DNA of 61,469 nucleotides, taken from positions 1 through 61,469 of the forward strand of contig JAMPAF010000009.1 of assembly GCA_023667345.1 (NCBI GenBank). The letters are read 5' to 3'. Each line of letters begins with the position of its first letter. Within the stretch, counting starts at the first letter, position 1. Made by a program: the position numbers and the translations under genes. Origin of the DNA: Clostridiales bacterium (GTDB taxonomy: Bacteria; Bacillota; Clostridia; Christensenellales; Borkfalkiaceae). The notes under the pieces are model-generated. The model saw only the letters and a list, made by a program, of their open reading frames with translations, was not told the origin of the DNA and made no database searches. Shown piece by piece: positions 1-61,469 of this stretch.

Positions 1-205
1 TAGGACTGTTGTAGTATATATCTGCTCGGTTATCAAATAAAGTTATTTCTTTTATTAGATAATTGATAAGCATTTGCGGCTCTAATTTTAAAGCGTCTTG
101 ATAATATTTCCGTATTTCCTTTTCGCTTATCGTAACCGTTTCTTTGCTCTGTTCAATGGCTATCAGCTTTGTAATTTCTTCTTGCCGTTCTTCGTATTGC
201 TTTCT
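1..205 (-). pseudogene. Serine recombinase C-terminal fragment (truncated by window edge and by a stop)
   Basis: Read on the minus strand from 205 down to 1, one open frame encodes a charged coiled-coil segment followed by the block LINYLIKEITLFDNRADIYY and NSP. This is the pattern seen near the C-terminus of large serine recombinases (resolvase/invertase N-terminal, recombinase and zinc-ribbon family). A TAG at 208-206 stands directly upstream in frame and no recombinase-like sequence is seen before it, so the catalytic half is missing and this is a decayed remnant. The 3' end runs off the window. A similar remnant in the same orientation lies at 6167-6631 on the other side of the defence genes. 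Confidence 0.6.
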
Positions 206-657
206 CTATATAAAATTGTAAACGCACTTTAAGCGTGCATAATAGTTATAAACACAATAAAAAGCAATTAAACAAATGTTTTCTATATTTTTTAAACTTT
301 TTTTCGTGTTACATAACGCAAGACAATTTTACGCCTTTGCACGCTAAAAATTATGACAGTATAAGCAGAATTTTAACAAGTGTTGCCGAAAATGGAAAAG
401 CCGCACACCCCCCCCGAAAAATAAAAAATCAACCTTACACTAAAAAGCATAAGGTTATGAATTACGCCGCCGCACGAAGAAGGGGGCGATTTGCAAGCGG
501 TTTAGCGGCGGACGCCCGTCCTTGCGGCGTCCAAATTATTTTTTTAGTCGATTTCTTTCATTTTAAGGTGTGAGCTTGTCCGCGCCGCGAAGCGGCGCGC
601 TTGTCAAGACAAGCTCACACCTAACTGCCAAATTAAATATTTTAGCAAAGATTTTGC
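206..657. other. Intergenic, no credible gene
   Basis: Open frames here have no ribosome binding site and no recognisable domain. The only clear structure is the nested inverted repeat at 566-622. The stretch separates the recombinase remnant from the promoter of the restriction operon. Confidence 0.5.
566..622. repeat. Nested perfect inverted repeat
   Basis: The outer arms AGGTGTGAGCTTGTC (566-580) and GACAAGCTCACACCT (608-622) are a perfect 15-bp inverted repeat. They enclose a second hairpin, CGCGCCGC-GAA-GCGGCGCG (581-599). It lies just upstream of the defence operon promoter and could act as a bidirectional terminator or be a small palindromic repeat element. There is no clear T-tract. 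Confidence 0.75.
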
Positions 658-686
658 TTGCTTTTATTCGGGTTTTAGAATATAAT
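658..686 (+). promoter_or_regulatory. SigA-type promoter of the defence operon
   Basis: A -35 box TTGCTT (658-663) and a perfect -10 box TATAAT (681-686) are separated by 17 bp. Transcription would start near 693, a short distance before the GAGG Shine-Dalgarno (701-704) and ATG at 711. It is the only good promoter seen upstream of the five tightly packed genes to 6120. Confidence 0.65.
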
Positions 687-710
687 GTCTTTATCAGTTT
701 GAGGTGCAAA

Positions 711-809
711 ATGTAAAGTTTTATTTCCGCAAAAGAAGCGGCAGACAAATGGAATATTTCTCAAAGGCGCGTTGCTATTCTCTGTTCCGAAAATCGCATT
801 GACGGAGCT
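711..809 (+). pseudogene. Severed HTH N-terminus of the Dam methyltransferase (stop codon at position 2)
   Basis: ATG 711-713 has a well-placed GAGG Shine-Dalgarno, but the next codon is TAA (714-716). The same frame then stays open and continues without a break into the Dam methyltransferase at 810. It encodes residues such as SAKEAADKWNISQRRV and AILCSENRIDGA, a MerR/excisionase-like helix-turn-helix. The ancestral protein was evidently an HTH-Dam fusion, and a nonsense mutation (or sequence error) now prevents translation of the HTH. Confidence 0.65.
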
Positions 810-1778
810 ATGATGGTCGGCAATATGTGGATAATACCGAGTACGGCGGAAAAGCCCATTGACAAGCGTACTGTAAGATATGAAAAGCAACATACTTTAC
901 AATTAAAGCCGTTCGTTAAATGGGTTGGCGGTAAAAGTCAACTTGTAGACGAGCTTGAAAAAATGTTGCCTGTGGACGGCGAAAGGGTTTTGACAAACTA
1001 TTGCGAACCTATGGTCGGTGGCGGAGCATTGCTCTTCAATATATTGTCTAAATTCGATTTTGAGCAAATTTATATCGGCGACACAAACACCGAGCTTATT
1101 AATGCATATAAAGTCATTCAAAATAACGTGGATAAACTTATAGTAAAGCTCACAGAAATGCAACTTTTGTTTTTGCCTATGAATGAAAACGGACGCAAAT
1201 ATTTTTACTACACGGCAAGAGAAAAGTTTAATAAACTTGAATTAAACGATAAAAACGCAACAGAAAAAGCGGCATTGTTTATTTTCTTAAACAAGACCTG
1301 TTTTAACGGCTTATACCGCGTAAATAAAAAGGGGCAATTTAACGTACCTATGGGCGCATACAAAAACCCTACTATTTGCGATGAAAATAATCTTCGTAAT
1401 ATTTCAAAAGCGTTGCAAAACGTGAAAATTGTTTGCGGCGATTATTCGTTATCAAAACAATTTATTGATAGTAATACTTTCGTTTATATCGATCCGCCTT
1501 ACAGACCTATTTCAGAAACTTCGGGCTTTACTTCTTACACTACCGATGTTTTTGACGATAACGAGCAAATAAGGCTTGCGAATTTTATAGACGAAATAAA
1601 CGAAACTGGGGCAAAAATAGTTTTAAGCAATTCAGATCCGCAAAATGTAAATGCGGACGATACGTTTTTCGAAGATTTGTATAAATCGTATAAAATCAAA
1701 AAAATCGAAGCAAGCCGTATGATTAACAGCAAATCAGAAGGGCGCGGAAAAATAAGAGAATTACTGATTTGTAATTGA
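810..1778 (+). CDS. dam: Dam-type DNA adenine-N6 methyltransferase (D12 class)
   Basis: Transfers a methyl group from S-adenosylmethionine to adenine in DNA, predicted target GATC because a DpnII-family nuclease lies two genes downstream. The Dam/DpnM domain starts at about residue 32 with FVKWVGGKSQL (motif X), then CEPMVGGGALLF (motif I, about 65-76), NKTCFNGLYR (161-170) and the catalytic DPPY (228-231). The start is uncertain. ATG 711 is followed at once by a stop, whereas ATG 813 has GGAG at 804-807 with 5-nt spacing, so internal initiation at 813 (or 810) would give an intact catalytic domain without its HTH. First gene of the defence operon. Expected to protect host DNA from the cognate nuclease. 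Confidence 0.88.
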   Translation: MMVGNMWIIPSTAEKPIDKRTVRYEKQHTLQLKPFVKWVGGKSQLVDELEKMLPVDGERVLTNYCEPMVGGGALLFNILSKFDFEQIYIGDTNTELINAYKVIQNNVDKLIVKLTEMQLLFLPMNENGRKYFYYTAREKFNKLELNDKNATEKAALFIFLNKTCFNGLYRVNKKGQFNVPMGAYKNPTICDENNLRNISKALQNVKIVCGDYSLSKQFIDSNTFVYIDPPYRPISETSGFTSYTTDVFDDNEQIRLANFIDEINETGAKIVLSNSDPQNVNADDTFFEDLYKSYKIKKIEASRMINSKSEGRGKIRELLICN

Positions 1779-1788
1779 GGGGTAAAAT

Positions 1789-2628
1789 ATGACTATACTT
1801 GAACTCACAAAAGAGGAAATAGATAAATACATAGACGAATTATATTCCTGCTTTCCGACCGGACGGGAATTTGAAATATTTCTTAACTCTTTTTTGACCG
1901 CTCTCGGTTTTGAAGAAGTTGTTACTACTCAATATGTCGGCGATAAAGGAATTGATTTAACCTGCATTAAAAGCGGACTTGACATAAACGGTACCGACAC
2001 GATGAATTACTACGTTCAAGCTAAAAGATACGCTCGCAGTAATAAGGTTCAGCCCAAAGAAGTCCGTGATTTAAAGGGTACAACAAAACGTGATAAAAAC
2101 GGCAATATTTTAAATAGCAATTACATCAACGTTTTTATAACCACGTCCACTTTTACGCCTGCGGCATTATCCGAAGCAACCGACAATCCGAATATGCCTG
2201 TTATTACTATTGACGGCGCACAGCTCATTCAATACTGCATTGAAAAAGGCATAGGCTTCAATTACAAGCCAGTGTTCTCTAAAAATGAAATTATTGCATT
2301 AACCCAAATTCAAAATTCTGTTAATGTTACTTCTACCGAAGATCGTAAATACCTTGTAGAAAGAGAAATAACCAAAAATGACATCAGAGCAAAAATACTG
2401 GTAATTCCGCAAGTTGTTAAAAGTGAACTTGCAGAAAATAAAGATAAATTTACAGTTGTGTTCAACGGCATCCAAAAGCAACTTAAAGTCGATAAGACAA
2501 GACGGTATTTTGGCGGTGTTACCGAGCTTTATAGGCAATTCGGCTTATTGACAAACGATGGTGCGTTTGTCTGCAAAAAGGCTAAATGGAACATTGACGG
2601 CGATAAAATTGTAATTGACTTAATATAA
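1789..2628 (+). CDS. Mrr-like restriction endonuclease
   Basis: A 279-residue protein with an N-terminal Mrr_cat-type PD-(D/E)XK nuclease core. The helix FEIFLNSFLTALGFEEV is followed by GDKGID (51-56) and QAKRY (77-81), which together match the GxE...DxGxD...QxK pattern of this fold. The C-terminal half (about 170-279) is not recognised and may read DNA sequence or modification state. It starts 10 bp after the Dam gene with a GAGGGG Shine-Dalgarno. Many Mrr relatives cut methylated DNA, but here it sits between a methyltransferase and a DpnII homologue, so it could be either an accessory nuclease or a second restriction enzyme. Specificity cannot be read from sequence. Confidence 0.75.
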   Translation: MTILELTKEEIDKYIDELYSCFPTGREFEIFLNSFLTALGFEEVVTTQYVGDKGIDLTCIKSGLDINGTDTMNYYVQAKRYARSNKVQPKEVRDLKGTTKRDKNGNILNSNYINVFITTSTFTPAALSEATDNPNMPVITIDGAQLIQYCIEKGIGFNYKPVFSKNEIIALTQIQNSVNVTSTEDRKYLVEREITKNDIRAKILVIPQVVKSELAENKDKFTVVFNGIQKQLKVDKTRRYFGGVTELYRQFGLLTNDGAFVCKKAKWNIDGDKIVIDLI

Positions 2629-2639
2629 AGGGTGTACTT

Positions 2640-3500
2640 ATGAAAAGAGATTTTAACGAATGGTTTAAAACGTTCAGAAACAGTATTTGCGATTATAGTT
2701 ATTATGTAAATTTTGAAAAGGTTTACGGAAATGTTGACAGCATAAAAGTTGAATTGAATATTCTCAACTCTTTAATCGGTTCAAAAAATATCGAAAGCGA
2801 TTTTGAAAAGTTAATTTCAGAATATCCGCAAGTTTTAAAGTGCATCCCCGTACTCTTGGCTGTACGTGGCAATGAAATATACGCTATTGACGGCGATGGC
2901 GAATATCTTTTCAACTTCAAGAAAATGAATTATTCCGTTACCGAATACAAAATGTTTATGCGCAAAACAGGTCTTTTTGATTTGATTTCAAACCGCATAA
3001 TCAATAATTTAGTAGATTATGTTACAGGCGTTGAAGTAGGACTTGACAGTAACGGTCGCAAAAACCGCGGCGGTCATCTTATGGAAAACCTTGTTGAAGA
3101 TTATCTTCAAAAGGCGGGGCTTGTCAAAGGTGTTGACTACTTCAAGGAAATGTACATATCAGATATTCAAAAGCGATGGAGCTTAGATTTATCTAATATT
3201 TCAAATACAGGCAAAACGGAAAAACGTTTTGATTTTGTAGTTAAAAAAGGTAATACCGTTTACGGCATTGAAACTAATTTCTATGCAAGCAGCGGTTCAA
3301 AATTAAACGAAACAGCAAGAAGCTATAAAACTATTACCTTGGAAGCGAAAGAAATACAGGGGTTTGCTTTCGTATGGTTTACCGACGGTATCGGTTGGCA
3401 ATCGGCAAAACATAACTTGGAAGAAACTTTCGACGTATTGGACAACCTTTACTGCATTACCGATTTGGAAAACGGTATTGTAAGCAAACTGTTTAAATAA
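2640..3500 (+). CDS. DpnII-family type II restriction endonuclease (predicted GATC)
   Basis: A 286-residue protein matching the DpnII family. The signature region EKLISEYPQVLKCIPVLLAV (about residues 57-76) corresponds to the conserved DpnII motif. Catalytic-type residues follow in the C-terminal half, where RFDFVVKKGNTVYGIETNFY provides the D...ExN arrangement. DpnII enzymes cleave unmethylated GATC, which fits the Dam-type methyltransferase at the head of the operon. The gene follows the Mrr-like gene by 11 bp, with AAAGGGTG as ribosome binding site. Confidence 0.88.
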   Translation: MKRDFNEWFKTFRNSICDYSYYVNFEKVYGNVDSIKVELNILNSLIGSKNIESDFEKLISEYPQVLKCIPVLLAVRGNEIYAIDGDGEYLFNFKKMNYSVTEYKMFMRKTGLFDLISNRIINNLVDYVTGVEVGLDSNGRKNRGGHLMENLVEDYLQKAGLVKGVDYFKEMYISDIQKRWSLDLSNISNTGKTEKRFDFVVKKGNTVYGIETNFYASSGSKLNETARSYKTITLEAKEIQGFAFVWFTDGIGWQSAKHNLEETFDVLDNLYCITDLENGIVSKLFK

Positions 3501-3501
3501 C

Positions 3502-4239
3502 ATGGCGAAAAATATTCCTTTACAGCCCGAAAATTTTGAGCTTGAAACTAATACCGTTTGGAGCTTTCCTGACAGGGGCAAATGGGCGACGCACGACGCT
3601 AAATATCGCGGTAATTGGTCGCCGTATATTCCGCGCAATATTATTTTGCGATATTCGGAATTCGGCGATACCGTTTTAGATCAGTTTGTAGGCGGTGGCA
3701 CTACCGCCGTTGAAGCTAAACTTACGCACAGAAATTTTATAGGCGTTGATATTAACTCTTTGGCAATAGAAATTACCAAAAACAAATGTAATTTCAATTT
3801 TGAAACGCAAGCAACTACTACTCTTATGCAAGGTGATGCAAGAAAATTAGACCTTGTAAACAAAAGCGTTGATTTAATCTGCACCCATCCGCCGTATGCC
3901 GATATAATTCATTACAGCGAAAATATTGACGGCGATTTATCGTTACTCTCAATTAAGCCGTTTTTAGCCGAAATGGGCAAGGTGGCAGAAGAAAGTTACA
4001 GAGTTTTGAAAAAAGATAAATTTTGCGCTATTCTTATGGGTGATACGCGCAAAAAAGGAATGGTTCAACCGCTCGCATTCGAAACAATGCGGATATTCGA
4101 GCTTGCAGGCTTTAAATTAAAAGAAATCATCATTAAAGAACAACACAATTGCAAAGCAACAGGCTTTTGGAAAACTAACAGTATTAAGCACAACTTTTTA
4201 CTGTTAGCCCATGAGTATATGTTTGTGTTTAAGAAGTAA
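3502..4239 (+). CDS. Site-specific DNA methyltransferase (N4/N6 family)
   Basis: A 245-residue SAM-dependent DNA methylase. The SAM-binding motif DQFVGGGTT (60-68) precedes the catalytic motif THPPY (128-132), so the order is motif I before motif IV. The HPPY form replaces the usual DPPY or SPPY, so adenine versus cytosine-N4 specificity is open. It starts one base after the stop of the DpnII gene with no good Shine-Dalgarno of its own, suggesting translational coupling. DpnII systems classically have a second methylase (DpnA), but the motif order here does not obviously match DpnA. It may instead protect the site cut by the Mrr-like nuclease. Confidence 0.82.
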   Translation: MAKNIPLQPENFELETNTVWSFPDRGKWATHDAKYRGNWSPYIPRNIILRYSEFGDTVLDQFVGGGTTAVEAKLTHRNFIGVDINSLAIEITKNKCNFNFETQATTTLMQGDARKLDLVNKSVDLICTHPPYADIIHYSENIDGDLSLLSIKPFLAEMGKVAEESYRVLKKDKFCAILMGDTRKKGMVQPLAFETMRIFELAGFKLKEIIIKEQHNCKATGFWKTNSIKHNFLLLAHEYMFVFKK

Positions 4240-4251
4240 TGAAAGGTACAG

Positions 4252-6120
4252 ATGATGTTTTGTATTAAATATAAAACATGGAAAGAAATTTGCGAGATGT
4301 ATTTCTCCTTGAAAACGAATACGAAAAAATCATATTTGCAATGGTTTCCATTTACAAAATTATCGCATACTGAAAAAGAAGTAATAAGTAGTGAGGATTT
4401 TTATAATAATTACATAAAAACATTTTCCTTTATTCTATTCCCAAATAATTTATATCAATCAAATAATTTTATCCAAAAAAGTGATGGGAGTTTTAGAAAT
4501 GCATCTCTGGTATCCCCTATTTTGTATTTAGCACTTCAAGCAATGGGAAAGGAAATTTTCGATATATATAATCATACAAGAAGTAGCAATGTTTCTGTAT
4601 ATTATGCGGGTAGTTATGAATTCCTACGTCCGAATTATAAGCAGGAATATGATAGTTTTTTCAAAAAAATAAATTCAAATATTGATTCTTTTCAGTACTT
4701 TATTAAAACCGATATAACTAATTTTTACTCTTCAATCAATATTAATAAGCTAATTGCTCGAATTGATGAAATATGTAATAACTCTAAGATGAAAATTTCT
4801 CAATCCGAGTTGCTTATTTTTAAAGAACTGTTGTTATTTTGTGGAAATGGAAAATTCCCTTTGATTGAGAATAGTGTAGCTTCATCATTCTTATCAACAG
4901 TTGTTTATCTTGATGATATAGATTCCAAATTATATCTTATTTTAAAAGATAAGTTTCCAGAGATAACGGATTTTAAAATTATTCGTTATGTTGATGATAT
5001 GTATATACTGCTATCCAGCGAAACATCAATAAAATTCTTACATGAAATATATAATGAAATAAGAAATATTTATTCATCGCTATTAAAAGAATATGATTTA
5101 TCGTTAAATGCAAAAAAATGTTGTCTAAAAGGAGCAACTGAAATCAATGCTGAATTAAAGAAATCGCTTTATGACGAATTCTTTAATGGTGAAAAACATA
5201 ACATTGAAGATTTGTTTCCAAATTCTCTACTTGAATTTATTAGAGATTTGTCGAATGAGTTATCATATGATAGTATTGATGTTGATAGCTATAATGAATT
5301 AATTAATAAACATTTTACGTCAACTGATATTGAGTTTACGCCTAATGAAATTTTGAATTATTTTGTATATGAAAATCCTGAAAAGCTCTCCGAACCACAC
5401 ATTGTGAAAGAGCTAATTAATATTGTAGAAAAGAGCATATCATTTATAAGTTTAGATCCTAAAAGATTAACCTTAATGATTATAAAAACTAAAAATGATA
5501 GAGCAATTAAAGCTTTCTTGAACCAATTATTTAAAAGATCAAGAGCAGGGAAATGGAATTCTTATGATACTACAATAGCAATTACATACCTAATCCAAAA
5601 TAAATTTAGACACTTGGATTTATTAAAGATTATAAAATCACAGAGTCCACTTTTATTTGATTTTTATGAGTTATATTGTAAAGGAAGTTTTTTAAATGAA
5701 TTTAATGATACTAACTTAAATAAGTTAAGAAATGTCATTAGTAATGACTTAAAAGCGCATTACTTATATTTTATGTTTGTCGGAGAATATAAAAAACGAA
5801 ATATTATGTCTGCATTCGCATTTTTCAAAAACTATTTTGATCGTGTTACTGCGGATATAGATTTTGTTGCATCAAAAGATTTGAAATTAAAACGTCCTAA
5901 TTATAAAAGATTTTACAAAGAGCAAAGCTTTAAAGATTGTTATCAAGGATTCCCCAATTCTGATAGCATCATTGAAAAGGCGCATGAATTAAGAAACGCA
6001 AACCCGCTATCTCATTCCTCATCGGAATTATTAGACAATAATAATTCATCGAATGAATTAGAGAAGAGTATTGAGAATTTATCCAATTTGATTTCGTGGC
6101 GTATTTCAAAAGTTTCCTAA
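4252..6120 (+). CDS. abiA: AbiA-like abortive infection reverse transcriptase with C-terminal HEPN motif
   Basis: A 622-residue protein, close to the length of lactococcal AbiA. The RT palm is clear: motif A is FIKTDITNFYSSI (catalytic D154) and motif C is RYVDDMYIL (YVDD 246-249). A long alpha-helical region (about 300-540) follows, as in the Abi group of reverse transcriptases. Near the C-terminus, ELRNANPLSHSSSEL carries R581-N-x5-H588, the Rx4-6H signature of HEPN ribonucleases, which AbiA proteins carry at this place. Family knowledge: these enzymes make untemplated or protein-primed DNA and abort phage infection. It begins 12 bp after the methyltransferase, with GAAAGG upstream of tandem ATGs, so it is probably co-transcribed. 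Strongly AT-rich codon use compared with the flanking core genome indicates horizontal transfer. Confidence 0.87.
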   Translation: MMFCIKYKTWKEICEMYFSLKTNTKKSYLQWFPFTKLSHTEKEVISSEDFYNNYIKTFSFILFPNNLYQSNNFIQKSDGSFRNASLVSPILYLALQAMGKEIFDIYNHTRSSNVSVYYAGSYEFLRPNYKQEYDSFFKKINSNIDSFQYFIKTDITNFYSSININKLIARIDEICNNSKMKISQSELLIFKELLLFCGNGKFPLIENSVASSFLSTVVYLDDIDSKLYLILKDKFPEITDFKIIRYVDDMYILLSSETSIKFLHEIYNEIRNIYSSLLKEYDLSLNAKKCCLKGATEINAELKKSLYDEFFNGEKHNIEDLFPNSLLEFIRDLSNELSYDSIDVDSYNELINKHFTSTDIEFTPNEILNYFVYENPEKLSEPHIVKELINIVEKSISFISLDPKRLTLMIIKTKNDRAIKAFLNQLFKRSRAGKWNSYDTTIAITYLIQNKFRHLDLLKIIKSQSPLLFDFYELYCKGSFLNEFNDTNLNKLRNVISNDLKAHYLYFMFVGEYKKRNIMSAFAFFKNYFDRVTADIDFVASKDLKLKRPNYKRFYKEQSFKDCYQGFPNSDSIIEKAHELRNANPLSHSSSELLDNNNSSNELEKSIENLSNLISWRISKVS

Positions 6121-6166
6121 TCACAGTAATAAATGATTGAATGAGCATCAATAATGTAAAATATAT

Positions 6167-6631
6167 TTAACAAAACAACTTATTCGAATAAGACTGAATA
6201 CGGGTCACCACGTTGGAGCTATCCGAACCATTAGGATAGCTCCTTTCGTTTTTTGCGGTAAAATCTTTGTATTGTACCGCTATCATACGCTCGGTGCAAT
6301 CCGCCGTATCGTTACACTCACTATTTTGATAGTGGGTGTTTTTCTTATCTACGTAATTGAGCTTTAATTCCATTTTATTATGATAAAGTTTAATTTTCTG
6401 TATGAGTAAATCAACCATAAGTTTGGGCGACTTTCTGATTGTATGCGTTAAGTATTCCACAACTTGCGACCTTGTAAGCTGGTGTTCACAGGTGTACTGT
6501 TCGTTTAGTATCTTGTCGTCGATTATGGCAAGCCGTTCTTCGAGTTCGGTCATACGGTTTTTCGTCGTAGCCGTTAAAATTCCTTGTTCGATAGCTTACT
6601 GTTCTAAATTTGATAAAATCTTTATGAGCGA
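6167..6631 (-). pseudogene. Serine recombinase C-terminal remnant with in-frame stop
   Basis: On the minus strand, IKILSNLEQ is followed by TAA at 6598-6596, then the same frame continues AIEQGILTATTKNRMTELEE and DLLIQKIKLYHNKMELKLNY. This matches the C-terminal coiled coil and end of large serine recombinases, where the AIEQG helix is typical. A second in-frame stop (6634-6632) ends the similarity upstream, and the catalytic domain is gone. With the fragment at 1-205 it brackets the defence operon, suggesting repeated insertion of integrative elements at this locus. Confidence 0.65.
6215..6254 (+). terminator. Rho-independent terminator downstream of abiA
   Basis: GGAGCTATCC (6215-6224) and GGATAGCTCC (6234-6243) form a perfect 10-bp stem with a 9-nt loop. 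They are followed by TTTCGTTTTTT on the + strand. It is the first terminator after abiA and probably ends the defence transcript. Confidence 0.65.
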
Positions 6632-7046
6632 TTATATCTTTTTCATAAAAATTAACGAAAGCATAGGACGTTATGTAAATTCCTGCTTGTAATTCTCGGC
6701 GGTAGTCAACGGCGGCTGTACACGTCGTAATTCTTTCTATGCTCTTACGCCGTGCGCCAAAAAAATTATGTGCGTATATGAAAAAAACCGGACTGTTTTT
6801 TTACAGTCCAGCTTTAATTTTATTAAGTTATAAAACAGTCCGCTCTCGGCAATCCTAAATAATTTTTTTGCCCGTTGACTTCCGCAAAGTCCTATGCTAG
6901 ATATGCCCAGAGAAAAGCAAAAAATTCGGAGTTACCTTCAAAACAGTTGCGAAAAGTAGTGTTATGTGGTACAATAAAGACGGTTATAATTTTGATGGGG
7001 TTTTTGGTGTTCTGTTGGGGTTTCTCTCGTTTCACCACTAAGGAAC
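6632..7046 (+). other. Intergenic stretch with two promoter-like signals
   Basis: No convincing gene is seen. A promoter-like TTGACT (6875-6880), 17 bp, TAGATA (6898-6903) with an extended -10 TGC, and a second TTGCGA (6947-6952), 17 bp, TACAAT (6970-6975), both point right toward the terminator at 7047-7092. Any open frame between them lacks a Shine-Dalgarno, so a small non-coding transcript or relics of the recombinase promoter are both possible. Confidence 0.4.
6780..6809 (-). terminator. Hairpin terminator (minus strand)
   Basis: GGACTGT (6790-6796) and ACAGTCC (6803-6809) form a 7-bp stem. On the minus strand it is followed by CGG and a run of T (complement of the A-run at 6780-6786). 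Confidence 0.5.
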
Positions 7047-7092
7047 AACGCCGAACCTTTTTTTGAAAGGTTCGGCGTTGCTTTTTTATTTT
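7047..7092 (+). terminator. Strong terminator between the island and aspS
   Basis: AACGCCGAACCTTT (7047-7060) pairs perfectly with AAAGGTTCGGCGTT (7066-7079). CTTTTTTATTTTTT follows on the + strand. The hairpin may also slow transcription arriving from aspS on the other strand. Confidence 0.75.
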
Positions 7093-7157
7093 TTACAACT
7101 TTTATATAAAACGCAATTTTTCTACGCCATAGCCGCTATACACGACAAGCAAATTTT

Positions 7158-8489
7158 TTACGGGGTGACGCGGTTGATATCGCGGGGGAACATTGCCGCG
7201 TAGCGCACGTTTTTAAAGCCCAAAAGGTGCATCGTGAGCCGCTCTAAGCCCAGCCCCAAACCGCCGTGAGGGGGCGCGCCGTATTTATGAAGCATCAAAT
7301 ACGTCTCGAACTCTTCGGGGTTCATGCCCAGTCTCTTCATCTTTTCGACCTGCTCGTTATAGTCGTGCACGCGCTGACCGCCGCTGGTTATCTCGATGCC
7401 GCGGAACAGAAGGTCGAACGACAGTGTGACCTCGGGGTCCTCCGGGTCGTCCATAGTGTAGAAGGGACGCTTCTTCGACAGATAGTGCGTGACGAAAAGA
7501 AAATCGGAATTGTACTGCTGCTTTGCCCACTTGCCGAGGAACGCCTCTTCCTCGGGCTCGAAGTCCTTCATGTCCGTAATGTTTTTCAGCTTTTTAACGC
7601 ACATCTCTTTTGCGTCCTTAAAGCGTATGCAGGGTATTGATTTGATTTCGGGCACCTCTACCTTCAAAAGCTCTATCTCGGGCGCGTACTCCGCTTTTAA
7701 AAGCTCCATAATGTATTTTAAAACGCCCGTTTCCATATTCATTATGTCGGTGAAGCTGTCGATAAAGCCCATCTCGAAGTCCATCGAGATGTACTCGTTT
7801 AAGTGGCGGGACGTATCGTGGTGCTCGGCGCGGAACACGGGCGCGATTTCGAACACCCTTTCGTACACGGGCACGAGCGCCTGCTTATAGAGCTGAGGGC
7901 TCTGCGCCAAAAATACCTGCTTGCCGAAATAGTCGAGCTTAAAAACGTTGGTGCCGCCCTCCGCGCCCGCAAAGTTGATTTTGGGCGAGTGGATTTCGGT
8001 GAAGCCCTGCTTTGTTAAATACTCGCGGAAGCCGCGCTGAATTCCTTCCTGAATTTTGAATACCGCGCGCTCCTTCGGGTTGCGCAGCGTTACGGGGCGA
8101 TAGTCTAAATTTACGCTTAAATCGGCGTTGACCTGCTTTTTGTTTATGACGACGGGCGGAATTGCCGCGGGCGCGGACAGAATTTCTACGCCGCGAATTT
8201 GCAATTCAAACCTTTCGCTGCCGTCGCGCGTTTCGCTCTTTACAACCTTGCCCCATAGCTTGACCGAGCACTGCTCGACGAGTTTGCCGTCCATTCTGTA
8301 ATCGGAAAAATCGGGGCAATACACGCACTGGATAAGCTCCCTTGCCGTGCGGATAATTACGAACGCAAAGTCGGACATATCCCTTATGCTGTGCACCGCG
8401 CCCTTTATTGTGACTACTTCGCCCACGTGGTTTTTAAACTCACTATAAGGCGTAACCGAGTTTTTTATAACACCCGTCATATCTTCCAT
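7158..8489 (-). CDS. aspS: Aspartyl-tRNA synthetase, archaeal/eukaryotic type
   Basis: Charges tRNA with aspartate. At 443 residues it is the short archaeal-type enzyme rather than the bacterial AspRS of about 590 residues. It has an N-terminal OB fold (about 15-110) that binds the anticodon. The class II core follows, with motif 2 (FEIAPVFRAEHHDTSRHLNE) and motif 3 (GGLGLGLERLTMHLLG). The bacterial GAD insertion is absent. Enzymes of this type are often non-discriminating and also make Asp-tRNA(Asn) for the amidotransferase route, but this cannot be decided from sequence alone. A GAGG Shine-Dalgarno precedes the ATG at 8489. A second in-frame ATG lies three codons downstream. Confidence 0.93.
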   Translation of the reverse strand: MEDMTGVIKNSVTPYSEFKNHVGEVVTIKGAVHSIRDMSDFAFVIIRTARELIQCVYCPDFSDYRMDGKLVEQCSVKLWGKVVKSETRDGSERFELQIRGVEILSAPAAIPPVVINKKQVNADLSVNLDYRPVTLRNPKERAVFKIQEGIQRGFREYLTKQGFTEIHSPKINFAGAEGGTNVFKLDYFGKQVFLAQSPQLYKQALVPVYERVFEIAPVFRAEHHDTSRHLNEYISMDFEMGFIDSFTDIMNMETGVLKYIMELLKAEYAPEIELLKVEVPEIKSIPCIRFKDAKEMCVKKLKNITDMKDFEPEEEAFLGKWAKQQYNSDFLFVTHYLSKKRPFYTMDDPEDPEVTLSFDLLFRGIEITSGGQRVHDYNEQVEKMKRLGMNPEEFETYLMLHKYGAPPHGGLGLGLERLTMHLLGFKNVRYAAMFPRDINRVTP

Positions 8490-8997
8490 AATATACCTCT
8501 TTTGATAAAATTATAAATTTGTATCCGCTTGCAATTTGCATTGCGGTATGATATACTCTTTTTAAATTAAGTCTGCTGTGTGCGTGATGTGAAAATTGGG
8601 TAATCCACATTATTTTTAAGGGAGCACCGCGTAGCGCAAAAATAGGCAAGGTCTGTATATGCGGCGTATGTTTCGCGTATATTACACGGAAAGTCCGAAT
8701 ATTTTTTGCCTCGTTGCACCCACCTCGCTAAGGCGCGGGTTAGTACTTTTTCACACACGGCATAAGCGGATTTATTATTTTCACGCAAATCTTTTTCGCC
8801 TTGCCTTCCACCTTAATAAAGGGGGAAGGTGTCACGCAGTGACGGATGAGGGATGCGTAATCCGACCTTATTATAATGAGGTCGAACTTACCGAAACCTC
8901 TATCCCCCAAACCTTATGGTTTGGGTACTTTCCCCTTAAACGCAAGGGGAAAGCAAGATTAAGGTGTGAATTGTCTAAAATAATTCCGAATTCCGAA
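8490..8997. other. Intergenic, repeat-rich
   Basis: Contains the aspS leader (8490 to about 8560), a stretch without recognisable genes, and the interspersed repeat at 8800-8967. No credible coding region was found. Confidence 0.5.
8800..8967. repeat. Interspersed palindromic repeat, family A
   Basis: Begins with TTGCCTTCCACCTT and AAAGGGGGAAGGTG, runs through GACGGATGAGGG and ATTATAATGAGG, and ends with TTTCCCCTTAAACGCAAG and GGGAAAGCAAG. The same blocks recur at 15587, 45695, 48935 and elsewhere in the window. It is non-coding and fold-prone, resembling a MITE or REP-like element. Confidence 0.75.
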
Positions 8998-9624
8998 TTA
9001 TCTTATAAAATTCGTTCTTGCTTTTTTGATTATTACCGGCTTTTCGAGCTCCGTGCCCTTAGCATTTTCCAAAAGCTTTAAAAGCCACGCCATATTCGAG
9101 CCGATTGCACGCATTACCGAAATGCCCTCTTCGTCCTTTTGCACCTCGTCGCCGTTCGCGCCGAACGCCATATTCCAATACGTAGACGGCACCTGAATCA
9201 TACTCGATATCTGTATGTATTTATTCAAAACGTCGAACGACGCGGTTGTGCCCGCGCGCCTTGCAGCAACTACCGCCGCGGCGGGTTTGTACTTGAAATA
9301 TCTGCCGTGCGAATAGAACAGCCTGTCCAAAAGCGCGATAACCGCGCCCGCGGGCGAAGCGTAGTGAACGGGCGCGGCGAAGATATAGCCGTCCGCCTCC
9401 TTTGCCTTTTCGCCTATGGCGTTTACGGGGTCGTCGCCGAACACGCATTTGCCCAGTTTTTGGCAACCCATACAGCCCGTGCACGAGTGCACCGCCGCAG
9501 TACCGAGGCAGACGATTTCGCTGTCGATGCCCTGCGTTTTTAATTCTTCCGCGATTATTTTAAGCGCGGCGGCAGTCGTACCGTTTTCGTGCGTACTGCC
9601 GTTTATAATTAAAACCTTTGACAT
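8998..9624 (-). CDS. Flavodoxin-fold NADPH-dependent FMN reductase family protein
   Basis: A 208-residue protein opening with VLIINGSTHENGTTAAAL, the phosphate-binding loop of flavodoxin-like FMN reductases. The segment CTGCMGCQKLGKC (about 48-60) is a cysteine-rich motif common in clostridial iron-sulfur flavoproteins and related reductases. AAPVHYASPAG is the second FMN-contact loop. The probable role is flavin-dependent electron transfer or quinone/nitro reduction; the substrate is unknown. AGAGG Shine-Dalgarno upstream. Confidence 0.8.
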   Translation of the reverse strand: MSKVLIINGSTHENGTTAAALKIIAEELKTQGIDSEIVCLGTAAVHSCTGCMGCQKLGKCVFGDDPVNAIGEKAKEADGYIFAAPVHYASPAGAVIALLDRLFYSHGRYFKYKPAAAVVAARRAGTTASFDVLNKYIQISSMIQVPSTYWNMAFGANGDEVQKDEEGISVMRAIGSNMAWLLKLLENAKGTELEKPVIIKKARTNFIR

Positions 9625-9652
9625 AAAAATTCAAACCTCTACTATAAAATTT

Positions 9653-9689
9653 TCTTAATTCTTAATTCTGAATTCTTAATTCTAAATTA
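9653..9689. repeat. TTAATTC/GAATTC short-period repeat, family C
   Basis: Consecutive TTCTTAATT and CTGAATT units. It abuts and overlaps the stop end of the SGNH hydrolase gene. The same AT-rich motif recurs at gene ends throughout the window. Confidence 0.65.
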
Positions 9690-10373
9690 TAATGTGATGA
9701 GTTTAGCCTCTATAAGCGGCATATATTTTAATTCGTAACCCAGCGCGTTGGGGTGCGTGCAGTCACCTCTGCCCCAGCCGTAACTGTCGTTGGTAAACAG
9801 GTCGCGGTGCTCGGGGATAAACGTGTTCAAACCGCTTTCCGAATATAAATCGACGTACGCCACGCCCCACTTTTTGCAAATTTCGAGCGCGCGCTCGCCG
9901 TACTTTCGTTGCAGTAAACCGTCGCGTCTGCCCATATTGTGCGGACGGAAAAACAGCACTTTTGCCTTGGGAAAGTACTTTAAAAGAGCGAAAACAATCT
10001 CTTCGAAACAGCGCGAAAAGGACATCTCTTTCGTGACGGCGAAGATATCGAACCCCGCGTAGCCCTCCGACATTTCGCCGAGAGGCACATCGGGTTTTGT
10101 TGCGCCGACTTCCACGTTCACGTAGCAGTCGTTCGTAAAGCCGTCGAAAATTATGTAGTCGGGGGAGACGCCGTCCTTAATCGCCGCGATAATCTGCTCA
10201 ACGACCCAGTTTTTACCCTCGCAAAAGCCCACGCGCGCGCCGCCGACCGCGTACTTAATTAAATTTAAACCCAAATGCTTATTCAGATATTCGCCCACGC
10301 CGAAGCCGCCGTTGCCCGAGCCGTAAGCAATGCTGTCGCCGAACACGGCGACGCTTTTACCCGTTAAATCCAT
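9687..10373 (-). CDS. SGNH/GDSL-family hydrolase
   Basis: A 228-residue esterase/lipase-like protein. Block I is VAVFGDSIAYGSG with the nucleophile Ser at about residue 14. DGFTND supplies the block III Asn. GDCTHPNALGYE near the C-terminus supplies the catalytic Asp-x-x-His pair. There is no signal peptide, so it is probably cytosolic. It follows the zinc-ribbon gene by 3 bp on the same strand, which suggests co-transcription. Natural substrate unknown. Confidence 0.85.
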   Translation of the reverse strand: MDLTGKSVAVFGDSIAYGSGNGGFGVGEYLNKHLGLNLIKYAVGGARVGFCEGKNWVVEQIIAAIKDGVSPDYIIFDGFTNDCYVNVEVGATKPDVPLGEMSEGYAGFDIFAVTKEMSFSRCFEEIVFALLKYFPKAKVLFFRPHNMGRRDGLLQRKYGERALEICKKWGVAYVDLYSESGLNTFIPEHRDLFTNDSYGWGRGDCTHPNALGYELKYMPLIEAKLITL

Positions 10374-10376
10374 TTT

Positions 10377-11078
10377 TTACGCCTTGTACAAAATGCGGTG
10401 GCAATTTTCGCACTCCACCACCCCGCCGACGGAAACCTTGTCCTTGTCGGCGATAGAGAGCTCGATACCGCACTTCGAGCATCTGTCCGCCTTTATCTCG
10501 CAGATAATGGGGAAAATTCGCTCCGAACGCTTTGCCTGATACTTGCGTAGGACCTCCGCGTCGATGCCCTTTGCAAGGCTTTCGAGCTCCTTTGAAATCG
10601 CGTCCATCTGCTCCTGTTTGGACTTTTTGAACTCCTGAAAAGCCGCGTGCAGTTCGGGGTACTGCTTCTGCGCCGCAATCGTCTTTTTCTTCATCGACTG
10701 GTACTCTTCCGTCGTCTCCTTAGCGGTCGCCGTGAGCGTAGCAATTTCAGACTTTAATGACTTTATTTTTTCGATAAGCTGTGAAATGTTGCGCTGATAA
10801 AAGGACAAATCCGCGCCTCCCTCTACCAAATCTTCGAGGTGGTCGAAGTCCTTTAAAGTTTCCGAAATTTCGTCGTAACGCTTGTTCAACGCGTCGAGGT
10901 GGGTTAAAATCGCCTGCGACTGCGCCTCTAACTTGTCAAGCTTCTCCGAAGCCTTGCTTAAATAATTCTTTGTCTGAACATACTTTTTGCGCTCCTCGGA
11001 ACCCGCTATCTCCTGCTCTATCTTCAAGAGCTCGGAATCCTTCTGCTGATACAATAAAAGCTGTGCTATCTGTGACAT
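10377..11078 (-). CDS. Coiled-coil zinc-ribbon protein
   Basis: A long N-terminal coiled coil (about residues 1-170) is followed by a C4 zinc ribbon, CSKCGIELS then CENCH. This architecture matches the family found beside nif3-like genes in Firmicutes. The start at 11078 (MSQIAQLLLYQ) is chosen over an upstream ATG because AAGGAG lies 7 bases before it. Function unknown; possibly nucleic-acid binding or a scaffold. It follows nif3 in the same direction but across a 220-bp gap with a structured element. Confidence 0.82.
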   Translation of the reverse strand: MSQIAQLLLYQQKDSELLKIEQEIAGSEERKKYVQTKNYLSKASEKLDKLEAQSQAILTHLDALNKRYDEISETLKDFDHLEDLVEGGADLSFYQRNISQLIEKIKSLKSEIATLTATAKETTEEYQSMKKKTIAAQKQYPELHAAFQEFKKSKQEQMDAISKELESLAKGIDAEVLRKYQAKRSERIFPIICEIKADRCSKCGIELSIADKDKVSVGGVVECENCHRILYKA

Positions 11079-11130
11079 ATATAACTCCTTTTCTCGCAAA
11101 AATCTTTTGCTTGGGGCGCAAAATATTTTC

Positions 11131-11227
11131 TGCGAATTTGAGGGCGTTGCCCTAGCCGCACGATAGGTTTTAGCCCTCGATTATTAGAAATCGTGCGGCT
11201 TTACCCACTGAGGCGAAGGTATTCGCA
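11131..11227. other. Possible pseudoknotted structured RNA element
   Basis: Three interlocking perfect pairings are visible. TGCGAAT (11131-11137) pairs with ATTCGCA (11221-11227). AGCCGCACGAT (11154-11164) pairs with ATCGTGCGGCT (11190-11200). GAGGGC (11140-11145) pairs with GCCCTC (11173-11178), which lies in the loop of the second stem, so the arrangement is a pseudoknot. It sits in the leader of the zinc-ribbon gene. No known riboswitch class was recognised. Confidence 0.4.
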
Positions 11228-11299
11228 AATTGGGGCGCGCTGCGCAAAAGTGTGATTTTGCTTGCTACATTAATTTATTTTTAAATTTTTGCAAATCAA

Positions 11300-12088
11300 T
11301 TAAATAAACCGTTCGTCGCAAAAATACGACGAGGGAATTTGCAAATGCGTTTTTACATTTTGATAAATTTTAGAAAAGCCGTAATTTTCGGCGCAGTAGT
11401 GCGTGAGCTGAATTACGGTTATGCCGCTTTCGACAAGCTCCGAAATGCGGTGGTGAGATAAGTCTGACGAGACAACCGCGTCCGCCCTTTCGCGCTTTGC
11501 AAACTCTACCGCCGCGTCGTCTAAACCCGCGCCGCAAAAGGACGCGATTCTGCCTACCTCTTTGTCGCCGTCGCCGTGCACGATAATGCGGCTTGTGTTA
11601 AAATTTTTCCGCAAATCTTCAATTAGTTGCGGCATAGTACGGGGGCAAACGCCGTAAACTCTGCCGTAACCGCCCCCTTCCACCTCGGATAAAACCTTTG
11701 CGTTTTCGCCGCCTAAGCCCTGCATTAAAAAGTAGTCGATACCCTTGGGCGCGGCGTCGAAATTGAGGTGCATGGAGATAACGGAAACACTCTTTTTCAA
11801 GCACTCGGCAAGGGCGCGGGCTTGCGCGCTTTTTTCTAAATCGAAGCGGAATATGCCGCCGTAAATTGCGGGGTGGTGCGTGACTATCAGATTACACCCG
11901 AGCTCTTCCGCGCGGCGCACCGCCGCCTCCGACAAGTCGAGAGAAAAGAGCGCGCCGACGACATCTTTGCCGCAGTTAATTATAACTCCGCTGTTGTCGT
12001 ACATTTTGTACGCGGCGCAGAAATCGTCGGAAATTTTTACGGGCGCAACCTTATCTTCGAGCAGTTTTAAAACCTCTTCGACCGTCAT
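11300..12088 (-). CDS. Nif3-like dinuclear metal-centre protein
   Basis: A 262-residue member of the Nif3/YqfO family (annotated in some genomes as GTP cyclohydrolase I type 2). LIVTHHPAIYGG (about 67-78) carries the paired histidines of the metal site, and the C-terminal HYCAENYGF region contributes further ligands. The PII-like insertion of long Bacillus homologues is absent. It overlaps trmK by 4 nt, the conserved trmK-nif3 order of Firmicutes. Biochemical role is unsettled for the family. Confidence 0.87.
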   Translation of the reverse strand: MTVEEVLKLLEDKVAPVKISDDFCAAYKMYDNSGVIINCGKDVVGALFSLDLSEAAVRRAEELGCNLIVTHHPAIYGGIFRFDLEKSAQARALAECLKKSVSVISMHLNFDAAPKGIDYFLMQGLGGENAKVLSEVEGGGYGRVYGVCPRTMPQLIEDLRKNFNTSRIIVHGDGDKEVGRIASFCGAGLDDAAVEFAKRERADAVVSSDLSHHRISELVESGITVIQLTHYCAENYGFSKIYQNVKTHLQIPSSYFCDERFI

Positions 12089-12720
12089 CTGATAGCCTCC
12101 TTTAAAAGCTGTATCTCCCTTAAAATCTCTTCCCGCCTTTGCGGGTCGGCGCAGGTTTTCAGGTGCGCCTCGCTTTTTCTTAGCTCGATTTCCGCGTATT
12201 CGCGAAGTGCCGCACTCCCTATACCGTCCCTGCCGAACGCGAGCTGTGCGGGCGTGTATTCCCCGCTTCCGCCGCTATTTTCGCCCTTGATTACAAAGTA
12301 AAATTTTTCGTCCTTAAAAATGCCGTCGTAGGTAATTTTACAACCCTTTTCAAGTAAAAACCTACGCACCTTGTCGGCGTTTTTCATGGGCTGTAAAATA
12401 AATTTTTTCGGTATAAAGCTTTCGGATAAAATCTTTATAATCTCTTCGCCGCCCATGCCCGCGATAAGCGCCTGCCCGATATCCGCGGGGATGCCTTTCA
12501 GCCCGTCGCAACACACCGCGCGGCAACTGCCTTCCGCGATATATTCCGAAAGAAGCCTTTCCGCCTTTGCAAGGCATTTCGCGCTTATATCCGTAATTAT
12601 TACGTTTCTGCACTTTCCGCTTGCAAGCACGTGGCGCGCAACGTAGCCGTGGTCGCAACCGACATCGGCAAAACTTTCGCACTTATCGGTAAGCGCGCAG
12701 AGCTCCTCTATCCTTCCCAT
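12085..12720 (-). CDS. trmK: tRNA (adenine(22)-N1)-methyltransferase
   Basis: Methylates N1 of A22 in tRNA using SAM. The SAM-binding motif FADVGCDHGYVARHV lies near the N-terminus (about 17-31). ALIAGMGGEEI (about 83-93) is a conserved block of the TrmK/YqfN family. The 211-residue length is normal. It overlaps rpoD by one base and nif3 by four, so it is translationally coupled within the dnaG-rpoD operon. Confidence 0.9.
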   Translation of the reverse strand: MGRIEELCALTDKCESFADVGCDHGYVARHVLASGKCRNVIITDISAKCLAKAERLLSEYIAEGSCRAVCCDGLKGIPADIGQALIAGMGGEEIIKILSESFIPKKFILQPMKNADKVRRFLLEKGCKITYDGIFKDEKFYFVIKGENSGGSGEYTPAQLAFGRDGIGSAALREYAEIELRKSEAHLKTCADPQRREEILREIQLLKEAIR

Positions 12721-13778
12721 CAGGTGTCGAGGAAGTCCTTTAAATGCTTGGAGCGCGAGGGGTGACGCAGCTTTCTCAACGCCTTAGCCTCTATCTGCCT
12801 TATTCTCTCTCGCGTGACGTTGAATTCCTTGCCGACCTCTTCGAGCGTTCTGGGTCTGCCGTCGTCCACGCCGTAGCGCAGTCTTAAAACCTTTTCTTCG
12901 CGCGGGGTGAGGCTGTTTAAGACGGATAAAAGCGTCTCTTTAAGCATTGTCGTCGACACGCTGTCGGACGGCGTGACCGCTCTGTCGTCCTCGATAAAGT
13001 CGCCCAAATGCGAATCCTCTTCCTCGCCGATAGGCGTTTCGAGCGATACGGGGTCCTGTGCAATCTTCTGTATTTCGCGCACGCGCTCCTCGGAAACGCC
13101 CATTTCCGCCGCTATCTCCGCGGGGGTCGGCTCTCTGCCCAAAGTCTGCAACAAGATGCGCGAAACGCGGGTTAATTTGTTGATTGTTTCGACCATATGC
13201 ACGGGGATACGGATTGTGCGCGCCTGGTCGGCGATTGCCCTTGTGATAGCCTGCCTTATCCACCATGTTGCGTAGGTCGAAAATTTAAAGCCCTTTTGGT
13301 AATCGAACTTTTCGACCGCCTTCATAAGCCCTATGTTGCCTTCCTGAATTAAATCCAAAAAGAGCATGCCGCGCCCGACGTACCTTTTTGCAATCGAGAC
13401 GACAAGTCTTAAATTGGCTTCGGAAAGCTTCTTTTTCGCCTCTTCGTCGCCTTCCTGTATTCTGCGGGCGAGCTCTATCTCGTCGTCCGCGGAAAGAAGG
13501 GGCACCTCGCCGATATCCTTTAAATACATCTTTACGGGGTCGTCGAGGCTGATATCCGAGAGAGCCTGCTCGTAGAGCTCCTTTTCGCGCTCTATCTCGT
13601 CGATAATCTGTATGCCGACCTCGGCAATCGACTTATAAACGTAGTCCACCTGCGCGGGCGTCGTTTCGTACTTTTCGAGCACGTCGCAGAGGGCGTTCGT
13701 GGTAATCGCGCCCTTGTACGAATAACTGTCGATAAGCTGTTTTAAAATTTCGTTTAATTTTTGCTCGGATAAATTCAT
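12720..13778 (-). CDS. rpoD: Principal RNA polymerase sigma factor SigA/RpoD
   Basis: A 352-residue group 1 sigma factor. It has region 1.1-like sequence, then 1.2-2.4, including the core-binding and melting region [20 protein letters not shown] and the -10 reading helix [19 protein letters not shown]. Region 3 follows, and the region 4.2 [21 protein letters not shown] recognises the -35 box. The short 1.1 region is typical of Firmicutes SigA. The gene overlaps dnaG by 4 nt. It explains the TTGACA/TATAAT-type promoters seen in the window. Confidence 0.97.
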
Positions 13779-15568
13779 TTTCTTTCTCCGTTTTTAATTT
13801 TTTCCCTTTGTTTTGTCAAGGCGTAAATAGCCTGCGCTATCTGCGCCCTTGCCGCTATATCGTCGACGCCCGAAAGCCTTTCCTTCTCTTCGGCAATGCG
13901 CGCGTCGATATCGTCCAAATACAGTTTAGTCATACAGTCCGAAAAATATTTTTCAGCGACCGCGCCGTCCAAACCGCCCCCCTCGGCGTTATCCAGAATG
14001 CGGTTAAGTTCGTCATACTCGGGGGTCTTTTCGTCGAAAAACTCGAAAAGCTCGCTTATTCTCACCGGCTCTTCCATAAGCTTTTTACTGCGTATGTATT
14101 TAGCAATCAATATGTGCACATCGTCCTTGAAGGGCACGTCGGCGATATCCGCCCCTTGCGTGTAGTCCGCGCCGAACAGAAAGCCCGACAGCACGAAGCG
14201 CGACGCCTTTTTGGAACTGTCCGCACTGTCGCGGCGCACGGGCGGCGGTTCCTTTTTCACCTCGCCCCCCTGCCGCGCGTTCTGCAAATCGCGCTTTAAT
14301 GCCTCGAAAGATATGCCCGAGGTGTCGCGTAGCTGTTTTAACAGCTCTTCCCTCTCCGCCTCGCTGTCGGCGGCGCGTATTATTCCGAGCGCCTCGGCAA
14401 CGTATCTGCGCTTGTCCTCAGTCTTAGATAAATCGTACCCGCGCCTTAAAACCGACAGTTTATAGTCGATAAGCGGCATCGCCGCGTCTAAGCAAGCTTG
14501 GTACCCTTCCGCACCGCGCTGCTTAATCACGTCGTCGGGGTCGAGCCCCTCGGGAAGCGGCACGACCTTTACGTTCAGTCCCTCGTCCTTTAAGATATCC
14601 AGCCCGCGAAGGTTCGCCTTTTGCCCCGCGCCGTCGCCGTCGTAGCTTATTAAAACGGTGTCGACATAACGTTTTATAAGCCGCGCCTGGTCCTGCGTTA
14701 AAGAGGTGCCCATGCTTGCGACGACGTTTTTAAAGCCCGCCTGATAGAGCGAGAGCGTGTCCATATAGCCCTCGACCATTATGACCTCTTTTACGGCTTG
14801 CGTGCGTTTGAGCTTTTTTAAAAGGTTTATGTTGTAAAGGTTTTTGCGCTTATTGAAAATAACCGTCTCGCGCGTGTTTACGTACTTGCCGAAATCTGTC
14901 TTTTTGAGCGCTCTGCCGCCGAAGCCTATGACCTCGCCGTAAGAATTTATGATGGGAAAAATGAGCCTGCCGCCCTCCGCGTCTGTAAGTCTGCCGTTGA
15001 CGTCGTTTACAGTGCCGCTGTCGACGATATCCTGCCGCGAATACCCCTTGGAAAGAAGGTACTTCGGAAGGTCGGTAAAGTTTAAGCTTGCGCCCAAACC
15101 GAACGTCCGCACTATGGGCGAGGGTATCTGCCTTTTTAAAATGTAGTCGATATGCGCGTCGGCGTTGCCCGAGTTTAAATTGTTCAAATAAAAGTGCGCG
15201 CAGTCGTTGAGTATTTTTAAAAGCGTGTCGCGCTTGCGCTTTAATTCCGCCGTCTTTTTATCGTTCGGACCCGTTTCCGGCATGGGCATTTTAGCGCGGT
15301 CGGCAAGCAGCTTTACAGCTTCCATAAAGTCGAGGCTCTCCATTTCGGAAACAAACCTTATAACGTCGCCCGACTCGCCGCAACCGAAGCAATGATAGTA
15401 TTGCCCCGCCTCGTTTATGGCAAACGACGGAGTTTTTTCGTGGTGAAACGGACAGCACGCCCAATAGCTTGCTCCCCGCTTGTCGAGGGTGATATAGCTC
15501 CCCGCGACCTCCACGATATTAACTTTTTCCTTTAAAGTTCGTAAAAACTCTTGGTCAACGCCTGACAT
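13775..15568 (-). CDS. dnaG: DNA primase
   Basis: Synthesises RNA primers for replication. The N-terminal CHC2 zinc domain shows [11 protein letters not shown] and [13 protein letters not shown]. The central Toprim domain has VMVEGYMD and [11 protein letters not shown] acidic motifs. A C-terminal helicase-binding region completes the 597-residue length usual for Firmicutes. A family A repeat fills the gap to dgt upstream, and the ATG is preceded by a distant AAAGGA, so initiation may be weak. Overlaps rpoD by 4 nt. Confidence 0.96.
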
Positions 15569-15586
15569 TTTTTAATTCGTAATTCC

Positions 15587-15770
15587 TTTCCCTTGCCTTC
15601 CACCTTAATAAAGGGGGAAGGTGGCACCGCGCTTAACGCGGTGACGGATGAGGGTTGTGCAAATTATTACCTTATTATAATGCGGTTGAAAAAACCTTAT
15701 CCCTCATCAGTCACAACCTTAACGGTTGCGACAGCTTCCCCCTTATACAAAAGGTGGAAGCCAAGTGTAG
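15587..15770. repeat. Interspersed palindromic repeat, family A
   Basis: Full-length copy lying between dgt and dnaG. TTGCCTTCCACCTTAATAAA opens it, CGCGCTTAACGCG is an internal hairpin, GACGGATGAGGG pairs with CCCTCATCAGTC, and CTTCCCCCTT...AAGGTGGAAG closes it. It interrupts an otherwise contiguous operon without disturbing either reading frame. Confidence 0.78.
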
Positions 15771-15784
15771 GTATGAATTCTTGT

Positions 15785-16819
15785 TTAACTTAACTCATCG
15801 AAGAACGACCAGCCGCGAGGCACGAAAATTTTGTTGAATACGTATACCGCGTATCTGTCGGTCATCGACGAAATGTAATCGCAGACAACCTGCTCTACCG
15901 AAAATTTTTCGGTAAGTCCGACATATGTGGGGGGCAACCGGTCTACATGGGCGGTAAAATGCCCGTATAGAGCGGATATCATTCGCTCGGCTTTCTGCTC
16001 TTCGCCGCGGGCAAAGCGGGTGAGGTACACCCTCTCAAACATAAACTTTCTCAGTTCTTCGCTCGCCTCTAAGACCTCTTTCGAAAGCTCGACCTCTCTC
16101 TTTCCCACGCTGTTTTCATACGCCGATTTTATGGCGGTATTTATCCTCTCGCGCGAGGTGGAGCCCAAAGTTTTGCGAATATCTTCGGGCACGTCGTCGA
16201 TTGTTAAAATGCCCGCTCGGATTGCGTCGTTCAGGTCGTGGTTTATGTATGCTATTCTGTCGGCAATGTTTACGCACTTGCCCTCTAAGGTTGCGGGCGT
16301 GAGTTCCTTTTTGTGGTTTAATATGCCGTCGCGCACCTCGAAGGTCAGATTCAGCCCCTTGCCGTCCTTTTCCAAAAAGTCAACCACCCGCACCGACTGC
16401 TCGTTGTGCTTGAAGCCAGCGGGGGACAGCTTGTTTAATATGCGCTCGCCGCTGTGCCCGAACGGCGTGTGCCCCAAATCGTGCCCTAAGGCGATTGCCT
16501 CGGTCAAGTCCTCGTTTAAAGAGAGAGCGCGGGCGAGCGAGCGGGCTATCTGCGACACGTCGAGCGTGTGCGTAAGCCGCGTTACGTAGTGGTCGCCTTC
16601 GGGAGAGAAAAACACCTGCGTTTTGTTTTTAAGGCGGATAAACGCCTTGGAATAAATTATTCTGTCGCGGTCGCGCTGATATTCCGTGCGCATTTCACAC
16701 GGGGTTTCCGCGCGCGCCCTTCCCTTCGTTTGGGACGATTTTGCCGCATACGGCGACAAAAACGCCTCTTCCGCCGCAAAGGTCTTTTCCCTTATCGAAT
16801 TAAAATTTTGCGTTTTCAT
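15785..16819 (-). CDS. dgt: Deoxyguanosinetriphosphate triphosphohydrolase-like protein
   Basis: A 344-residue HD-domain dNTPase that removes triphosphate from deoxynucleotides. The HD metal site is seen in RLTHTLDVSQIARSLARAL and ALGHDLGHTPFGHSGE (about 75-130). A position just upstream of dnaG is conserved in many Clostridia. No other enzyme class fits as well. Confidence 0.93.
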   Translation of the reverse strand: MKTQNFNSIREKTFAAEEAFLSPYAAKSSQTKGRARAETPCEMRTEYQRDRDRIIYSKAFIRLKNKTQVFFSPEGDHYVTRLTHTLDVSQIARSLARALSLNEDLTEAIALGHDLGHTPFGHSGERILNKLSPAGFKHNEQSVRVVDFLEKDGKGLNLTFEVRDGILNHKKELTPATLEGKCVNIADRIAYINHDLNDAIRAGILTIDDVPEDIRKTLGSTSRERINTAIKSAYENSVGKREVELSKEVLEASEELRKFMFERVYLTRFARGEEQKAERMISALYGHFTAHVDRLPPTYVGLTEKFSVEQVVCDYISSMTDRYAVYVFNKIFVPRGWSFFDELS

Positions 16820-16910
16820 TTTTTATATACGAAAAAATTTTTTATTTTCCTTTATTTTTCGGTAAATTTGTTGAAAAATTTTTCAGCGGCAGTTCAATTT
16901 ATCCGAATTC

Positions 16911-17636
16911 TCACTTACCAAACCCGCCGCCAACCGACAGCACCTCGCCGGTTATATATGAATTTTCCGCCAAAAATACGCACGCCTTTGCCACGTCCTC
17001 GCCCGTACCCAAACGCCCGATGGGAATTTGGTTTATCAGCTCTTCCATCTCCACCTCGGAAAGGTGAGCGTTCATTTCGGTATCAATGACACCGGGGGAT
17101 ACGCAGTTTACGCGCACGAACGAGGGTGCGAGCTCCTTTGCAAGCGCCTTTGTAAAGGCGATGACCGCGCCCTTTGAAGCCGAATACGCGACCTCGCAGC
17201 TTGCCCCGACTTCGCCCCAGATTGAGGCGATATTGATAATACAGCCGCCGCCCGAAAATATCATGTTCTCCGCCACCTCGCGGCTGCAAAGGAAGGTGCC
17301 GCGCGTATTCACGCCGAAAACCTCCTCCCAGTCATACAGCGTGGTGTCCTGCACGACCTGCACCTTTGAAATGCCCGCGTTGTTGACCAAAACGTCCACC
17401 TTGCCGTAGATGCGGAACACCTCTTTAAACATATCCTTAACCTGCTCTTCGTCGGATACGTCGGCGCGCATAAGCACGGGGCAAAAACCCTGCATATTGA
17501 ACTCGGACTGGGTGGCAAGAGCCGCCTCCTCGTCGTGGCAGTAGTTTAAAATGACCTCGTAGCCCTGTTGCAGAAATTCCTGCGCGACAGCCTTGCCTAT
17601 GCCCTTTGTGCCGCCCGTTATAAGTACGGTTTTCAT
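16911..17636 (-). CDS. Short-chain dehydrogenase/reductase, FabG/YmfI-like
   Basis: A 241-residue SDR. The cofactor-binding TGGTKGIGKAVA (about 7-18), VLVNNAGIS (about 82-90) and the YSASKGA catalytic Tyr-x-x-x-Lys (about 151-157) are all intact. It overlaps aroK by 4 nt and so is the last gene of the shikimate operon. The sequence resembles FabG-type ketoreductases and the elongation factor P 5-aminopentanone reductase YmfI; the choice between them is open. Confidence 0.85.
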   Translation of the reverse strand: MKTVLITGGTKGIGKAVAQEFLQQGYEVILNYCHDEEAALATQSEFNMQGFCPVLMRADVSDEEQVKDMFKEVFRIYGKVDVLVNNAGISKVQVVQDTTLYDWEEVFGVNTRGTFLCSREVAENMIFSGGGCIINIASIWGEVGASCEVAYSASKGAVIAFTKALAKELAPSFVRVNCVSPGVIDTEMNAHLSEVEMEELINQIPIGRLGTGEDVAKACVFLAENSYITGEVLSVGGGFGK

Positions 17637-18127
17637 AAATTTTTATCCCTTATAATCTGTGCGATTTGCTCGCAGGTTTTGTCGTCGGTATCAATCACAA
17701 AGTCGGCAACGCCCTCGTATATTCGGGCGCGAGCCGACAGAACGGAATTTACCCTCTCTTCGAGCCCGCCCCGCAAAAGCGGACGGGTGGTATCGCCTTT
17801 CAGCCTGTTTATAATGGTTTCCGCCCGCGCGCGAAGGTAAAAAATCTTGCCGCCCGCCTTTAAGTTTTTGACGTTTTCGTCCCTTAATACGCACCCGCCG
17901 CCGAGAGAAATTACCGCGCTTTCATATTTTTGCGCAACTTCCCTAACAATCTGCGCCTCGATATCGCGGAAATATTCCTCGCCGTAGCTTTCGAAAATGC
18001 CGTTGATATCGCCGTAACGCTCAACTATCAAAGCGTCGGTATCGACGCAAGGGAAGCCGAGCTTTTCAAGCTCCTTTGCAACCGAGGTCTTGCCGCAGCC
18101 CATCATTCCGCACAGAACTATATTCAC
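17633..18127 (-). CDS. aroK: Shikimate kinase
   Basis: Phosphorylates shikimate at O3 using ATP. GMMGCGKTSVAKEL is the Walker A loop at the N-terminus, DTDALIVERYG contains the conserved shikimate-binding Asp, and ISLGGGCVL is the glycine-rich substrate loop. The 164-residue length is normal. Overlaps aroQ and the SDR gene by 4 nt each. Confidence 0.94.
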   Translation of the reverse strand: MNIVLCGMMGCGKTSVAKELEKLGFPCVDTDALIVERYGDINGIFESYGEEYFRDIEAQIVREVAQKYESAVISLGGGCVLRDENVKNLKAGGKIFYLRARAETIINRLKGDTTRPLLRGGLEERVNSVLSARARIYEGVADFVIDTDDKTCEQIAQIIRDKNL

Positions 18128-18534
18128 AGTTTAAAGCTCTCCGCCGCCAAAATGTAGCTGTTTTTGCCGAAGCCGCAGATTACGCCCTTGCACACTTCGG
18201 ATATAACCGACTTGTGCCTGAACTCCTCGCGCGCGTGCACGTTGGACATATGCACCTCGATAACGGGAATTTTGACCGAGGCTATCGCGTCGCGGATTGC
18301 GTAGCTGTAATGGGTGAACGCGCCCGCGTTTAAAATTATCGCGTCGGCGTCCGCCTTTTGGATAGCCGTGCATATCTCGCCCTCTATGTTGCTCTGGAAA
18401 AACTCGCACGTGTCGCCTTTGAAGTGCGCGGCAATCTGCGCGTTTATCCCGTCGAGAGTTTCCTCTCCGTACACGCCCTTTTCGCGCACGCCCGTCATAT
18501 TGAGGTTTACGCCGTTTACAAACAGAAATTTCAT
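18124..18534 (-). CDS. aroQ: 3-dehydroquinate dehydratase, type II
   Basis: Dehydrates 3-dehydroquinate to 3-dehydroshikimate. A 136-residue protein beginning MKFLFVNGVNLN. The catalytic Tyr region is GVYGEETLDGI, and the FFQSNIEGE and ILNAGAFTHYS blocks are characteristic. The start at 18534 is chosen because it overlaps the aroE stop as ATGA and the N-terminus matches the family. The frame is open farther upstream, but that part lies inside aroE. Confidence 0.95.
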   Translation of the reverse strand: MKFLFVNGVNLNMTGVREKGVYGEETLDGINAQIAAHFKGDTCEFFQSNIEGEICTAIQKADADAIILNAGAFTHYSYAIRDAIASVKIPVIEVHMSNVHAREEFRHKSVISEVCKGVICGFGKNSYILAAESFKL

Positions 18535-19334
18535 TTTACTATTTCCTTTAAATATTTTTCGAAGAGTTTTGCGGCAAGCTCGGGCGACGGCGTTAAACCG
18601 AAATAGTAGCAGTCGGAATAGTACGCCTGATAAAAGAGCATCGCCCTGCCGTTTATTATCTTTTTGCCCAAGTCCTCGGCTATGCGCAGAAATTCGCTCT
18701 TTTGCGGCTCGTAAATCAAATCGCACGCAACCTCGCACCCGCTTAAAATTTCTGCCGTCACGGGGGATATGCCTTCCGTTTTGTGCATGCCCACGCCCGT
18801 TGCGTTGATTATAAGCTTGCGCGGCTTTGAGATAACCTCGCCGACCGCCTTTACGCCCAAAAATTCTTCCTCGACGGCACGCGCGTTCGAGGCGTTTTTA
18901 TCGTAAATCTCCACGTACGCGCCCGCGTCCGCAAGCTTTTTAGCAACGCTTCTGCCCGCGCCGCCCGCGCCGAGCAGAAGAACCTTTTCGCCCTTTACCG
19001 TAACAGCGTTGCTTTCGAGCATCTGCATAAATCCGAGCCCGTCGGTGTTGTAGCCCGCAAGCGATTTGGTTACTACCGTGTTTACCGCGCCGAACGCAAG
19101 CGCGTCGCCCTTAACCTCTTTGAGGAAGGGAATTATCGACAGCTTATAAGGTATAGTAACGTTTAAGCCGTCGTACTCCTTTAAAAGCGCGCCGACCCCC
19201 GTTTCGAACTCCGCCTCGGGCACCGAAATTTTTTCGTACGAGATATCAAACCCGAGCTCGCCCGCGATAAATTTATGAATCTGCGGGCTTGTGGATTTGG
19301 ATACGTCCTTGCCTATAACCGCCAACTTTAACAT
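18531..19334 (-). CDS. aroE: Shikimate dehydrogenase
   Basis: Reduces 3-dehydroshikimate with NADPH. The substrate-binding motif SKSTSPQIHK is near the N-terminus, NVTIPYK holds the catalytic Lys, and LLGAGGAGRSVAKKLAD is the Rossmann loop (about 126-142). The 267-residue length is usual. It overlaps aroB by 7 nt and aroQ by 4 nt. Confidence 0.95.
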   Translation of the reverse strand: MLKLAVIGKDVSKSTSPQIHKFIAGELGFDISYEKISVPEAEFETGVGALLKEYDGLNVTIPYKLSIIPFLKEVKGDALAFGAVNTVVTKSLAGYNTDGLGFMQMLESNAVTVKGEKVLLLGAGGAGRSVAKKLADAGAYVEIYDKNASNARAVEEEFLGVKAVGEVISKPRKLIINATGVGMHKTEGISPVTAEILSGCEVACDLIYEPQKSEFLRIAEDLGKKIINGRAMLFYQAYYSDCYYFGLTPSPELAAKLFEKYLKEIVK

Positions 19335-20392
19335 TTTTCACCTCGCAATTTTGCCGCGCACCCGCCTATTAAACGCACGTACTCGTCAAGCGGAAGCTTA
19401 ATCTCCGCGCTCTTGCCCTCGCTTTCGGGAACGATTACGGAAACCGTCGACTGCTCGTCGTTCTTCTTATCGAACTTAGCCGTCTTTGCGGCTTGCTCCG
19501 CGTCCGTATACGCGGGAATATTTTTAATAACCCTCTTGATAAGCGCGCGCAGACTGTCGGCGTACCCGCTATTGCAAATTCCCTTTATTTGCGCTATATA
19601 CAGCTCGTAATACATTCCGATAAGCACGAACTCGCCGTGCGATTTGCGCTTGTAGTAAAGCTCGAACGCGTGCCCCGTCGTGTGCCCCAAATTCAGAGTT
19701 TTGCGCGCGCCGCTTATATCCTTTTCGTCCTCTTCGACAACTTTCGCCTTGTGGCGTATGCAGTCGGCGGTGACCTTTTCGAGGAAATTAAGGTCGTAAA
19801 ATTTGTGCGGATTTTGCGATAGGGTGCCATATATGCCGCAATCAATGGCTGAATACTTGATAATTTCGCCCAGCCCGCAGTTGAGCTCGCGCACGGGCAA
19901 AGTCTTTAAAAACAGCGGGTCGACAATAACTTCCGCGGGCTGATAAAACGCGCCCAACACGTTTTTTACGGCGCGGTAATCTATCGCCGTCTTGCCCCCC
20001 ACCGAGCTGTCCACCTGCGCAAGAAGCGTCGTGGGTATCTGCACGATTTTAATTCCGCGCATATACATACTCGCCGCAAGCCCCGCGATATCGCCGACGA
20101 CGCCGCCGCCGAGAGCTACTACCGTGGTCGAACGGGTCACCCCGCTCTCTATCATTTTGTCGAAAATTTTGAAGAGATTGTTGCGGTTTTTGCTCTTTTC
20201 GCCCGCTGGCAAAACGTAGGCGGGAATATCGCCGAACGTACTGTCAATCAGACCTTTATAGAGCCCGTAAACATTGCTGTCGGTTATTAAAAAGAGCTTG
20301 CCGCCAATCTTTGGCGCGTAAGTTTCAAACGCCCCCGCGCCGCAGTGAATTACGCTTTTTTGCGACTGCGCGTTTAAATTTATATCCTGCAT
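19328..20392 (-). CDS. aroB: 3-dehydroquinate synthase
   Basis: Converts DAHP to 3-dehydroquinate using NAD and a divalent metal. The glycine-rich VVALGGGVVGDIAGLAAS (about 92-109) and metal-site histidines in LNLGHTTGHAFE are present. The 354-residue length is typical. It starts 3 bp after the aroC stop. Confidence 0.95.
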   Translation of the reverse strand: MQDINLNAQSQKSVIHCGAGAFETYAPKIGGKLFLITDSNVYGLYKGLIDSTFGDIPAYVLPAGEKSKNRNNLFKIFDKMIESGVTRSTTVVALGGGVVGDIAGLAASMYMRGIKIVQIPTTLLAQVDSSVGGKTAIDYRAVKNVLGAFYQPAEVIVDPLFLKTLPVRELNCGLGEIIKYSAIDCGIYGTLSQNPHKFYDLNFLEKVTADCIRHKAKVVEEDEKDISGARKTLNLGHTTGHAFELYYKRKSHGEFVLIGMYYELYIAQIKGICNSGYADSLRALIKRVIKNIPAYTDAEQAAKTAKFDKKNDEQSTVSVIVPESEGKSAEIKLPLDEYVRLIGGCAAKLRGEKC

Positions 20393-20395
20393 ATA

Positions 20396-21526
20396 TCAAG
20401 GCAGAAGCGCGTAACGCTCCTTTACCTCCTTTAAATTATCGCCGCCCAGCCTTTGGGATACGACGTCTGCAAGCGCCGTGCAAACTACGCTTTCGAGAAT
20501 AATTTCGCACGCGCAGATTGCGGCAACGTCGCTCCTCTCGCTCGCCGCTACCCTTGCCTCGCACGTGGCGGTATCGACCGTTTTAAGCCCGCGCATAAGC
20601 GTGGGTATGGGCTTCATTGCGGCGCGAAGGACAATCTCTTCGCCGTTGGACATTCCGCCCTCTATGCCGCCCGCGTTGTTGGTTGCGCGGACGTACTTGC
20701 CGCCGTCCTTCAATATTTCGTCGTGAACCTTGCTCCCCGCTCTGTCGGCGGCGGCAAAGCCCATTCCTACCTCGACGCCCTTTATCGCCTGCACGCTCAT
20801 CACCGCGCCGCATAATATCGCGTCAAGCTTTTGCGCGTAGGTCATGCAACTGCCGAAGCCGCTCTTTAATCCCTTTACGCGCACCTCAACCACGCCGCCC
20901 GCGGTGTCGCCCTCGGCTTTCAGCCTGTCCAAAAGCTCCATAGCCCTTTTCTGCACCTCGCTATCGAGCATAAACAGCGGTTGATTTTTCGCGCCGTCGA
21001 GCATATTGAAAGGGTAATATTTTTCGTCGGCGACGCCGCACACACTCTTAACATAGCCGCTCACCTCTACGCCGAGTTCCCGCAAATACTGCCTTGCAAC
21101 AGTGCCGCCCGCAACCCGCACAGCCGTCTCCCTCGCGCTTGCCCGCTCTAAAATATTGCGGGCGTCCGTCTGGTCGTACTTAATCATACCGCTCAAATCG
21201 GCGTGCCCCGGGCGCACCCTCGTCAACCTCTTCTGCGTGACGTCCGCACCCTCCGCCGCCATATACGGCTGCCAGTTTGCATAGTCGTTGTTTTTGACAA
21301 TAAACGCGAGCGGGCTTGCGAGAGTGAGCTTATCCCTCACCCCCGAAAGAATTTCGACCTTGTCGGCTTCTATCTTCTGTCTGCCGCCTCTGCCGTAGCC
21401 GCTCTGCCTTAAAGCGAGATATCTGTTTATTTCGTCGATATCGACGGGCAGATTAGAGGGCAAGCCCTCGATTATGCCTACGAGCGCCTTGCCGTGCGAT
21501 TCGCCCGCGGTTGTTAATTTTATCAT
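20396..21526 (-). CDS. aroC: Chorismate synthase
   Basis: Forms chorismate from EPSP using reduced FMN. The N-terminal LTTAGESHGKALVGIIEG is the family signature, and later GGIEGGMSNGEEI and RSDVAAICACEI are conserved blocks. AAGGAG lies well placed before the ATG, and this is the first gene of the aroC-aroB-aroE-aroQ-aroK operon. The pathway genes aroA (EPSP synthase) and DAHP synthase are not in this window. Confidence 0.96.
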   Translation of the reverse strand: MIKLTTAGESHGKALVGIIEGLPSNLPVDIDEINRYLALRQSGYGRGGRQKIEADKVEILSGVRDKLTLASPLAFIVKNNDYANWQPYMAAEGADVTQKRLTRVRPGHADLSGMIKYDQTDARNILERASARETAVRVAGGTVARQYLRELGVEVSGYVKSVCGVADEKYYPFNMLDGAKNQPLFMLDSEVQKRAMELLDRLKAEGDTAGGVVEVRVKGLKSGFGSCMTYAQKLDAILCGAVMSVQAIKGVEVGMGFAAADRAGSKVHDEILKDGGKYVRATNNAGGIEGGMSNGEEIVLRAAMKPIPTLMRGLKTVDTATCEARVAASERSDVAAICACEIILESVVCTALADVVSQRLGGDNLKEVKERYALLP

Positions 21527-21545
21527 TTTTCCCGCTCCTTAAAAT

Positions 21546-22580
21546 TCAGCTTATTTTATAAGTACAGTCGCTTACCGTAATTACGATATCGCCGTTATAC
21601 ATCGTGTAAAGCGGCTGACAGTAATTGCATATGTCCGACAGCGCCGTATTCGAGGGATAGTCTGCATAGCTCTTGCCCACGCTTATTATTACCTGCTCGG
21701 GCGTCGTTAAGTCGTACCAGGGCGCGTAGGTGTTGTCGCTTCCGCCGTGCGCGGGCGCGGTTAAAATATTCCGCCCGTTTAAGTTTACCGACTTGCCGTC
21801 CAAAGCGCAGAAGGGCAGCCCCTCCGCGACGCTGTGTTTATACTCTTCCACTATCCTTTTGAGCCCGTCCGACCTTATATCCGAGGCGAACGTAAACGAT
21901 ATGCCCTGATATTCCAGCCACACGACGGCGGAAGAATTTTCGATATTCGCCCTTGTCGGCAACGAGTTAAGCAGCGCATATTCGCTGTCGGGGCTTAGAT
22001 AATTGGTCGGCGACAAAAAGGTGAAAAAATAGCCGTCGTCGCCCTCTGCACCCTCGCCTACGCACGCGTAGGAATACGGCACGTTTTTATTTTTCAGTTC
22101 GGTTATAAACGAGTGATACTCCCCCGTTATCCGCGTGTTCAGGCAATAGGGAATATACGCATAACCTACGTCTTTATACTTTACGATATCGGCAAGCCCG
22201 CCGCAGTGCTCGGCTTTTACCGAGGTGCCGATAAGCCAGTCGATTTTGTCCACTCCGCGCGCGTTTAAATACTTTAAAATATGCAAAGTGTCGGAATATG
22301 CGCCGTCGCCTCCGTCGATGAGCATGTTTTTGCCGTCGGGCAGTTCAATTAATATGCAGTCGCCGAAATCGGCGTCTATGTAGTTGACGCGCATTGCGCC
22401 TTTTTTGTTTTTGCTCGGTTTTACAAGGTAAGCCGTTAAATACTTAACGGGGATAAAAATATCGGTAATCAGCAATGAAATTACAAATAATAATACCAAC
22501 GAAACGGTTATGATTACCGATATGACCGCCCTCGGCAGTTTTTTCTTTTTGCCTTTACGTCTACGCTTTTGGGTATTCAT
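21546..22580 (-). CDS. Membrane-anchored ComEC-like metallo-beta-lactamase-fold protein, degenerate metal site
   Basis: A 344-residue protein. A very basic N-terminus (RRRKGKKKK) precedes one transmembrane helix (about 17-45), then an extracytoplasmic MBL domain resembling the C-terminal part of ComEC: YIDADFGDCILIELPDGKN and MLIDGGDG. The usual HxHxDH metal motif is replaced by TSVKAEHCGG, keeping only the last His. APAHGGSDNTYAP retains a later His. It may bind rather than cut its ligand, or be a divergent nuclease. Confidence 0.7.
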   Translation of the reverse strand: MNTQKRRRKGKKKKLPRAVISVIITVSLVLLFVISLLITDIFIPVKYLTAYLVKPSKNKKGAMRVNYIDADFGDCILIELPDGKNMLIDGGDGAYSDTLHILKYLNARGVDKIDWLIGTSVKAEHCGGLADIVKYKDVGYAYIPYCLNTRITGEYHSFITELKNKNVPYSYACVGEGAEGDDGYFFTFLSPTNYLSPDSEYALLNSLPTRANIENSSAVVWLEYQGISFTFASDIRSDGLKRIVEEYKHSVAEGLPFCALDGKSVNLNGRNILTAPAHGGSDNTYAPWYDLTTPEQVIISVGKSYADYPSNTALSDICNYCQPLYTMYNGDIVITVSDCTYKIS

Positions 22581-22624
22581 TAGTAAATCACATTAGTCAA
22601 ATAAATTAAAATTTTTCAATTTAT

Positions 22625-22654
22625 ATTATACTATATTGCAAAGCCGTTTGTAAA
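22625..22654 (-). promoter_or_regulatory. Promoter of the MBL-fold gene
   Basis: On the minus strand TTTACA (22654-22649) and TATAAT (22630-22625) are separated by 18 bp, upstream of the ATG at 22580. Confidence 0.5.
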
Positions 22655-22727
22655 ATAAAAACTGTAAAATAACACTTATGTGTATATAATTTTTAAATTT
22701 TACAAGGCAGAATATTAAAAACAGCGG

Positions 22728-23831
22728 TTAAAAATTTGTCCTGTTTAAAATCGTCTTGACTCTATTTAAAATATCTTCACATTTTCGCGTTGAAAGTTTC
22801 ATAATTTTTGCAACTTCCAACAGGTCTTTTTCGGCTGGATTGCCTACGCCGTTTACCGTCATTTCGTGCTCGAATTTCTCTTTTGTCTGCGTTATATCGT
22901 AGAACGGCGATAGCTTATATCCCCCATTATCTTCGTCATACAGAAATGCAAAGTTTTTGCCGTGGTCGTCTTTGTTGCCATACAACACGTTAAAACACAT
23001 TCTGCCATACGCTTCGTACAAATCACTTTGGTCAACGCAAATTCTTTGCACAACTTGCAACAAATGAATATAGTCCAAATTAGGTATTCTGTGCGTGGTT
23101 TCCAAAAGCGAAGAGAACGAAATCATATGCACTCTGCCGTAGCTTTTGCGGTCGAAACGTTTTGCGCCGAAATACCCCGAACAGATATAAGAATCAAACA
23201 ACTTGCACTCGTTTACGTTCAAACCGCACTCTTTTGCAAGCAAATTCGCTTTATATTCTTTCACGCCAATATTCTGCGGGTCGTAATGGCAAGGGAATTT
23301 TACTATCCACTCCTCGCCGTCTATTTTTATATGCGCCTTAGGTCTTGCGCCGCCACTCGAACCGCCGAGTTTATATATCGTATCTAAATTTTTATTGTCG
23401 GTTTCGTCGTTTAAAATTTGTTTGACTTCTCTTGCTATCTCGTCCAATTCGATTAAAGTATTGTCGTCCGCTTCCGTTTGGCTCGGTTCATAGGTCAAAC
23501 CGCCTAAGCCTTGCCCGCTGATTAACGATAGTTTGGTGAGCGGCGAAAGCCTATCGGGATTTATTCCTCTCTTTGACAGCATACGGCGAACAAGCAGTTC
23601 GCCCCAACCGTCGGGAAGAGAGTCGGCAAACACGCCGTATAAACCGCCGAAAGTATCTTTCCTGTTGATAAAAATTCTTCTTTCAAGCGGCAATGAAAAC
23701 GGCGAAATGTTGAAACCGCTTTTAAGCCACTCATCGTCGTACTCAAAACCGATTTCGCCGTCAAGGTCGGCAAGATAACCCACGGTTGCGCCGTTATATT
23801 TGACTACAAGTTTTTTTATATCTTTAATCAT
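22728..23831 (-). CDS. hipA: HipA-like serine/threonine kinase toxin
   Basis: A 367-residue HipA-fold kinase. The N-terminal domain (about 1-100) contains NISPFSLPLE and VFADSLPDGWG. GGSSGGARPKA is the Ser-containing regulatory loop, FPC is the start of the kinase core, NKDDHGKNFAF holds the catalytic Asp and Asn, and SPFYDIT holds the metal-binding Asp. All key residues are present, so it is probably active. HipA toxins phosphorylate glutamyl-tRNA synthetase or related targets and induce dormancy. It overlaps the antitoxin gene by 8 nt. Confidence 0.9.
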   Translation of the reverse strand: MIKDIKKLVVKYNGATVGYLADLDGEIGFEYDDEWLKSGFNISPFSLPLERRIFINRKDTFGGLYGVFADSLPDGWGELLVRRMLSKRGINPDRLSPLTKLSLISGQGLGGLTYEPSQTEADDNTLIELDEIAREVKQILNDETDNKNLDTIYKLGGSSGGARPKAHIKIDGEEWIVKFPCHYDPQNIGVKEYKANLLAKECGLNVNECKLFDSYICSGYFGAKRFDRKSYGRVHMISFSSLLETTHRIPNLDYIHLLQVVQRICVDQSDLYEAYGRMCFNVLYGNKDDHGKNFAFLYDEDNGGYKLSPFYDITQTKEKFEHEMTVNGVGNPAEKDLLEVAKIMKLSTRKCEDILNRVKTILNRTNF

Positions 23832-24117
23832 ACTTCATAGACCTTAAGCTTTTTATGGCAGGCATTTTAAAAACCAGATTAAAATCTTCCAAACAATCGA
23901 GCGCGTTTGCGATTTTTAAAAGCGAATTGAAAGAAATTTCGCCTATACTCTCAAACCGCCTTATTGAAGCATAACTTACGCCCGACTTATTTGCCAAATC
24001 TCTTTGCGACAAGCGCATTTTTTTGCGCCTCTGCTTTTCTCTTTCAACAAGCTGTTCGGTTACAGATTGAATAGTTTGAGTTTTAACAAAATCCGCAATA
24101 TCAAATTTATTTTCCAT
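23824..24117 (-). CDS. hipB: HipB-like XRE-family antitoxin
   Basis: A 97-residue DNA-binding antitoxin. The HTH MRLSQRDLANKSGVSYASIR lies at about 34-53. It would neutralise HipA and repress the operon through the inverted repeat that overlaps its promoter. No Shine-Dalgarno is visible, and the predicted transcript start lies only 2-4 nt before the ATG, so the mRNA may be leaderless. Confidence 0.88.
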   Translation of the reverse strand: MENKFDIADFVKTQTIQSVTEQLVEREKQRRKKMRLSQRDLANKSGVSYASIRRFESIGEISFNSLLKIANALDCLEDFNLVFKMPAIKSLRSMKYD

Positions 24118-24126
24118 AGTGCTTTT

Positions 24127-24168
24127 ATTTTAGCATTTTAATTGCAATTTGTCAATAAATTGCTAAAA
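24127..24168 (-). promoter_or_regulatory. hipBA promoter and overlapping operator
   Basis: On the minus strand, -35 TTGACA (24155-24150) and -10 TAAAAT (24132-24127) are spaced by 17 bp. An inverted repeat TTTTAGCA (24128-24135) and TGCTAAAA (24161-24168) brackets the promoter, one arm lying on the -10 box. This is the arrangement expected for HipB autorepression. Confidence 0.65.
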
Positions 24169-24193
24169 TTTTAACTATTTCAATAAGCATTAT

Positions 24194-24261
24194 AGAAAAA
24201 ACCCCGTCGGCTTTACCGATAGGGTTCTCTATACAAAAAGCGGTTTTTATTCAAAACCGCT
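24194..24261 (-). terminator. Tandem terminators after the LRR gene
   Basis: Two hairpins read on the minus strand. AGCGGTTTT (24261-24253) pairs with AAAACCGCT and is followed by TTTTTG. AACCC...CGGTAAAGCCG...GGGTT (24226-24200) is followed by TTTTTTC. They separate the LRR protein gene from hipBA. Confidence 0.65.
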
Positions 24262-24294
24262 GATAGTTTATACATTTAAATAATTTAATTTGCG

Positions 24295-25656
24295 TCAGTT
24301 TGCGCCGCCCGCCTCGTCTTCGTAATAGTTTATCGAAAGCTTTGAAAGTTTGTGGAAAGCCTTGGTGGGCTTAATTTGCTTTTCAAGCTGTTTGGGCGCG
24401 TTGACAAGGTGCAACGAAGTGCAGCCGACGAAAGCCTGCCTTCCGAGAGTTTTAAGCGAGCGGGGCAAGTCGAAAGCGACGAGCGAGCGGCAGTTCATAA
24501 AAGCCACCTCGCAGATGCTCTGCAAGCCTTGCGGGAAGTTGATTTCCCTGAGCTCGTAGCACTCGGCAAACGCCCAGGCGCCAATCTCGGTCAGATTGTC
24601 GGGCAGAGTCACCTTTCTTAAATTTTCGCAGTGGGAAAACACCCCCTCCGCAAGGCGCATAATTCCTTGCGGCACGGTTATCTTTTCAACCGACACGCAG
24701 AAATCGAACGCGCGGCGGCTTATGGTGTGCAACGTTTCGGGGAGGTCGAACTCTTTGACCGAACTGCATGCGCGGAAAGCGTTCGCGCCTATAAACCGCA
24801 GCTCCGCGGGAAGTTTTACCGTTACGAGGTTACTGCAATTTGAAAATGCGCCGTCGTCAATCATTTGCAGGCTGTCGGGCATGACTATCTCGGTAAGCTT
24901 TTCGCACCAACTGAACGCGTTTTTGCCGATGAGCTTTAAGCGCGGCGGCAAAATTACCTTTTCAACGTCGCGGTTGGAAAAGGCGTTTTCGCCTATCCTC
25001 GTGATAAAGTCGGGCACCTGCGTCACCTTGTGCGTGCCGATATATTTTATAACCTCGTCGTCTACAATCAGATAGTCGGAAAGGTTTACGAGCGAGTTGC
25101 GCTGCAAATCGGGGTCGCCTGTGGGGTCGTTGGGAATAATCGCGTCCATGCGCTCTTGCAAGGTGCGCTTGTCGCCGTCGCCCAAATCGGCTTCGGGCTC
25201 GGGCTCAATCGGGAATTCCTCGACTATGGTTATAATCTCTTCCGACTGTACCTCGTCTTTAAACGCCCTTTCGACGTCGTTCACGCCCGAGGCTACGTAC
25301 TCCTCTTCCGAGCCGAACCTGTCGGAATAGTCCTCGTCCTCAGACTGCGCGCCCGCGGACGCGTAAAAGCGGAAATATATGTCGGCGTTCGAGGGAAAAA
25401 CCTTGCCGCCGTTGACCCTTCTGAACAGTCTACCGGGGATTGTGACCTCGACAAGGTTGTCGCAACCGAAAAACGCGCCCTTGCCTATCGAGGCAAGCTT
25501 GACGGGCGTCGTTACTTTTTTGAGCGTTTTACAGCCCGCAAAAGCGTACGGCGCAATGCGCACGACGTTTTTGGGAAGAGTGAGTTCCTCGTCCTCTCCC
25601 CTGTACTTTAAAACGGTACCCGACTGGATATTAAATTCGCCCTTGGTCGTCTTCAT
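24295..25656 (-). CDS. BspA-like leucine-rich repeat protein (LRR_5)
   Basis: About 453 residues with two blocks of roughly 23-residue BspA/TpLRR repeats of the type AFxxCxxLxxVxLPxxLxxIGxxA. One block is short (about 20-95) and one is long (about 200-430). An acidic linker of low complexity joins them. The start at 25656 (MKTTKGEF) is preferred since upstream codons run into a repeat. Unlike most BspA relatives there is no signal peptide or anchor, so it is probably cytoplasmic. Presumed protein-protein interaction; partner unknown. Confidence 0.8.
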   Translation of the reverse strand: MKTTKGEFNIQSGTVLKYRGEDEELTLPKNVVRIAPYAFAGCKTLKKVTTPVKLASIGKGAFFGCDNLVEVTIPGRLFRRVNGGKVFPSNADIYFRFYASAGAQSEDEDYSDRFGSEEEYVASGVNDVERAFKDEVQSEEIITIVEEFPIEPEPEADLGDGDKRTLQERMDAIIPNDPTGDPDLQRNSLVNLSDYLIVDDEVIKYIGTHKVTQVPDFITRIGENAFSNRDVEKVILPPRLKLIGKNAFSWCEKLTEIVMPDSLQMIDDGAFSNCSNLVTVKLPAELRFIGANAFRACSSVKEFDLPETLHTISRRAFDFCVSVEKITVPQGIMRLAEGVFSHCENLRKVTLPDNLTEIGAWAFAECYELREINFPQGLQSICEVAFMNCRSLVAFDLPRSLKTLGRQAFVGCTSLHLVNAPKQLEKQIKPTKAFHKLSKLSINYYEDEAGGAN

Positions 25657-25756
25657 TACGGTTACCCCCGCGCTCTTTTCAATTCGCAATGCGCAATTTA
25701 CAATGCACAATTAAGGTTGATATTTTTTTCATTATATCACCTTAAAGAACAAAAGT

Positions 25757-25790
25757 AAACGGCGCGAGAGAAAAATTTTTCCGCGCCGTA
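25757..25790 (-). terminator. Terminator after the glycyl radical domain gene
   Basis: ACGGCGCG and CGCGCCGT arms with an A/T-rich loop, downstream of the gene ending at 25800. Confidence 0.5.
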
Positions 25791-25799
25791 CAAAAATTA

Positions 25800-26030
25800 T
25801 TAAAGCGACGAGTGTATCGTTCTCGAAATGACGTCGTCCTGCTGTTCCTTGGTCAATTTGTTGAAATTGACCGCGTAGCCCGATACCCTTATGGTGAGCT
25901 GGGGGTATTTTTCGGGGTGAGCCTGCGCGTCGAGAAGGGTTTCGCGGCTGAACACGTTTACGTTTAAGTGATGACCGCCGTCCGCGACGTACGCGTCTAA
26001 CATATTTACCAAATTATCTGCTCTTGACAT
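25800..26030 (-). CDS. Detached C-terminal glycyl-radical domain of pyruvate formate-lyase
   Basis: A 76-residue protein equivalent to the last part of Pfl[18 protein letters not shown] and the glycyl radical loop [12 protein letters not shown] are intact, the Gly being the radical site, and the expected C-terminal helix follows. GrcA/YfiD-type radical cofactors are longer and have their own N-terminus. Here the protein starts where the upstream 676-residue PFL body stops, with only a few residues missing between them. It has its own ATG and an AAGGAG Shine-Dalgarno, so it is a translated subunit rather than debris. It must complement the truncated PflB for activity. Confidence 0.88.
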
Positions 26031-26059
26031 TGTTTTCTCCTTGTTTTGTTTAATACGGA

Positions 26060-26229
26060 ATTATATACTCCCCCCTCACCGCTATGCGGAGCTCCCCCCC
26101 CTCTGAAAGAAGGGTGAGCCTCGGTATTCGCACAATCCAAGCCTTACCCCTTTTTAAGGGGGAAGGTGGCACCGTAGGTGACGAATGGGGGTTTAATTCT
26201 GAATTCTGAATTCTTAATTCTAAATTCTC
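26060..26229. repeat. Family A and family C repeats between the two PFL halves
   Basis: The gap holds CCCCCTCACCGCTATGCGG, AGGGGGAAGGTGGCACC and GTAGGTGACGAATGGGGG (family A blocks). TTCTGAATTCTGAATTC units (family C) then reach to the pflB stop codon. A TATAAT-like box lies at the edge nearest the small gene. Confidence 0.72.
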
Positions 26230-28260
26230 TCAGTCGTCTTTTCCCAGCGAGGCGGGGGTTACCGAGAAGGTGTTCGATATGCCGTCGCGCGAGTACTCGT
26301 AGGGAAGCTTTGCAACGCTCTCCAAAGAAGCCAACGCGCCGTTCTTATCCCTGCCGTGCATGGGGTTCGCGCCGGGCGCAAGCGGCGTTCCCGCTCTTCT
26401 GCCGTCGGGCGTGTTGCCCGTCTTTTTGCCGTAAACGACGTTTGAGGTTATGGTTAAAATGGACGTCGTGGGCACGCTTCCGCGGTAGGTATAGTGGCTC
26501 TTGACCTTGCTCATAAAGGTCTTGACGAGCCATACCGCAATCTTGTCAACTCTGTCGTCGTTGTTGCCGTACTGCGGATATTCGCCCTCTATTTTGTAAT
26601 CGACAACCAGCCCCTCGTCGTTGCGGACGGGATATACCTTGGCGTACTTTATCGCCGAAAGGCTGTCGACCGCGCACGAGAGCCCCGCAATGCCCGTCGC
26701 GAAGAAGCGGCGAACCTGCGTGTCGTGCAACGCCATCTCCAACGCCTCGTAGGAATATTTGTCGTGCATATAGTGGATAAGGTTTAAGGTGTTTACGTAC
26801 AGCCCCGCGAGCCAATCCATCATCTGGTCGTACTTCTTTACAACCTCGTTATAATCGAGAGGTCCGTCGCCCAAAATAGGCGCGTATTCGGGGGATACTT
26901 GCAGGTGTTTGCCCGTTTTTTTGTCGAGCGTGACCTCGTCCTTACCGCCGTTTATAGCATACAGAAGGCACTTTGCAAGGTTAGCCCTTGCGCCGAAGAA
27001 CTGCATATCCTTGCCGACGCGCATACAGCTTACGCAGCACGCAATGCAGTAGTCGTCGCCCATTTCGGGGCGCATCAAATCGTCGCTTTCGTACTGAATA
27101 GCCGAGGTTGCAATCGAGGTTTCGGCACAGAACTTTTTAAAGCCCGCGGGCAGATTTCTCGACCACAGCACCGTTAAATTGGGTTCTGGAGCGGGTCCCA
27201 AATTTGAGAGGGTGTGCAGAATTCTGAACGAGTTTTTGGTGACGAGCGTTCTGCCGTCCACGCCCATGCCGCCTATCGACTCGGTGACCCAGGTAGGGTC
27301 GCCCGAAAACAGCTCGTTATAGTCCTTTATGCGCATAAACTTTACGATGCGCAGTTTCATTACGAAGTGGTCGATAAGCTCCTGCGCCTCTTTTTCGGTG
27401 AGGGTGCCATTTTCCAAATCGCGCTCGATATAGATATCGAGGAACGTGGAATTTCTGCCTATCGACATAGCCGCGCCGTTCTGGTCCTTGACCGCCGCGA
27501 GATAGCCGAAGTACAGCCACTGAATGGCTTGCTGTGCGTTTTCGGCGGGCTTGGAGATATCGAAGCCGTACAGCGCCGCCATCTCTTTAAGCGCGCCGAG
27601 CGCCTTTATCTGCTCGGAAAGCTCCTCTCTGTCCCTCACCTTGTCGGGCGTCATATCGCCGTCCATCAAATCCTTGTCGCGCTGTTTGCGCCCGATGAGA
27701 TAGTCCACGCCGTATAAAGCTACTCTGCGGTAATCGCCCACAATTCTGCCCCTGCCGTACGTGTCGGGCAAGCCCGTCAGAATATGCGCGGTGCGGGCGC
27801 GGCGCATTTCGGGGGTGTACGCGTCGTATACGCCGTCGTTGTGCGTCTTGCGGTAGTGGGTGAAGATATATTTAATCTGCGGGTCGAGCTCGTAGCCGTA
27901 CATATTTAAAGCCTGCTCGCTCATTTTAATACCGCCGAATGGCTGCAAACCGCGCTTAAAGGGCTCGTCCGTCTGCAAACCGACTATCTTTTCGAGCTTT
28001 TTGTCGATATAGCCCGCGGGGTGGCTGGTGAGTGTGGAGACGACCTTCGTGTCGGCTTTTAAAACGCCGCCCGCCTTTCTTTCCTCTTCGGAAAGTTTTA
28101 AAACCTCTTTCCAAAGCTTTTCGGTCGCCTCGGTGGGTCCCTCTAAGAACGCGCCGTCGCCCTCGTACGGCTTATAGTTGTGCTGAATAAAGTCGCGTAC
28201 GTTTACCTCGTCGTCGCTCCATTTACCGGCGGTAAAACCTTCCCACTGCTTGAATTGCAT
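26230..28260 (-). CDS. pflB: Pyruvate formate-lyase body lacking its glycyl-radical domain
   Basis: Converts pyruvate and CoA to acetyl-CoA and formate under anaerobiosis. The 676 residues cover the PFL barrel: [25 protein letters not shown] and the catalytic cysteine pair in [10 protein letters not shown] (Cys-Cys). It stops at TPASLGKDD, whereas single-chain PFLs of about 745-760 residues run on into the glycyl-radical domain, which here is a separate gene at 25800. The split coincides with interspersed repeats. Not a frameshift: the 3' end has a clean TGA and the next gene its own start. Confidence 0.93.
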
Positions 28261-28294
28261 ATTTTTCTCCTATATGTAAGATAAACCTAAGTAA

Positions 28295-28474
28295 TGCAGA
28301 ATTCAGAATTAAGAATGTAGAATTGAGGTGTAAATAATCAACCTCTATCCCCTCTTCGAGGTACTCTTCGCAGACTACGTAATTCTGGATTGCCACGTCG
28401 CTACGCTCCTCGCAATGACGGTTACATTTGAGCGGACAATAATTCTTAATTCTTAATTCTTAATTCTTAATTAA
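28295..28474. repeat. Composite repeat: family C, family D, family C
   Basis: Family C GAATTC units (28295-28325 and 28440-28474) flank a family D unit (28338-28420) of the form ACCTCTATCCCCTCTTCGAG, then TACGTAATTCTGGATTGCC and CTCGCAATGACGG. The last bases overlap the stop codon of the thioredoxin-like gene. Confidence 0.7.
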
Positions 28475-28745
28475 TCTTCGCTTGTACCCAAAGTTCTAAA
28501 ATTTCGAGCGGCTGATAGCCCGCGCATTTGGCAATTTCTTTGCCGTCCTCCGCCAAAACTATCGACGGAATTTTCGTTATATTAAACCTTTCGACGATTT
28601 CGGGACAGCTCTGCAAGTCTATTTTAACGAATTTCAGCCCGTTATCCTCGGCGACCTTCCCGCAGTTTGGCATAACCGCAAGGCACGCGTCGCACCCCTC
28701 GCCGCTTATCTCGATAAGGCATTTTCCGCTTAAATCGTAGTTCAT
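28467..28745 (-). CDS. Thioredoxin-like protein
   Basis: A 92-residue thioredoxin fold. The redox motif is CDAC (GEGCDACLAVMPNCGKV), followed by VKIDLQSCPEI and the cis-Pro motif NITKIPSIVL. The order and length fit a minimal thioredoxin, but the active site is atypical and extra cysteines are present. It overlaps pflA by 4 nt, so it is in the pfl transcript and may act on the radical enzyme or its activase; this link is inference. Confidence 0.75.
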   Translation of the reverse strand: MNYDLSGKCLIEISGEGCDACLAVMPNCGKVAEDNGLKFVKIDLQSCPEIVERFNITKIPSIVLAEDGKEIAKCAGYQPLEILELWVQAKIN

Positions 28746-29461
28746 TTTTTTATCTCTAATATTCTCTTTGCGTTTAAAATCCGCTCTCTTGCGGGAGGCT
28801 CCATACCCTTTAACGGATAGTCGAGTCCGAGATTTTTGTACTTGACCTCGCCCATATTGTGGTAGGGCAGAACCTCCACCTTTTCAACCGTTTTAAGCGT
28901 TGAAATGAACTCGGCAAGGCGGTTTAAATATCCGTCGCTGTCGGTTATCCCCGTCACCAAAACGTGGCGCATCCACATCGGCTTGCCCATATCCGAAAGA
29001 TATTTTGCGAACGCGAGCACGCTTTTATTTGAGTGCGAAGTGAGTTTTTTATGCTCGTTTTCGTCGATATGCTTTATATCCAAAAGCACCAAATCGGTGA
29101 CGGACAACAGCCTGTCGAATTTGTGAGGATTTTCCGGGTCGAACAGTATTCCCGAGGTATCGAGCGCGGTGTGCACGCCGTGCGTTTTTAAAATTGCAAA
29201 CAGCCCGCGCACAAATTCCGCCTGCAACATTGGCTCGCCGCCCGAAACGGTGACGCCGCCCCCTCCCGTGAAATAGCTCTTGTATTTCAAAGCGGTTTGA
29301 GCGACCTCTTCGGCGGTGAAGCTTTTGCTGCCCCTACCCCAGGTGTCGGGGTTGTGGCAGTACAGACAGCGCATCGGGCACCCCTGCATAAAGACGACGA
29401 AGCGTATCCCCGGTCCGTCGACCGTGCCGAACGATTCAAACGAATGAATATTACCGTTCAC
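28742..29461 (-). CDS. pflA: Pyruvate formate-lyase activating enzyme (radical SAM)
   Basis: Generates the glycyl radical on PFL using SAM and a 4Fe-4S cluster. The cluster motif CPMRCLYC (CxxxCxxC) sits near the N-terminus, followed by TGGGGVTVSGGEPMLQ. The start at GTG 29461 is chosen because VNGNIHSFESFGTVDGPG aligns with the usual PflA N-terminus and GGAGG lies 5 nt upstream. A TTG at 29497 and a GTG at 29467 are alternatives. It is the first gene after the strong promoter at 29618-29646, followed by the thioredoxin-like gene and then pflB. Confidence 0.93.
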   Translation of the reverse strand: MNGNIHSFESFGTVDGPGIRFVVFMQGCPMRCLYCHNPDTWGRGSKSFTAEEVAQTALKYKSYFTGGGGVTVSGGEPMLQAEFVRGLFAILKTHGVHTALDTSGILFDPENPHKFDRLLSVTDLVLLDIKHIDENEHKKLTSHSNKSVLAFAKYLSDMGKPMWMRHVLVTGITDSDGYLNRLAEFISTLKTVEKVEVLPYHNMGEVKYKNLGLDYPLKGMEPPARERILNAKRILEIKK

Positions 29462-29617
29462 CTGCACCTCCGCCGCCTCCGCAAAAAAACAGGGCAATTT
29501 ACTTTTGAATTTAAGTAAATTTGCCCAGACGAACGGCGTTTATCTTAAAGACGCCGCTCCCCTGCGGTTTTCCGCAAAAATTTCGTCAGTTACGGCGCAC
29601 TCTCAATTTGTATTGTG

Positions 29618-29646
29618 ATTATATCACAGCGCAATATACTTGTCAA
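29618..29646 (-). promoter_or_regulatory. Consensus promoter of the pflA operon
   Basis: On the minus strand, perfect TTGACA (29646-29641), a 17-bp spacer and perfect TATAAT (29623-29618). The leader to pflA is about 150 nt. This is the best promoter match in the window. Confidence 0.8.
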
Positions 29647-29700
29647 CAATTTATTACAAAATATTGTAAAACATAAAAAGTTTTCACACAATATATTGTA

Positions 29701-30150
29701 TTATATAAAACTGTAAATCAACCCAACCAAAACACCCGAGAACACCCCGAAAACAATTATAGGTCCTGCCACCGTGAACATTTTCGCCGCCATGCCGTAT
29801 ATCCAGCCCTCGGTTTTAAACTCTATCGCGGGCGACGCAACCGAGTTTGCAAAGCCGGTAATGGGCACGATAGAGCCCGCGCCCGCGTGCCTGCCTATTC
29901 TGTCGTACACGCCGAGCCCCGTCAAAAGACAGCTTAAAAATATGAGTATCATCGAAACCGTGCCCGCGAGCACGTCGCCCGACAGCCCCGCAAACTCCAA
30001 CATAAAGCGGAAAAACTGACCTATACAGCAGATAAGCCCGCCCACGCCGAACGCCGAAAGGCAGTTTTTAAAGTGCTTGGATTTGGGCTCCTGCGTCTTG
30101 ATATATTGCAGGTAGTTGGCGTTGTAATTTTGCTTACTCTTTCCGGTCAT
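29701..30150 (-). CDS. spoVAC: Stage V sporulation protein AC
   Basis: About 149 residues with four hydrophobic segments. HFKNCLSAFGVGGLICCIGQ opens the first, and AGAGSIVPITGFANSVASPA is the highly conserved SpoVAC loop. The SpoVA channel moves dipicolinic acid into the forespore. The start at 30150 is supported by AAGGAGG. It is unusual that spoVAD and spoVAE do not follow. Confidence 0.9.
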   Translation of the reverse strand: MTGKSKQNYNANYLQYIKTQEPKSKHFKNCLSAFGVGGLICCIGQFFRFMLEFAGLSGDVLAGTVSMILIFLSCLLTGLGVYDRIGRHAGAGSIVPITGFANSVASPAIEFKTEGWIYGMAAKMFTVAGPIIVFGVFSGVLVGLIYSFI

Positions 30151-30229
30151 TTTTAATTCCGCCCTCCTTAACGCCGCGGTACAGCGTCTCCCGCTCATCG
30201 CGGCGGGATAAATCGTATTCCTTTCTCAT
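30134..30229 (-). CDS. Possible 31-residue small ORF between the SDR and spoVAC
   Basis: ATG 30229 overlaps the SDR stop as ATGA, and the frame ends with TAA inside the first codons of spoVAC. The peptide starts MRKEYDLSRRDERETLYRGV and is highly charged. The double overlap suggests translational coupling, but the frame may be fortuitous because the spoVAC Shine-Dalgarno lies within it. Confidence 0.3.
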   Translation of the reverse strand: MRKEYDLSRRDERETLYRGVKEGGIKNDRKE

Positions 30230-31041
30230 TGGTTATACATCTTCCCGTTCAGATAGTTGGTCACCTTTTCGGGCATAACGCGGGTTGCAAAGCGCGCCGC
30301 CGTTGTCTTTACGCCGCACGTCTTTATGATAGGCGGCTTTTCGGCGGCAAGCACCTTGCAGATATCTTCCGCCACGCGCGAGGGTTTCATACCGCTCTGC
30401 TCCATATTGTTGAGCGCTGCAACGGCGCGGTTTAACGACTTGCCGTACGTTCCGTTTTCTTCCTCGGGGTACACCTTGCGCTTGAACGAAAAGTTGGTCG
30501 CAGTGCCGCCGGGGAGCACCGCCGTAGCCGTTATGCCGTAGCCGTTCAGCTCGGTGTTCGCCTCGCGCGCGAGCATTTCCAAAGCCGCCTTAGAGCACGA
30601 ATAAAAGCTGTCGAAAACTACGGGCACATCGCCGCCGAGAGAGCCCACGAGCACGATTTTTCCGCCCCGCTTTTTCATATATGGAATGGCTGTCTGCACG
30701 GCTTTGAGCGCGCCGAAAAAGTTGACCTCGAAAAGGTATTTATAGTCGGTCTCTTTGGCGTACTCGATGGGCGCCGCCATCGAAAAGCCCGCGCAGTACA
30801 CAAGCGCGTTTAAGCCGTACTTTTCCGCCGCCGACGCGATTGCGGAAAAAGCCTCGCCGCCGCAGGTTACGTCGGCGCAGATATTGTGCACTTTGGCGTT
30901 GTTGCAAGCGCTTCTCGAAACGTTGGTTACTTCCCAGCCGCGGTTTACAAGGCGCACGCAAGTCTCGTAGCCTATGCCCGAACTGCCGCCCACCACCACA
31001 ACCGACGGTTTTACCGATTTACTCTTAGAAATGTTTTCCAT
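30226..31041 (-). CDS. SDR-family oxidoreductase
   Basis: A 271-residue short-chain dehydrogenase. VVGGSSGIGYETCVRL is the cofactor loop, LVYCAGFS stands in for the NNAG motif, and the catalytic YSCSKAA carries Tyr-x-x-x-Lys. The C-terminal extension with a cluster of basic residues resembles membrane-associated SDRs acting on lipid or sterol-like substrates. Substrate not predictable. Confidence 0.82.
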   Translation of the reverse strand: MENISKSKSVKPSVVVVGGSSGIGYETCVRLVNRGWEVTNVSRSACNNAKVHNICADVTCGGEAFSAIASAAEKYGLNALVYCAGFSMAAPIEYAKETDYKYLFEVNFFGALKAVQTAIPYMKKRGGKIVLVGSLGGDVPVVFDSFYSCSKAALEMLAREANTELNGYGITATAVLPGGTATNFSFKRKVYPEEENGTYGKSLNRAVAALNNMEQSGMKPSRVAEDICKVLAAEKPPIIKTCGVKTTAARFATRVMPEKVTNYLNGKMYNQ

Positions 31042-31139
31042 ACAACTATTGTGAGAAAGCGCCGCAAAAATTATGCGCCCCGCGGCAATAATCCGCTGAG
31101 CGCTTATTACAATGCTGTTTAAGACGTAAAGACAATTTT

Positions 31140-31575
31140 CCCCTCATCCGCCCTTCGGGCACCTTCCCCACCAAGGGGAAGGCTATATTGCGGAATATTG
31201 CACATCCCTCATTCGTCACCTACGGTGCCACTTTCCCCCATAAACGCAAGGGGAAGGCAAGGGTGTGGAATTGTCATTCTGCTCCGCACTTACACGGCAC
31301 GAAGTAGCGGAAAACGGTCACCGTCATTCTGCCCAGCCAAAGGTGGCACGCAGTAGCGAAAAGCGGTTGGCGTCATTCTGAGCGGAAAGCGGTACAGAAA
31401 AGTAAGTTGAAACGAAATGGCTTTCCCGCTTGCAGTCGAAGAATCTTTTTGCGCGCCTCGAAGAGGTATTTTCGCGCAAAACTAACCTTGCCGCATTACA
31501 ACGCTATTTAAGGCGAACACCCGCTAACTCCGTAATTCTGGATTGCCACGTCGCTAACGCTCCTCGCAATGACGC
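31140..31575. repeat. Composite of interspersed repeats A, E and D
   Basis: Three different repeat families stand head to tail in one gap, as also at 35700-36110 and 43836-44158. Shared blocks such as CGCATTACAACGCTATTTAA recur at 43929. Confidence 0.68.
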
Positions 31576-31616
31576 AAAGACATAGCGAGTTAATAATGTA
31601 CTTGCAAATTATTATA

Positions 31617-31662
31617 AAAGCCGCGCGGCGAGCAGAGACACCCTGCCCGCCGCGCGGCTTTA
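31617..31662 (-). terminator. Terminator of the EAL gene
   Basis: AAAGCCGCGCGGCG and CGCCGCGCGGCTTT are perfect 14-bp arms. On the minus strand the stem is followed by TTATAATAATTT. It lies downstream of the gene that ends at 31729. Confidence 0.6.
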
Positions 31663-31728
31663 TGTTTTGCTGATGTTGGTTGTAAATCGCACAAGCAATT
31701 AAAGGACTTGGCTGCCGCGACACGCGGT

Positions 31729-33717
31729 TTATGCCAACTGCTGACCTTCGTTGCCCGCTTGGATAAACTCCAAAAATTTGTCCTTCGGGATGGGGCGCGA
31801 ATAATAATAACCCTGCAAATAGTCGCAACCGAGCCCGATAAGCGCGTTTGCCATATCGAGCGTTTCGACGCCCTCCGCAACTATCCTCGTACCCAGACTG
31901 TGCAGCATAGGCATATAGTGCTGCAAGATAGGCTCATACTTTTTTGTGCTCATATACGCCCACACGAGCGATTTATCAAGCTTTACCACGTCGAACGGGA
32001 ATTTGATTAGATACTCGACCGAGGCAAAGCCCGTGCCGAAGTCGTCCAAAGATATTGTAAAGCCGTTGGAGTGAAGCTCGTTGAGCTTGCTCTGCAACAT
32101 TGCGTACGAGCCCGCCGACGCCGTTTCGGTAATTTCGAGGTTGACCATCGAGCGCGGCACGTCGTATTTTTCGAGCGTCTTTTCGATATCGCTTATTATT
32201 TCGGGGTGCATGCACTGGATGACCGAAAGGTTGATATCCACGAAGGTTATGCCGCGCTCTTTAAGCCGCTCCGACCTTATAAAACTACACACCTCTTCAA
32301 TGACGAATCTGCCCACCTCTATTATCTTGCCGTTCTGCTCGGCAATGGGGATAAACTCGTCGGGGCTGATAAAGCCCAAAGTTTCGTCCTTTAACCTTAT
32401 AAGCGCCTCGCACCCGCTGAACGTGTTGTCCTTTACGCAGTAAATAGGCTGATAATACACCTCGAATGTGCGGTTGTTTATGGCGTTCTGTATAGCGTAG
32501 TCTACAAGCTCGCGGCGGCGCGCCTTTGCGATTGCGTCCTTGTCCGCGATTATGACCTCTTCGGATACGTTTATGCTGTTGCGGTAGTACCTTATCAAAT
32601 CCTCTACTTCCGAAAGCTTGTCCGTAACCTCGGGCACGCTTATAACACACGCTAAGGCGGTTACGTGGAGTTCGGTTTCGTTTACGGATACGGGCTTATC
32701 GAATATGCCCCTGCAACGCTTCGCGAACTCTTCATAGTCATCATAACTGTCGAACATTACGGCAAAGCGCACGCCGCTCAGTCTGTATAAATGCTGATTT
32801 TTCGTCAACCGCGACATATATCTTTCGGCGACTTCCCTTATAACCTGATTGCCGCCGTTTAAGCCGAACGACGAGTTGACCACCGTCATATTGTTGATTT
32901 CCGTTGCGAAAATCCAGAAGGGGTTGCCCGCGTCCAGACGCATATGCCCGCGGCGGTTGAACGAGCGGGCGTTGAAAGCGCCGCTTGCCGCATCGAGCTC
33001 GTCCTCGGGGCGCTGCAAGGTTACGTAAATGAGAAGCACCGCGATTGCGAGCGCGAAGTTACTTATCTGTACGGAGAAATTAAATCTGCGGACTATAAAC
33101 TGAATGAGTACCGCAACCATATTGAATACGGCAAAGAAGTATATGTTGAGCCGACTTGCCGCGCTCAGCTTCCTGTGCTGGACTATTCCTATCGAAAGCG
33201 AGAAAGCAAGAGCGACAAACTGCACGCCGTAAATTATGCCCTCGTATGCGTTCTTTAAATAATCCGCAACGTTATTATGACCGTATTTGAACACGCAGAC
33301 CGCGGCAAACGTGACGCCCGCGAGAGAGAGCGCAAACAACAGGTTTGCAATAACATAGCTCCAACGGGGTATTTTGGCGTTTTCGTAAATGACCGCGACT
33401 GCGTACACCACAAACACCACGCCCGCAAGATTGAAGCAGAGATAATTAACCGTAATTAAAATATTGCCGAGCCATACGGGACAGCCCGTGACGCTGAGCG
33501 CAATTACCGCAATAAAGTCGAGCGCGGAAGATGCGACCGTGCAGATTGCGAGCGTTAAGAAAAGCATCGTTTTTCTGCCGTGTATCTTTTTACTGATTAT
33601 GTAGTTTATCAGCACGACTATGCTAAGTATCAGCGCGCACAAATCGAAGCTGGCGTAAATAAAGTTTTGCGGTTTCACGGAATAATTACCACCATTTGAC
33701 ATTATGTCGGCGAACAT
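31729..33717 (-). CDS. Membrane EAL-domain c-di-GMP phosphodiesterase with degenerate GGDEF
   Basis: A 662-residue protein. The N-terminal seven or so hydrophobic helices (about 20-235) resemble a 7TM sensor, followed by a GGDEF-like domain (about 260-390). Its active site reads SGVRF, so cyclase activity is unlikely. The C-terminal EAL domain (about 410-655) has EALIRL, VDINLSV, LEITET, DDFGTG, VKLDK and AEGVE, all catalytic positions intact. It should hydrolyse c-di-GMP in response to a membrane signal. GGAAGGAGGG Shine-Dalgarno. Confidence 0.9.
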   Translation of the reverse strand: MFADIMSNGGNYSVKPQNFIYASFDLCALILSIVVLINYIISKKIHGRKTMLFLTLAICTVASSALDFIAVIALSVTGCPVWLGNILITVNYLCFNLAGVVFVVYAVAVIYENAKIPRWSYVIANLLFALSLAGVTFAAVCVFKYGHNNVADYLKNAYEGIIYGVQFVALAFSLSIGIVQHRKLSAASRLNIYFFAVFNMVAVLIQFIVRRFNFSVQISNFALAIAVLLIYVTLQRPEDELDAASGAFNARSFNRRGHMRLDAGNPFWIFATEINNMTVVNSSFGLNGGNQVIREVAERYMSRLTKNQHLYRLSGVRFAVMFDSYDDYEEFAKRCRGIFDKPVSVNETELHVTALACVISVPEVTDKLSEVEDLIRYYRNSINVSEEVIIADKDAIAKARRRELVDYAIQNAINNRTFEVYYQPIYCVKDNTFSGCEALIRLKDETLGFISPDEFIPIAEQNGKIIEVGRFVIEEVCSFIRSERLKERGITFVDINLSVIQCMHPEIISDIEKTLEKYDVPRSMVNLEITETASAGSYAMLQSKLNELHSNGFTISLDDFGTGFASVEYLIKFPFDVVKLDKSLVWAYMSTKKYEPILQHYMPMLHSLGTRIVAEGVETLDMANALIGLGCDYLQGYYYSRPIPKDKFLEFIQAGNEGQQLA

Positions 33718-33748
33718 AACGCTTACGCCCTCCTTCCGATTTTATATT

Positions 33749-33778
33749 ATTGTATAACACAATTAAAATTTCGGGCAA
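33749..33778 (-). promoter_or_regulatory. Promoter of the EAL gene
   Basis: On the minus strand TTGCCC (33778-33773), 18 bp, TACAAT (33754-33749). It lies just upstream of the Shine-Dalgarno of the gene starting at 33717. Confidence 0.45.
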
Positions 33779-33981
33779 ACAAAAACGTTACGTTCGGAAA
33801 TTTTTCATTTTTTCGGCAAATTAACACTGCCTTATTAGTCATTAATTACAATCTTAAACATTTCGGCAACCGTTTTAACGGTTTTATTTTTGTTAATTTG
33901 AAAAATAATTTCGTAATTTCGCCAAACTAACAAAAACCGTGAAAAAAATTAACAAATTCACACATATTTTAAGCGTGAATT

Positions 33982-34989
33982 TCAGTTCACGGTGGCTATC
34001 TTAGAACAAAGGTACGGGCTGGAAAGCACCGTGCACCCCCCTATCACCGAGGCAAGCGACGGCTCTTCGCACACGTTGACCTTTATTTCGAGCCCCTTGC
34101 CGAAGTACTCCGCAAAGCCGTCCATTTTGGTAAGTCCGCCCGAAAGGTATATGCCGCCGTTTACGACTGCGGACGAAACTTCCGCGGGCAAATCGGCAAG
34201 CACCGCGCGGACGTACTCTATAATTTTATCGACGTACAGTTTTATGACCTCTTCGAGGTGCGAGGAATTCACCGCCGCCTGCGTGGGTTCGCCGTTTTTT
34301 ACCGAGCGGCCTATTACCGCCATCATCTTGTTGTCGCCTTCGTAGAGACTGCCCACCACGTTTTTGAGCTTTTCGGCGGTTAGCGCGCCCACCTTTATGC
34401 CGAACTCCTCGCACAGCAAATCCATGATGTGCACGTCGATATTGCCGCCGCCCAAATTTGCCGTAAAACCCGATATTATGCCGTCGAGCGAAAAGACGGA
34501 TATGTCAGTTTTGCCGTAGCCCACGTCCACGCAAAAGACGGGCGAGGTTTTGGAAAGAGTTACATTGTGCCCGAGCACCGCCGCGAACGGGGTGCGCGTA
34601 AAGTACGTTCTGCCTATGCCGCAGTCCTCGGCGATTTTAAGGTAGGTTTTGCGCAGTTTTTTCGTCGCGCTGCAAGGCAATATAAACATTACTTCCGCCT
34701 GCTTAGCCTTGCGCGGCGTCACCTCTATCTTTTCGAGAAAATATTTTAAAAGTTCGCATAAAAGCGCGGGCTGAACGATTTCGCCCTCGCAAACGGGGTT
34801 TATAATGCGCGTGTTCTGCGCCGCCTTGCCCGAAAGCGCGCGCGCCGTGTCGCCGTACGCCTTGATAGTCACGTTGCCCGAAATATCGCTCTGCAACGCG
34901 ACGCAGGTCGCCTCCGAGAGCACGACCCCGCAACCCAATATTCCTATTTTAGTCAGCCAGGACCCAATGTCCGCAACCAGTCTAATCAT
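33982..34989 (-). CDS. MreB/Mbl-like actin homologue
   Basis: A 335-residue actin/Hsp70-fold ATPase. VADIGSWLTKIGI is a variant phosphate-1 loop (MreB has DLGTAN), FCVDVGYGKTDISVF is phosphate 2, and YLSGGLTKMDGFAEY is the adenosine motif. Overall order and length match MreB, but many conserved MreB residues differ, so it is a divergent paralogue. It lies near maf, a common neighbour of mreBCD, but mreC and mreD are absent. Confidence 0.75.
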   Translation of the reverse strand: MIRLVADIGSWLTKIGILGCGVVLSEATCVALQSDISGNVTIKAYGDTARALSGKAAQNTRIINPVCEGEIVQPALLCELLKYFLEKIEVTPRKAKQAEVMFILPCSATKKLRKTYLKIAEDCGIGRTYFTRTPFAAVLGHNVTLSKTSPVFCVDVGYGKTDISVFSLDGIISGFTANLGGGNIDVHIMDLLCEEFGIKVGALTAEKLKNVVGSLYEGDNKMMAVIGRSVKNGEPTQAAVNSSHLEEVIKLYVDKIIEYVRAVLADLPAEVSSAVVNGGIYLSGGLTKMDGFAEYFGKGLEIKVNVCEEPSLASVIGGCTVLSSPYLCSKIATVN

Positions 34990-35034
34990 ATGCTTTTCTC
35001 TGTCAATCTCATTTGCTTGCCGCGCTTTGTTGAA

Positions 35035-35150
35035 TGTAGAATGTAGAATTAAGAATGCAGAATGAATGTCAGATTATTTTAAATAATTTTTCCTTAGCAT
35101 AATTCTTAATTCTTAATTCTTAATTCTGAATTCCCTAAATTCTTAATTCT
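35035..35150. repeat. Family C repeats overlapping the end of maf
   Basis: AATGTAGAATTAAGAATG units and TTCTTAATTCTTAATTC arrays on both sides of a short spacer. The last units overlap the maf stop codon region at 35135. Confidence 0.65.
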
Positions 35151-35689
35151 CTAAGCATTTTTTCAAGCGTTTCCACCGGCAACCCGACAACGTTGGTGTA
35201 ACTGCCTTTATAGCTTTTAACAACGCCGCCGTCCTGTATGCCGTAACAGCCCGCCTTGTCCATGGGCGAGCCGCCCGCAACGTAATCTTTTATGAATTTT
35301 TCCGAAAGTTCGTTGAACGTAACTTCCGTTCTGTCGAAACATATTAAAGTTTTTTCCGCCGAGCGCACGCAGACGCCCGTGTATACGCTGTGCGTATTGC
35401 CCGAAAGCTCCTTTAAAGTCCGCTCCGCCTCCGCCGCAGATTTGGGTTTGCCGAGGACCTTGCCGTTAAAATAGACTACCGTGTCGCAACCTATGACGAC
35501 GCAGTCGGGGTGGGATAAGAACACCTCGGCGCACTTGTTTTCCGCGAGCGCGCACACAAGTTTTTCGGGCGGAAGATTGTACGCCCTTTCCTCGCTCTTT
35601 GCGGGGATAATTTCGAAATTTTTTACAATTTGTTTAAGCAACTCTTTGCGCCGCGGCGACGCACTTGCCAATATAATTTTCATATTCAA
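35135..35689 (-). CDS. maf: Maf-family nucleoside triphosphate pyrophosphatase
   Basis: A 184-residue house-cleaning pyrophosphatase for non-canonical dTTP/UTP-type nucleotides. LASASPRRKELLKQI is the family signature, VVIGCDTVVYF contains the catalytic Asp, and GSPMDKAGCYGIQ is the conserved C-terminal loop. Confidence 0.93.
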   Translation of the reverse strand: MNMKIILASASPRRKELLKQIVKNFEIIPAKSEERAYNLPPEKLVCALAENKCAEVFLSHPDCVVIGCDTVVYFNGKVLGKPKSAAEAERTLKELSGNTHSVYTGVCVRSAEKTLICFDRTEVTFNELSEKFIKDYVAGGSPMDKAGCYGIQDGGVVKSYKGSYTNVVGLPVETLEKMLRELRI

Positions 35690-36294
35690 TGCGTAATTCG
35701 TAATGCGGAATTAGGAATTAAATCAACCTCTATCCCCTCTTCGAGGTACTCTTCGCAGACTACGTAATTCTGGATTGCCGCGCTACGCTCGCAATGACGG
35801 GTACCAACCCCTCGCCTTCCACTTTGAAAGGACGAGCAACGCATTTCTCAAAACAACCATTGCTCTGGTTGTTTTCGCGTTGCGAGATGAGCAAACGCAT
35901 ACGTCCCGCGTTTGCGGTGACCGAACACGCCGTTTTCCTTGCGGCGTGTAAGAAGGGTGGCTGCGTAACAGACGAAAGAGGTTGGCGTCATTCTGAGCGG
36001 AAAGCGGTATAACCAAGAACGATGAAATAGTACAGCTTTCCCGCTTGCAGTCGAAGAATCTTTTTGCGCGCTTTTTCTCGCGCAAAACTGACTTTGCCAC
36101 AACAAACGCTCTTTAAGGTGATATCGCTTCCTATTTTTTCACGTATTACCACGATGGGATTCTCTCGACTCGGTCGCCCGCTATCGCGGGTCTTCCTTCG
36201 CTCGAAATGACACGCTCTTATTTACTTATAATATTTAGCTTTAACGTCAGCATAGTTTAAATGCCGCCATAATTCAGCGGCACTTTGTTTCTTT
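35690..36294. repeat. Composite of interspersed repeats C, D, B and E
   Basis: Gene-free gap. Family C (35690-35715), family D (35721-35800), a full family B unit (35830-35950) and family E (about 35983-36115) stand in a row. A hairpin TGCCGC/GCGGCA near 36262-36282 may end ppx transcription on the minus strand. Confidence 0.68.
35830..35950 (+). repeat. Structured repeat, family B
   Basis: GGACGAGCAACGC at the left pairs with GCGTTGC and CGTCC to the right. An inner stem AACAACC/GGTTGTT is followed by GCAAACGC/GCGTTTGC and ACGCCGT/GCGGCGT hairpins. Related copies lie at 49215-49336 (reverse), 51954-52070 and 61422 onward. Confidence 0.72.
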
Positions 36295-37809
36295 TTACAA
36301 AATCTCTAAATTCTTTCTGAACGACTTTTTGAATTCCGCGCTTGCCGCCAACGCGTCGCGGATTTCGAGTGAGGCGTCTCCCTCGACCTCGGTCTTCATA
36401 ATAACCGAGTCGCCGAGAATATCGCAGTTTATCCCCTTGACGACGCCCGCGTGGCTTCTGTCTAAGCTTTCGGCAATCCGAAGCATTACGCCCAGCCGCT
36501 TTACAATCTCCACGTCGTCCTCCTGCAAAATATCGCGGTACTGGTTCCAGCTATACGGGTTGATGTCCTCCTTTTTATGACAGCAAGCGGTGAACGCCGC
36601 GAGCACTATCTCCCTGTGGCTTACGCCGTAGAGCGTGGAATTCATAATCATATAACAGCTATGGCGCTGATGGTTGTAGAATTTGATGCGCATACCGCAG
36701 TCGTGCAGCATTGCCGCCACCTTTAACACCTTTAAATACTGGCGGGGGAACTTGTGCAGAACGCGCAGTTGCTTAAAGAGCTGAACGCTTAAATTGACTA
36801 CGTGCTCCACGTGGCTTTCGTCGCAGTCATAATACTTTACAAGCGTCGTAAGCGAGTAGTTCATTACGTCTAAAATGGGTTTGTCGATTGTCGAGGGCAA
36901 CGCCTGATTGAACATTATCCCCTCGCGCAGTCCCGACCCCGAAAGAGTGAAATTGTCGAAATTCAGCCTTGTTATAAAGGTCTTTATGATTGCAAGCGCG
37001 GCGGGAAGAATGTCGGCGCGCTCCGCCGACAAGCCCTTTATCTTCTTTTTCTTGTCGAGGTCCAAAACCTTTATCATATCGTATAAAGGATAGAAAGCCT
37101 CGGCTTCGAGATTGAAGTTGTGCACGATATCCAAAGGGTATTTATGCACCATTTTGTTTATTTTAAAGAGGTTGCGGAACGAGCCGCCCACGCCTATCAT
37201 CTGCGCGTCGGGGTCAATTTCGCCCAGCCAGTCTATGCCGTTTAACTTTTCGAGGAAGAACTCCTCCATTTTAGCCGCCTGCTCTTCGGGCTTTAAGCCC
37301 TCGCCCGAGAACATATCGGTGAGCGTTACCGCGCCGAAAGGAATTGTGGCAAAGCGCAGCATATTTCTGCGGTTATAATAAATGATTTTGGTACAGCCGC
37401 CGCCTATCTCCAAAATTACGCCCTTGGGGATATCCATGGTGTTTATAACGCCGCGGTAGACCAAAGTCGCCTCTTCCTCGGCGGAAAGAACGCGCAGTTT
37501 TACCCCGCAGCTCGTCTGAATTTCGTCCAAAAACGAACGCTGGTTTTTAGCCCTGCGCACCGCCTCGGTGGCAACGCCTATAATGCGGGTTACGCCGCTC
37601 ACGTCGCAAAGACGCTTGAACATGCGAAGCGTTTTGATTGTTTCGGCAACGCGCTGGGGCTTTAAAAAGCCGTCGCGCTCCATATCCTGCCCTAAACGTA
37701 CGCTCTCTTTAAGCTCGTCGACAACCATAAAAAACCCGTCCTCGAACAGGTTTACGATTACAAGCCTTGCCGAATTCGACCCGAGGTCGATAATTCCGAT
37801 TTTTTCCAA
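36295..37809 (-). CDS. ppx: Exopolyphosphatase / Ppx-GppA phosphatase with HD-like C-terminus
   Basis: Hydrolyses polyphosphate and/or pppGpp. The actin-like N-terminal domain starts IGIIDLGSNSARLVIVN, and LEIGGGCTKIIYY is the second phosphate loop. The C-terminal half has the HD-type AAMLHDCGMRIKFYNHQRHS. The 504-residue length fits the Ppx/GppA long form. Polyphosphatase and pppGpp hydrolase activities cannot be told apart here. Confidence 0.9.
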   Translation of the reverse strand: MEKIGIIDLGSNSARLVIVNLFEDGFFMVVDELKESVRLGQDMERDGFLKPQRVAETIKTLRMFKRLCDVSGVTRIIGVATEAVRRAKNQRSFLDEIQTSCGVKLRVLSAEEEATLVYRGVINTMDIPKGVILEIGGGCTKIIYYNRRNMLRFATIPFGAVTLTDMFSGEGLKPEEQAAKMEEFFLEKLNGIDWLGEIDPDAQMIGVGGSFRNLFKINKMVHKYPLDIVHNFNLEAEAFYPLYDMIKVLDLDKKKKIKGLSAERADILPAALAIIKTFITRLNFDNFTLSGSGLREGIMFNQALPSTIDKPILDVMNYSLTTLVKYYDCDESHVEHVVNLSVQLFKQLRVLHKFPRQYLKVLKVAAMLHDCGMRIKFYNHQRHSCYMIMNSTLYGVSHREIVLAAFTACCHKKEDINPYSWNQYRDILQEDDVEIVKRLGVMLRIAESLDRSHAGVVKGINCDILGDSVIMKTEVEGDASLEIRDALAASAEFKKSFRKNLEIL

Positions 37810-38029
37810 AATATACGCTCCTTACCCGTCGGAAAAATCCGACCGGTATAACAGTAAAATTACGGTTTAAAGGCGCGCTTTTAAGCGCGCTCCCACGCAG
37901 AAAAATATTCTTTCCACTATGCGCAATTATATCACCCGAGTGCGGTTTTGTATATACATTAAAGAAAAGATTGTGCAAATTGCACAAAAATGAACGTGAA
38001 AAATGACGATTTTTGACGATATGGACTAT

Positions 38030-38827
38030 TTACAAATCTGACATGCGCTTACGCTTTATCGGGCAGACGAAAGCGGGGGCAATTTCTTTGACGGGGTTAA
38101 GCACGAAATCGCGGTTGAAATAGTCGGGGTGCGGCACGCAGAGCCCCTCCTCCGCAATTATTTTATTGCCGAAAAAGACTATATCTATATCGAGCGTTCT
38201 GTCCCCCCAGCGCACGGTGCGGACGCGCCCGAAATCCTTTTCTATTTCGTGAATTTTATCTAAAAGCACGCGCGGGGGCAAAAGACATTCCGCCGAGAGG
38301 GCGCAGTTTAAAAATCTGTTTTTCGCCGCGCCGCCGTACGGCTCGGTTTCGATATAGTGCGAAACCTTTAAAATTTTTATGCCGTCGAGTTTCCCAAGCG
38401 CCGCGGTTGCGCCGTCGAGCGTTCCCTTCCTATCCCCCTCGCTCGAACCGAGGGACAAAATTACCGTGTTCCTCTCCGCCCGCGCCGTAACGCTTATATC
38501 GCCGAAGGGCAGTCCGACGGGGGCTTCGGGCTTGTGCACCGTGACCTCTGCGGCGGTGATTTTCGGGTATTTGCCGACGAGCAGAAATGCCGTTTTGTAC
38601 GCGAGCGTTTCGATTAAATCAAAGGAATTTTGTGTGCAGAACCGCGTGACGTCGGCGCAGATTTCGGCGTAATTTACCGTAAGATTCACGTCGTCGCTCA
38701 CTGCGGCGGGGTATGCGTCGCAGTCTATCCCTATATCGAAAACAAAGGGCTGGGGATTGATTTTTTCTTCGGGCAGAACGCCGTGGCGCGCCATAACCTT
38801 TAAGCCCTTAACATTTATTGCACTCAT
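38030..38827 (-). CDS. folK: Bifunctional dihydroneopterin aldolase / HPPK
   Basis: A fusion of FolB (about 1-115) and FolK (about 118-265), two successive folate steps that yield 6-hydroxymethyl-dihydropterin pyrophosphate. FolB shows the Glu in MARHGVLPEEK and the Lys in TVHKPEAP. FolK shows LSLGSSEGD, the RWGDRTLDIDIVFF block and PHPDYFNRDFVLNPV. The start at ATG 38827 is preferred for matching the FolB N-terminus, though it has no clear Shine-Dalgarno. A family A repeat separates it from folP. Confidence 0.92.
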   Translation of the reverse strand: MSAINVKGLKVMARHGVLPEEKINPQPFVFDIGIDCDAYPAAVSDDVNLTVNYAEICADVTRFCTQNSFDLIETLAYKTAFLLVGKYPKITAAEVTVHKPEAPVGLPFGDISVTARAERNTVILSLGSSEGDRKGTLDGATAALGKLDGIKILKVSHYIETEPYGGAAKNRFLNCALSAECLLPPRVLLDKIHEIEKDFGRVRTVRWGDRTLDIDIVFFGNKIIAEEGLCVPHPDYFNRDFVLNPVKEIAPAFVCPIKRKRMSDL

Positions 38828-38847
38828 AATTTTTTGGTTACACACTG

Positions 38848-38990
38848 TAACCTTCCCCTTCGGGGGAAGGTGTCTTGACCTTCAAGGTCAAGACGGATGA
38901 GGGGTTGGTTGGATATAACGAAGTAACCCCTCATTCGTCATTTTCTCGTTCCTCGAAAACGCCACCTTCCCCCAAAGGGGAAGGTTAAAT
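38848..38990. repeat. Family A repeat inside the folate operon
   Basis: AACCTTCCCCTTCGGGGGAA, then the internal hairpin TTGACCTTCAAGGTCAA, GACGGATGAGGGG and ACCCCTCATTCGTC, closing with CCACCTTCCCCCAAAGGGG. It lies between folP and folBK. Confidence 0.75.
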
Positions 38991-39025
38991 TTCGGTCAAT
39001 TTTTAAAATAATTCCGCTTAAATGG

Positions 39026-39802
39026 CTATTCCCACGCCGCTTCCTTAATTGCCTTAACATTTTCGGCGACGTCGTGCACCCGAACGAACAGCACCTTTTG
39101 CCTTACCGCAAGCCGCGTGCTTGCAAGCGTTGCGGGCAATCTTTCCTCGGGCGTGCCGCCGAAGAGCGACTTGCGGCTTGTACCCAAAAGCAAGGGATAG
39201 CCGAGCGCGGCGAGGCGGTCGTAACCGTTTAAAAGTTGCAGGTTCTGCTCTTTATCCTTTGCAAAGCCTATGCCGCCGTCGAGGCAGATTTTATCTTTAT
39301 CTATGCCCGCTTCAAGCGCGGTTTCAACCGAGTTTTTCAGAAAATTTTCTATCTGCGGGAAGATATCGCCGACAAGCTTTTGCGGCGAATTGTGCATAAT
39401 GCAGACGGACGCCCCCGCCCTTGCGACAGTCTTTGCCATATCCTTATCGTGCGTCAAGCCCCAGATATCGTTTATCATATCCGCGCCCAAATCGAGCGCG
39501 GCGCGGGCAACGCGCGAATAATATGTATCTACCGACACGGGGATATCAAACTCCCGCTTTATCGCCGCAAGCGGCTTTTCGAGCCGTGCGATTTCCTCTT
39601 CCGCGGATACTTCCGTATAATCAGGGCGGGTGGACTGCGCGCCGATATCTATTATTGCCGCGCCCTCTTTAACCGCCCGCTCCGTGTGGAACAAAATATC
39701 GTCGCAATCCGCGCGGCTGTCCGCCCAGAAACTGTCGGGCGTGAGGTTTATAATCGCCATCGCATAGGTGCGGTTTTTGAACGATTGCCCCCCTACTATC
39801 AT
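39026..39802 (-). CDS. folP: Dihydropteroate synthase
   Basis: Joins hydroxymethyl-dihydropterin pyrophosphate with p-aminobenzoate. [16 protein letters not shown] and [13 protein letters not shown] are the two family signatures, and LLGTSRKS (near residue 210) holds the conserved Lys-Ser loop. The 258-residue length is normal. Overlaps folE by 4 nt. Confidence 0.95.
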
Positions 39803-40344
39803 TGAATTAACGCCAAAACTTCACTTATTTTTTCTTTGGGAAAGTCGCCAGCGACCTTGTACGTAAGCGTTTTGCTTCCCGCCTTTTTTACGCCTCGGCA
39901 GGTCATGCAGGTGTGCTCGGCTTCGCATACAACCATAACGCCCTTCGGCGCGAGGTGCTGCATAACCGCTTGGGCAATCTGCCCCGTCAGCCTTTCCTGC
40001 AACTGCAATCTCTTGGCGAATACCTCAACGCATCGCGCAAGCTTCGACAGCCCCACGACCTTTTTGTCGGGGATATACGCGACGGCTATTTTGCCGAAAA
40101 AGGGCATTAAATGATGCTCGCATGTGGACGAAAAGGCGATGTCCTTTTCAATTACGATATCGCCGCCGTCGACTGCGAAAGTCGTTGAAAGCGCCTCTTT
40201 CGCACTCATATTTTCACCCGAGGTGAACTCCGCAAAGGCGTCGGCAACGCGGCGGGGGGTGTCCTTTAAACCCTCGCGTTCAACGTCCTCGCCCAAAGCT
40301 TCCAAAAGCTCCTTTACGGCTTTCATTGCCCTCTCTCTATCCAT
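39799..40344 (-). CDS. folE: GTP cyclohydrolase I
   Basis: First committed step of folate synthesis. Zinc ligands appear in [13 protein letters not shown] and HTCMTCRGV, and [20 protein letters not shown] is the signature helix. The start at 40344 is set by AAAGGAGG 7 nt upstream and family length (181 residues). The gene overlaps folC by 22 nt. Confidence 0.96.
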
Positions 40345-41519
40345 AATTTTGCCTCCTTTAAAAGGGTGAACGAACCGCACACAACCACGGTTTTCGTATA
40401 AGCATTGTTCAGCGCATCCGTAACGCTTTCCGCGCATGACACGTCTTTAAAATGTTTGCGGCAGGCTTCTTCGGTTTCCTCTAAACTTCTTGCGCGCGGG
40501 CTGGGGCACCTTACCGCGATTATTCTTTCGGCTGCTTCCGAAAGCGCGGCGAGGTTGCCGTCTATATCCTTATCCTTTAAGCAACCGAAAATAACCGTGA
40601 TTTCCGAATGCGGCAACCTATAAAGAACGTTTATTAAAGGTGAAAACGCCGCGGGGTTGTGCCCGCCGTCTAAAATATAAGTTTTTCCGCCCTTACGGAA
40701 AAATTCCGCTCTGCCGCGGGGTACGGCATTTTTTATTCCCTCGTATACGGCTTCCGGACTAATTCCCAAAAGCTCCGCTCCCTTCATCGCCACCGCAATA
40801 TTAGTTTCCTGATAGCTGCTGAGTTCGCTTGAATACTTAAATATTTTATCGCCGTAATATTTGCCGCCTATAATAAATTCATTATCCTTAAAGCCGCGCA
40901 TTGTAGCGCATGCGCCGGGAAATATCGCCCCTTTTCTTTTGAAATATCTATACACCTCATCGCGCTGAAAGCGATTGACTATTACGGGGCAGTTTTTTAT
41001 AATTCCCGCCTTTTGCGTGCAGATTTCCGCTACCGTGTTGCCCAGATATGCGGTATGTTCAAGCGATATCGAGGTTATAACCGCAAGCACCTTTTTATTA
41101 ACCGCGTTGGTTGCGTCGTTCAAGCCGCCCATGCCGCACTCCAAAACGCAGTACTCGCACCCCTCTTCCTTAAAGGCTAATATCGCGCCCGCCGTCTGAA
41201 TTTCAAAGTCGGTCGGGTTAAGCCCGTCGGCAACCGCCAAAGCCCTTTCGAAATAGCTTTCCGCTACGGCGGGTGATAGCGGCTTGCCGTCAATTCGGAA
41301 CTGGTCGTAAAAATCGTACACGGCGGGCGAGGTGAACGTACCGACTTTTTTGCCCGCGGCAATTAAAATCTGCGTAAAAAATTCCGCCGTCGACCCCTTG
41401 CCGTTGGTGCCCGCAATATGGATAATTTTAAGTGCGTCGTCCGGGCTTTCAAGCCTGTTCAGCAATTCCCTCGTAACGTATGTCCCCGAGTGAATTTCCG
41501 TATAATCTTTATGTTTCAT
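40323..41519 (-). CDS. folC: Dihydrofolate synthase / folylpolyglutamate synthase
   Basis: Adds glutamate to dihydropteroate and folates. [19 protein letters not shown] is the ATP loop and [11 protein letters not shown] is the second signature. The 398-residue length is a little short of the usual 420-430. First gene of the folC-folE-folP-folBK operon. The predicted start of transcription lies only about 5 nt before the ATG and no Shine-Dalgarno is visible. Confidence 0.93.
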
Positions 41520-41530
41520 AAACTTAAAGC

Positions 41531-41560
41531 ATTATATCATAAAGTCGCGAGGGTTAGCAA
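41531..41560 (-). promoter_or_regulatory. Promoter of the folate operon
   Basis: On the minus strand TTGCTA (41560-41555), 18 bp, TATAAT (41536-41531). The -10 box is 11 nt from the folC ATG, implying an almost leaderless mRNA. Confidence 0.6.
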
Positions 41561-41679
41561 GAATTAAGAGAATATATTAAAAATATTTTTGCGATTGCCG
41601 TTATTCGCTCGTATTAATTTAACTAACTTAAATTTGTATTACATGTTATTTACTATAATTGCATTCAAAAATTGCATTC

Positions 41680-41717
41680 AAAAAAACGGAAACGCAAGAT
41701 TTTTTCTTACGTTTCCG
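41680..41717 (-). terminator. Terminator of the membrane protein gene
   Basis: On the minus strand CGGAAACGTAAG and CTTGCGTTTCCG form a 12-bp stem with one mismatch. TTTTTTT follows. Confidence 0.75.
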
Positions 41718-41772
41718 CTACCAAAATTTAACTATAATGAAGTTTGATTACAAATGCCGTTAAATTGAGTTA

Positions 41773-42321
41773 TTAAGCATAATCATAGTCGGTGGAATTA
41801 TCGTCATCATATTCCGACCATTTCATATAACCGTTAGCCTCTTGAATTTCATCCGTCTTTTCAGTAAGTCTGAACAATTTGCGCCACAGTACACCCAACA
41901 ACGCAAGAACTAATGAAAGTACCGTAAGTCCTCCGTAAACTCCCGCGAACGCACCCCAGAAATTGCCTATAAAGTCGGGGTCGTCTGTCATCACAAAGCT
42001 CAGCACTACTCCGATAATTGCCACAGGAACTATCAGATTGAACGCAAGCACACGAAAAAACGACACAATGTTGCTCAATAATTCCGTCAAGCCGAAAAGG
42101 AAATTCTTCTTATAGTCGTAGGGGCGTCTAAAATAAACATATTTAACTAAATGGTGCTTACGCTTTACCGAACTACCCGAAACCTCGTAGCCGTCATGAA
42201 CGTCAGTCACTGAGTGACCTGCACACACCCAATCGAAACACTTTTTTTCAAACTTGATTATCGGACATCCGTAAGCATACTTTCTATGTACTACTTTTAG
42301 CTTGCCTATATTTCTTGCCAT
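41773..42321 (-). CDS. Two-helix membrane protein divergent from a XRE regulator
   Basis: A 182-residue protein not recognised as a known family. The N-terminal half is basic and rich in aromatic and Cys residues (KKCFDWVCAGHSV). Two hydrophobic segments follow (about 90-110 and 118-145, the latter GVYGGLTVLSLVLALLGVLW), and the tail is acidic. AAGGAG precedes the ATG. Four operators separate it from the XRE gene at 42478, so it is the likely regulated partner. Confidence 0.6.
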   Translation of the reverse strand: MARNIGKLKVVHRKYAYGCPIIKFEKKCFDWVCAGHSVTDVHDGYEVSGSSVKRKHHLVKYVYFRRPYDYKKNFLFGLTELLSNIVSFFRVLAFNLIVPVAIIGVVLSFVMTDDPDFIGNFWGAFAGVYGGLTVLSLVLALLGVLWRKLFRLTEKTDEIQEANGYMKWSEYDDDNSTDYDYA

Positions 42322-42357
42322 ATTTCTCTCCTTTTTTAATGATTTATTAAATTATAC

Positions 42358-42467
42358 AAGAAGTTTTCTTCTTAGTCAAGCTTTTAAAGAAGATTTCTTC
42401 TTAAACAATGATATTTTTCGATAAGAAATTTTCTTCTTTGGCATTTATTTTAAGAAGAAGTCTTCTA
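42358..42467. promoter_or_regulatory. Array of four palindromic operators
   Basis: Four 16-bp sites of the form AAGAAG-N4-CTTCTT: AAGAAGTTTTCTTCTT (42358-42373), AAGAAGATTTCTTCTT (42387-42402), AAGAAATTTTCTTCTT (42423-42438) and AAGAAGAAGTCTTCTA (42452-42467). Start-to-start spacings are 29, 36 and 29 bp. They fill the divergent intergenic region and are the probable binding sites of the adjacent XRE protein. Confidence 0.75.
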
Positions 42468-42477
42468 AAATATAGTT

Positions 42478-42678
42478 ATGGTAGGTGTTAGACTCAAAGA
42501 GTTGAGGATAGAAAGAGGCATTTCACAGCAAACCCTTGCCAAGATAATAGGCGTAAGTCAGAAGGCAATAGATTATTGGGAGCGTGAAACTAACGAACCA
42601 AAAGCGAGCTACATTGTGGCTCTATGCGACTATTTTGATATTTCGGCAGACTATCTTTTGGGCAGATGCGAAAATTAA
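42478..42678 (+). CDS. Small XRE-family transcriptional regulator
   Basis: A 66-residue Cro/cI-type HTH protein, RGISQQTLAKIIGVSQKAID being the HTH, with no extra domain. There is no Shine-Dalgarno. TATAG- and TAAAAT-like boxes end within 2-7 nt of the ATG, so a leaderless transcript is likely, as for phage cI. It probably represses itself and the divergent membrane protein through the four palindromes. Confidence 0.87.
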   Translation: MVGVRLKELRIERGISQQTLAKIIGVSQKAIDYWERETNEPKASYIVALCDYFDISADYLLGRCEN

Positions 42679-42686
42679 ATAACCAC

Positions 42687-42720
42687 GACTGTGAGCTATA
42701 ATCTCGCAGTCTTTTTTATT
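42687..42720 (+). terminator. Terminator after the XRE gene
   Basis: GACTGTGAG (42687-42695) pairs with CTCGCAGTC (42703-42711), one mismatch. TTTTTTATTTT follows. Confidence 0.75.
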
Positions 42721-42791
42721 TTCACGATACATTTATTCAAATACTCCTCAGAATACTTTATAAAATAAAAAGTTTTGTACAAACTTATTTT

Positions 42792-43463
42792 ATGGCTTTG
42801 ATTTTTATAAGGACTGCGATTATATTTTTTACGCTTTTAATAATAATGCGGCTTATGGGCAAGAGCCAGATAGGCGAAATGCAACCCTTCGAGCTGGTTA
42901 TTACCCTGCTTATTGCCGAGCTCGCGTGCATACCCATGGCGGACAGCTCCGTACCCCTTTTATACGGCATAATAGCTATCGTAACCATATTTATTTTGCA
43001 CCAGATTGTCTGGCTTTTGGATATGTGGTTTAAGCCTATGAAGACGCTTGTGTGCGGCAAACCCTCGCTCGTTATAACAAAAGACGGCATCGACAGCTAT
43101 CAACTGCGGCAGAATAATCTGGACGTATCCGATTTGATTGAGAGTATGCGCGGGGCGGGGTATTTTAATTTGGACGACGTATACTACGGGCTCTACGAGG
43201 CGAACGGCAAGTTTTCCGCCCTTGCAAAAGAGGAGCTCACCCCCACCCTTCCCTTGCTTTTAGTGGACAACGGAAAGACAGACGAAAAGAACGCGAAGGT
43301 TGCGGGCATAACCTTAGAGGACGTTAAAAATTTTGCCGCAAAGCAGAAGGTTAAGCTTAAAAACGTGTTGGTTATGACGGTAGACGGCAACGGCAGAGTA
43401 TACTTTCAGGAAAAGGGCAAGCCGTACAAAATTTTAAACTTGCAGGTGAACGGGCAATGGTAA
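42792..43463 (+). CDS. DUF421 (YetF-like) membrane protein
   Basis: A 223-residue protein with three N-terminal hydrophobic segments and the family block RLMGKSQIGEMQPFELVITL. A soluble DUF421 domain with KPSLVITKDGI and YFNLDDVYYGLYEANGK follows. YetF/YdfS relatives occur in spore formers; the biochemical role is unknown. No clear Shine-Dalgarno. It overlaps the next gene by 7 nt. Confidence 0.88.
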   Translation: MALIFIRTAIIFFTLLIIMRLMGKSQIGEMQPFELVITLLIAELACIPMADSSVPLLYGIIAIVTIFILHQIVWLLDMWFKPMKTLVCGKPSLVITKDGIDSYQLRQNNLDVSDLIESMRGAGYFNLDDVYYGLYEANGKFSALAKEELTPTLPLLLVDNGKTDEKNAKVAGITLEDVKNFAAKQKVKLKNVLVMTVDGNGRVYFQEKGKPYKILNLQVNGQW

Positions 43464-43834
43464 AATCTATAATTTACACGTTGGTTGCAATCGCCCTTTG
43501 CCTCGGCGTATTTTTCGGTACGCAGTACTATATAGGAAAGCAGTTCGGGCAGTTCCACACCGCGCTCGAAACGCTGTACGACAAGATAGAGGAAAAAACC
43601 GCCACGCGTGAGGACGCGTATGCCGTAAGGCGGCTTTGGGCGGACAAAAAGAGCAGGTTGCAGGTTGTTATTCCGCACAACGACATATCGTACGTCGATT
43701 ACTGGCTGAGCGAGGCTTGCGCCCTTATCTACCGCGACGAGCACGATTTGGCTTTGGGCAAGATAGAGGTGCTTTTGGAAATCACCAAAAATCTTCCCGA
43801 CGCGTACAGCGTGAAGTTGGAGAATATTTTTTAA
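43457..43834 (+). CDS. DUF4363-family protein
   Basis: A 125-residue protein with one N-terminal membrane helix (about 4-26) and an extracytoplasmic helical domain. Small proteins of this type commonly follow DUF421 genes and are presumed partners. It starts inside the DUF421 gene (7-nt overlap), indicating coupling. Confidence 0.78.
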   Translation: MVKSIIYTLVAIALCLGVFFGTQYYIGKQFGQFHTALETLYDKIEEKTATREDAYAVRRLWADKKSRLQVVIPHNDISYVDYWLSEACALIYRDEHDLALGKIEVLLEITKNLPDAYSVKLENIF

Positions 43835-43835
43835 T

Positions 43836-44158
43836 GCGGAATGCGGAATGCGGAATTGAATTCGCCCTTACTCTCGGCTTCCACATTTAATAAAGAAAAT
43901 GGGGGCGACGCGCTCCCCAAACCTTGCCGCATTACAACGCTATTTAAGGCGAACACCCGCAAACTCCGTAATTCTGGATTGCCACGGCTTCGCCTCGCAA
44001 TGACGGTAACCGAATACCCCGACTTGTCGGCACGCAGTACCGCTACGCGGGCGGGCACAACCTTAACGGTTGCGACACCTTCCCTCTTTATTAAGGTGGA
44101 AGGCAAGATTGCGGTAATAATTCTGAATTCTTAATTCTGAATTCTTAATTCCTCTCCA
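43836..44158. repeat. Composite repeats C, A-like, D and A fragments
   Basis: GCGGAATGCGGAATT units (family C), then fragments of family A, a family D unit (43970-44005), CCTTAACGGTTGCGACACC and TATTAAGGTGGAAGG (family A end), and TTCTGAATTCTTAATTC. It separates DUF4363 from the T-box leader. Confidence 0.65.
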
Positions 44159-44164
44159 ATTTGT

Positions 44165-44193
44165 TTGACATTGTTTTTTGCCGTTGATATAAT
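44165..44193 (+). promoter_or_regulatory. Promoter of the pheST T-box transcript
   Basis: Perfect TTGACA (44165-44170), 17 bp, perfect TATAAT (44188-44193). Confidence 0.8.
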
Positions 44194-44202
44194 TTTAACA
44201 AC

Positions 44203-44442
44203 GGCGTTGACTGAGACAGACGCACTTAATATAAGTGAAATCAGAGAGGATAATCCGTCGGCTGAAAGGTTGTCCGTTCGCTTTAAGTGCGGTATTCACT
44301 CACGAGCCGGATATGCGAAATTTTTAAAGTAGTTTATCCCGCGGCACTCTGCGTAAAAGGGTAATTAAGGCGGCTTTTGCCGCGAAATCAGGTGGTACCG
44401 AGTTTGTATAGCTCCCTGTGCTTTTTGCACGGGGAGTTTTTT
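44203..44442 (+). promoter_or_regulatory. T-box leader (Phe, UUC specifier) controlling pheS
   Basis: A T-box riboswitch that senses uncharged tRNA(Phe). Stem I contains the AGAGAGGATAA motif and the distal GGCTGAAAGGTTG. The specifier TTC (44295-44297, followed by A) matches the downstream phenylalanyl-tRNA synthetase genes. The T-box sequence GGTGGTACCG is at 44391-44400. The terminator CTCCCTGTGC/GCACGGGGAG with TTTTTT is at 44412-44442. All canonical elements are in order. Confidence 0.9.
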
Positions 44443-44660
44443 AATTGACAATGCGCAATGCGCTTTACTTTGTAAAATAGCACACACAGACGCGTTCAGT
44501 ATTTACACCATGTCATTCTGAACGTAGCGTTAGCGGAGTTGAAGAATCCGAAAGGATACCAGCATAAGCTCATTTTTCGGACTGTCGCCGGTAATCGGGG
44601 CAGATATTTCGACTGTGCTTCGCTTCGCTCAATATGACAACAGAGTTTTGGAGGTAATCT
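44443..44660. repeat. Repeat-bearing spacer between T-box and pheS
   Basis: About 220 bp with a family E-like block, TGTCATTCTGAACGTAGCG through GTTGAAGAATCCGAAAGG, and CTTCGCTTCGCTCAATATGA. GGAGG lies just before the pheS ATG. No gene. Confidence 0.5.
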
Positions 44661-45686
44661 ATGCAAGACAAGATTAACGAATTAAAGAAGAAAATCGCGG
44701 AAGCGATAAAGGACGTGCGCTCTTCGGAAAATCTGTTTCAGATTAAAATGAAATTTTTGGGAAAGAGCGGCGAGGTTTCGGAGCTTATGAAGGGCATGCG
44801 CGACGTGCCAAAGGAAAAGCGACCCGAGATAGGCATGATTATAAACGCGTTAAAGGCGTGGGCTGAGGACCAGTTCGGCAGGCTCGACAAGTCGCTCAAA
44901 GACAAGGAGCTTAAAAAGCTGTACGCCGTCGAGGCGGTCGACGTAACCCTGCCCGGCAACAAGACGCAAAAGGGCGCGTACCACCCCAACACTTTGGTCA
45001 CGCGCGAGCTCATATCAATATTCTCGGGCATGGGCTTCACCGTTTTCGAGGGTCCCGAAATCGAAAACGACTACTACAACTTCACCGCGCTGAACACTCC
45101 CGCAGACCACCCCGCAAGGGATATGCAGGACACCTTTTACATTACCGAAGAACTGCTTCTTCGCACCCAGACGAGCGCGGGGCAGATACGCGTAATGGAA
45201 AACCAAAAGCCGCCCATTAAAATTCTGTCGCCGGGCAAGGTGTACAGGAGCGACGACGACGCGACGCACTCCCCCATGTTCTCGCAGATGGAAGGGCTGG
45301 TTGTGGATAAGGGCATAACCCTTTGCGACTTGAAGGGTATGCTCGACGAGTTTGCGAAAAAGATTTTCGGCGATAACGTCAAAACGCGGCTTCGCCCCTC
45401 CTACTTCCCCTTTACCGAGCCTTCGGTCGAGGTGGACGTGAGCTGTTTCGAGTGCGGCGGCAAGGGTTGCAGGCTGTGCAAGGGCACAGGCTGGATTGAA
45501 GTTTTAGGCGCGGGTATGGTCAACCGCCGCGTTTTGGAAGGGTGCGGCATTGACCCCGACGAATATTCGGGCTTCGCGTTCGGCATGGGCATAGAGCGCA
45601 TTGCGATGCTCAAATACGGCATCAACAATATGAAGCTTCTGTTCGAGGGCGACACGAGATTTTTGAGGCAATTCAAGAATAATTAA
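44661..45686 (+). CDS. pheS: Phenylalanyl-tRNA synthetase alpha subunit
   Basis: A 341-residue class II catalytic subunit of the alpha2-beta2 enzyme. It has an N-terminal coiled coil (1-85), motif 2 around [19 protein letters not shown] and QMEG, and motif 3 [35 protein letters not shown] is a cysteine-rich insertion found in Firmicutes PheS. GGAGG Shine-Dalgarno. Confidence 0.96.
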
Positions 45687-45694
45687 GAATTATC

Positions 45695-45880
45695 ACCTAC
45701 ACTTGGCTTCCACCTTATGTATAAGGGGGAAGCTCCGTGAAGCGTTAGCGGAACGGTGATGAGGGATAAGGTTACTTTTCACCGCATTATAATAATGTCG
45801 GATTACACATCCCTCATCCGTCTTGACCTAAACGGTCAAGCCACCTTCCCCCTTTATTAAGGTGGAAGGCACGATTAAGG
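45695..45880. repeat. Family A repeat between pheS and pheT
   Basis: ACTTGGCTTCCACCTTATG, AAGGGGGAAGCTCC, GATGAGGGATAAGG, ATTATAATAATG, CATCCCTCATCCGTCTTG and CCACCTTCCCCCTTTATTAA in order. It pushes the two synthetase genes 264 bp apart. Confidence 0.78.
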
Positions 45881-45950
45881 TCAGATTAATTTGATTTTAC
45901 ATTTTTTAAACAGCCATTAAATATACAGACATAAAACGAGGATATATAAA

Positions 45951-48362
45951 ATGTTATTACCGTTATCATGGTTAAAAGATTACGTAGAAGTTGATTGCAC
46001 GCCGCAGGAATTACAGGCAAAATTATTCGGTTGCGGGTTTGAGGTTGAAGAACTTATCGAAATCGGCAAAGATATTACGGGCGTCGTCGTGGGCGAGGTT
46101 ACAGAATGCGAACCCGTAGAGGGCACCCACCTGCACGTTTGCAAGGTGGACTGCGGCGGGCACGGCATAAAGCAGATTTGCTGCGGCGCGGACAACGTTG
46201 CAAAAGGCATAAAAGCCCCCGTCGCATTAGTCGGCGCGACCGTGTACGCCACCGCAAAAGACCACGTTACGATAGAGGGCGTGATGACCATAAAGAAGGG
46301 CAAACTGCGCGGCATAGACTCCGAGGGTATGCTCTGTTCGGGCGTGGAAATAGGCGTCAACGGCGATATGTTCGACGGCGGCGACTACTGCGGGCTGTTG
46401 CTACTTCCAAAAGAATTTGAAAACGGTGCGGACGTAAAGCCGCTCTTGGGGCTCGACGATTTTATATTCGATATAGGCGTTACGGCTAACCGCCCCGACT
46501 GCCAGAGCATTGTGGGTATGGCGCGCGAGGTTGCCGCCGTTCTGGGCAAAAAATTCAAGGAGCCCGACTGCTCTTACACCGCAAAAGAAAAGGGCGAAAA
46601 AGTGACGGTAAGCGTGATTGCCCCCGACATATGCCCCAGATACATTGCTCACTACGTAAAAGACGTGCGCCCCGCCCCCTCTCCCTTATGGCTTAGAAAG
46701 CGGCTGAATTTATGCGGGTTGCGCTCGATAAATAACCTTGTCGATATTACCAATTTTATACTTTTGGAAATGGGTCAGCCCATGCACGCGTTCGACTGCG
46801 CGAAGCTCGACGGCAGAGAGATAGTCGTTCGCAGAGCAGCCGCGGGCGAGGAGATAGTGACGCTCGACGGCAAGAGTTTTAAACTCACCCCCGACAATCT
46901 CGTTATCTGCGACGGCAACAAGCCGTGCGCTTTAGCGGGCGTTATGGGCGGCGAGAACAGCGAGATTACAGACGGCACGCGCGAGCTTTTATTCGAGAGT
47001 GCGAAGTTTGCGCGCGACAGCATAAGAAAGACCTCGCGCGCGCTCGGGCAACATTCCGACAGCTCGGCGCTGTTCGAAAAGGGCATAAACGAGTACACGA
47101 CCGAAAGGGCGATGGCGAGGGCTCTGCACCTTATCGAAGAGCTGGGTTGCGGCACGGTTACCGACGTGCACGTCGACGTTAAGACCGAGTACTCGCACGA
47201 CGGCGCGAAAGAGATAAGCGTCAGCCTTTCCAAAATCAATTCGCTTTTGGGCATAGAAATTCCCGCCGCAAAAGCGGTTGAAATTTTAAAGGCCTTGAAC
47301 TTCGGCGTGGAGCAAAAGGGCGATACGCTCGATTTGCAGGTGCCCCCCTACCGCGAGGATATCGACGGGTATGCGGACATTGCCGAGGAGCTTATCCGCG
47401 AGTACGGCTACGAGCACGTAACGGGCACGTTTATGCCGTCCGCGCTGATAACCAACGGCGGTTACAACGACGAACAGAAAGCCGAAAATTCGCTTAAAGA
47501 CGCGCTCGTCGCGATGGGGCTGTACGAAATATCCACCTATTCTTTCTACTCTGAAAAGGATTTGGATATGCTGCATTACCCCGACGACGCGCCCGAGAGA
47601 AAATTCATAAAAATCAAAAACCCCATCGGCGAAGATTTGTCGGTTATGCGCACGACGCTCGCGCCGTCCATGGTGAACGTTATCGTGCGGAATTTGCGCC
47701 GCGGAAATACGGAAGGCAAACTTTTCGAACTCGCGAAAATTTACGTGCCCGAAAAGTTGCCCCTCGAAGGGCTTCCCGAAGAGCGCAAAGTGCTGTGCAT
47801 AGGCACATTCGGCAACGGCACATTCTTCGATATCAAGGGCATTTTAGAGGGCATTGCCGACAGCCTTAACATAAAATTCGACTACGCGCCCGCAAGCCGC
47901 CCCCACCTTCACCCCGGCATCTGCGCGGAAGTGAGCTGCGGCGGCGAGGTTTTGGGGTACTTAGGCAGGCTCGACCCCAAGATTTGCGAGGAGCTTGCAA
48001 TGGAGAAAAAGGCGTTTATTGCCGAGCTCGACTATAAAAAGCTTACAAAGGTTGCAAAGCCGTTTAAGTACGTGCCCCTTCCCAAACACCCCGAAGCGAC
48101 GCGCGATTTGGCTCTCGTTGCCGATTTGAAAGTCACCTGCGCCGAGATTGAAAACTGCATTTACGCGGCTTGCAAATACGTGACGGAAGTAAAAATGTTC
48201 GACATATACGTGGGTAAACAAGTGGGTGAGGGCAAAAAGAGTTTGGCGTTTACGGTAACTTTCACACCCAAGGACGAGGCGTTCACCCCCGAAAAGATAG
48301 ACGGCTTCGTCAAAAAGATTTTAGGCAACTTAAAGTACAATTTGGGCGTGGAGTTAAGATAG
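45951..48362 (+). CDS. pheT: Phenylalanyl-tRNA synthetase beta subunit
   Basis: An 803-residue subunit of the tetrameric synthetase. It starts MLLPLSWLKDYVEVDC, followed by the tRNA-binding EMAP-II-like domain (about 40-150), B3/B4 editing domain (about 200-370), B5, the catalytic-like core, and a C-terminal ferredoxin-like anticodon-binding domain (about 705-803). Length is normal. Confidence 0.96.
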   Translation: MLLPLSWLKDYVEVDCTPQELQAKLFGCGFEVEELIEIGKDITGVVVGEVTECEPVEGTHLHVCKVDCGGHGIKQICCGADNVAKGIKAPVALVGATVYATAKDHVTIEGVMTIKKGKLRGIDSEGMLCSGVEIGVNGDMFDGGDYCGLLLLPKEFENGADVKPLLGLDDFIFDIGVTANRPDCQSIVGMAREVAAVLGKKFKEPDCSYTAKEKGEKVTVSVIAPDICPRYIAHYVKDVRPAPSPLWLRKRLNLCGLRSINNLVDITNFILLEMGQPMHAFDCAKLDGREIVVRRAAAGEEIVTLDGKSFKLTPDNLVICDGNKPCALAGVMGGENSEITDGTRELLFESAKFARDSIRKTSRALGQHSDSSALFEKGINEYTTERAMARALHLIEELGCGTVTDVHVDVKTEYSHDGAKEISVSLSKINSLLGIEIPAAKAVEILKALNFGVEQKGDTLDLQVPPYREDIDGYADIAEELIREYGYEHVTGTFMPSALITNGGYNDEQKAENSLKDALVAMGLYEISTYSFYSEKDLDMLHYPDDAPERKFIKIKNPIGEDLSVMRTTLAPSMVNVIVRNLRRGNTEGKLFELAKIYVPEKLPLEGLPEERKVLCIGTFGNGTFFDIKGILEGIADSLNIKFDYAPASRPHLHPGICAEVSCGGEVLGYLGRLDPKICEELAMEKKAFIAELDYKKLTKVAKPFKYVPLPKHPEATRDLALVADLKVTCAEIENCIYAACKYVTEVKMFDIYVGKQVGEGKKSLAFTVTFTPKDEAFTPEKIDGFVKKILGNLKYNLGVELR

Positions 48363-48364
48363 CG

Positions 48365-48535
48365 GCGTGTCGCCTTTTAAGCTTGGTGTCTTCTTTTTAT
48401 GCGAAGCATACAAAGAGGAAACTCCCGCGTAGCGGGTAAAGGTAATAATATCAGAAAATTACCTTCCGTCGCCTTACGGCGCCACCTTCCTCTTTGATAA
48501 TTCCTAACGGAATTCTAAAAGAAGACGGCAAGATA
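48365..48535. repeat. Interspersed repeat, family F
   Basis: GGTGTCTTCTTTTTATGCG, AAAGAGGAAACTCCCGCGTA, GGGTAAAGGTAATAAT, ATTACCTTCCGTCGCC, CACCTTCCTCTTTGATAA and AAAAGAAGACGGCAAG. The ends are inverted (GTCTTCTTTT/AAAAGAAGAC). Pieces of the same family lie at 53370-53450 and 53560-53635. Confidence 0.68.
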
Positions 48536-48639
48536 ATATGTAATATTTGTTTTGAAACGTGCCTCGGCAACATTTGCCGAGGCACGTTATTGGTTTGGCG
48601 CAAAAGCGAAGAACGGTATCAATTGGTCATTATTAATTA

Positions 48640-48689
48640 TACATCATTATGTGATGTAAATCAAGTATTTTACATCAATTTGTGATATA
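48640..48689. promoter_or_regulatory. Pair of operators upstream of the second XRE gene
   Basis: TACATCA-TTATG-TGATGTA (48640-48658) is a perfect 7-bp dyad. TACATCA-ATTTG-TGATATA (48671-48689) is a second copy with one mismatch, 31 bp farther. The second overlaps a TATAAT box (48688-48693) that ends 4 nt before the ATG, fitting autorepression. Confidence 0.7.
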
Positions 48690-48697
48690 TAATTTTT

Positions 48698-48904
48698 ATG
48701 GAAGAGGCAAAAGTTATCGGCAATAAATTAAAAGATGCACGTAAAGCGGCGGGTTTAACGCAAAAGCAAGTTGCTGAAATTATGCTTATGACTCAGCAAC
48801 AATACAGCAGATTTGAAAACGGTAAATTTGAACTAAACTACGGTCAGGTAATTAAATTATGCAAACTATTTAATATTTCGGCAAGTGACTTGTTTGGAGT
48901 TTGA
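48698..48904 (+). CDS. Small XRE-family transcriptional regulator
   Basis: A 68-residue Cro/cI-type HTH protein. AGLTQKQVAEIMLMTQQQYS is the HTH and the C-terminal helices close the fold. There is no Shine-Dalgarno, and the -10 box is almost adjacent to the ATG, so the mRNA is probably leaderless. No divergent or downstream partner gene is evident, since repeats lie on both sides. Confidence 0.85.
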   Translation: MEEAKVIGNKLKDARKAAGLTQKQVAEIMLMTQQQYSRFENGKFELNYGQVIKLCKLFNISASDLFGV

Positions 48905-49383
48905 TACGCAATATAATTCGCATATTTTCCTTAATCGTGGCTTCCCCCTTATGTGATAAGGGGGAAGCTGTCATTTTCGTAGTGTAATGAGAAAATGACT
49001 GATGAGGGATAAGGTTACTTTGACATTATTATAGGCTTCCCCTTGGTGGGGAGGCTCCGCGGAACGATAGTGTAGCGGTGGTGAGGGGAATTCTGATTAT
49101 ATCCCCTCATCCGTCTTAACCTAATCGGTTAAGCCACCTTCCCCACCAAGGGGAAGGCTTTATTGCGGGCGAATTTACACAACCCTCATCCGTCGCGTTC
49201 CGCGCCACCTTTCTCACACGCCGCAAGGGAAACGGCGTGTTTGGTCACCGCAAACGCGGGACATATGCGTTTGCTCATCTCGCAACGCCAAAACAACCAG
49301 AGCAGTGGTTGTTTTGAGAAATGCGTTGCTCGTCCCTTTATTAAGGGGGAAGGCAAAGGCGGGGCGGAATATGGGGCGGCGCT
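48905..49383. repeat. Repeat-filled gap: family A copies and reverse family B
   Basis: GGCTTCCCCCTTATGTGATA through AAGGGGAAGGC (48938-49160) is a nested or double family A. A family B unit in reverse orientation covers 49215-49336. No gene is seen. Confidence 0.68.
49215..49336 (-). repeat. Structured repeat, family B (reverse copy)
   Basis: CACACGCCGCAAGGGAAACG hairpin, CCGCAAACGCGGG, then GCAACGCC, the inner stem AAAACAACC/GGTTGTTTT, and GAGAAATGCGTTGCTCGTCC at the end. It matches the complement of the 35830-35950 unit. Confidence 0.7.
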
Positions 49384-50061
49384 TTATTTTTTCGGCACTA
49401 AGGCACCGCCTTCGCCCGCTAACGAGGCTTGCAGGTACGTATCGGGAATCTTGCCCGCAATCACGCTTTCACATATCAGCACCTCTATCGTCGAGGCTAA
49501 GTCCGAAGTTTTGTCGGGCAGAATTATCGAAATGGACGAAACTATTTCCAAATACAGCGAGTGCTTGGTCTGGTTTATGCCCGCGTCCGTAAATTTGGAA
49601 ACGAAGCGGCACTCCACGTTGGATATGGGAATAATCCGTATATTTATTTTCCGCCCGAAGCCCGCGAGCGTCTCTATACCCGTCAGCGCGCCTATGGGCA
49701 CCTGAATCCCCTCTTCGCTCATTCGCGTCAGATTTTCCTGCGAGAGATACGCCGTATCTCTCGCTATTTTGTTTATCTTCAAGCTGTCGGTCGTGATTGT
49801 CGAAACGTTGCCCGCCGCGTCGTAGGTTATGTGAATTAAGTCCTCGTACCTTAAACTGTCGTTGAGCGTATAATATATGGCGTCGTTTACGGCGACGGTG
49901 GTTATGGAGCGGATTGTCGCCTCGCTTATCGAGATTAAAATTTTGGTAATGTTGCGCTGAAAAAACATTAAGAGCGCGATAAAGAGCAGGGAAATTATCG
50001 CTAAAATTATTTTGAGCCGCTTATGCTTGCGGCGCACTTTTACCTCTTTGCGCTTTTTCAT
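49384..50061 (-). CDS. yunB: Sporulation protein YunB-like
   Basis: A 225-residue protein with a strongly basic N-terminus, one membrane helix (about 17-38) and an extracytoplasmic YunB domain. The helix ATIRSITTVAVNDAIYYTL and block VQVPIGALTGIE-type sequence (IQVPIGALTGIETLAG) are typical. YunB is a SigE-controlled mother-cell sporulation protein of unknown mechanism. Confidence 0.87.
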   Translation of the reverse strand: MKKRKEVKVRRKHKRLKIILAIISLLFIALLMFFQRNITKILISISEATIRSITTVAVNDAIYYTLNDSLRYEDLIHITYDAAGNVSTITTDSLKINKIARDTAYLSQENLTRMSEEGIQVPIGALTGIETLAGFGRKINIRIIPISNVECRFVSKFTDAGINQTKHSLYLEIVSSISIILPDKTSDLASTIEVLICESVIAGKIPDTYLQASLAGEGGALVPKK

Positions 50062-50141
50062 ATAATAATGTATGAGCGCGGCGGGGCGTTAATGCCGCAA
50101 TTTAAGTTGCATTTACGCGGCAAAAATGTTATAATTTTTTT

Positions 50142-50807
50142 ATGACAGTATTTGTAATTGCAATGGAGAGCGAGGCGGAACCGCTTATCGTCAACATGAC
50201 GGGTGTTACCCGTTCCTATGTGTACGACAAAAATATCTACCGCGGCAAGCTGTGCGGGCAAGAGGTTTGCGCCGTTGTTTGCGGCGTGGGCAAGGTGAAC
50301 GCGGCGGCGGGCGCGCAGTACGCAATCGACCGTTTGGGCGCGGACATAATAGTCAACATAGGCGTTGCGGGCGGTTTAAACGACGGACTGCAAATAGGCA
50401 AGATTTACGGCATATCTCACGCCGTGCAGTATGATTTTGACCTTGTGCAGCTAAACGGCACTGAAATAGGCACGCTGAACGAGTTCGAAGAAAATTATCT
50501 GCCCTTGCAGACGCGGAATATCTACCCGCTTAAAAGGCTGGCTACGGGCGACAGGTTCAACGACAGCGAGGACGACTTCCGCCTTTTAACCAACGTTTTG
50601 CACGCCGATATCCGCGATATGGAGGGCGGCGCGATTGCGCAGGTGTGCATACACGCAGGCGTGCCCTTCTACTCCTTTAAAGCTATATCCGACCTTGCGG
50701 GGAGCGGCTCCACCACCGAGCAGTTTACGCGCAATTTACATGCGTGCACCGTGCGGCTGAATAACGATATACAGAAGATTTTCGAGGCGGTGAACCGCTA
50801 TGAATAA
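50142..50807 (+). CDS. mtnN: 5'-methylthioadenosine/S-adenosylhomocysteine nucleosidase
   Basis: Cleaves MTA and SAH. A 221-residue protein starting FVIAMESEAEPLI, with VNIGVAGGLNDGLQIG and the catalytic region DMEGGAIAQVC (Glu contacts ribose) and AISDLAGSGS (catalytic Asp). It overlaps luxS by 8 nt. SAH cleavage yields S-ribosylhomocysteine, the LuxS substrate. Confidence 0.94.
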   Translation: MTVFVIAMESEAEPLIVNMTGVTRSYVYDKNIYRGKLCGQEVCAVVCGVGKVNAAAGAQYAIDRLGADIIVNIGVAGGLNDGLQIGKIYGISHAVQYDFDLVQLNGTEIGTLNEFEENYLPLQTRNIYPLKRLATGDRFNDSEDDFRLLTNVLHADIRDMEGGAIAQVCIHAGVPFYSFKAISDLAGSGSTTEQFTRNLHACTVRLNNDIQKIFEAVNRYE

Positions 50808-51228
50808 GATACCCTCTTTTTCGAAAAACCACGATACTCTTGCCGTCGGTTTGCACGAAAGCATGGAAATGCACGGCGTAACTACCTGGGATTTGCGCTT
50901 TAAAAAGCCGAACGCGGGCGACTACGTTACGCCCAAGGCGCTACATACCGTGGAACACCTTTTGGCTACCGTTTTAAGAAATTCGGCGCAAGGCGACAAT
51001 GTAATTTACTTCGGACCGATGGGTTGCCGCACGGGGTTTTACCTTTTGACGGTGAACATGGGACGAGGCGCGGTTATCGCTCTTTTAAAAGAGAGTTGCG
51101 TCGCGGCGTTGAAGCTCGACGAAATCCCCGGCAACAAGCGCGAGGAATGCGGCAACTACTTAGAGCACGATTTAGAGGACGCGCAGCGCGAAATTGCAGC
51201 GTACCTTAAAATTTTGGAAAGCTTATGA
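50800..51228 (+). CDS. luxS: S-ribosylhomocysteine lyase (AI-2 synthesis)
   Basis: A 142-residue metalloenzyme that makes homocysteine and the AI-2 precursor DPD. The metal site HTVEHLLAT (HxxEH) and the Cys in REECGNYLEHDLEDA are present, and GPMGCRTGFYL carries the catalytic Cys. Slightly short of the usual 150-160 residues. Coupled to mtnN and to ung (4-nt overlap). Confidence 0.95.
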   Translation: MNKIPSFSKNHDTLAVGLHESMEMHGVTTWDLRFKKPNAGDYVTPKALHTVEHLLATVLRNSAQGDNVIYFGPMGCRTGFYLLTVNMGRGAVIALLKESCVAALKLDEIPGNKREECGNYLEHDLEDAQREIAAYLKILESL

Positions 51229-51893
51229 TAAAATTCAATAACGGCTGGGACGAACTTTTAGCACCCCTGTTTGCCGACGAAAAATATTTAAAAATACGTG
51301 AATTTTTGAAGGCGGAATACTCGACGCACGTCGTGTACCCCGATATGTTCGATTTGTACAACTGCTTCCGCTTTACGCCGCCCGAAAATCTGAAAGCCGT
51401 GATTTTGGGTCAGGACCCGTACCACGAACCGCGGCAGGCGCACGGGCTGTGCTTTTCGGTGCGCGAGGGCGTGCCTCTGCCCCCTTCGCTTCAAAACATT
51501 TTCAAGGAAATTGAGAGCGATTTGGGGATAAAAGAGCCGAACTGCGGCGATTTGACAAAGTGGGCGCAGGAGGGTGTTTTGCTTTTGAACACCACCTTGA
51601 CGGTGCGCGAACACGTAGCGAACAGTCACTCCAAATGCGGCTGGGCGTGGTTTACCGACAGCGTTATAAAGCTTATTTCCGACAAATGCGAAAACGTTGT
51701 GTTTATTTTATGGGGCGGCAACGCGAGGAGCAAGGCGCCGCTTATTGATAGGGATAAGCACCTTATATTGCAATGCGCGCACCCCTCGCCGCTTTCGGCT
51801 TACAACGGATTTTTCGGCTGTAAATTCTTTTCGAAAACCAACGACTATTTAACCGCGCACGGCAAAACGCCGATTGACTGGAACTTGAATTAA
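51225..51893 (+). CDS. ung: Uracil-DNA glycosylase, family 1
   Basis: Removes uracil from DNA. The water-activating loop VILGQDPYHEPRQAHGLCFS and the Leu/His loop HPSPLSAYNGFFG are intact. The 222-residue length is typical. Last gene of the mtnN-luxS-ung operon. Confidence 0.96.
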   Translation: MIKFNNGWDELLAPLFADEKYLKIREFLKAEYSTHVVYPDMFDLYNCFRFTPPENLKAVILGQDPYHEPRQAHGLCFSVREGVPLPPSLQNIFKEIESDLGIKEPNCGDLTKWAQEGVLLLNTTLTVREHVANSHSKCGWAWFTDSVIKLISDKCENVVFILWGGNARSKAPLIDRDKHLILQCAHPSPLSAYNGFFGCKFFSKTNDYLTAHGKTPIDWNLN

Positions 51894-51953
51894 TTAAGAA
51901 TTAAGAATGCAGAATTAATCCGCCCTTAATCTTGCTTTCCCCTTGCGTTTAAG

Positions 51954-52070
51954 GGACGAGCAACGCATTTCTCAAAACAGCACTGTGCGCTGTTTTGGCG
52001 TTGCGAGAGCAGTGAGCGCATACGTCCCGCGCGAACGGCGACCAACCACGCCGTTTCCCTTACGGCGTGT
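51954..52070 (+). repeat. Structured repeat, family B
   Basis: GGGACGAGCAACGC, inner stem AAAACAGC/GCTGTTTT, GCGTTGCGAGA, and the CACGCCGTTTCCCTTACGG hairpin. The inner stem sequence differs from the 35830 copy on both arms, preserving pairing. Confidence 0.72.
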
Positions 52071-52150
52071 GCGAAGAGTACCTTGACCGTCAAGGTCAAG
52101 GGGATAGAGGTTTCGGTAATTTCAACCTCATTATAATAAGGAGAAAGAAT

Positions 52151-53365
52151 ATGAAATACATAGTAGTTTTAGGCGACGGTATGGCGGACCGGAAAATACC
52201 CGAGCTCGGCGGAAAGACCTGCCTCGAAGGAGCAGACACCGCCACCTTAGATAAGCTTGCGCCCCGCTCGGAAGTGGGCTTGTGCAAGACGGTGCCCGAC
52301 GGTATGAAGCCGGGAAGCGACGTTGCGAATATGTCGGTTTTGGGCTTTAACCCCAAAGATTACTACACGGGGCGTTCACCCCTCGAAGCCGTTTCGATGG
52401 GCATAGATTTAAGCGACACCGACGTGACTTTACGGTGCAACCTCGTAACCCTTTCGGACGAGGAAAATTACGAAGACAGGACTATGGTCGACTACTCGGC
52501 GGGCGAGATAACCACTGCCGAAGCCGCGGAGCTTATAAGCTTTTTGAAAGAGCATTTGGACGGCGAAAAATTTACGCTGTACGCGGGCATATCCTACCGC
52601 CACTGCCTTGTGGTTAAAAACGGCGTAACGGGGCACGATTTAACGCCCCCGCACGACATTTCAGACAAAAAAATCACCGAACACCTACCCAAAGGCGAGT
52701 GCGGCGGCGTTTACCTTGAAATGATGAAAAAGAGCGCGGAGCTACTTAAAGACCACCCCGTGAACTTGAAGCGCGTTGCCGAGGGCAAGAGACCTGCGAA
52801 CTCAATTTGGCTGTGGGGCGAGGGCACTAAGCCCGCGCTCAGCCCGTTTGAAAAGGCGCACGGCTTAAAGGGCGGCATAATTTCGGCGGTCGACCTCGTA
52901 AAGGGCATAGGCATGCTTGCGGGCATGAAGATAATTGAGGTCGAGGGCGCGACGGGCAACTACGACACCGACTTTAAGGGCAAGGCGGAAGCGGCGGCGC
53001 GCGCACTTATCGGCGGGCTGGACTTTGTTTACATACACATGGAAGCCCCCGACGAGTGCGGGCACCACGGCGATTTTGTGCATAAAGTTTACTCCATAGA
53101 GCAAATAGACAAGATTGTAATACCCACGCTCACCGAAAAGTTGCAGGCGAGCGGCGAGCACTTCACAATGCTTGTCACGCCCGACCACCCCACCCCTTGC
53201 GCATGCAAGACGCACGTATCCGAGCCCGTGCCCTACCTTATATATTCGAGCAAAAAGAATTTAGGCAACGGAGCCGTGCGCTACACCGAGGACGAGGCGG
53301 CAAAGACGGGGCAATACGTAGCCGACGGCTACAAGCTAATAGAGCGGCTGCTTTCGCACAAGTAA
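52151..53365 (+). CDS. apgM: Cofactor-independent phosphoglycerate mutase, archaeal type
   Basis: Interconverts 2- and 3-phosphoglycerate in glycolysis. The 404-residue alkaline-phosphatase-fold enzyme has VVLGDGMADRK at the N-terminus, PGSDVANMSVLGFNPKDYY with the catalytic Ser, and MEAPDECGHHGD and VTPDHPTPCACKTHV as metal ligands. The sequence is of the ApgM group, not the roughly 510-residue bacterial GpmI. The start at 52151 is set by AAGGAG and by the family N-terminus; the open frame extends upstream into a repeat. Confidence 0.92.
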   Translation: MKYIVVLGDGMADRKIPELGGKTCLEGADTATLDKLAPRSEVGLCKTVPDGMKPGSDVANMSVLGFNPKDYYTGRSPLEAVSMGIDLSDTDVTLRCNLVTLSDEENYEDRTMVDYSAGEITTAEAAELISFLKEHLDGEKFTLYAGISYRHCLVVKNGVTGHDLTPPHDISDKKITEHLPKGECGGVYLEMMKKSAELLKDHPVNLKRVAEGKRPANSIWLWGEGTKPALSPFEKAHGLKGGIISAVDLVKGIGMLAGMKIIEVEGATGNYDTDFKGKAEAAARALIGGLDFVYIHMEAPDECGHHGDFVHKVYSIEQIDKIVIPTLTEKLQASGEHFTMLVTPDHPTPCACKTHVSEPVPYLIYSSKKNLGNGAVRYTEDEAAKTGQYVADGYKLIERLLSHK

Positions 53366-53369
53366 GCAT

Positions 53370-53770
53370 TCCCTTGCCGTCTTCTTTTAGAATTGCGTCA
53401 GCAATTATCAAAGAGGAAGGTGTCTGCGTTAGCAGACGGAAGGTAATTTTTAATGTAGAATGTAGAATGTAAAATTAAGAATAGTGGTCGTATTATTTAA
53501 AATAATTATTCCTTAGTTTTCATTCTGCATTCTTAATTCTTAATTCTTAATTCTGAATTTCATTATTACCTTTACCCGCGTTCCGCGGGAGTTTCCTCTT
53601 TAAATGCTACGCATTGAAAGAAGACACCAAGTAAGTGCTGTCGGAATAATCAACCTCTATCCCCTCTTCGAGGCAATCTTCGCAGACTACGTAATTCTGG
53701 ATTGCCGCGGGCTTTGCAAGCCCTCGCAATGACGGCGCACCCAATCCTCACCTTCCCCCTAAGGGGAAGG
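53370..53770. repeat. Composite repeats F, C, F and D
   Basis: Family F pieces (53370-53450 and 53560-53635) in opposite orientation flank family C arrays (53455-53560). A family D unit follows (53650-53735), then a family A end. No gene in this gap. Confidence 0.68.
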
Positions 53771-53783
53771 TCATATTGCGGAA

Positions 53784-53820
53784 TAAAAATGTGCCGCGGC
53801 TTTAATAAGCCGCGGCACAT
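53784..53820 (-). terminator. Terminator of the CotF-like operon
   Basis: ATGTGCCGCGGCTT and AAGCCGCGGCACAT are perfect 14-bp arms. On the minus strand TTTTATTCC follows. Confidence 0.72.
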
Positions 53821-53838
53821 TTCGGCGTTTTAAAACAT

Positions 53839-54129
53839 TTACTGCGCGAGTGACTTTTTCTGCTTTTTAAACTGGTCGCAGGTCTGGTCTATCATCTGCT
53901 TTTGCGCGGGCGCGGGCTGAACGAAGCCGCGGGTTGTCATCTGGTTCCAGATAAGGTACTGGTTTTCGGCAACCGAGCTAAGGTGCGAGGCAAAGCCCTT
54001 TCTTATGCTCTTGGTACTGCCCTCGAAGAGAGCCGTCGTATAGAACGACATAAGCTGTTTTTCGCTTTCGAGCAAGTCCAAAAGCGCGTCCTTTTCGTTT
54101 AACTGCGTGTTACTTTTCGACGATTTCAT
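53839..54129 (-). CDS. CotF-like spore coat protein
   Basis: A 96-residue helical protein. The ferritin-like CotF pattern is seen in LLDLLESEKQLMSFYTTAL and in LSSVAENQYLIWNQMTTRGF. Coat proteins of this family are made in the mother cell. It follows the related 62-residue gene by 6 bp, so the pair forms one transcript. Confidence 0.8.
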   Translation of the reverse strand: MKSSKSNTQLNEKDALLDLLESEKQLMSFYTTALFEGSTKSIRKGFASHLSSVAENQYLIWNQMTTRGFVQPAPAQKQMIDQTCDQFKKQKKSLAQ

Positions 54130-54135
54130 TAACCC

Positions 54136-54324
54136 TTAACCTCCTATAATCGCGAGTAATTCGCTGTATCTCTTTTCGTGTTCGTCGGCAATGCGCGACA
54201 TTACGCCCGCCAAATCCACGTCGGTGAGCGAGCGTGAATACGCCCTCGCCTTCTTGCAAATCAGTCCCTCGTATGTGAGGGCGTCGGTTATCATAGTAAG
54301 TTCTTTTGACGTAAGCTGTGTCAT
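54136..54324 (-). CDS. Small CotF-like spore protein
   Basis: A 62-residue helical protein, TSKELTMITDALTYEGLICK being the first helix and MSRIADEHEKRYSELLAII the second. It resembles the short partner of CotF family genes. The start at 54324 is set by GGAGG 7 nt upstream, which lies in the arm of a hairpin (54332-54363). Confidence 0.75.
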   Translation of the reverse strand: MTQLTSKELTMITDALTYEGLICKKARAYSRSLTDVDLAGVMSRIADEHEKRYSELLAIIGG

Positions 54325-54331
54325 AAAAATA

Positions 54332-54363
54332 CCTCCGCACTGGTTATTGCCATACTGCGGAGG
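54332..54363 (-). promoter_or_regulatory. Hairpin enclosing the ribosome binding site of the CotF-like operon
   Basis: On the minus strand CCTCCGCA (54363-54356) and TGCGGAGG (54339-54332) form an 8-bp stem with a 16-nt loop. The 3' arm contains the GGAGG Shine-Dalgarno and TATTTTTATG follows, so it could be a terminator of the upstream gene, a translation switch, or both. Confidence 0.6.
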
Positions 54364-54382
54364 TTTATTCTTAAACTTAAAA

Positions 54383-55216
54383 TTATTTTTTGTCGGGCAG
54401 CTCGCCGAAGATGTCAATTTCGCCCACGCTGTGCGCCTTTACCGCCTGATAGTACTCGTCGTTTGAAAAATCGCGCTCTTTATCGTAGCTTCCGCCCAAG
54501 CTTTCGATTGCGTATTTGAGTTCCTGATATTCGATAAAGGTTATGCCCTCTTCGTCGATTTTATCGAGCAGCACGGGCAACGCGCGCTCGTCGCCGTACG
54601 CCGCTAAATAGCTTGCGCGCATGGGCAGATTTTCGTCGGCGAGCTTGAACTCCTTTATTAAAATATCGTAAATTTCGTCCGACTTGATTACGCACCGCGA
54701 AAGAATTTCGAGCATATACTCCCGCTCTGTTCCCGCATTGTAATTTTCAAGCGCCTTATCCTTCACCTCGTCCGCAAACTCTTTAAGGCTGTCGACGCAC
54801 GTGTTTTTCACGTCCTCGCTGTCGCTTTCGGTTAAAAGGCGCATATATTCGGAAAGCGCGGCGCGGCTTGCACCCAGCAAATTCATGGCGTAGGCAATCT
54901 CGTCGTCGGTGCCAGAAAGCAAGGGAATCAACAGCTCGTCTACCCCGCGGCTTTCGATTGCGTTGCACAAAAATTCGCTGACTGCGACGTTCTGTTTTAA
55001 GTGGGCGCGAAGGGTTGCAACCAACGTCTTGTCGTCCATTGCGGCGTAATATCCGTTGGGTGATACGCCGAGCGACTTTATAACCGTGTCGCCGAAGCGC
55101 GCGTACATTGCGGGTATAATATCTTCCCACTCCCGCTCCTTGTACCTGTCGGCGTTCTTTTTCACATACGCCGAAAGTTTTTCGTCGAACATACCGTCAA
55201 AATCGTAAAGCTTCAT
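54383..55216 (-). CDS. HEAT-like helical repeat protein of unknown function
   Basis: A 277-residue soluble protein not recognised as a named family. Paired helices such as DELLIPLLSGTDDEIAYAMN and SYLAAYGDERALPVLLDKI suggest HEAT-type repeats. Overlaps the TPR gene by 4 nt. The two probably work together. Confidence 0.6.
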   Translation of the reverse strand: MKLYDFDGMFDEKLSAYVKKNADRYKEREWEDIIPAMYARFGDTVIKSLGVSPNGYYAAMDDKTLVATLRAHLKQNVAVSEFLCNAIESRGVDELLIPLLSGTDDEIAYAMNLLGASRAALSEYMRLLTESDSEDVKNTCVDSLKEFADEVKDKALENYNAGTEREYMLEILSRCVIKSDEIYDILIKEFKLADENLPMRASYLAAYGDERALPVLLDKIDEEGITFIEYQELKYAIESLGGSYDKERDFSNDEYYQAVKAHSVGEIDIFGELPDKK

Positions 55217-56886
55217 TGTTCAATCCCCAAAATTTCGTTGACCTTTTGCATATTTGTGCCGAAAAACGAGCAAATCTGCTCGTCGCCGAGCCCGCTTTCC
55301 TTTATTTCCGAAAACTTGATAATCGCCGCGGCGAGCGCGGGTTCGGAGCGGCAGATATTCAGTCTGCCCTCGCGGTCGAGCTTATTATACAGCCCTTCCG
55401 CGCCCGCGGAGAGCATGAACGGGTACTCGGTTTCGAGCATTGCAAAGCGCGAAAACGCAAGCGCGTAGGCGCGCATGAACACCTTTTTCTTGTTTCTGCC
55501 GAGGTTTAAGGGCACGAGCGTCACCCTCTTATACAGGTTGCAGACGACTATGCCGTACTCCCCCTCGCGGTTCTTTTCAACGAGCGCACTTAACACGTCC
55601 AATTTTATTCCGTCCTGCAAAAACGCGTCCAATAAAATGTCGCGCACGGTGTCCTCTAACCCGCATTTGACCGCGCTCATCGCCCCCAAAAGCTTTAATT
55701 CGTACGAGGCGTTGCTGTCGCCCTCGTCGAAGCACCAGTGTATCGCGCCGCCGACGTCCGTTTGCTCGCACAGCTTGCCCGCCGCCGAGTCAGAAAGGCG
55801 GTTTAAGGCGGTTAAAAAGCTGATATTCACCTCGCACTCAGATTTGGGAAGGCGGTAAAAATAATCTAAAACTCTGCGCTTATCTGCGGGCTTTTTGCTC
55901 TCGGAAAGAACCTCGTAGTGCCAGTAGTCGGCTGTGACCGCGTTGGGATAAATTGTTAAGAGCGTATCGAAGATTTCGAGGCTCTTTTCAACCTTACCCG
56001 AGTTGTACGCCGCAACCGCCTTGAAAAAGAGAAGAGAGCAGTCGTAGACGAACCGTTCGTCCAAACGGCAGAATATGGAATACGCCTGCTCGTGCATGCC
56101 GTTTTCGCAGCACACGGTGGCTATTTTGTACAGTTCTTCGCCGTCGTCGGGGTTGATTTTCAAAAGCCTGCACGCAAGCTCCTTTGCCTCGTCGCTCTTG
56201 TGTTGTTGACTCTTTACCGCCGCCAAGGTGGTAAGCGCCTGAATGTTTTCGGGGTCGCGCCGCAAAATCGCAAGGCACTCCTCTTCCGCCTGCTCGTTTC
56301 TGTCGCTTATTACCTCGCACATCGCGATATAGTTGCGCGCGGCGACGTACTTCTCGCTCCCCTCGTCCACCTTAGAAAATTCCTCGACCGCGCTGTCGAA
56401 CTCGTTGTTGCGCATAAATTCCACGCCCTTTTCGAGCTCAGCGGAATAGTCGACAAGGCGGGGCGGATAGGCAAAGCGAAGGGGCGGCTTTTCGGTGCTT
56501 AAAAACGCGTCTATAATTTCCCGTCTGTTTTCGGCGGAGAGCGCGCTGTCCGTCTCCATTAAAAGCTTGTTGTAGTAAAAGGCGGCAAAGCTGTCCATGC
56601 CCATATTCATAAAGCTTACTGCAATGCCCTCGTAAGCTTCTGCAAGGTCGGCGGCATCGCCCGCGTAATCTATATATTTGAACCAGCCGTTGACGCACTT
56701 TTCGTACAGTCCCATATCGTCGAAGGCTTCGGCGTACAGCATAAACGAGTCCTCGTCGTTGCCGTTGAGAACCGCGTTTTTATTAAGCATTTTCAGCGCC
56801 GCTATAAAGTCGTGGTCCTCGACGCAGTCTGCCGCAATCGAGATGAGCCTGTCGGCGCTTAAATCTATACTGTCCGTCTTGTTCAT
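55213..56886 (-). CDS. TPR-repeat protein of unknown function
   Basis: A 557-residue soluble protein built of tetratricopeptide-like repeats. Clear examples are at about 80-120, 150-260 (NNEFDSAVEEFSKVDEG; ECLAILRRDPENIQALTTLA) and 270-330 (YNSGKVEKSLEIFDTLLTIY). The C-terminal region (about 470-557) contains a likely small helical domain. No catalytic motif. It starts 4 bp after hslO, in the same direction. Confidence 0.7.
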   Translation of the reverse strand: MNKTDSIDLSADRLISIAADCVEDHDFIAALKMLNKNAVLNGNDEDSFMLYAEAFDDMGLYEKCVNGWFKYIDYAGDAADLAEAYEGIAVSFMNMGMDSFAAFYYNKLLMETDSALSAENRREIIDAFLSTEKPPLRFAYPPRLVDYSAELEKGVEFMRNNEFDSAVEEFSKVDEGSEKYVAARNYIAMCEVISDRNEQAEEECLAILRRDPENIQALTTLAAVKSQQHKSDEAKELACRLLKINPDDGEELYKIATVCCENGMHEQAYSIFCRLDERFVYDCSLLFFKAVAAYNSGKVEKSLEIFDTLLTIYPNAVTADYWHYEVLSESKKPADKRRVLDYFYRLPKSECEVNISFLTALNRLSDSAAGKLCEQTDVGGAIHWCFDEGDSNASYELKLLGAMSAVKCGLEDTVRDILLDAFLQDGIKLDVLSALVEKNREGEYGIVVCNLYKRVTLVPLNLGRNKKKVFMRAYALAFSRFAMLETEYPFMLSAGAEGLYNKLDREGRLNICRSEPALAAAIIKFSEIKESGLGDEQICSFFGTNMQKVNEILGIEQ

Positions 56887-56890
56887 TAAA

Positions 56891-57721
56891 TTAAAATATT
56901 TCCTCTATACGCGCTTTGCCGTATATGTAGTCCCTGTTGCAGTAGTGGCAGTGCACTTTAACCTCGCCCAGCTCTTCGCAGATTTTCAGAAGTTCGGCTT
57001 TGCCCACCGAGGCTAAGACGCCGCGGATTTTTTCCTCAGAGCAGTTGCATCTGTACTCGGGGAAAACCGTAACCACCTCGCCGCTTGAATACGGCGCAAA
57101 CTGCCAATCGAAAATTTTCTGCGCGTCGATTGGCTCGGCGGGGCGCTTTGTAATCGATTCCCTGCTCTTGAATTGGTCGAAAACGTCGGTAGCTTCCCAG
57201 ATAGCCTCGTCGCTTGCGTCGGGCATAAGCTGCATGACGACGCCGCCCGCCGAGACGCAACTTTCTCCGTCGGTTTTAACCTCTATCGCCGCCGCGGTGG
57301 CAATCTGCTCGCTCTGCCCGAAGTAGGTTTCCAAAATATCGGAAACGTCGTCGGATAAAATTTCGCACGTGCCGACAAAGGGCTGGGAATAGCCGTCCTC
57401 TCTCACCACCGTGAGCGTGCCGCCGACAAGCGTATTTTCGCAACTGCCGTCCGCGTAGCCGCGCACTCTCAAAGCGCCGTCCGCCGAAACGGACACCGCG
57501 CCGTCGCCGTCCTTTGCCTTGACGGTCAGAGAAACACAGCCCCTTTCGTCCTTCAAACCCGCGGCGAGATACGCCCCGCAGGTTAAGAGCCCGCCCAAAA
57601 TTTCCGCCGCCTTCGCGGTCGGTCTATGAATTTTTATTGCCTCGTTTACAAGGTCGCGCGTCTCCAAAACGGTGAGCGAAACCTGCCCGTCGCATATGAG
57701 CGAACGTATAATTTTATCCAT
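56891..57721 (-). CDS. hslO: Redox-regulated chaperone Hsp33
   Basis: A 276-residue holdase activated by oxidation. The C-terminal zinc centre CNC...CHYC (RCNCSEEKIR; VHCHYCNRDY) is complete, and the central region has GYSQPFVGTCEI. Length slightly below the usual 290. Confidence 0.93.
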   Translation of the reverse strand: MDKIIRSLICDGQVSLTVLETRDLVNEAIKIHRPTAKAAEILGGLLTCGAYLAAGLKDERGCVSLTVKAKDGDGAVSVSADGALRVRGYADGSCENTLVGGTLTVVREDGYSQPFVGTCEILSDDVSDILETYFGQSEQIATAAAIEVKTDGESCVSAGGVVMQLMPDASDEAIWEATDVFDQFKSRESITKRPAEPIDAQKIFDWQFAPYSSGEVVTVFPEYRCNCSEEKIRGVLASVGKAELLKICEELGEVKVHCHYCNRDYIYGKARIEEIF

Positions 57722-57757
57722 AACTTTTCCTTTTTCTCATTGCAATAAGGTTGAAAA

Positions 57758-58483
57758 TTACTTTTTAAATGCGGCGAACTGTATGCGCTCCCGCTTGTCG
57801 CCGCCCAAATGCCCCTCGCACTCCACGCGGGCAAAGCCCGCCTCCTTCAAAGCGGAAATTATCTCCTCTTCGGTGTGCGCGTACTGGATATGCATTTCGT
57901 CGAACCGCCTGTACAGCCCGTTTTCGTCGCGGATAAAAAAGGTCAAATCCATAACAACGCCGTCGTCCGTCTGCTTATTGAACCACAGATAGGAAACGTC
58001 GTCCCTGTCCTCGCCGAACAGATTTTCGCCCAAAATTTCCCTTATTTTGTATTCGCTCGAAATATCGAAAAAGAACGCTCCGTTTGCGTTTATTGCGGCA
58101 TATATGCGGGCGAACGCGCTTTTAAGCCTGTCTTTGGGCACGTAATTTATGCAATCGTTGACCGCGGTGCAAAAGTCTACTTTTCCGCACACTTTCAGTT
58201 TGGTTATATCGCCGAGTAAAAATTCACAGCGCACGCCCTCTTTTGCGGCAAGCTGTTTTGCGCGGGAGAGCATCTCTTCCGAAATATCCACGCCGTTTAC
58301 GGCATACCCCGCCTTGTTGAGCGCACGCGTAAAGTAACCGTTGCCGCAACCTAAATCCAACCCGCTGCGAAAGGCGCCCGCGCGTTTTATCTTATTTAAC
58401 AAATACTGCGACCATGTTAAATAGTCGCAGTCTGCGTTTAAATATTCGAATATGTCGCCGAGAGCGGTGTAGCTTTTACCCAT
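57758..58483 (-). CDS. Class I SAM-dependent methyltransferase
   Basis: A 241-residue Rossmann methyltransferase. GLDLGCGNGYFTRALNKAG is motif I, GVDISEEML is motif II, and FCTAVNDCINYV is motif IV. Substrate unknown; small-molecule methylation is likely by resemblance to the Methyltransf_25/11 group. The ATG is 3 bp after the stop of the membrane protein gene. Confidence 0.82.
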   Translation of the reverse strand: MGKSYTALGDIFEYLNADCDYLTWSQYLLNKIKRAGAFRSGLDLGCGNGYFTRALNKAGYAVNGVDISEEMLSRAKQLAAKEGVRCEFLLGDITKLKVCGKVDFCTAVNDCINYVPKDRLKSAFARIYAAINANGAFFFDISSEYKIREILGENLFGEDRDDVSYLWFNKQTDDGVVMDLTFFIRDENGLYRRFDEMHIQYAHTEEEIISALKEAGFARVECEGHLGGDKRERIQFAAFKK

Positions 58484-58486
58484 AGT

Positions 58487-59755
58487 TTATTTGGAAAGAA
58501 GATTGTTTTTATCGAGCTTTTTCTTTTTGCCCTTTTTGTCGGTGGTCGAAAGAGCCTTTTCACGCTCGGCAAACAACCTTTCGTACTCGACGTAGCGGGT
58601 GTCGCCCTTGTGCTCTTCGATATAGCCGTCGACCTCGCTTTTTATCTTTTGTCTGTCGCCCGACACGCGCTTTATATCCGCTCTGCCGTAAGCTATGCCC
58701 ACTTCCTTTACCTCGGTGCCGCCGTCGATGGGGCGCATGGGTCTGCCCACAAGCTCGCTTCTGCCCGCTGCCAAAAGCTCGCGCGCAACAGCCTTTTCGC
58801 TCTCTTCCTTTTCCGCGGCAAGCTGTTTGGGAGTTAAGCTTGCTTTGCGCGCCTCTTCCTCGCTTTTAATCGCCGGCGTTATATACATATCGAACGCCCA
58901 CTGCGTAAAGGCGAGCCAGCATAAGATTATGAACGAGAAGCCGAAGAAAATGAACAGTGCGTAGCCGATTATTTTAAAGAGCGTAACGCTTTCGCCTATC
59001 AGTAAAAACCACACGGGTATAAGCGAAAAGCCGAGCATAAATATCGTTTGGATAATCGTGCCGAAGAGCAGTACGAACGAGTTTTTGATAAGGTATTTAA
59101 GCTTTACCTTATAGCTCACGCCCACCGCAAGCACCCAGGCGCAGACAACGCCAACAACTACCGTCGCTATGATTATGAATACCTTTGCGGTTATAGGTCC
59201 CGCTTTCGACGCGCCGTTTGCAATGGCTACCGCCGACCAGTCGGACAGAATGAGCGACGCATAGAGAAAGATTAAAAACAGTTCTACGGGCAAAAGCACG
59301 TTGAAATAGCACACCTTTACGCCGTGGAAATAGCCTTTAACCGAAAACTGCCCGTGCGTGTTTATGAGCTTTTTAATCGAATAGCACGCGCCCGCAATTC
59401 CCACCGAGGCTATCAAGCCCGCGACGAAAAGCAGCGCATAGAAGCGCGCGTCCCAGTTAAAGTAAAAGCTTTCCTGCACGCCCTGCATACTCGGCGTTAA
59501 AGGGTAGCTAAACAGCGGGTTCGACGAGAACGGGTACGCCGTACCCATCTGCGAAATGACCGCGTCCTTGAAATATATGACTACAATACCCGGCACGAAA
59601 AACAGCAGGGTAAGCACGTTTATTATTACGAATTTAACAAAATTGGATTTAAACAAATCCCAGGTATCGCCCCAACGACCTTGGGGTATGTGAGTGCGCG
59701 AGTAGTCGTCGGCAAGCTCGTGCCCTTCAAGCGATGCAACTTTCGATTCAGCCAT
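58487..59755 (-). CDS. Multi-pass membrane protein of unknown function
   Basis: About 422 residues. A short cytoplasmic N-terminus is followed by roughly six hydrophobic segments between residues 35 and 300 (for example FVIINVLTLLFFVPGIVVIY), then a charged cytoplasmic tail of about 120 residues. The start at 59755 (MAESKVASLEG) is preferred over an upstream in-frame codon because GAGG precedes it. Not recognised as a transporter family with certainty. Confidence 0.65.
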   Translation of the reverse strand: MAESKVASLEGHELADDYSRTHIPQGRWGDTWDLFKSNFVKFVIINVLTLLFFVPGIVVIYFKDAVISQMGTAYPFSSNPLFSYPLTPSMQGVQESFYFNWDARFYALLFVAGLIASVGIAGACYSIKKLINTHGQFSVKGYFHGVKVCYFNVLLPVELFLIFLYASLILSDWSAVAIANGASKAGPITAKVFIIIATVVVGVVCAWVLAVGVSYKVKLKYLIKNSFVLLFGTIIQTIFMLGFSLIPVWFLLIGESVTLFKIIGYALFIFFGFSFIILCWLAFTQWAFDMYITPAIKSEEEARKASLTPKQLAAEKEESEKAVARELLAAGRSELVGRPMRPIDGGTEVKEVGIAYGRADIKRVSGDRQKIKSEVDGYIEEHKGDTRYVEYERLFAEREKALSTTDKKGKKKKLDKNNLLSK

Positions 59756-59877
59756 TAAATGCAACCTCTGCGCCCGCCGCATTTTAAGCGGGCGCACGTT
59801 TTTCGTATATTATACAGCATATATTAGATTATTTCAAACGTTTTACTTTACAGAATGAAAAAATAAGATAAAATTCT

Positions 59878-59906
59878 TTGACTTTTAGTCGGCTCTGTGC
59901 TAATAT
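59878..59906 (+). promoter_or_regulatory. Promoter of the asd transcript
   Basis: TTGACT (59878-59883), 17 bp, TAATAT (59901-59906). Predicted start near 59912, at the base of the riboswitch P1 stem. Confidence 0.65.
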
Positions 59907-59912
59907 CGTAAT

Positions 59913-60088
59913 GCAAAAAAGAGGAGCGGCAGAGCATAAGTACCCGCGGACTTTAAACTTTATGGCGGTTTTTAAAGGTCTGCGGCAAAAGGGCATCGCC
60001 GCCGAAGTCGTCGGGCGCGCCATCGCTTGCGGCTGGGCGCACGGGCTAATACCCTTGCGACTGTCACCTTGGGTGTTGCGCTTTTTGC
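59913..60088 (+). promoter_or_regulatory. Lysine riboswitch (L-box) upstream of asd
   Basis: Sequence blocks match the L-box aptamer in order: AGAGGAGCG, AAGTA, AAAGGGCATCGCCGCCGAAG, GGCTGGGCG and GACTGTCACCTTGG. P1 is GCAAAAA (59913-59919) with TTTTTGC (60082-60088). It sits between a promoter and aspartate-semialdehyde dehydrogenase, a lysine-pathway gene. An open frame across it is incidental. The expression platform is probably the hairpin at 60111-60134. Confidence 0.87.
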
Positions 60089-60110
60089 GGGTTTTATTTT
60101 AAACTTGTGG

Positions 60111-60134
60111 GCGGCGCGAAAATTTTCGCGCCGC
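60111..60134 (+). terminator. Palindromic hairpin in the asd expression platform
   Basis: GCGGCGCGAAAA and TTTTCGCGCCGC form a perfect 24-bp palindrome followed by TTGATTTGTTG. The T-tract is weak. A second hairpin GCGGCG-ACA-CGCCGC lies shortly before asd. Confidence 0.5.
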
Positions 60135-60217
60135 TTGATTTGTTGACGGTACGCAAGCCGTACTCACGGCGGCGACACGCCGCTTTAACTTAAATTTAAA
60201 TTACGGAGTATAATATT

Positions 60218-61294
60218 ATGAGAAAATATAAAGTCGGAATAATAGGCGCGACGGGTATGGTCGGTCAACGCTTTTTGTTGCTTTTGGAAAACCACCCCTG
60301 GTTCGAGCCCGTCTGCCTTGCGGCAAGTGCAAACTCGGCGGGCAAAAAGTACAAAGACGCGGTTAAAAAGTGGCTTATGTCCTCCCCCATACCCGCAAAA
60401 TACGCGGATATGACAGTTTTGGACGCGACGGCGGACAGAGAAAAAATAGCCGCTTCGGTAGATTTTTGCTTCTGCGCGGTGAACATGAAAAAGGACGAGA
60501 TACGCGAGCTCGAGTATGCGTACGCAAAATCGGAGTGCCCGATTGTTTCCAACAACTCGGCGCACCGCTTTACGCCCGACGTTCCCATGATTATCCCCGA
60601 GGTGAACGCTGAGCATTTGGAAGTAATTCCGGCGCAGAAAAAGCGCCTCGGCACAAAGCGCGGGTTTATCGCGGTTAAGAGCAACTGCTCGCTTCAATCG
60701 TACGTGCCCCTTCTGCACCCCTTGAAAAAATTCGGCATAAAGTGTGCCGCGGTCACCACCTATCAGGCGATATCCGGCGCGGGCAAGGTTTTTGAAACCA
60801 TGCCCGAAATTTGCGACAACGTTATCCCCTACATCGGCGGCGAGGAAGAAAAGAGCGAGAAAGAACCGCTCAAAATCTGGGGCGAAATTAATGGCGGCGG
60901 GATTGTGCCCGCTACCTCCCCCGTAATTACGGCGCAGTGTTTAAGGGTGCCCGTATCCGACGGTCACACCGCTGCGTGCTTCGTTTCGTTCGAGAAAAAG
61001 CCGACAAAAGAAGAAATTTTAACGGCGTGGAAAAGTTTTTCGGGCGAGCCGCAGAAACTCGGGCTCCCCTCCGCGCCCAAGCAGTTTATTCACTATTTCG
61101 AAGAGGACAACCGCCCTCAGCCCGCCCTCGACAGAAACACCGAAAGCGGTATGGCGGTCTGCGCGGGAAGGTTGAGAGAGGACAATTTGTTCGACTATAA
61201 ATTCGTAGGTTTTTCGCACAACACCCTTCGCGGAGCGGCGGGCGGCGCGGTTCTTTTAGCCGAACTTTTAGCGGCAAAGGGATATTTTGACTAA
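60218..61294 (+). CDS. asd: Aspartate-semialdehyde dehydrogenase, archaeal/fungal-like
   Basis: Reduces aspartyl phosphate to the semialdehyde for lysine, threonine and methionine synthesis. VGIIGATGMVGQRFL is the NADP loop, KSNCSLQSY carries the active-site Cys, and VPVSDGHTA and GAAGGAVLLAELL are conserved. The 358 residues and the KSNCSL context place it with the archaeal/fungal branch rather than typical bacterial Asd. Controlled by the lysine riboswitch. Confidence 0.94.
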   Translation: MRKYKVGIIGATGMVGQRFLLLLENHPWFEPVCLAASANSAGKKYKDAVKKWLMSSPIPAKYADMTVLDATADREKIAASVDFCFCAVNMKKDEIRELEYAYAKSECPIVSNNSAHRFTPDVPMIIPEVNAEHLEVIPAQKKRLGTKRGFIAVKSNCSLQSYVPLLHPLKKFGIKCAAVTTYQAISGAGKVFETMPEICDNVIPYIGGEEEKSEKEPLKIWGEINGGGIVPATSPVITAQCLRVPVSDGHTAACFVSFEKKPTKEEILTAWKSFSGEPQKLGLPSAPKQFIHYFEEDNRPQPALDRNTESGMAVCAGRLREDNLFDYKFVGFSHNTLRGAAGGAVLLAELLAAKGYFD

Positions 61295-61469
61295 TTCGGA
61301 ATTAGGAATTATGCGAAGGAATAATTGATAGAACCAACCTCTTCCGTCTGCTACGCAGCCACCTTCCCCTTCAAAGTGGAAGGCGAGAAGTTGCGCGCAA
61401 CCCCTTGCTTTCCCCTTTGAAGGACGAGCAACGCATTTCTCAAAACAGCACTGTGCGCTGTTTTGGCGT
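61295..61469. repeat. Repeats C, A-like and truncated family B at the window end
   Basis: AATTCGGAATTAGGAATTAT (family C), ACCTTCCCCTTCAAAGTGG (family A end), then a family B unit from 61422 that matches the 51954 copy base for base over AGCAACGCATTTCTCAAAAC and is cut by the window end. Confidence 0.65.

Follow-up and report, generated by a model that had tools for sequence, protein, structure and literature searches.

The gene at 4252..6120 of the window (the whole stretch of 61,469 nucleotides analysed, from a Clostridiales bacterium) encodes a genuine AbiA, and the best explanation of its position is that recombination attached it to the tail of a mobile DpnII-type restriction-modification (R-M) operon, as an exchangeable second-layer defence (probability roughly 0.7). 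This reading starts from the identity of the protein, the order of the genes, a break in base composition and promiscuous pairing on both sides, all of which are observed directly. AbiA is best read as an exchangeable effector acting by protein-primed DNA synthesis, and not as a suicide switch wired to restriction. The AbiA family is known already, as is its link with R-M operons; modularity is what is added here. An earlier note on this DNA had recognised the AbiA identity, the domain layout and the DpnII-type neighbour, all of which stood; its ribonuclease or suicide function, the supposed rarity of the arrangement and a trigger upon restriction failure did not. The features of the operon are as follows.

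681..686, forward strand: TATAAT box, likely the -10 element of the operon promoter.
810..1778, forward strand: Dam-family (DpnM-like) adenine methyltransferase (PF02086, 224 bits; TIGR00571, 306 bits).
1789..2628, forward strand: protein of the restriction-endonuclease fold (Mrr_cat), occupying a variable internal slot (PF04471, 75 bits).
2640..3500, forward strand: DpnII-family restriction endonuclease, GATC expected (PF04556, 366 bits).
3502..4239, forward strand: N6/N4 methyltransferase, the last conserved cassette gene, which we take to be DpnA-like (PF01555, 87 bits; PADLOC MTase_II, 385 bits).
4252..6120, forward strand: AbiA, with RT-like polymerase, helical domain and HEPN C-terminal domain (TIGR04499, PF18732, 8oz7).
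4711..4713, forward strand: RT motif A Asp154, invariant in 12/12 aligned AbiA.
4987..4998, forward strand: RT motif C YVDD 246-249, invariant in 12/12 aligned AbiA.
5170..5172, forward strand: Tyr307, counterpart of the L. lactis priming Tyr298 (Tyr in 9/12 aligned AbiA).
5992..6015, forward strand: HEPN motif RNANPLSH 581-588, with R581 and H588 invariant in 12/12 aligned AbiA.

The open reading frame 4252-6120 encodes 622 amino acids and carries D154 within KTDI, YVDD at 246-249 and RNANPLSH at 581-588, the motif positions being those given in the earlier note. The curated AbiA model TIGR04499 is matched over its full length (positions 1-615 of 615) with 703 bits against a cut-off of 250, and PADLOC gives AbiA 760 bits. 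In the RT domain (RVT_1, E = 2.1e-7) both the motif A Asp and YxDD are found, and PF18732 (HEPN_AbiA_CTD) covers residues 491-620 with 173 bits (E = 2.9e-51). The sequence RNANPLSH agrees with the HEPN toxin motif R-x4-6-H; it had been written as RN-x5-H and is R-x6-H in standard notation. A search of the PDB with the window protein returned AbiA 8oz7 as its sole match (E = 1.4e-75, residues 2-612). These family and structure matches bear out the layout of RT, helical and HEPN domains, and the whole-length AbiA match rules out a group II intron or retron RT. A single copy of abiA is present in the host assembly, which is 83% complete. An alignment was built from 12 uninterrupted AbiA proteins, 14-92% identical to one another in pairs; the other 11 are 17-60% identical to that of the window. 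It contains 20 invariant columns, including D154, RYVDD 245-249, R581 and H588. The column of Tyr307 holds Tyr in nine of the 12 proteins and another residue in L047, L056 and L057.

The AbiA of L. lactis (PDB 8oz7) aligns with that of the window over nearly its full length at 30% identity. Both share the domain order, YVDD, the priming Tyr and a HEPN motif at residues 581-588, whereas the second priming residue of L. lactis, Tyr303, has no Tyr at the corresponding place in the window protein. According to the accessible sections of PMC11077055, L. lactis AbiA is a dimer held together via HEPN, it carries out protein-primed DNA synthesis with Tyr298 as the priming residue, and its phage defence depends on the polymerase. 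In the same sections RNase activity was not detected, defence was undiminished with R581A and H588A, and abortive death was not evident in infection assays, for which the authors concede low infectivity as a possible cause. The protein also protects E. coli, where, as we read these sections, R-M neighbours were apparently absent. By homology, the AbiA of the window would be a HEPN-linked dimer in which a Tyr, most likely Tyr307, primes untemplated single-strand DNA synthesis. This polymerase activity would be what blocks the phage and confers resistance, and the HEPN domain would chiefly keep the dimer together.

The L. lactis results, as far as those sections go, do not support the HEPN ribonuclease and suicide module that the earlier note had assigned to this gene. 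A modified form of the idea is that R-x6-H is catalytic only with an R-M partner or a phage trigger and then leads to growth arrest. It would account for the invariance of R581 and H588 in all 12 divergent proteins, some of them with no R-M gene seen adjacent, but it is very unlikely: L. lactis AbiA lacked RNase activity and kept its defence with R581A and H588A (PMC11077055, same sections), and the motif is kept also by AbiA without R-M neighbours, so its conservation does not hinge on an R-M partner. A purely structural role of HEPN is in turn hard to square with the data, since only 20 columns are invariant in these proteins of 14-92% identity, and R581 and H588 belong to them. There is thus a contradiction between two residues that are invariant across divergent AbiA and their dispensability in the sole tested system, apparently one without R-M neighbours. 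Kept also where no R-M is seen adjacent, these residues are explained neither by independent layers nor by a dedicated trigger, and they are the most useful loose end of this analysis.

The four genes on the 5' side of abiA are R-M genes, as had been proposed, in the order dam, Mrr-type nuclease, DpnII, methyltransferase; abiA follows as the fifth gene, all on the forward strand, and its placement behind a DpnII-type system is confirmed. The DpnII-type trio (PF04556, PF02086 and PF01555) lies above the cut-offs in the window, and the same order is found in relatives. Between the methyltransferase stop at 4239 and the abiA start the gap is 12 bp, a spacing from which co-transcription of abiA with the four R-M genes seems probable. 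AbiA would then be translated from the operon mRNA, as a second and exchangeable layer of defence. GATC restriction by DpnII and AbiA would be co-inherited, probably co-expressed, and presumably active as two independent layers. The TATAAT box was absent as a full promoter from a consensus promoter scan, which returned 28 sites against 28.2 expected. A TTAGAATATAAT-like stretch (LEYN or FEYN in translation) is conserved at the same place in 5/5 cassette relatives examined. In these five relatives the Dam frame begins about 100 bp earlier, with a piece that looks HTH-like by eye. In the window (711-810) a stop immediately follows the expected start of this frame, which leaves 810 as the start of Dam unless there is a sequence error. 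On both sides of the operon, at 1-230 and at 6167-6553 (reverse strand), there are remnants that by eye resemble the C-terminal ends of large serine recombinases, and they suggest that the operon was inserted into or by such elements. The remnant at 6167-6553 had no convincing Pfam match, and a repeat scan found no repeats bracketing abiA.

The dependence of AbiA on R-M systems was examined in 14 loci (the window, L002, L003, L004, L005, L038, L039, L047, L048, L049, L056, L057, L058 and L060). In six of them, same-strand R-M genes are found no more than 1.4 kb upstream, each time of another kind: DpnII type in the window, a methyltransferase and Type IIG in L002, Type I HsdM-S-R in L004, Type III Mod-Res in L005, a C5 methyltransferase in L047 and, by annotation, LlaJI in L039. 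The last of these is the L. lactis plasmid pUCCL629C, whose AbiA aligns to the 8oz7 chain along its entire length; it is R-M-linked as in the window, but its partner is of the LlaJI type, with a 413-aa protein between, instead of DpnII. BREX genes are near AbiA in two loci (L038 and L048), and neither R-M nor BREX was seen in six (L003, L049, L056, L057, L058 and L060). In all, no R-M gene was found within 1.4 kb upstream in eight of the 14, among which L003 and L060 meet the contig end sooner; the first upstream ORFs of these two were left out of the family searches. The abiA genes of L038 and L058 are interrupted, the former by transposase genes (IS110 type, UPF0236) and the latter by a DDE transposase, its C-terminal piece being recognised by eye.

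The sample of loci is not random, as it was drawn from a protein-guided scan (five loci, one dropped), a plasmid search and genome searches. In the genome searches AbiA stood above the cut-off in 2/398, 3/298, 2/391 and 2/249, and protein queries matched in 2/101, 5/130, 1/63 and 1/20; several rows repeat known places. L006 (25% over 167 residues), G402 (residues 216-292 only), G1496 (coordinates identical to G120) and RT matches below the cut-off were dropped from the tally. In the plasmid search one AbiA was complete; five further RT matches were partial, ended before the HEPN part and were dropped as well. No AbiA was confirmed in viral contigs, and phages gave no match. The control consisted of 15 Abi_2 loci (16 places, two of which are one locus) in 118 genomes, scanned with Pfam only; an R-M gene (EcoEI_R_C) was upstream in at least one of the 15, judged from the best 25 of 27 families. 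Against this control the six of 14 for AbiA hint at more than chance (Fisher p = 0.035, for a small, non-random sample and a control by Pfam alone). The association of AbiA with R-M is likely to be real but loose.

The shared operon had been called unusual, but publications have placed AbiA in R-M operons since 2013. In the accessible part of PMC3710099, Table 1 enters AbiA-CTD as 'in operon with R-M system', AbiU2 is also listed with R-M operons, and a PrrC-like two-layer scheme is proposed for HEPN-RM pairs on the analogy of PrrC-PrrI. The part of PMC8934634 consulted again connects AbiA with R-M, and accessory genes coupled to R-M are treated in general terms in that of PMC12707154. PrrC/EcoPrrI and the HEPN genes of R-M operons (PMC3710099, same part) resemble the window in having a HEPN-bearing defence gene inside an R-M operon. 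PrrC is an ABC-ATPase anticodon nuclease bound to one Type IC system, whereas AbiA is a polymerase with varied R-M neighbours and a HEPN domain reported inactive.

By the same analogy, R-M proteins or successful restriction could hold AbiA inactive, and a phage that blocks restriction would free it as a fallback. The repeated position of AbiA behind R-M genes (6/14 loci), the invariant HEPN motif and the scheme of 2013 are in keeping with such a guard, but it is quite improbable. There is no fixed partner protein, since AbiA is paired with Type I, Type II (DpnII), Type IIG, Type III, a C5 methyltransferase or LlaJI; these are six R-M contexts where a PrrC-like arrangement would show a fixed association with one R-M type. 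The protection of E. coli by L. lactis AbiA, apparently without R-M neighbours (PMC11077055, sections above), also stands against it. Evidence on this point comes also from Peptoniphilus, in which the AbiA proteins of L004 (P. gorbachii) and L005 (P. duerdenii) are 92% identical, with Type I genes in front of abiA in the former and Type III genes in the latter. The two loci share a stretch of 2081 bp with 91% DNA identity, which begins 65 bp ahead of the abiA start and ends 139 bp past its stop. The sole further match between the two 17.8-kb stretches is one of 98 bp at 74% (L004 1402-1498, L005 2840-2936), which ends about 40-55 bp ahead of the first R-M gene in each. This stretch is perhaps a common leader, in which case the R-M genes between leader and abiA would have been swapped. 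Near-identical AbiA behind unrelated R-M types, together with the eight loci that have no R-M gene seen within 1.4 kb upstream, leaves the dedicated trigger upon restriction failure that had been suggested without support. The earlier note had itself held that such a gene found without R-M and transcribed from a promoter of its own would speak against its proposal; as regards R-M association, such genes do occur.

The R-M operon shows a similar freedom on its side. DpnII was matched at E <= 1e-20 in 16 of the 220 relatives searched, the own genome included, which leaves 15 others. The five-gene order, proposed as a possible composite defence system, was not found again in the sequence searched, and tblastn detected no AbiA around the 15 other matches (among which L146 ends inside the methyltransferase, L152 is rearranged or partial and L148 is without dam). 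A fixed five-gene system with abiA is ruled out by this lack of AbiA near the other DpnII matches among the 220 relatives. Thirteen cassettes are readable past the last methyltransferase: the window, L138-L142, L144, L145 and L147-L151. Among them, L147 is degenerate, the dam gene of L148 lies outside the view and L150 has an extra gene inside; the DpnII genes of L149, L150 and L151 are 31-58% identical to that of the window. L143 and L153, which are one locus without the last methyltransferase, and the cut cassettes L146 and L152 fall outside the 13.

A same-strand gene begins within 80 bp past the methyltransferase stop in eight of the 13 cassettes, the distance being counted manually up to the first possible start. 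It encodes AbiA in the window (12 bp), an OLD/GajA-like protein with TOPRIM in L138 (16 bp), SIR2-pAgo in L142 (68 bp), HEPN AbiU2 in L144 (49 bp), a second methyltransferase in L140 (80 bp), an AAA_15 fragment in L150 (36 bp) and proteins of no clear family in L141 (68 bp) and L139 (70 bp). AbiA occurs as a tail in the window only, and no same-strand tail was seen in the remaining five of the 13. The closest parallels are L138, L142 and L144, in which dam, DpnII and the N6/N4 methyltransferase stand in the window's order with an OLD/GajA-like, SIR2-pAgo or AbiU2 tail 16-68 bp behind in place of AbiA, and in which the Mrr slot has either a small ORF or no gene where the window has Mrr_cat. This slot, between dam and DpnII, is filled alike in L145 (78% identical) and is empty or otherwise filled in other relatives. 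L145 has the same four genes without abiA, its DNA being 74% identical from 653 to 4239. Nucleotide homology of the window with eight cassette relatives stops at 4235-4246, at most 7 bp from the methyltransferase stop.

It might be argued that this is a plain defence island, with abiA beside R-M by chance in a hot spot and with neither its tail position nor its co-transcription selected. AbiA is near BREX in two of its 14 loci and near neither BREX nor R-M in six, it stands behind a DpnII cassette in the window only, five of 13 cassettes have no same-strand tail, a recognised abortive-infection gene lies behind one of the nine plasmid DpnII records viewed (L156), and the helicase ahead of the L142 cassette may be defensive too. 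This alternative is nevertheless unlikely, though it deserves to be taken seriously, in view of the tight same-strand spacing (12 bp in the window), the several unrelated defence genes at one tail position of one cassette type and the Abi_2 control. Genes ahead of three cassettes (by PDB search a helicase, a dipeptidase and no match, for L138 not the nearest gene) are too few to serve as a control.

Base composition changes at the same junction. The GC content is 0.265 in abiA against 0.35-0.39 in the R-M genes, 0.364 in the cassette and about 0.49 in the host, and the tail gene is lower in GC than its cassette in 8/8 cassettes with a same-strand tail (sign test about 0.008). The low GC of tail genes could reflect the AT-richness of defence genes generally instead of a separate arrival. 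GATC is nearly absent from the host, with 3 sites against 638 expected in 20 sampled stretches (368,850 bases, contigs L080-L099), and from the window outside the operon (7158-61469), with 0 against 95 expected. The operon holds seven sites, three of them in abiA. The near-absence in the host together with these seven sites suggests that the entire operon with its abiA was imported recently, into a genome where GATC sites had long been under pressure. The GATC specificity of the window DpnII is predicted from its family, and the scarcity of GATC in the host is consistent with it. Also depleted in the host are GGCC (28 of 1478 expected), CTAG (14 of 298) and CCGG (287 of 1834). In stretches of the same genus GATC is low in some (L113, 0 of 33 expected; L108, 1 of 30) and not in others. 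Stretches below 5 kb (L114 and L115) were left out of the GATC counts.

Promiscuous pairing of AbiA and R-M counts against a specific protein contact. If near-identical AbiA serve unrelated R-M systems, and if closely related DpnII cassettes differ in the kind of effector they bear, a PrrC-like contact is unlikely, and the pairing may mean common expression, a general signal or protection that simply adds up. The relatives suggest that DpnII operons exchange their last-gene defences. More broadly and more tentatively, with odds rather short of even, the DpnII cassette could be a standard platform that offers one socket at its tail and another inside, between dam and DpnII. AbiA, OLD/Gabija-like, SIR2-Argonaute and AbiU2 genes would be swapped at the exact gene end, one promoter would drive restriction and a second-layer effector, and AbiA itself would rotate among Type I, II, IIG, III and LlaJI platforms. 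Interchangeable tail genes on DpnII cassettes were not described among the matches listed in the open literature.

Cassettes on plasmids and viruses behave otherwise. Nineteen plasmid records matched DpnII and nine were viewed. An AIPR abortive-infection-type gene lies 102 bp past the cassette on an S. cohnii plasmid (L156), a SWIM zinc-finger protein is behind that of L154, and a recombinase or integrase, a replication gene, an ArdC-like gene or rfbC comes next on the other seven (L155, L157-L162). DpnII relatives occur on two viral contigs as well; L136 is without a same-strand tail and L137 continues with a UvrD-like helicase. As these cassettes are mostly without a defence tail, the tail pattern belongs to the window's relatives and not to DpnII systems generally. 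In L154 (Fusobacterium) a Mrr_cat gene (6868-7683) is situated between DpnII and the last methyltransferase, not in the slot that separates dam from DpnII. The internal cassette slot of L139 (6458-7339) encodes the candidate defence protein PDC-S14. The 346-aa tail gene of L141 (3921-4958), with no family above the cut-off and no PDB match, is a candidate for a new defence gene.
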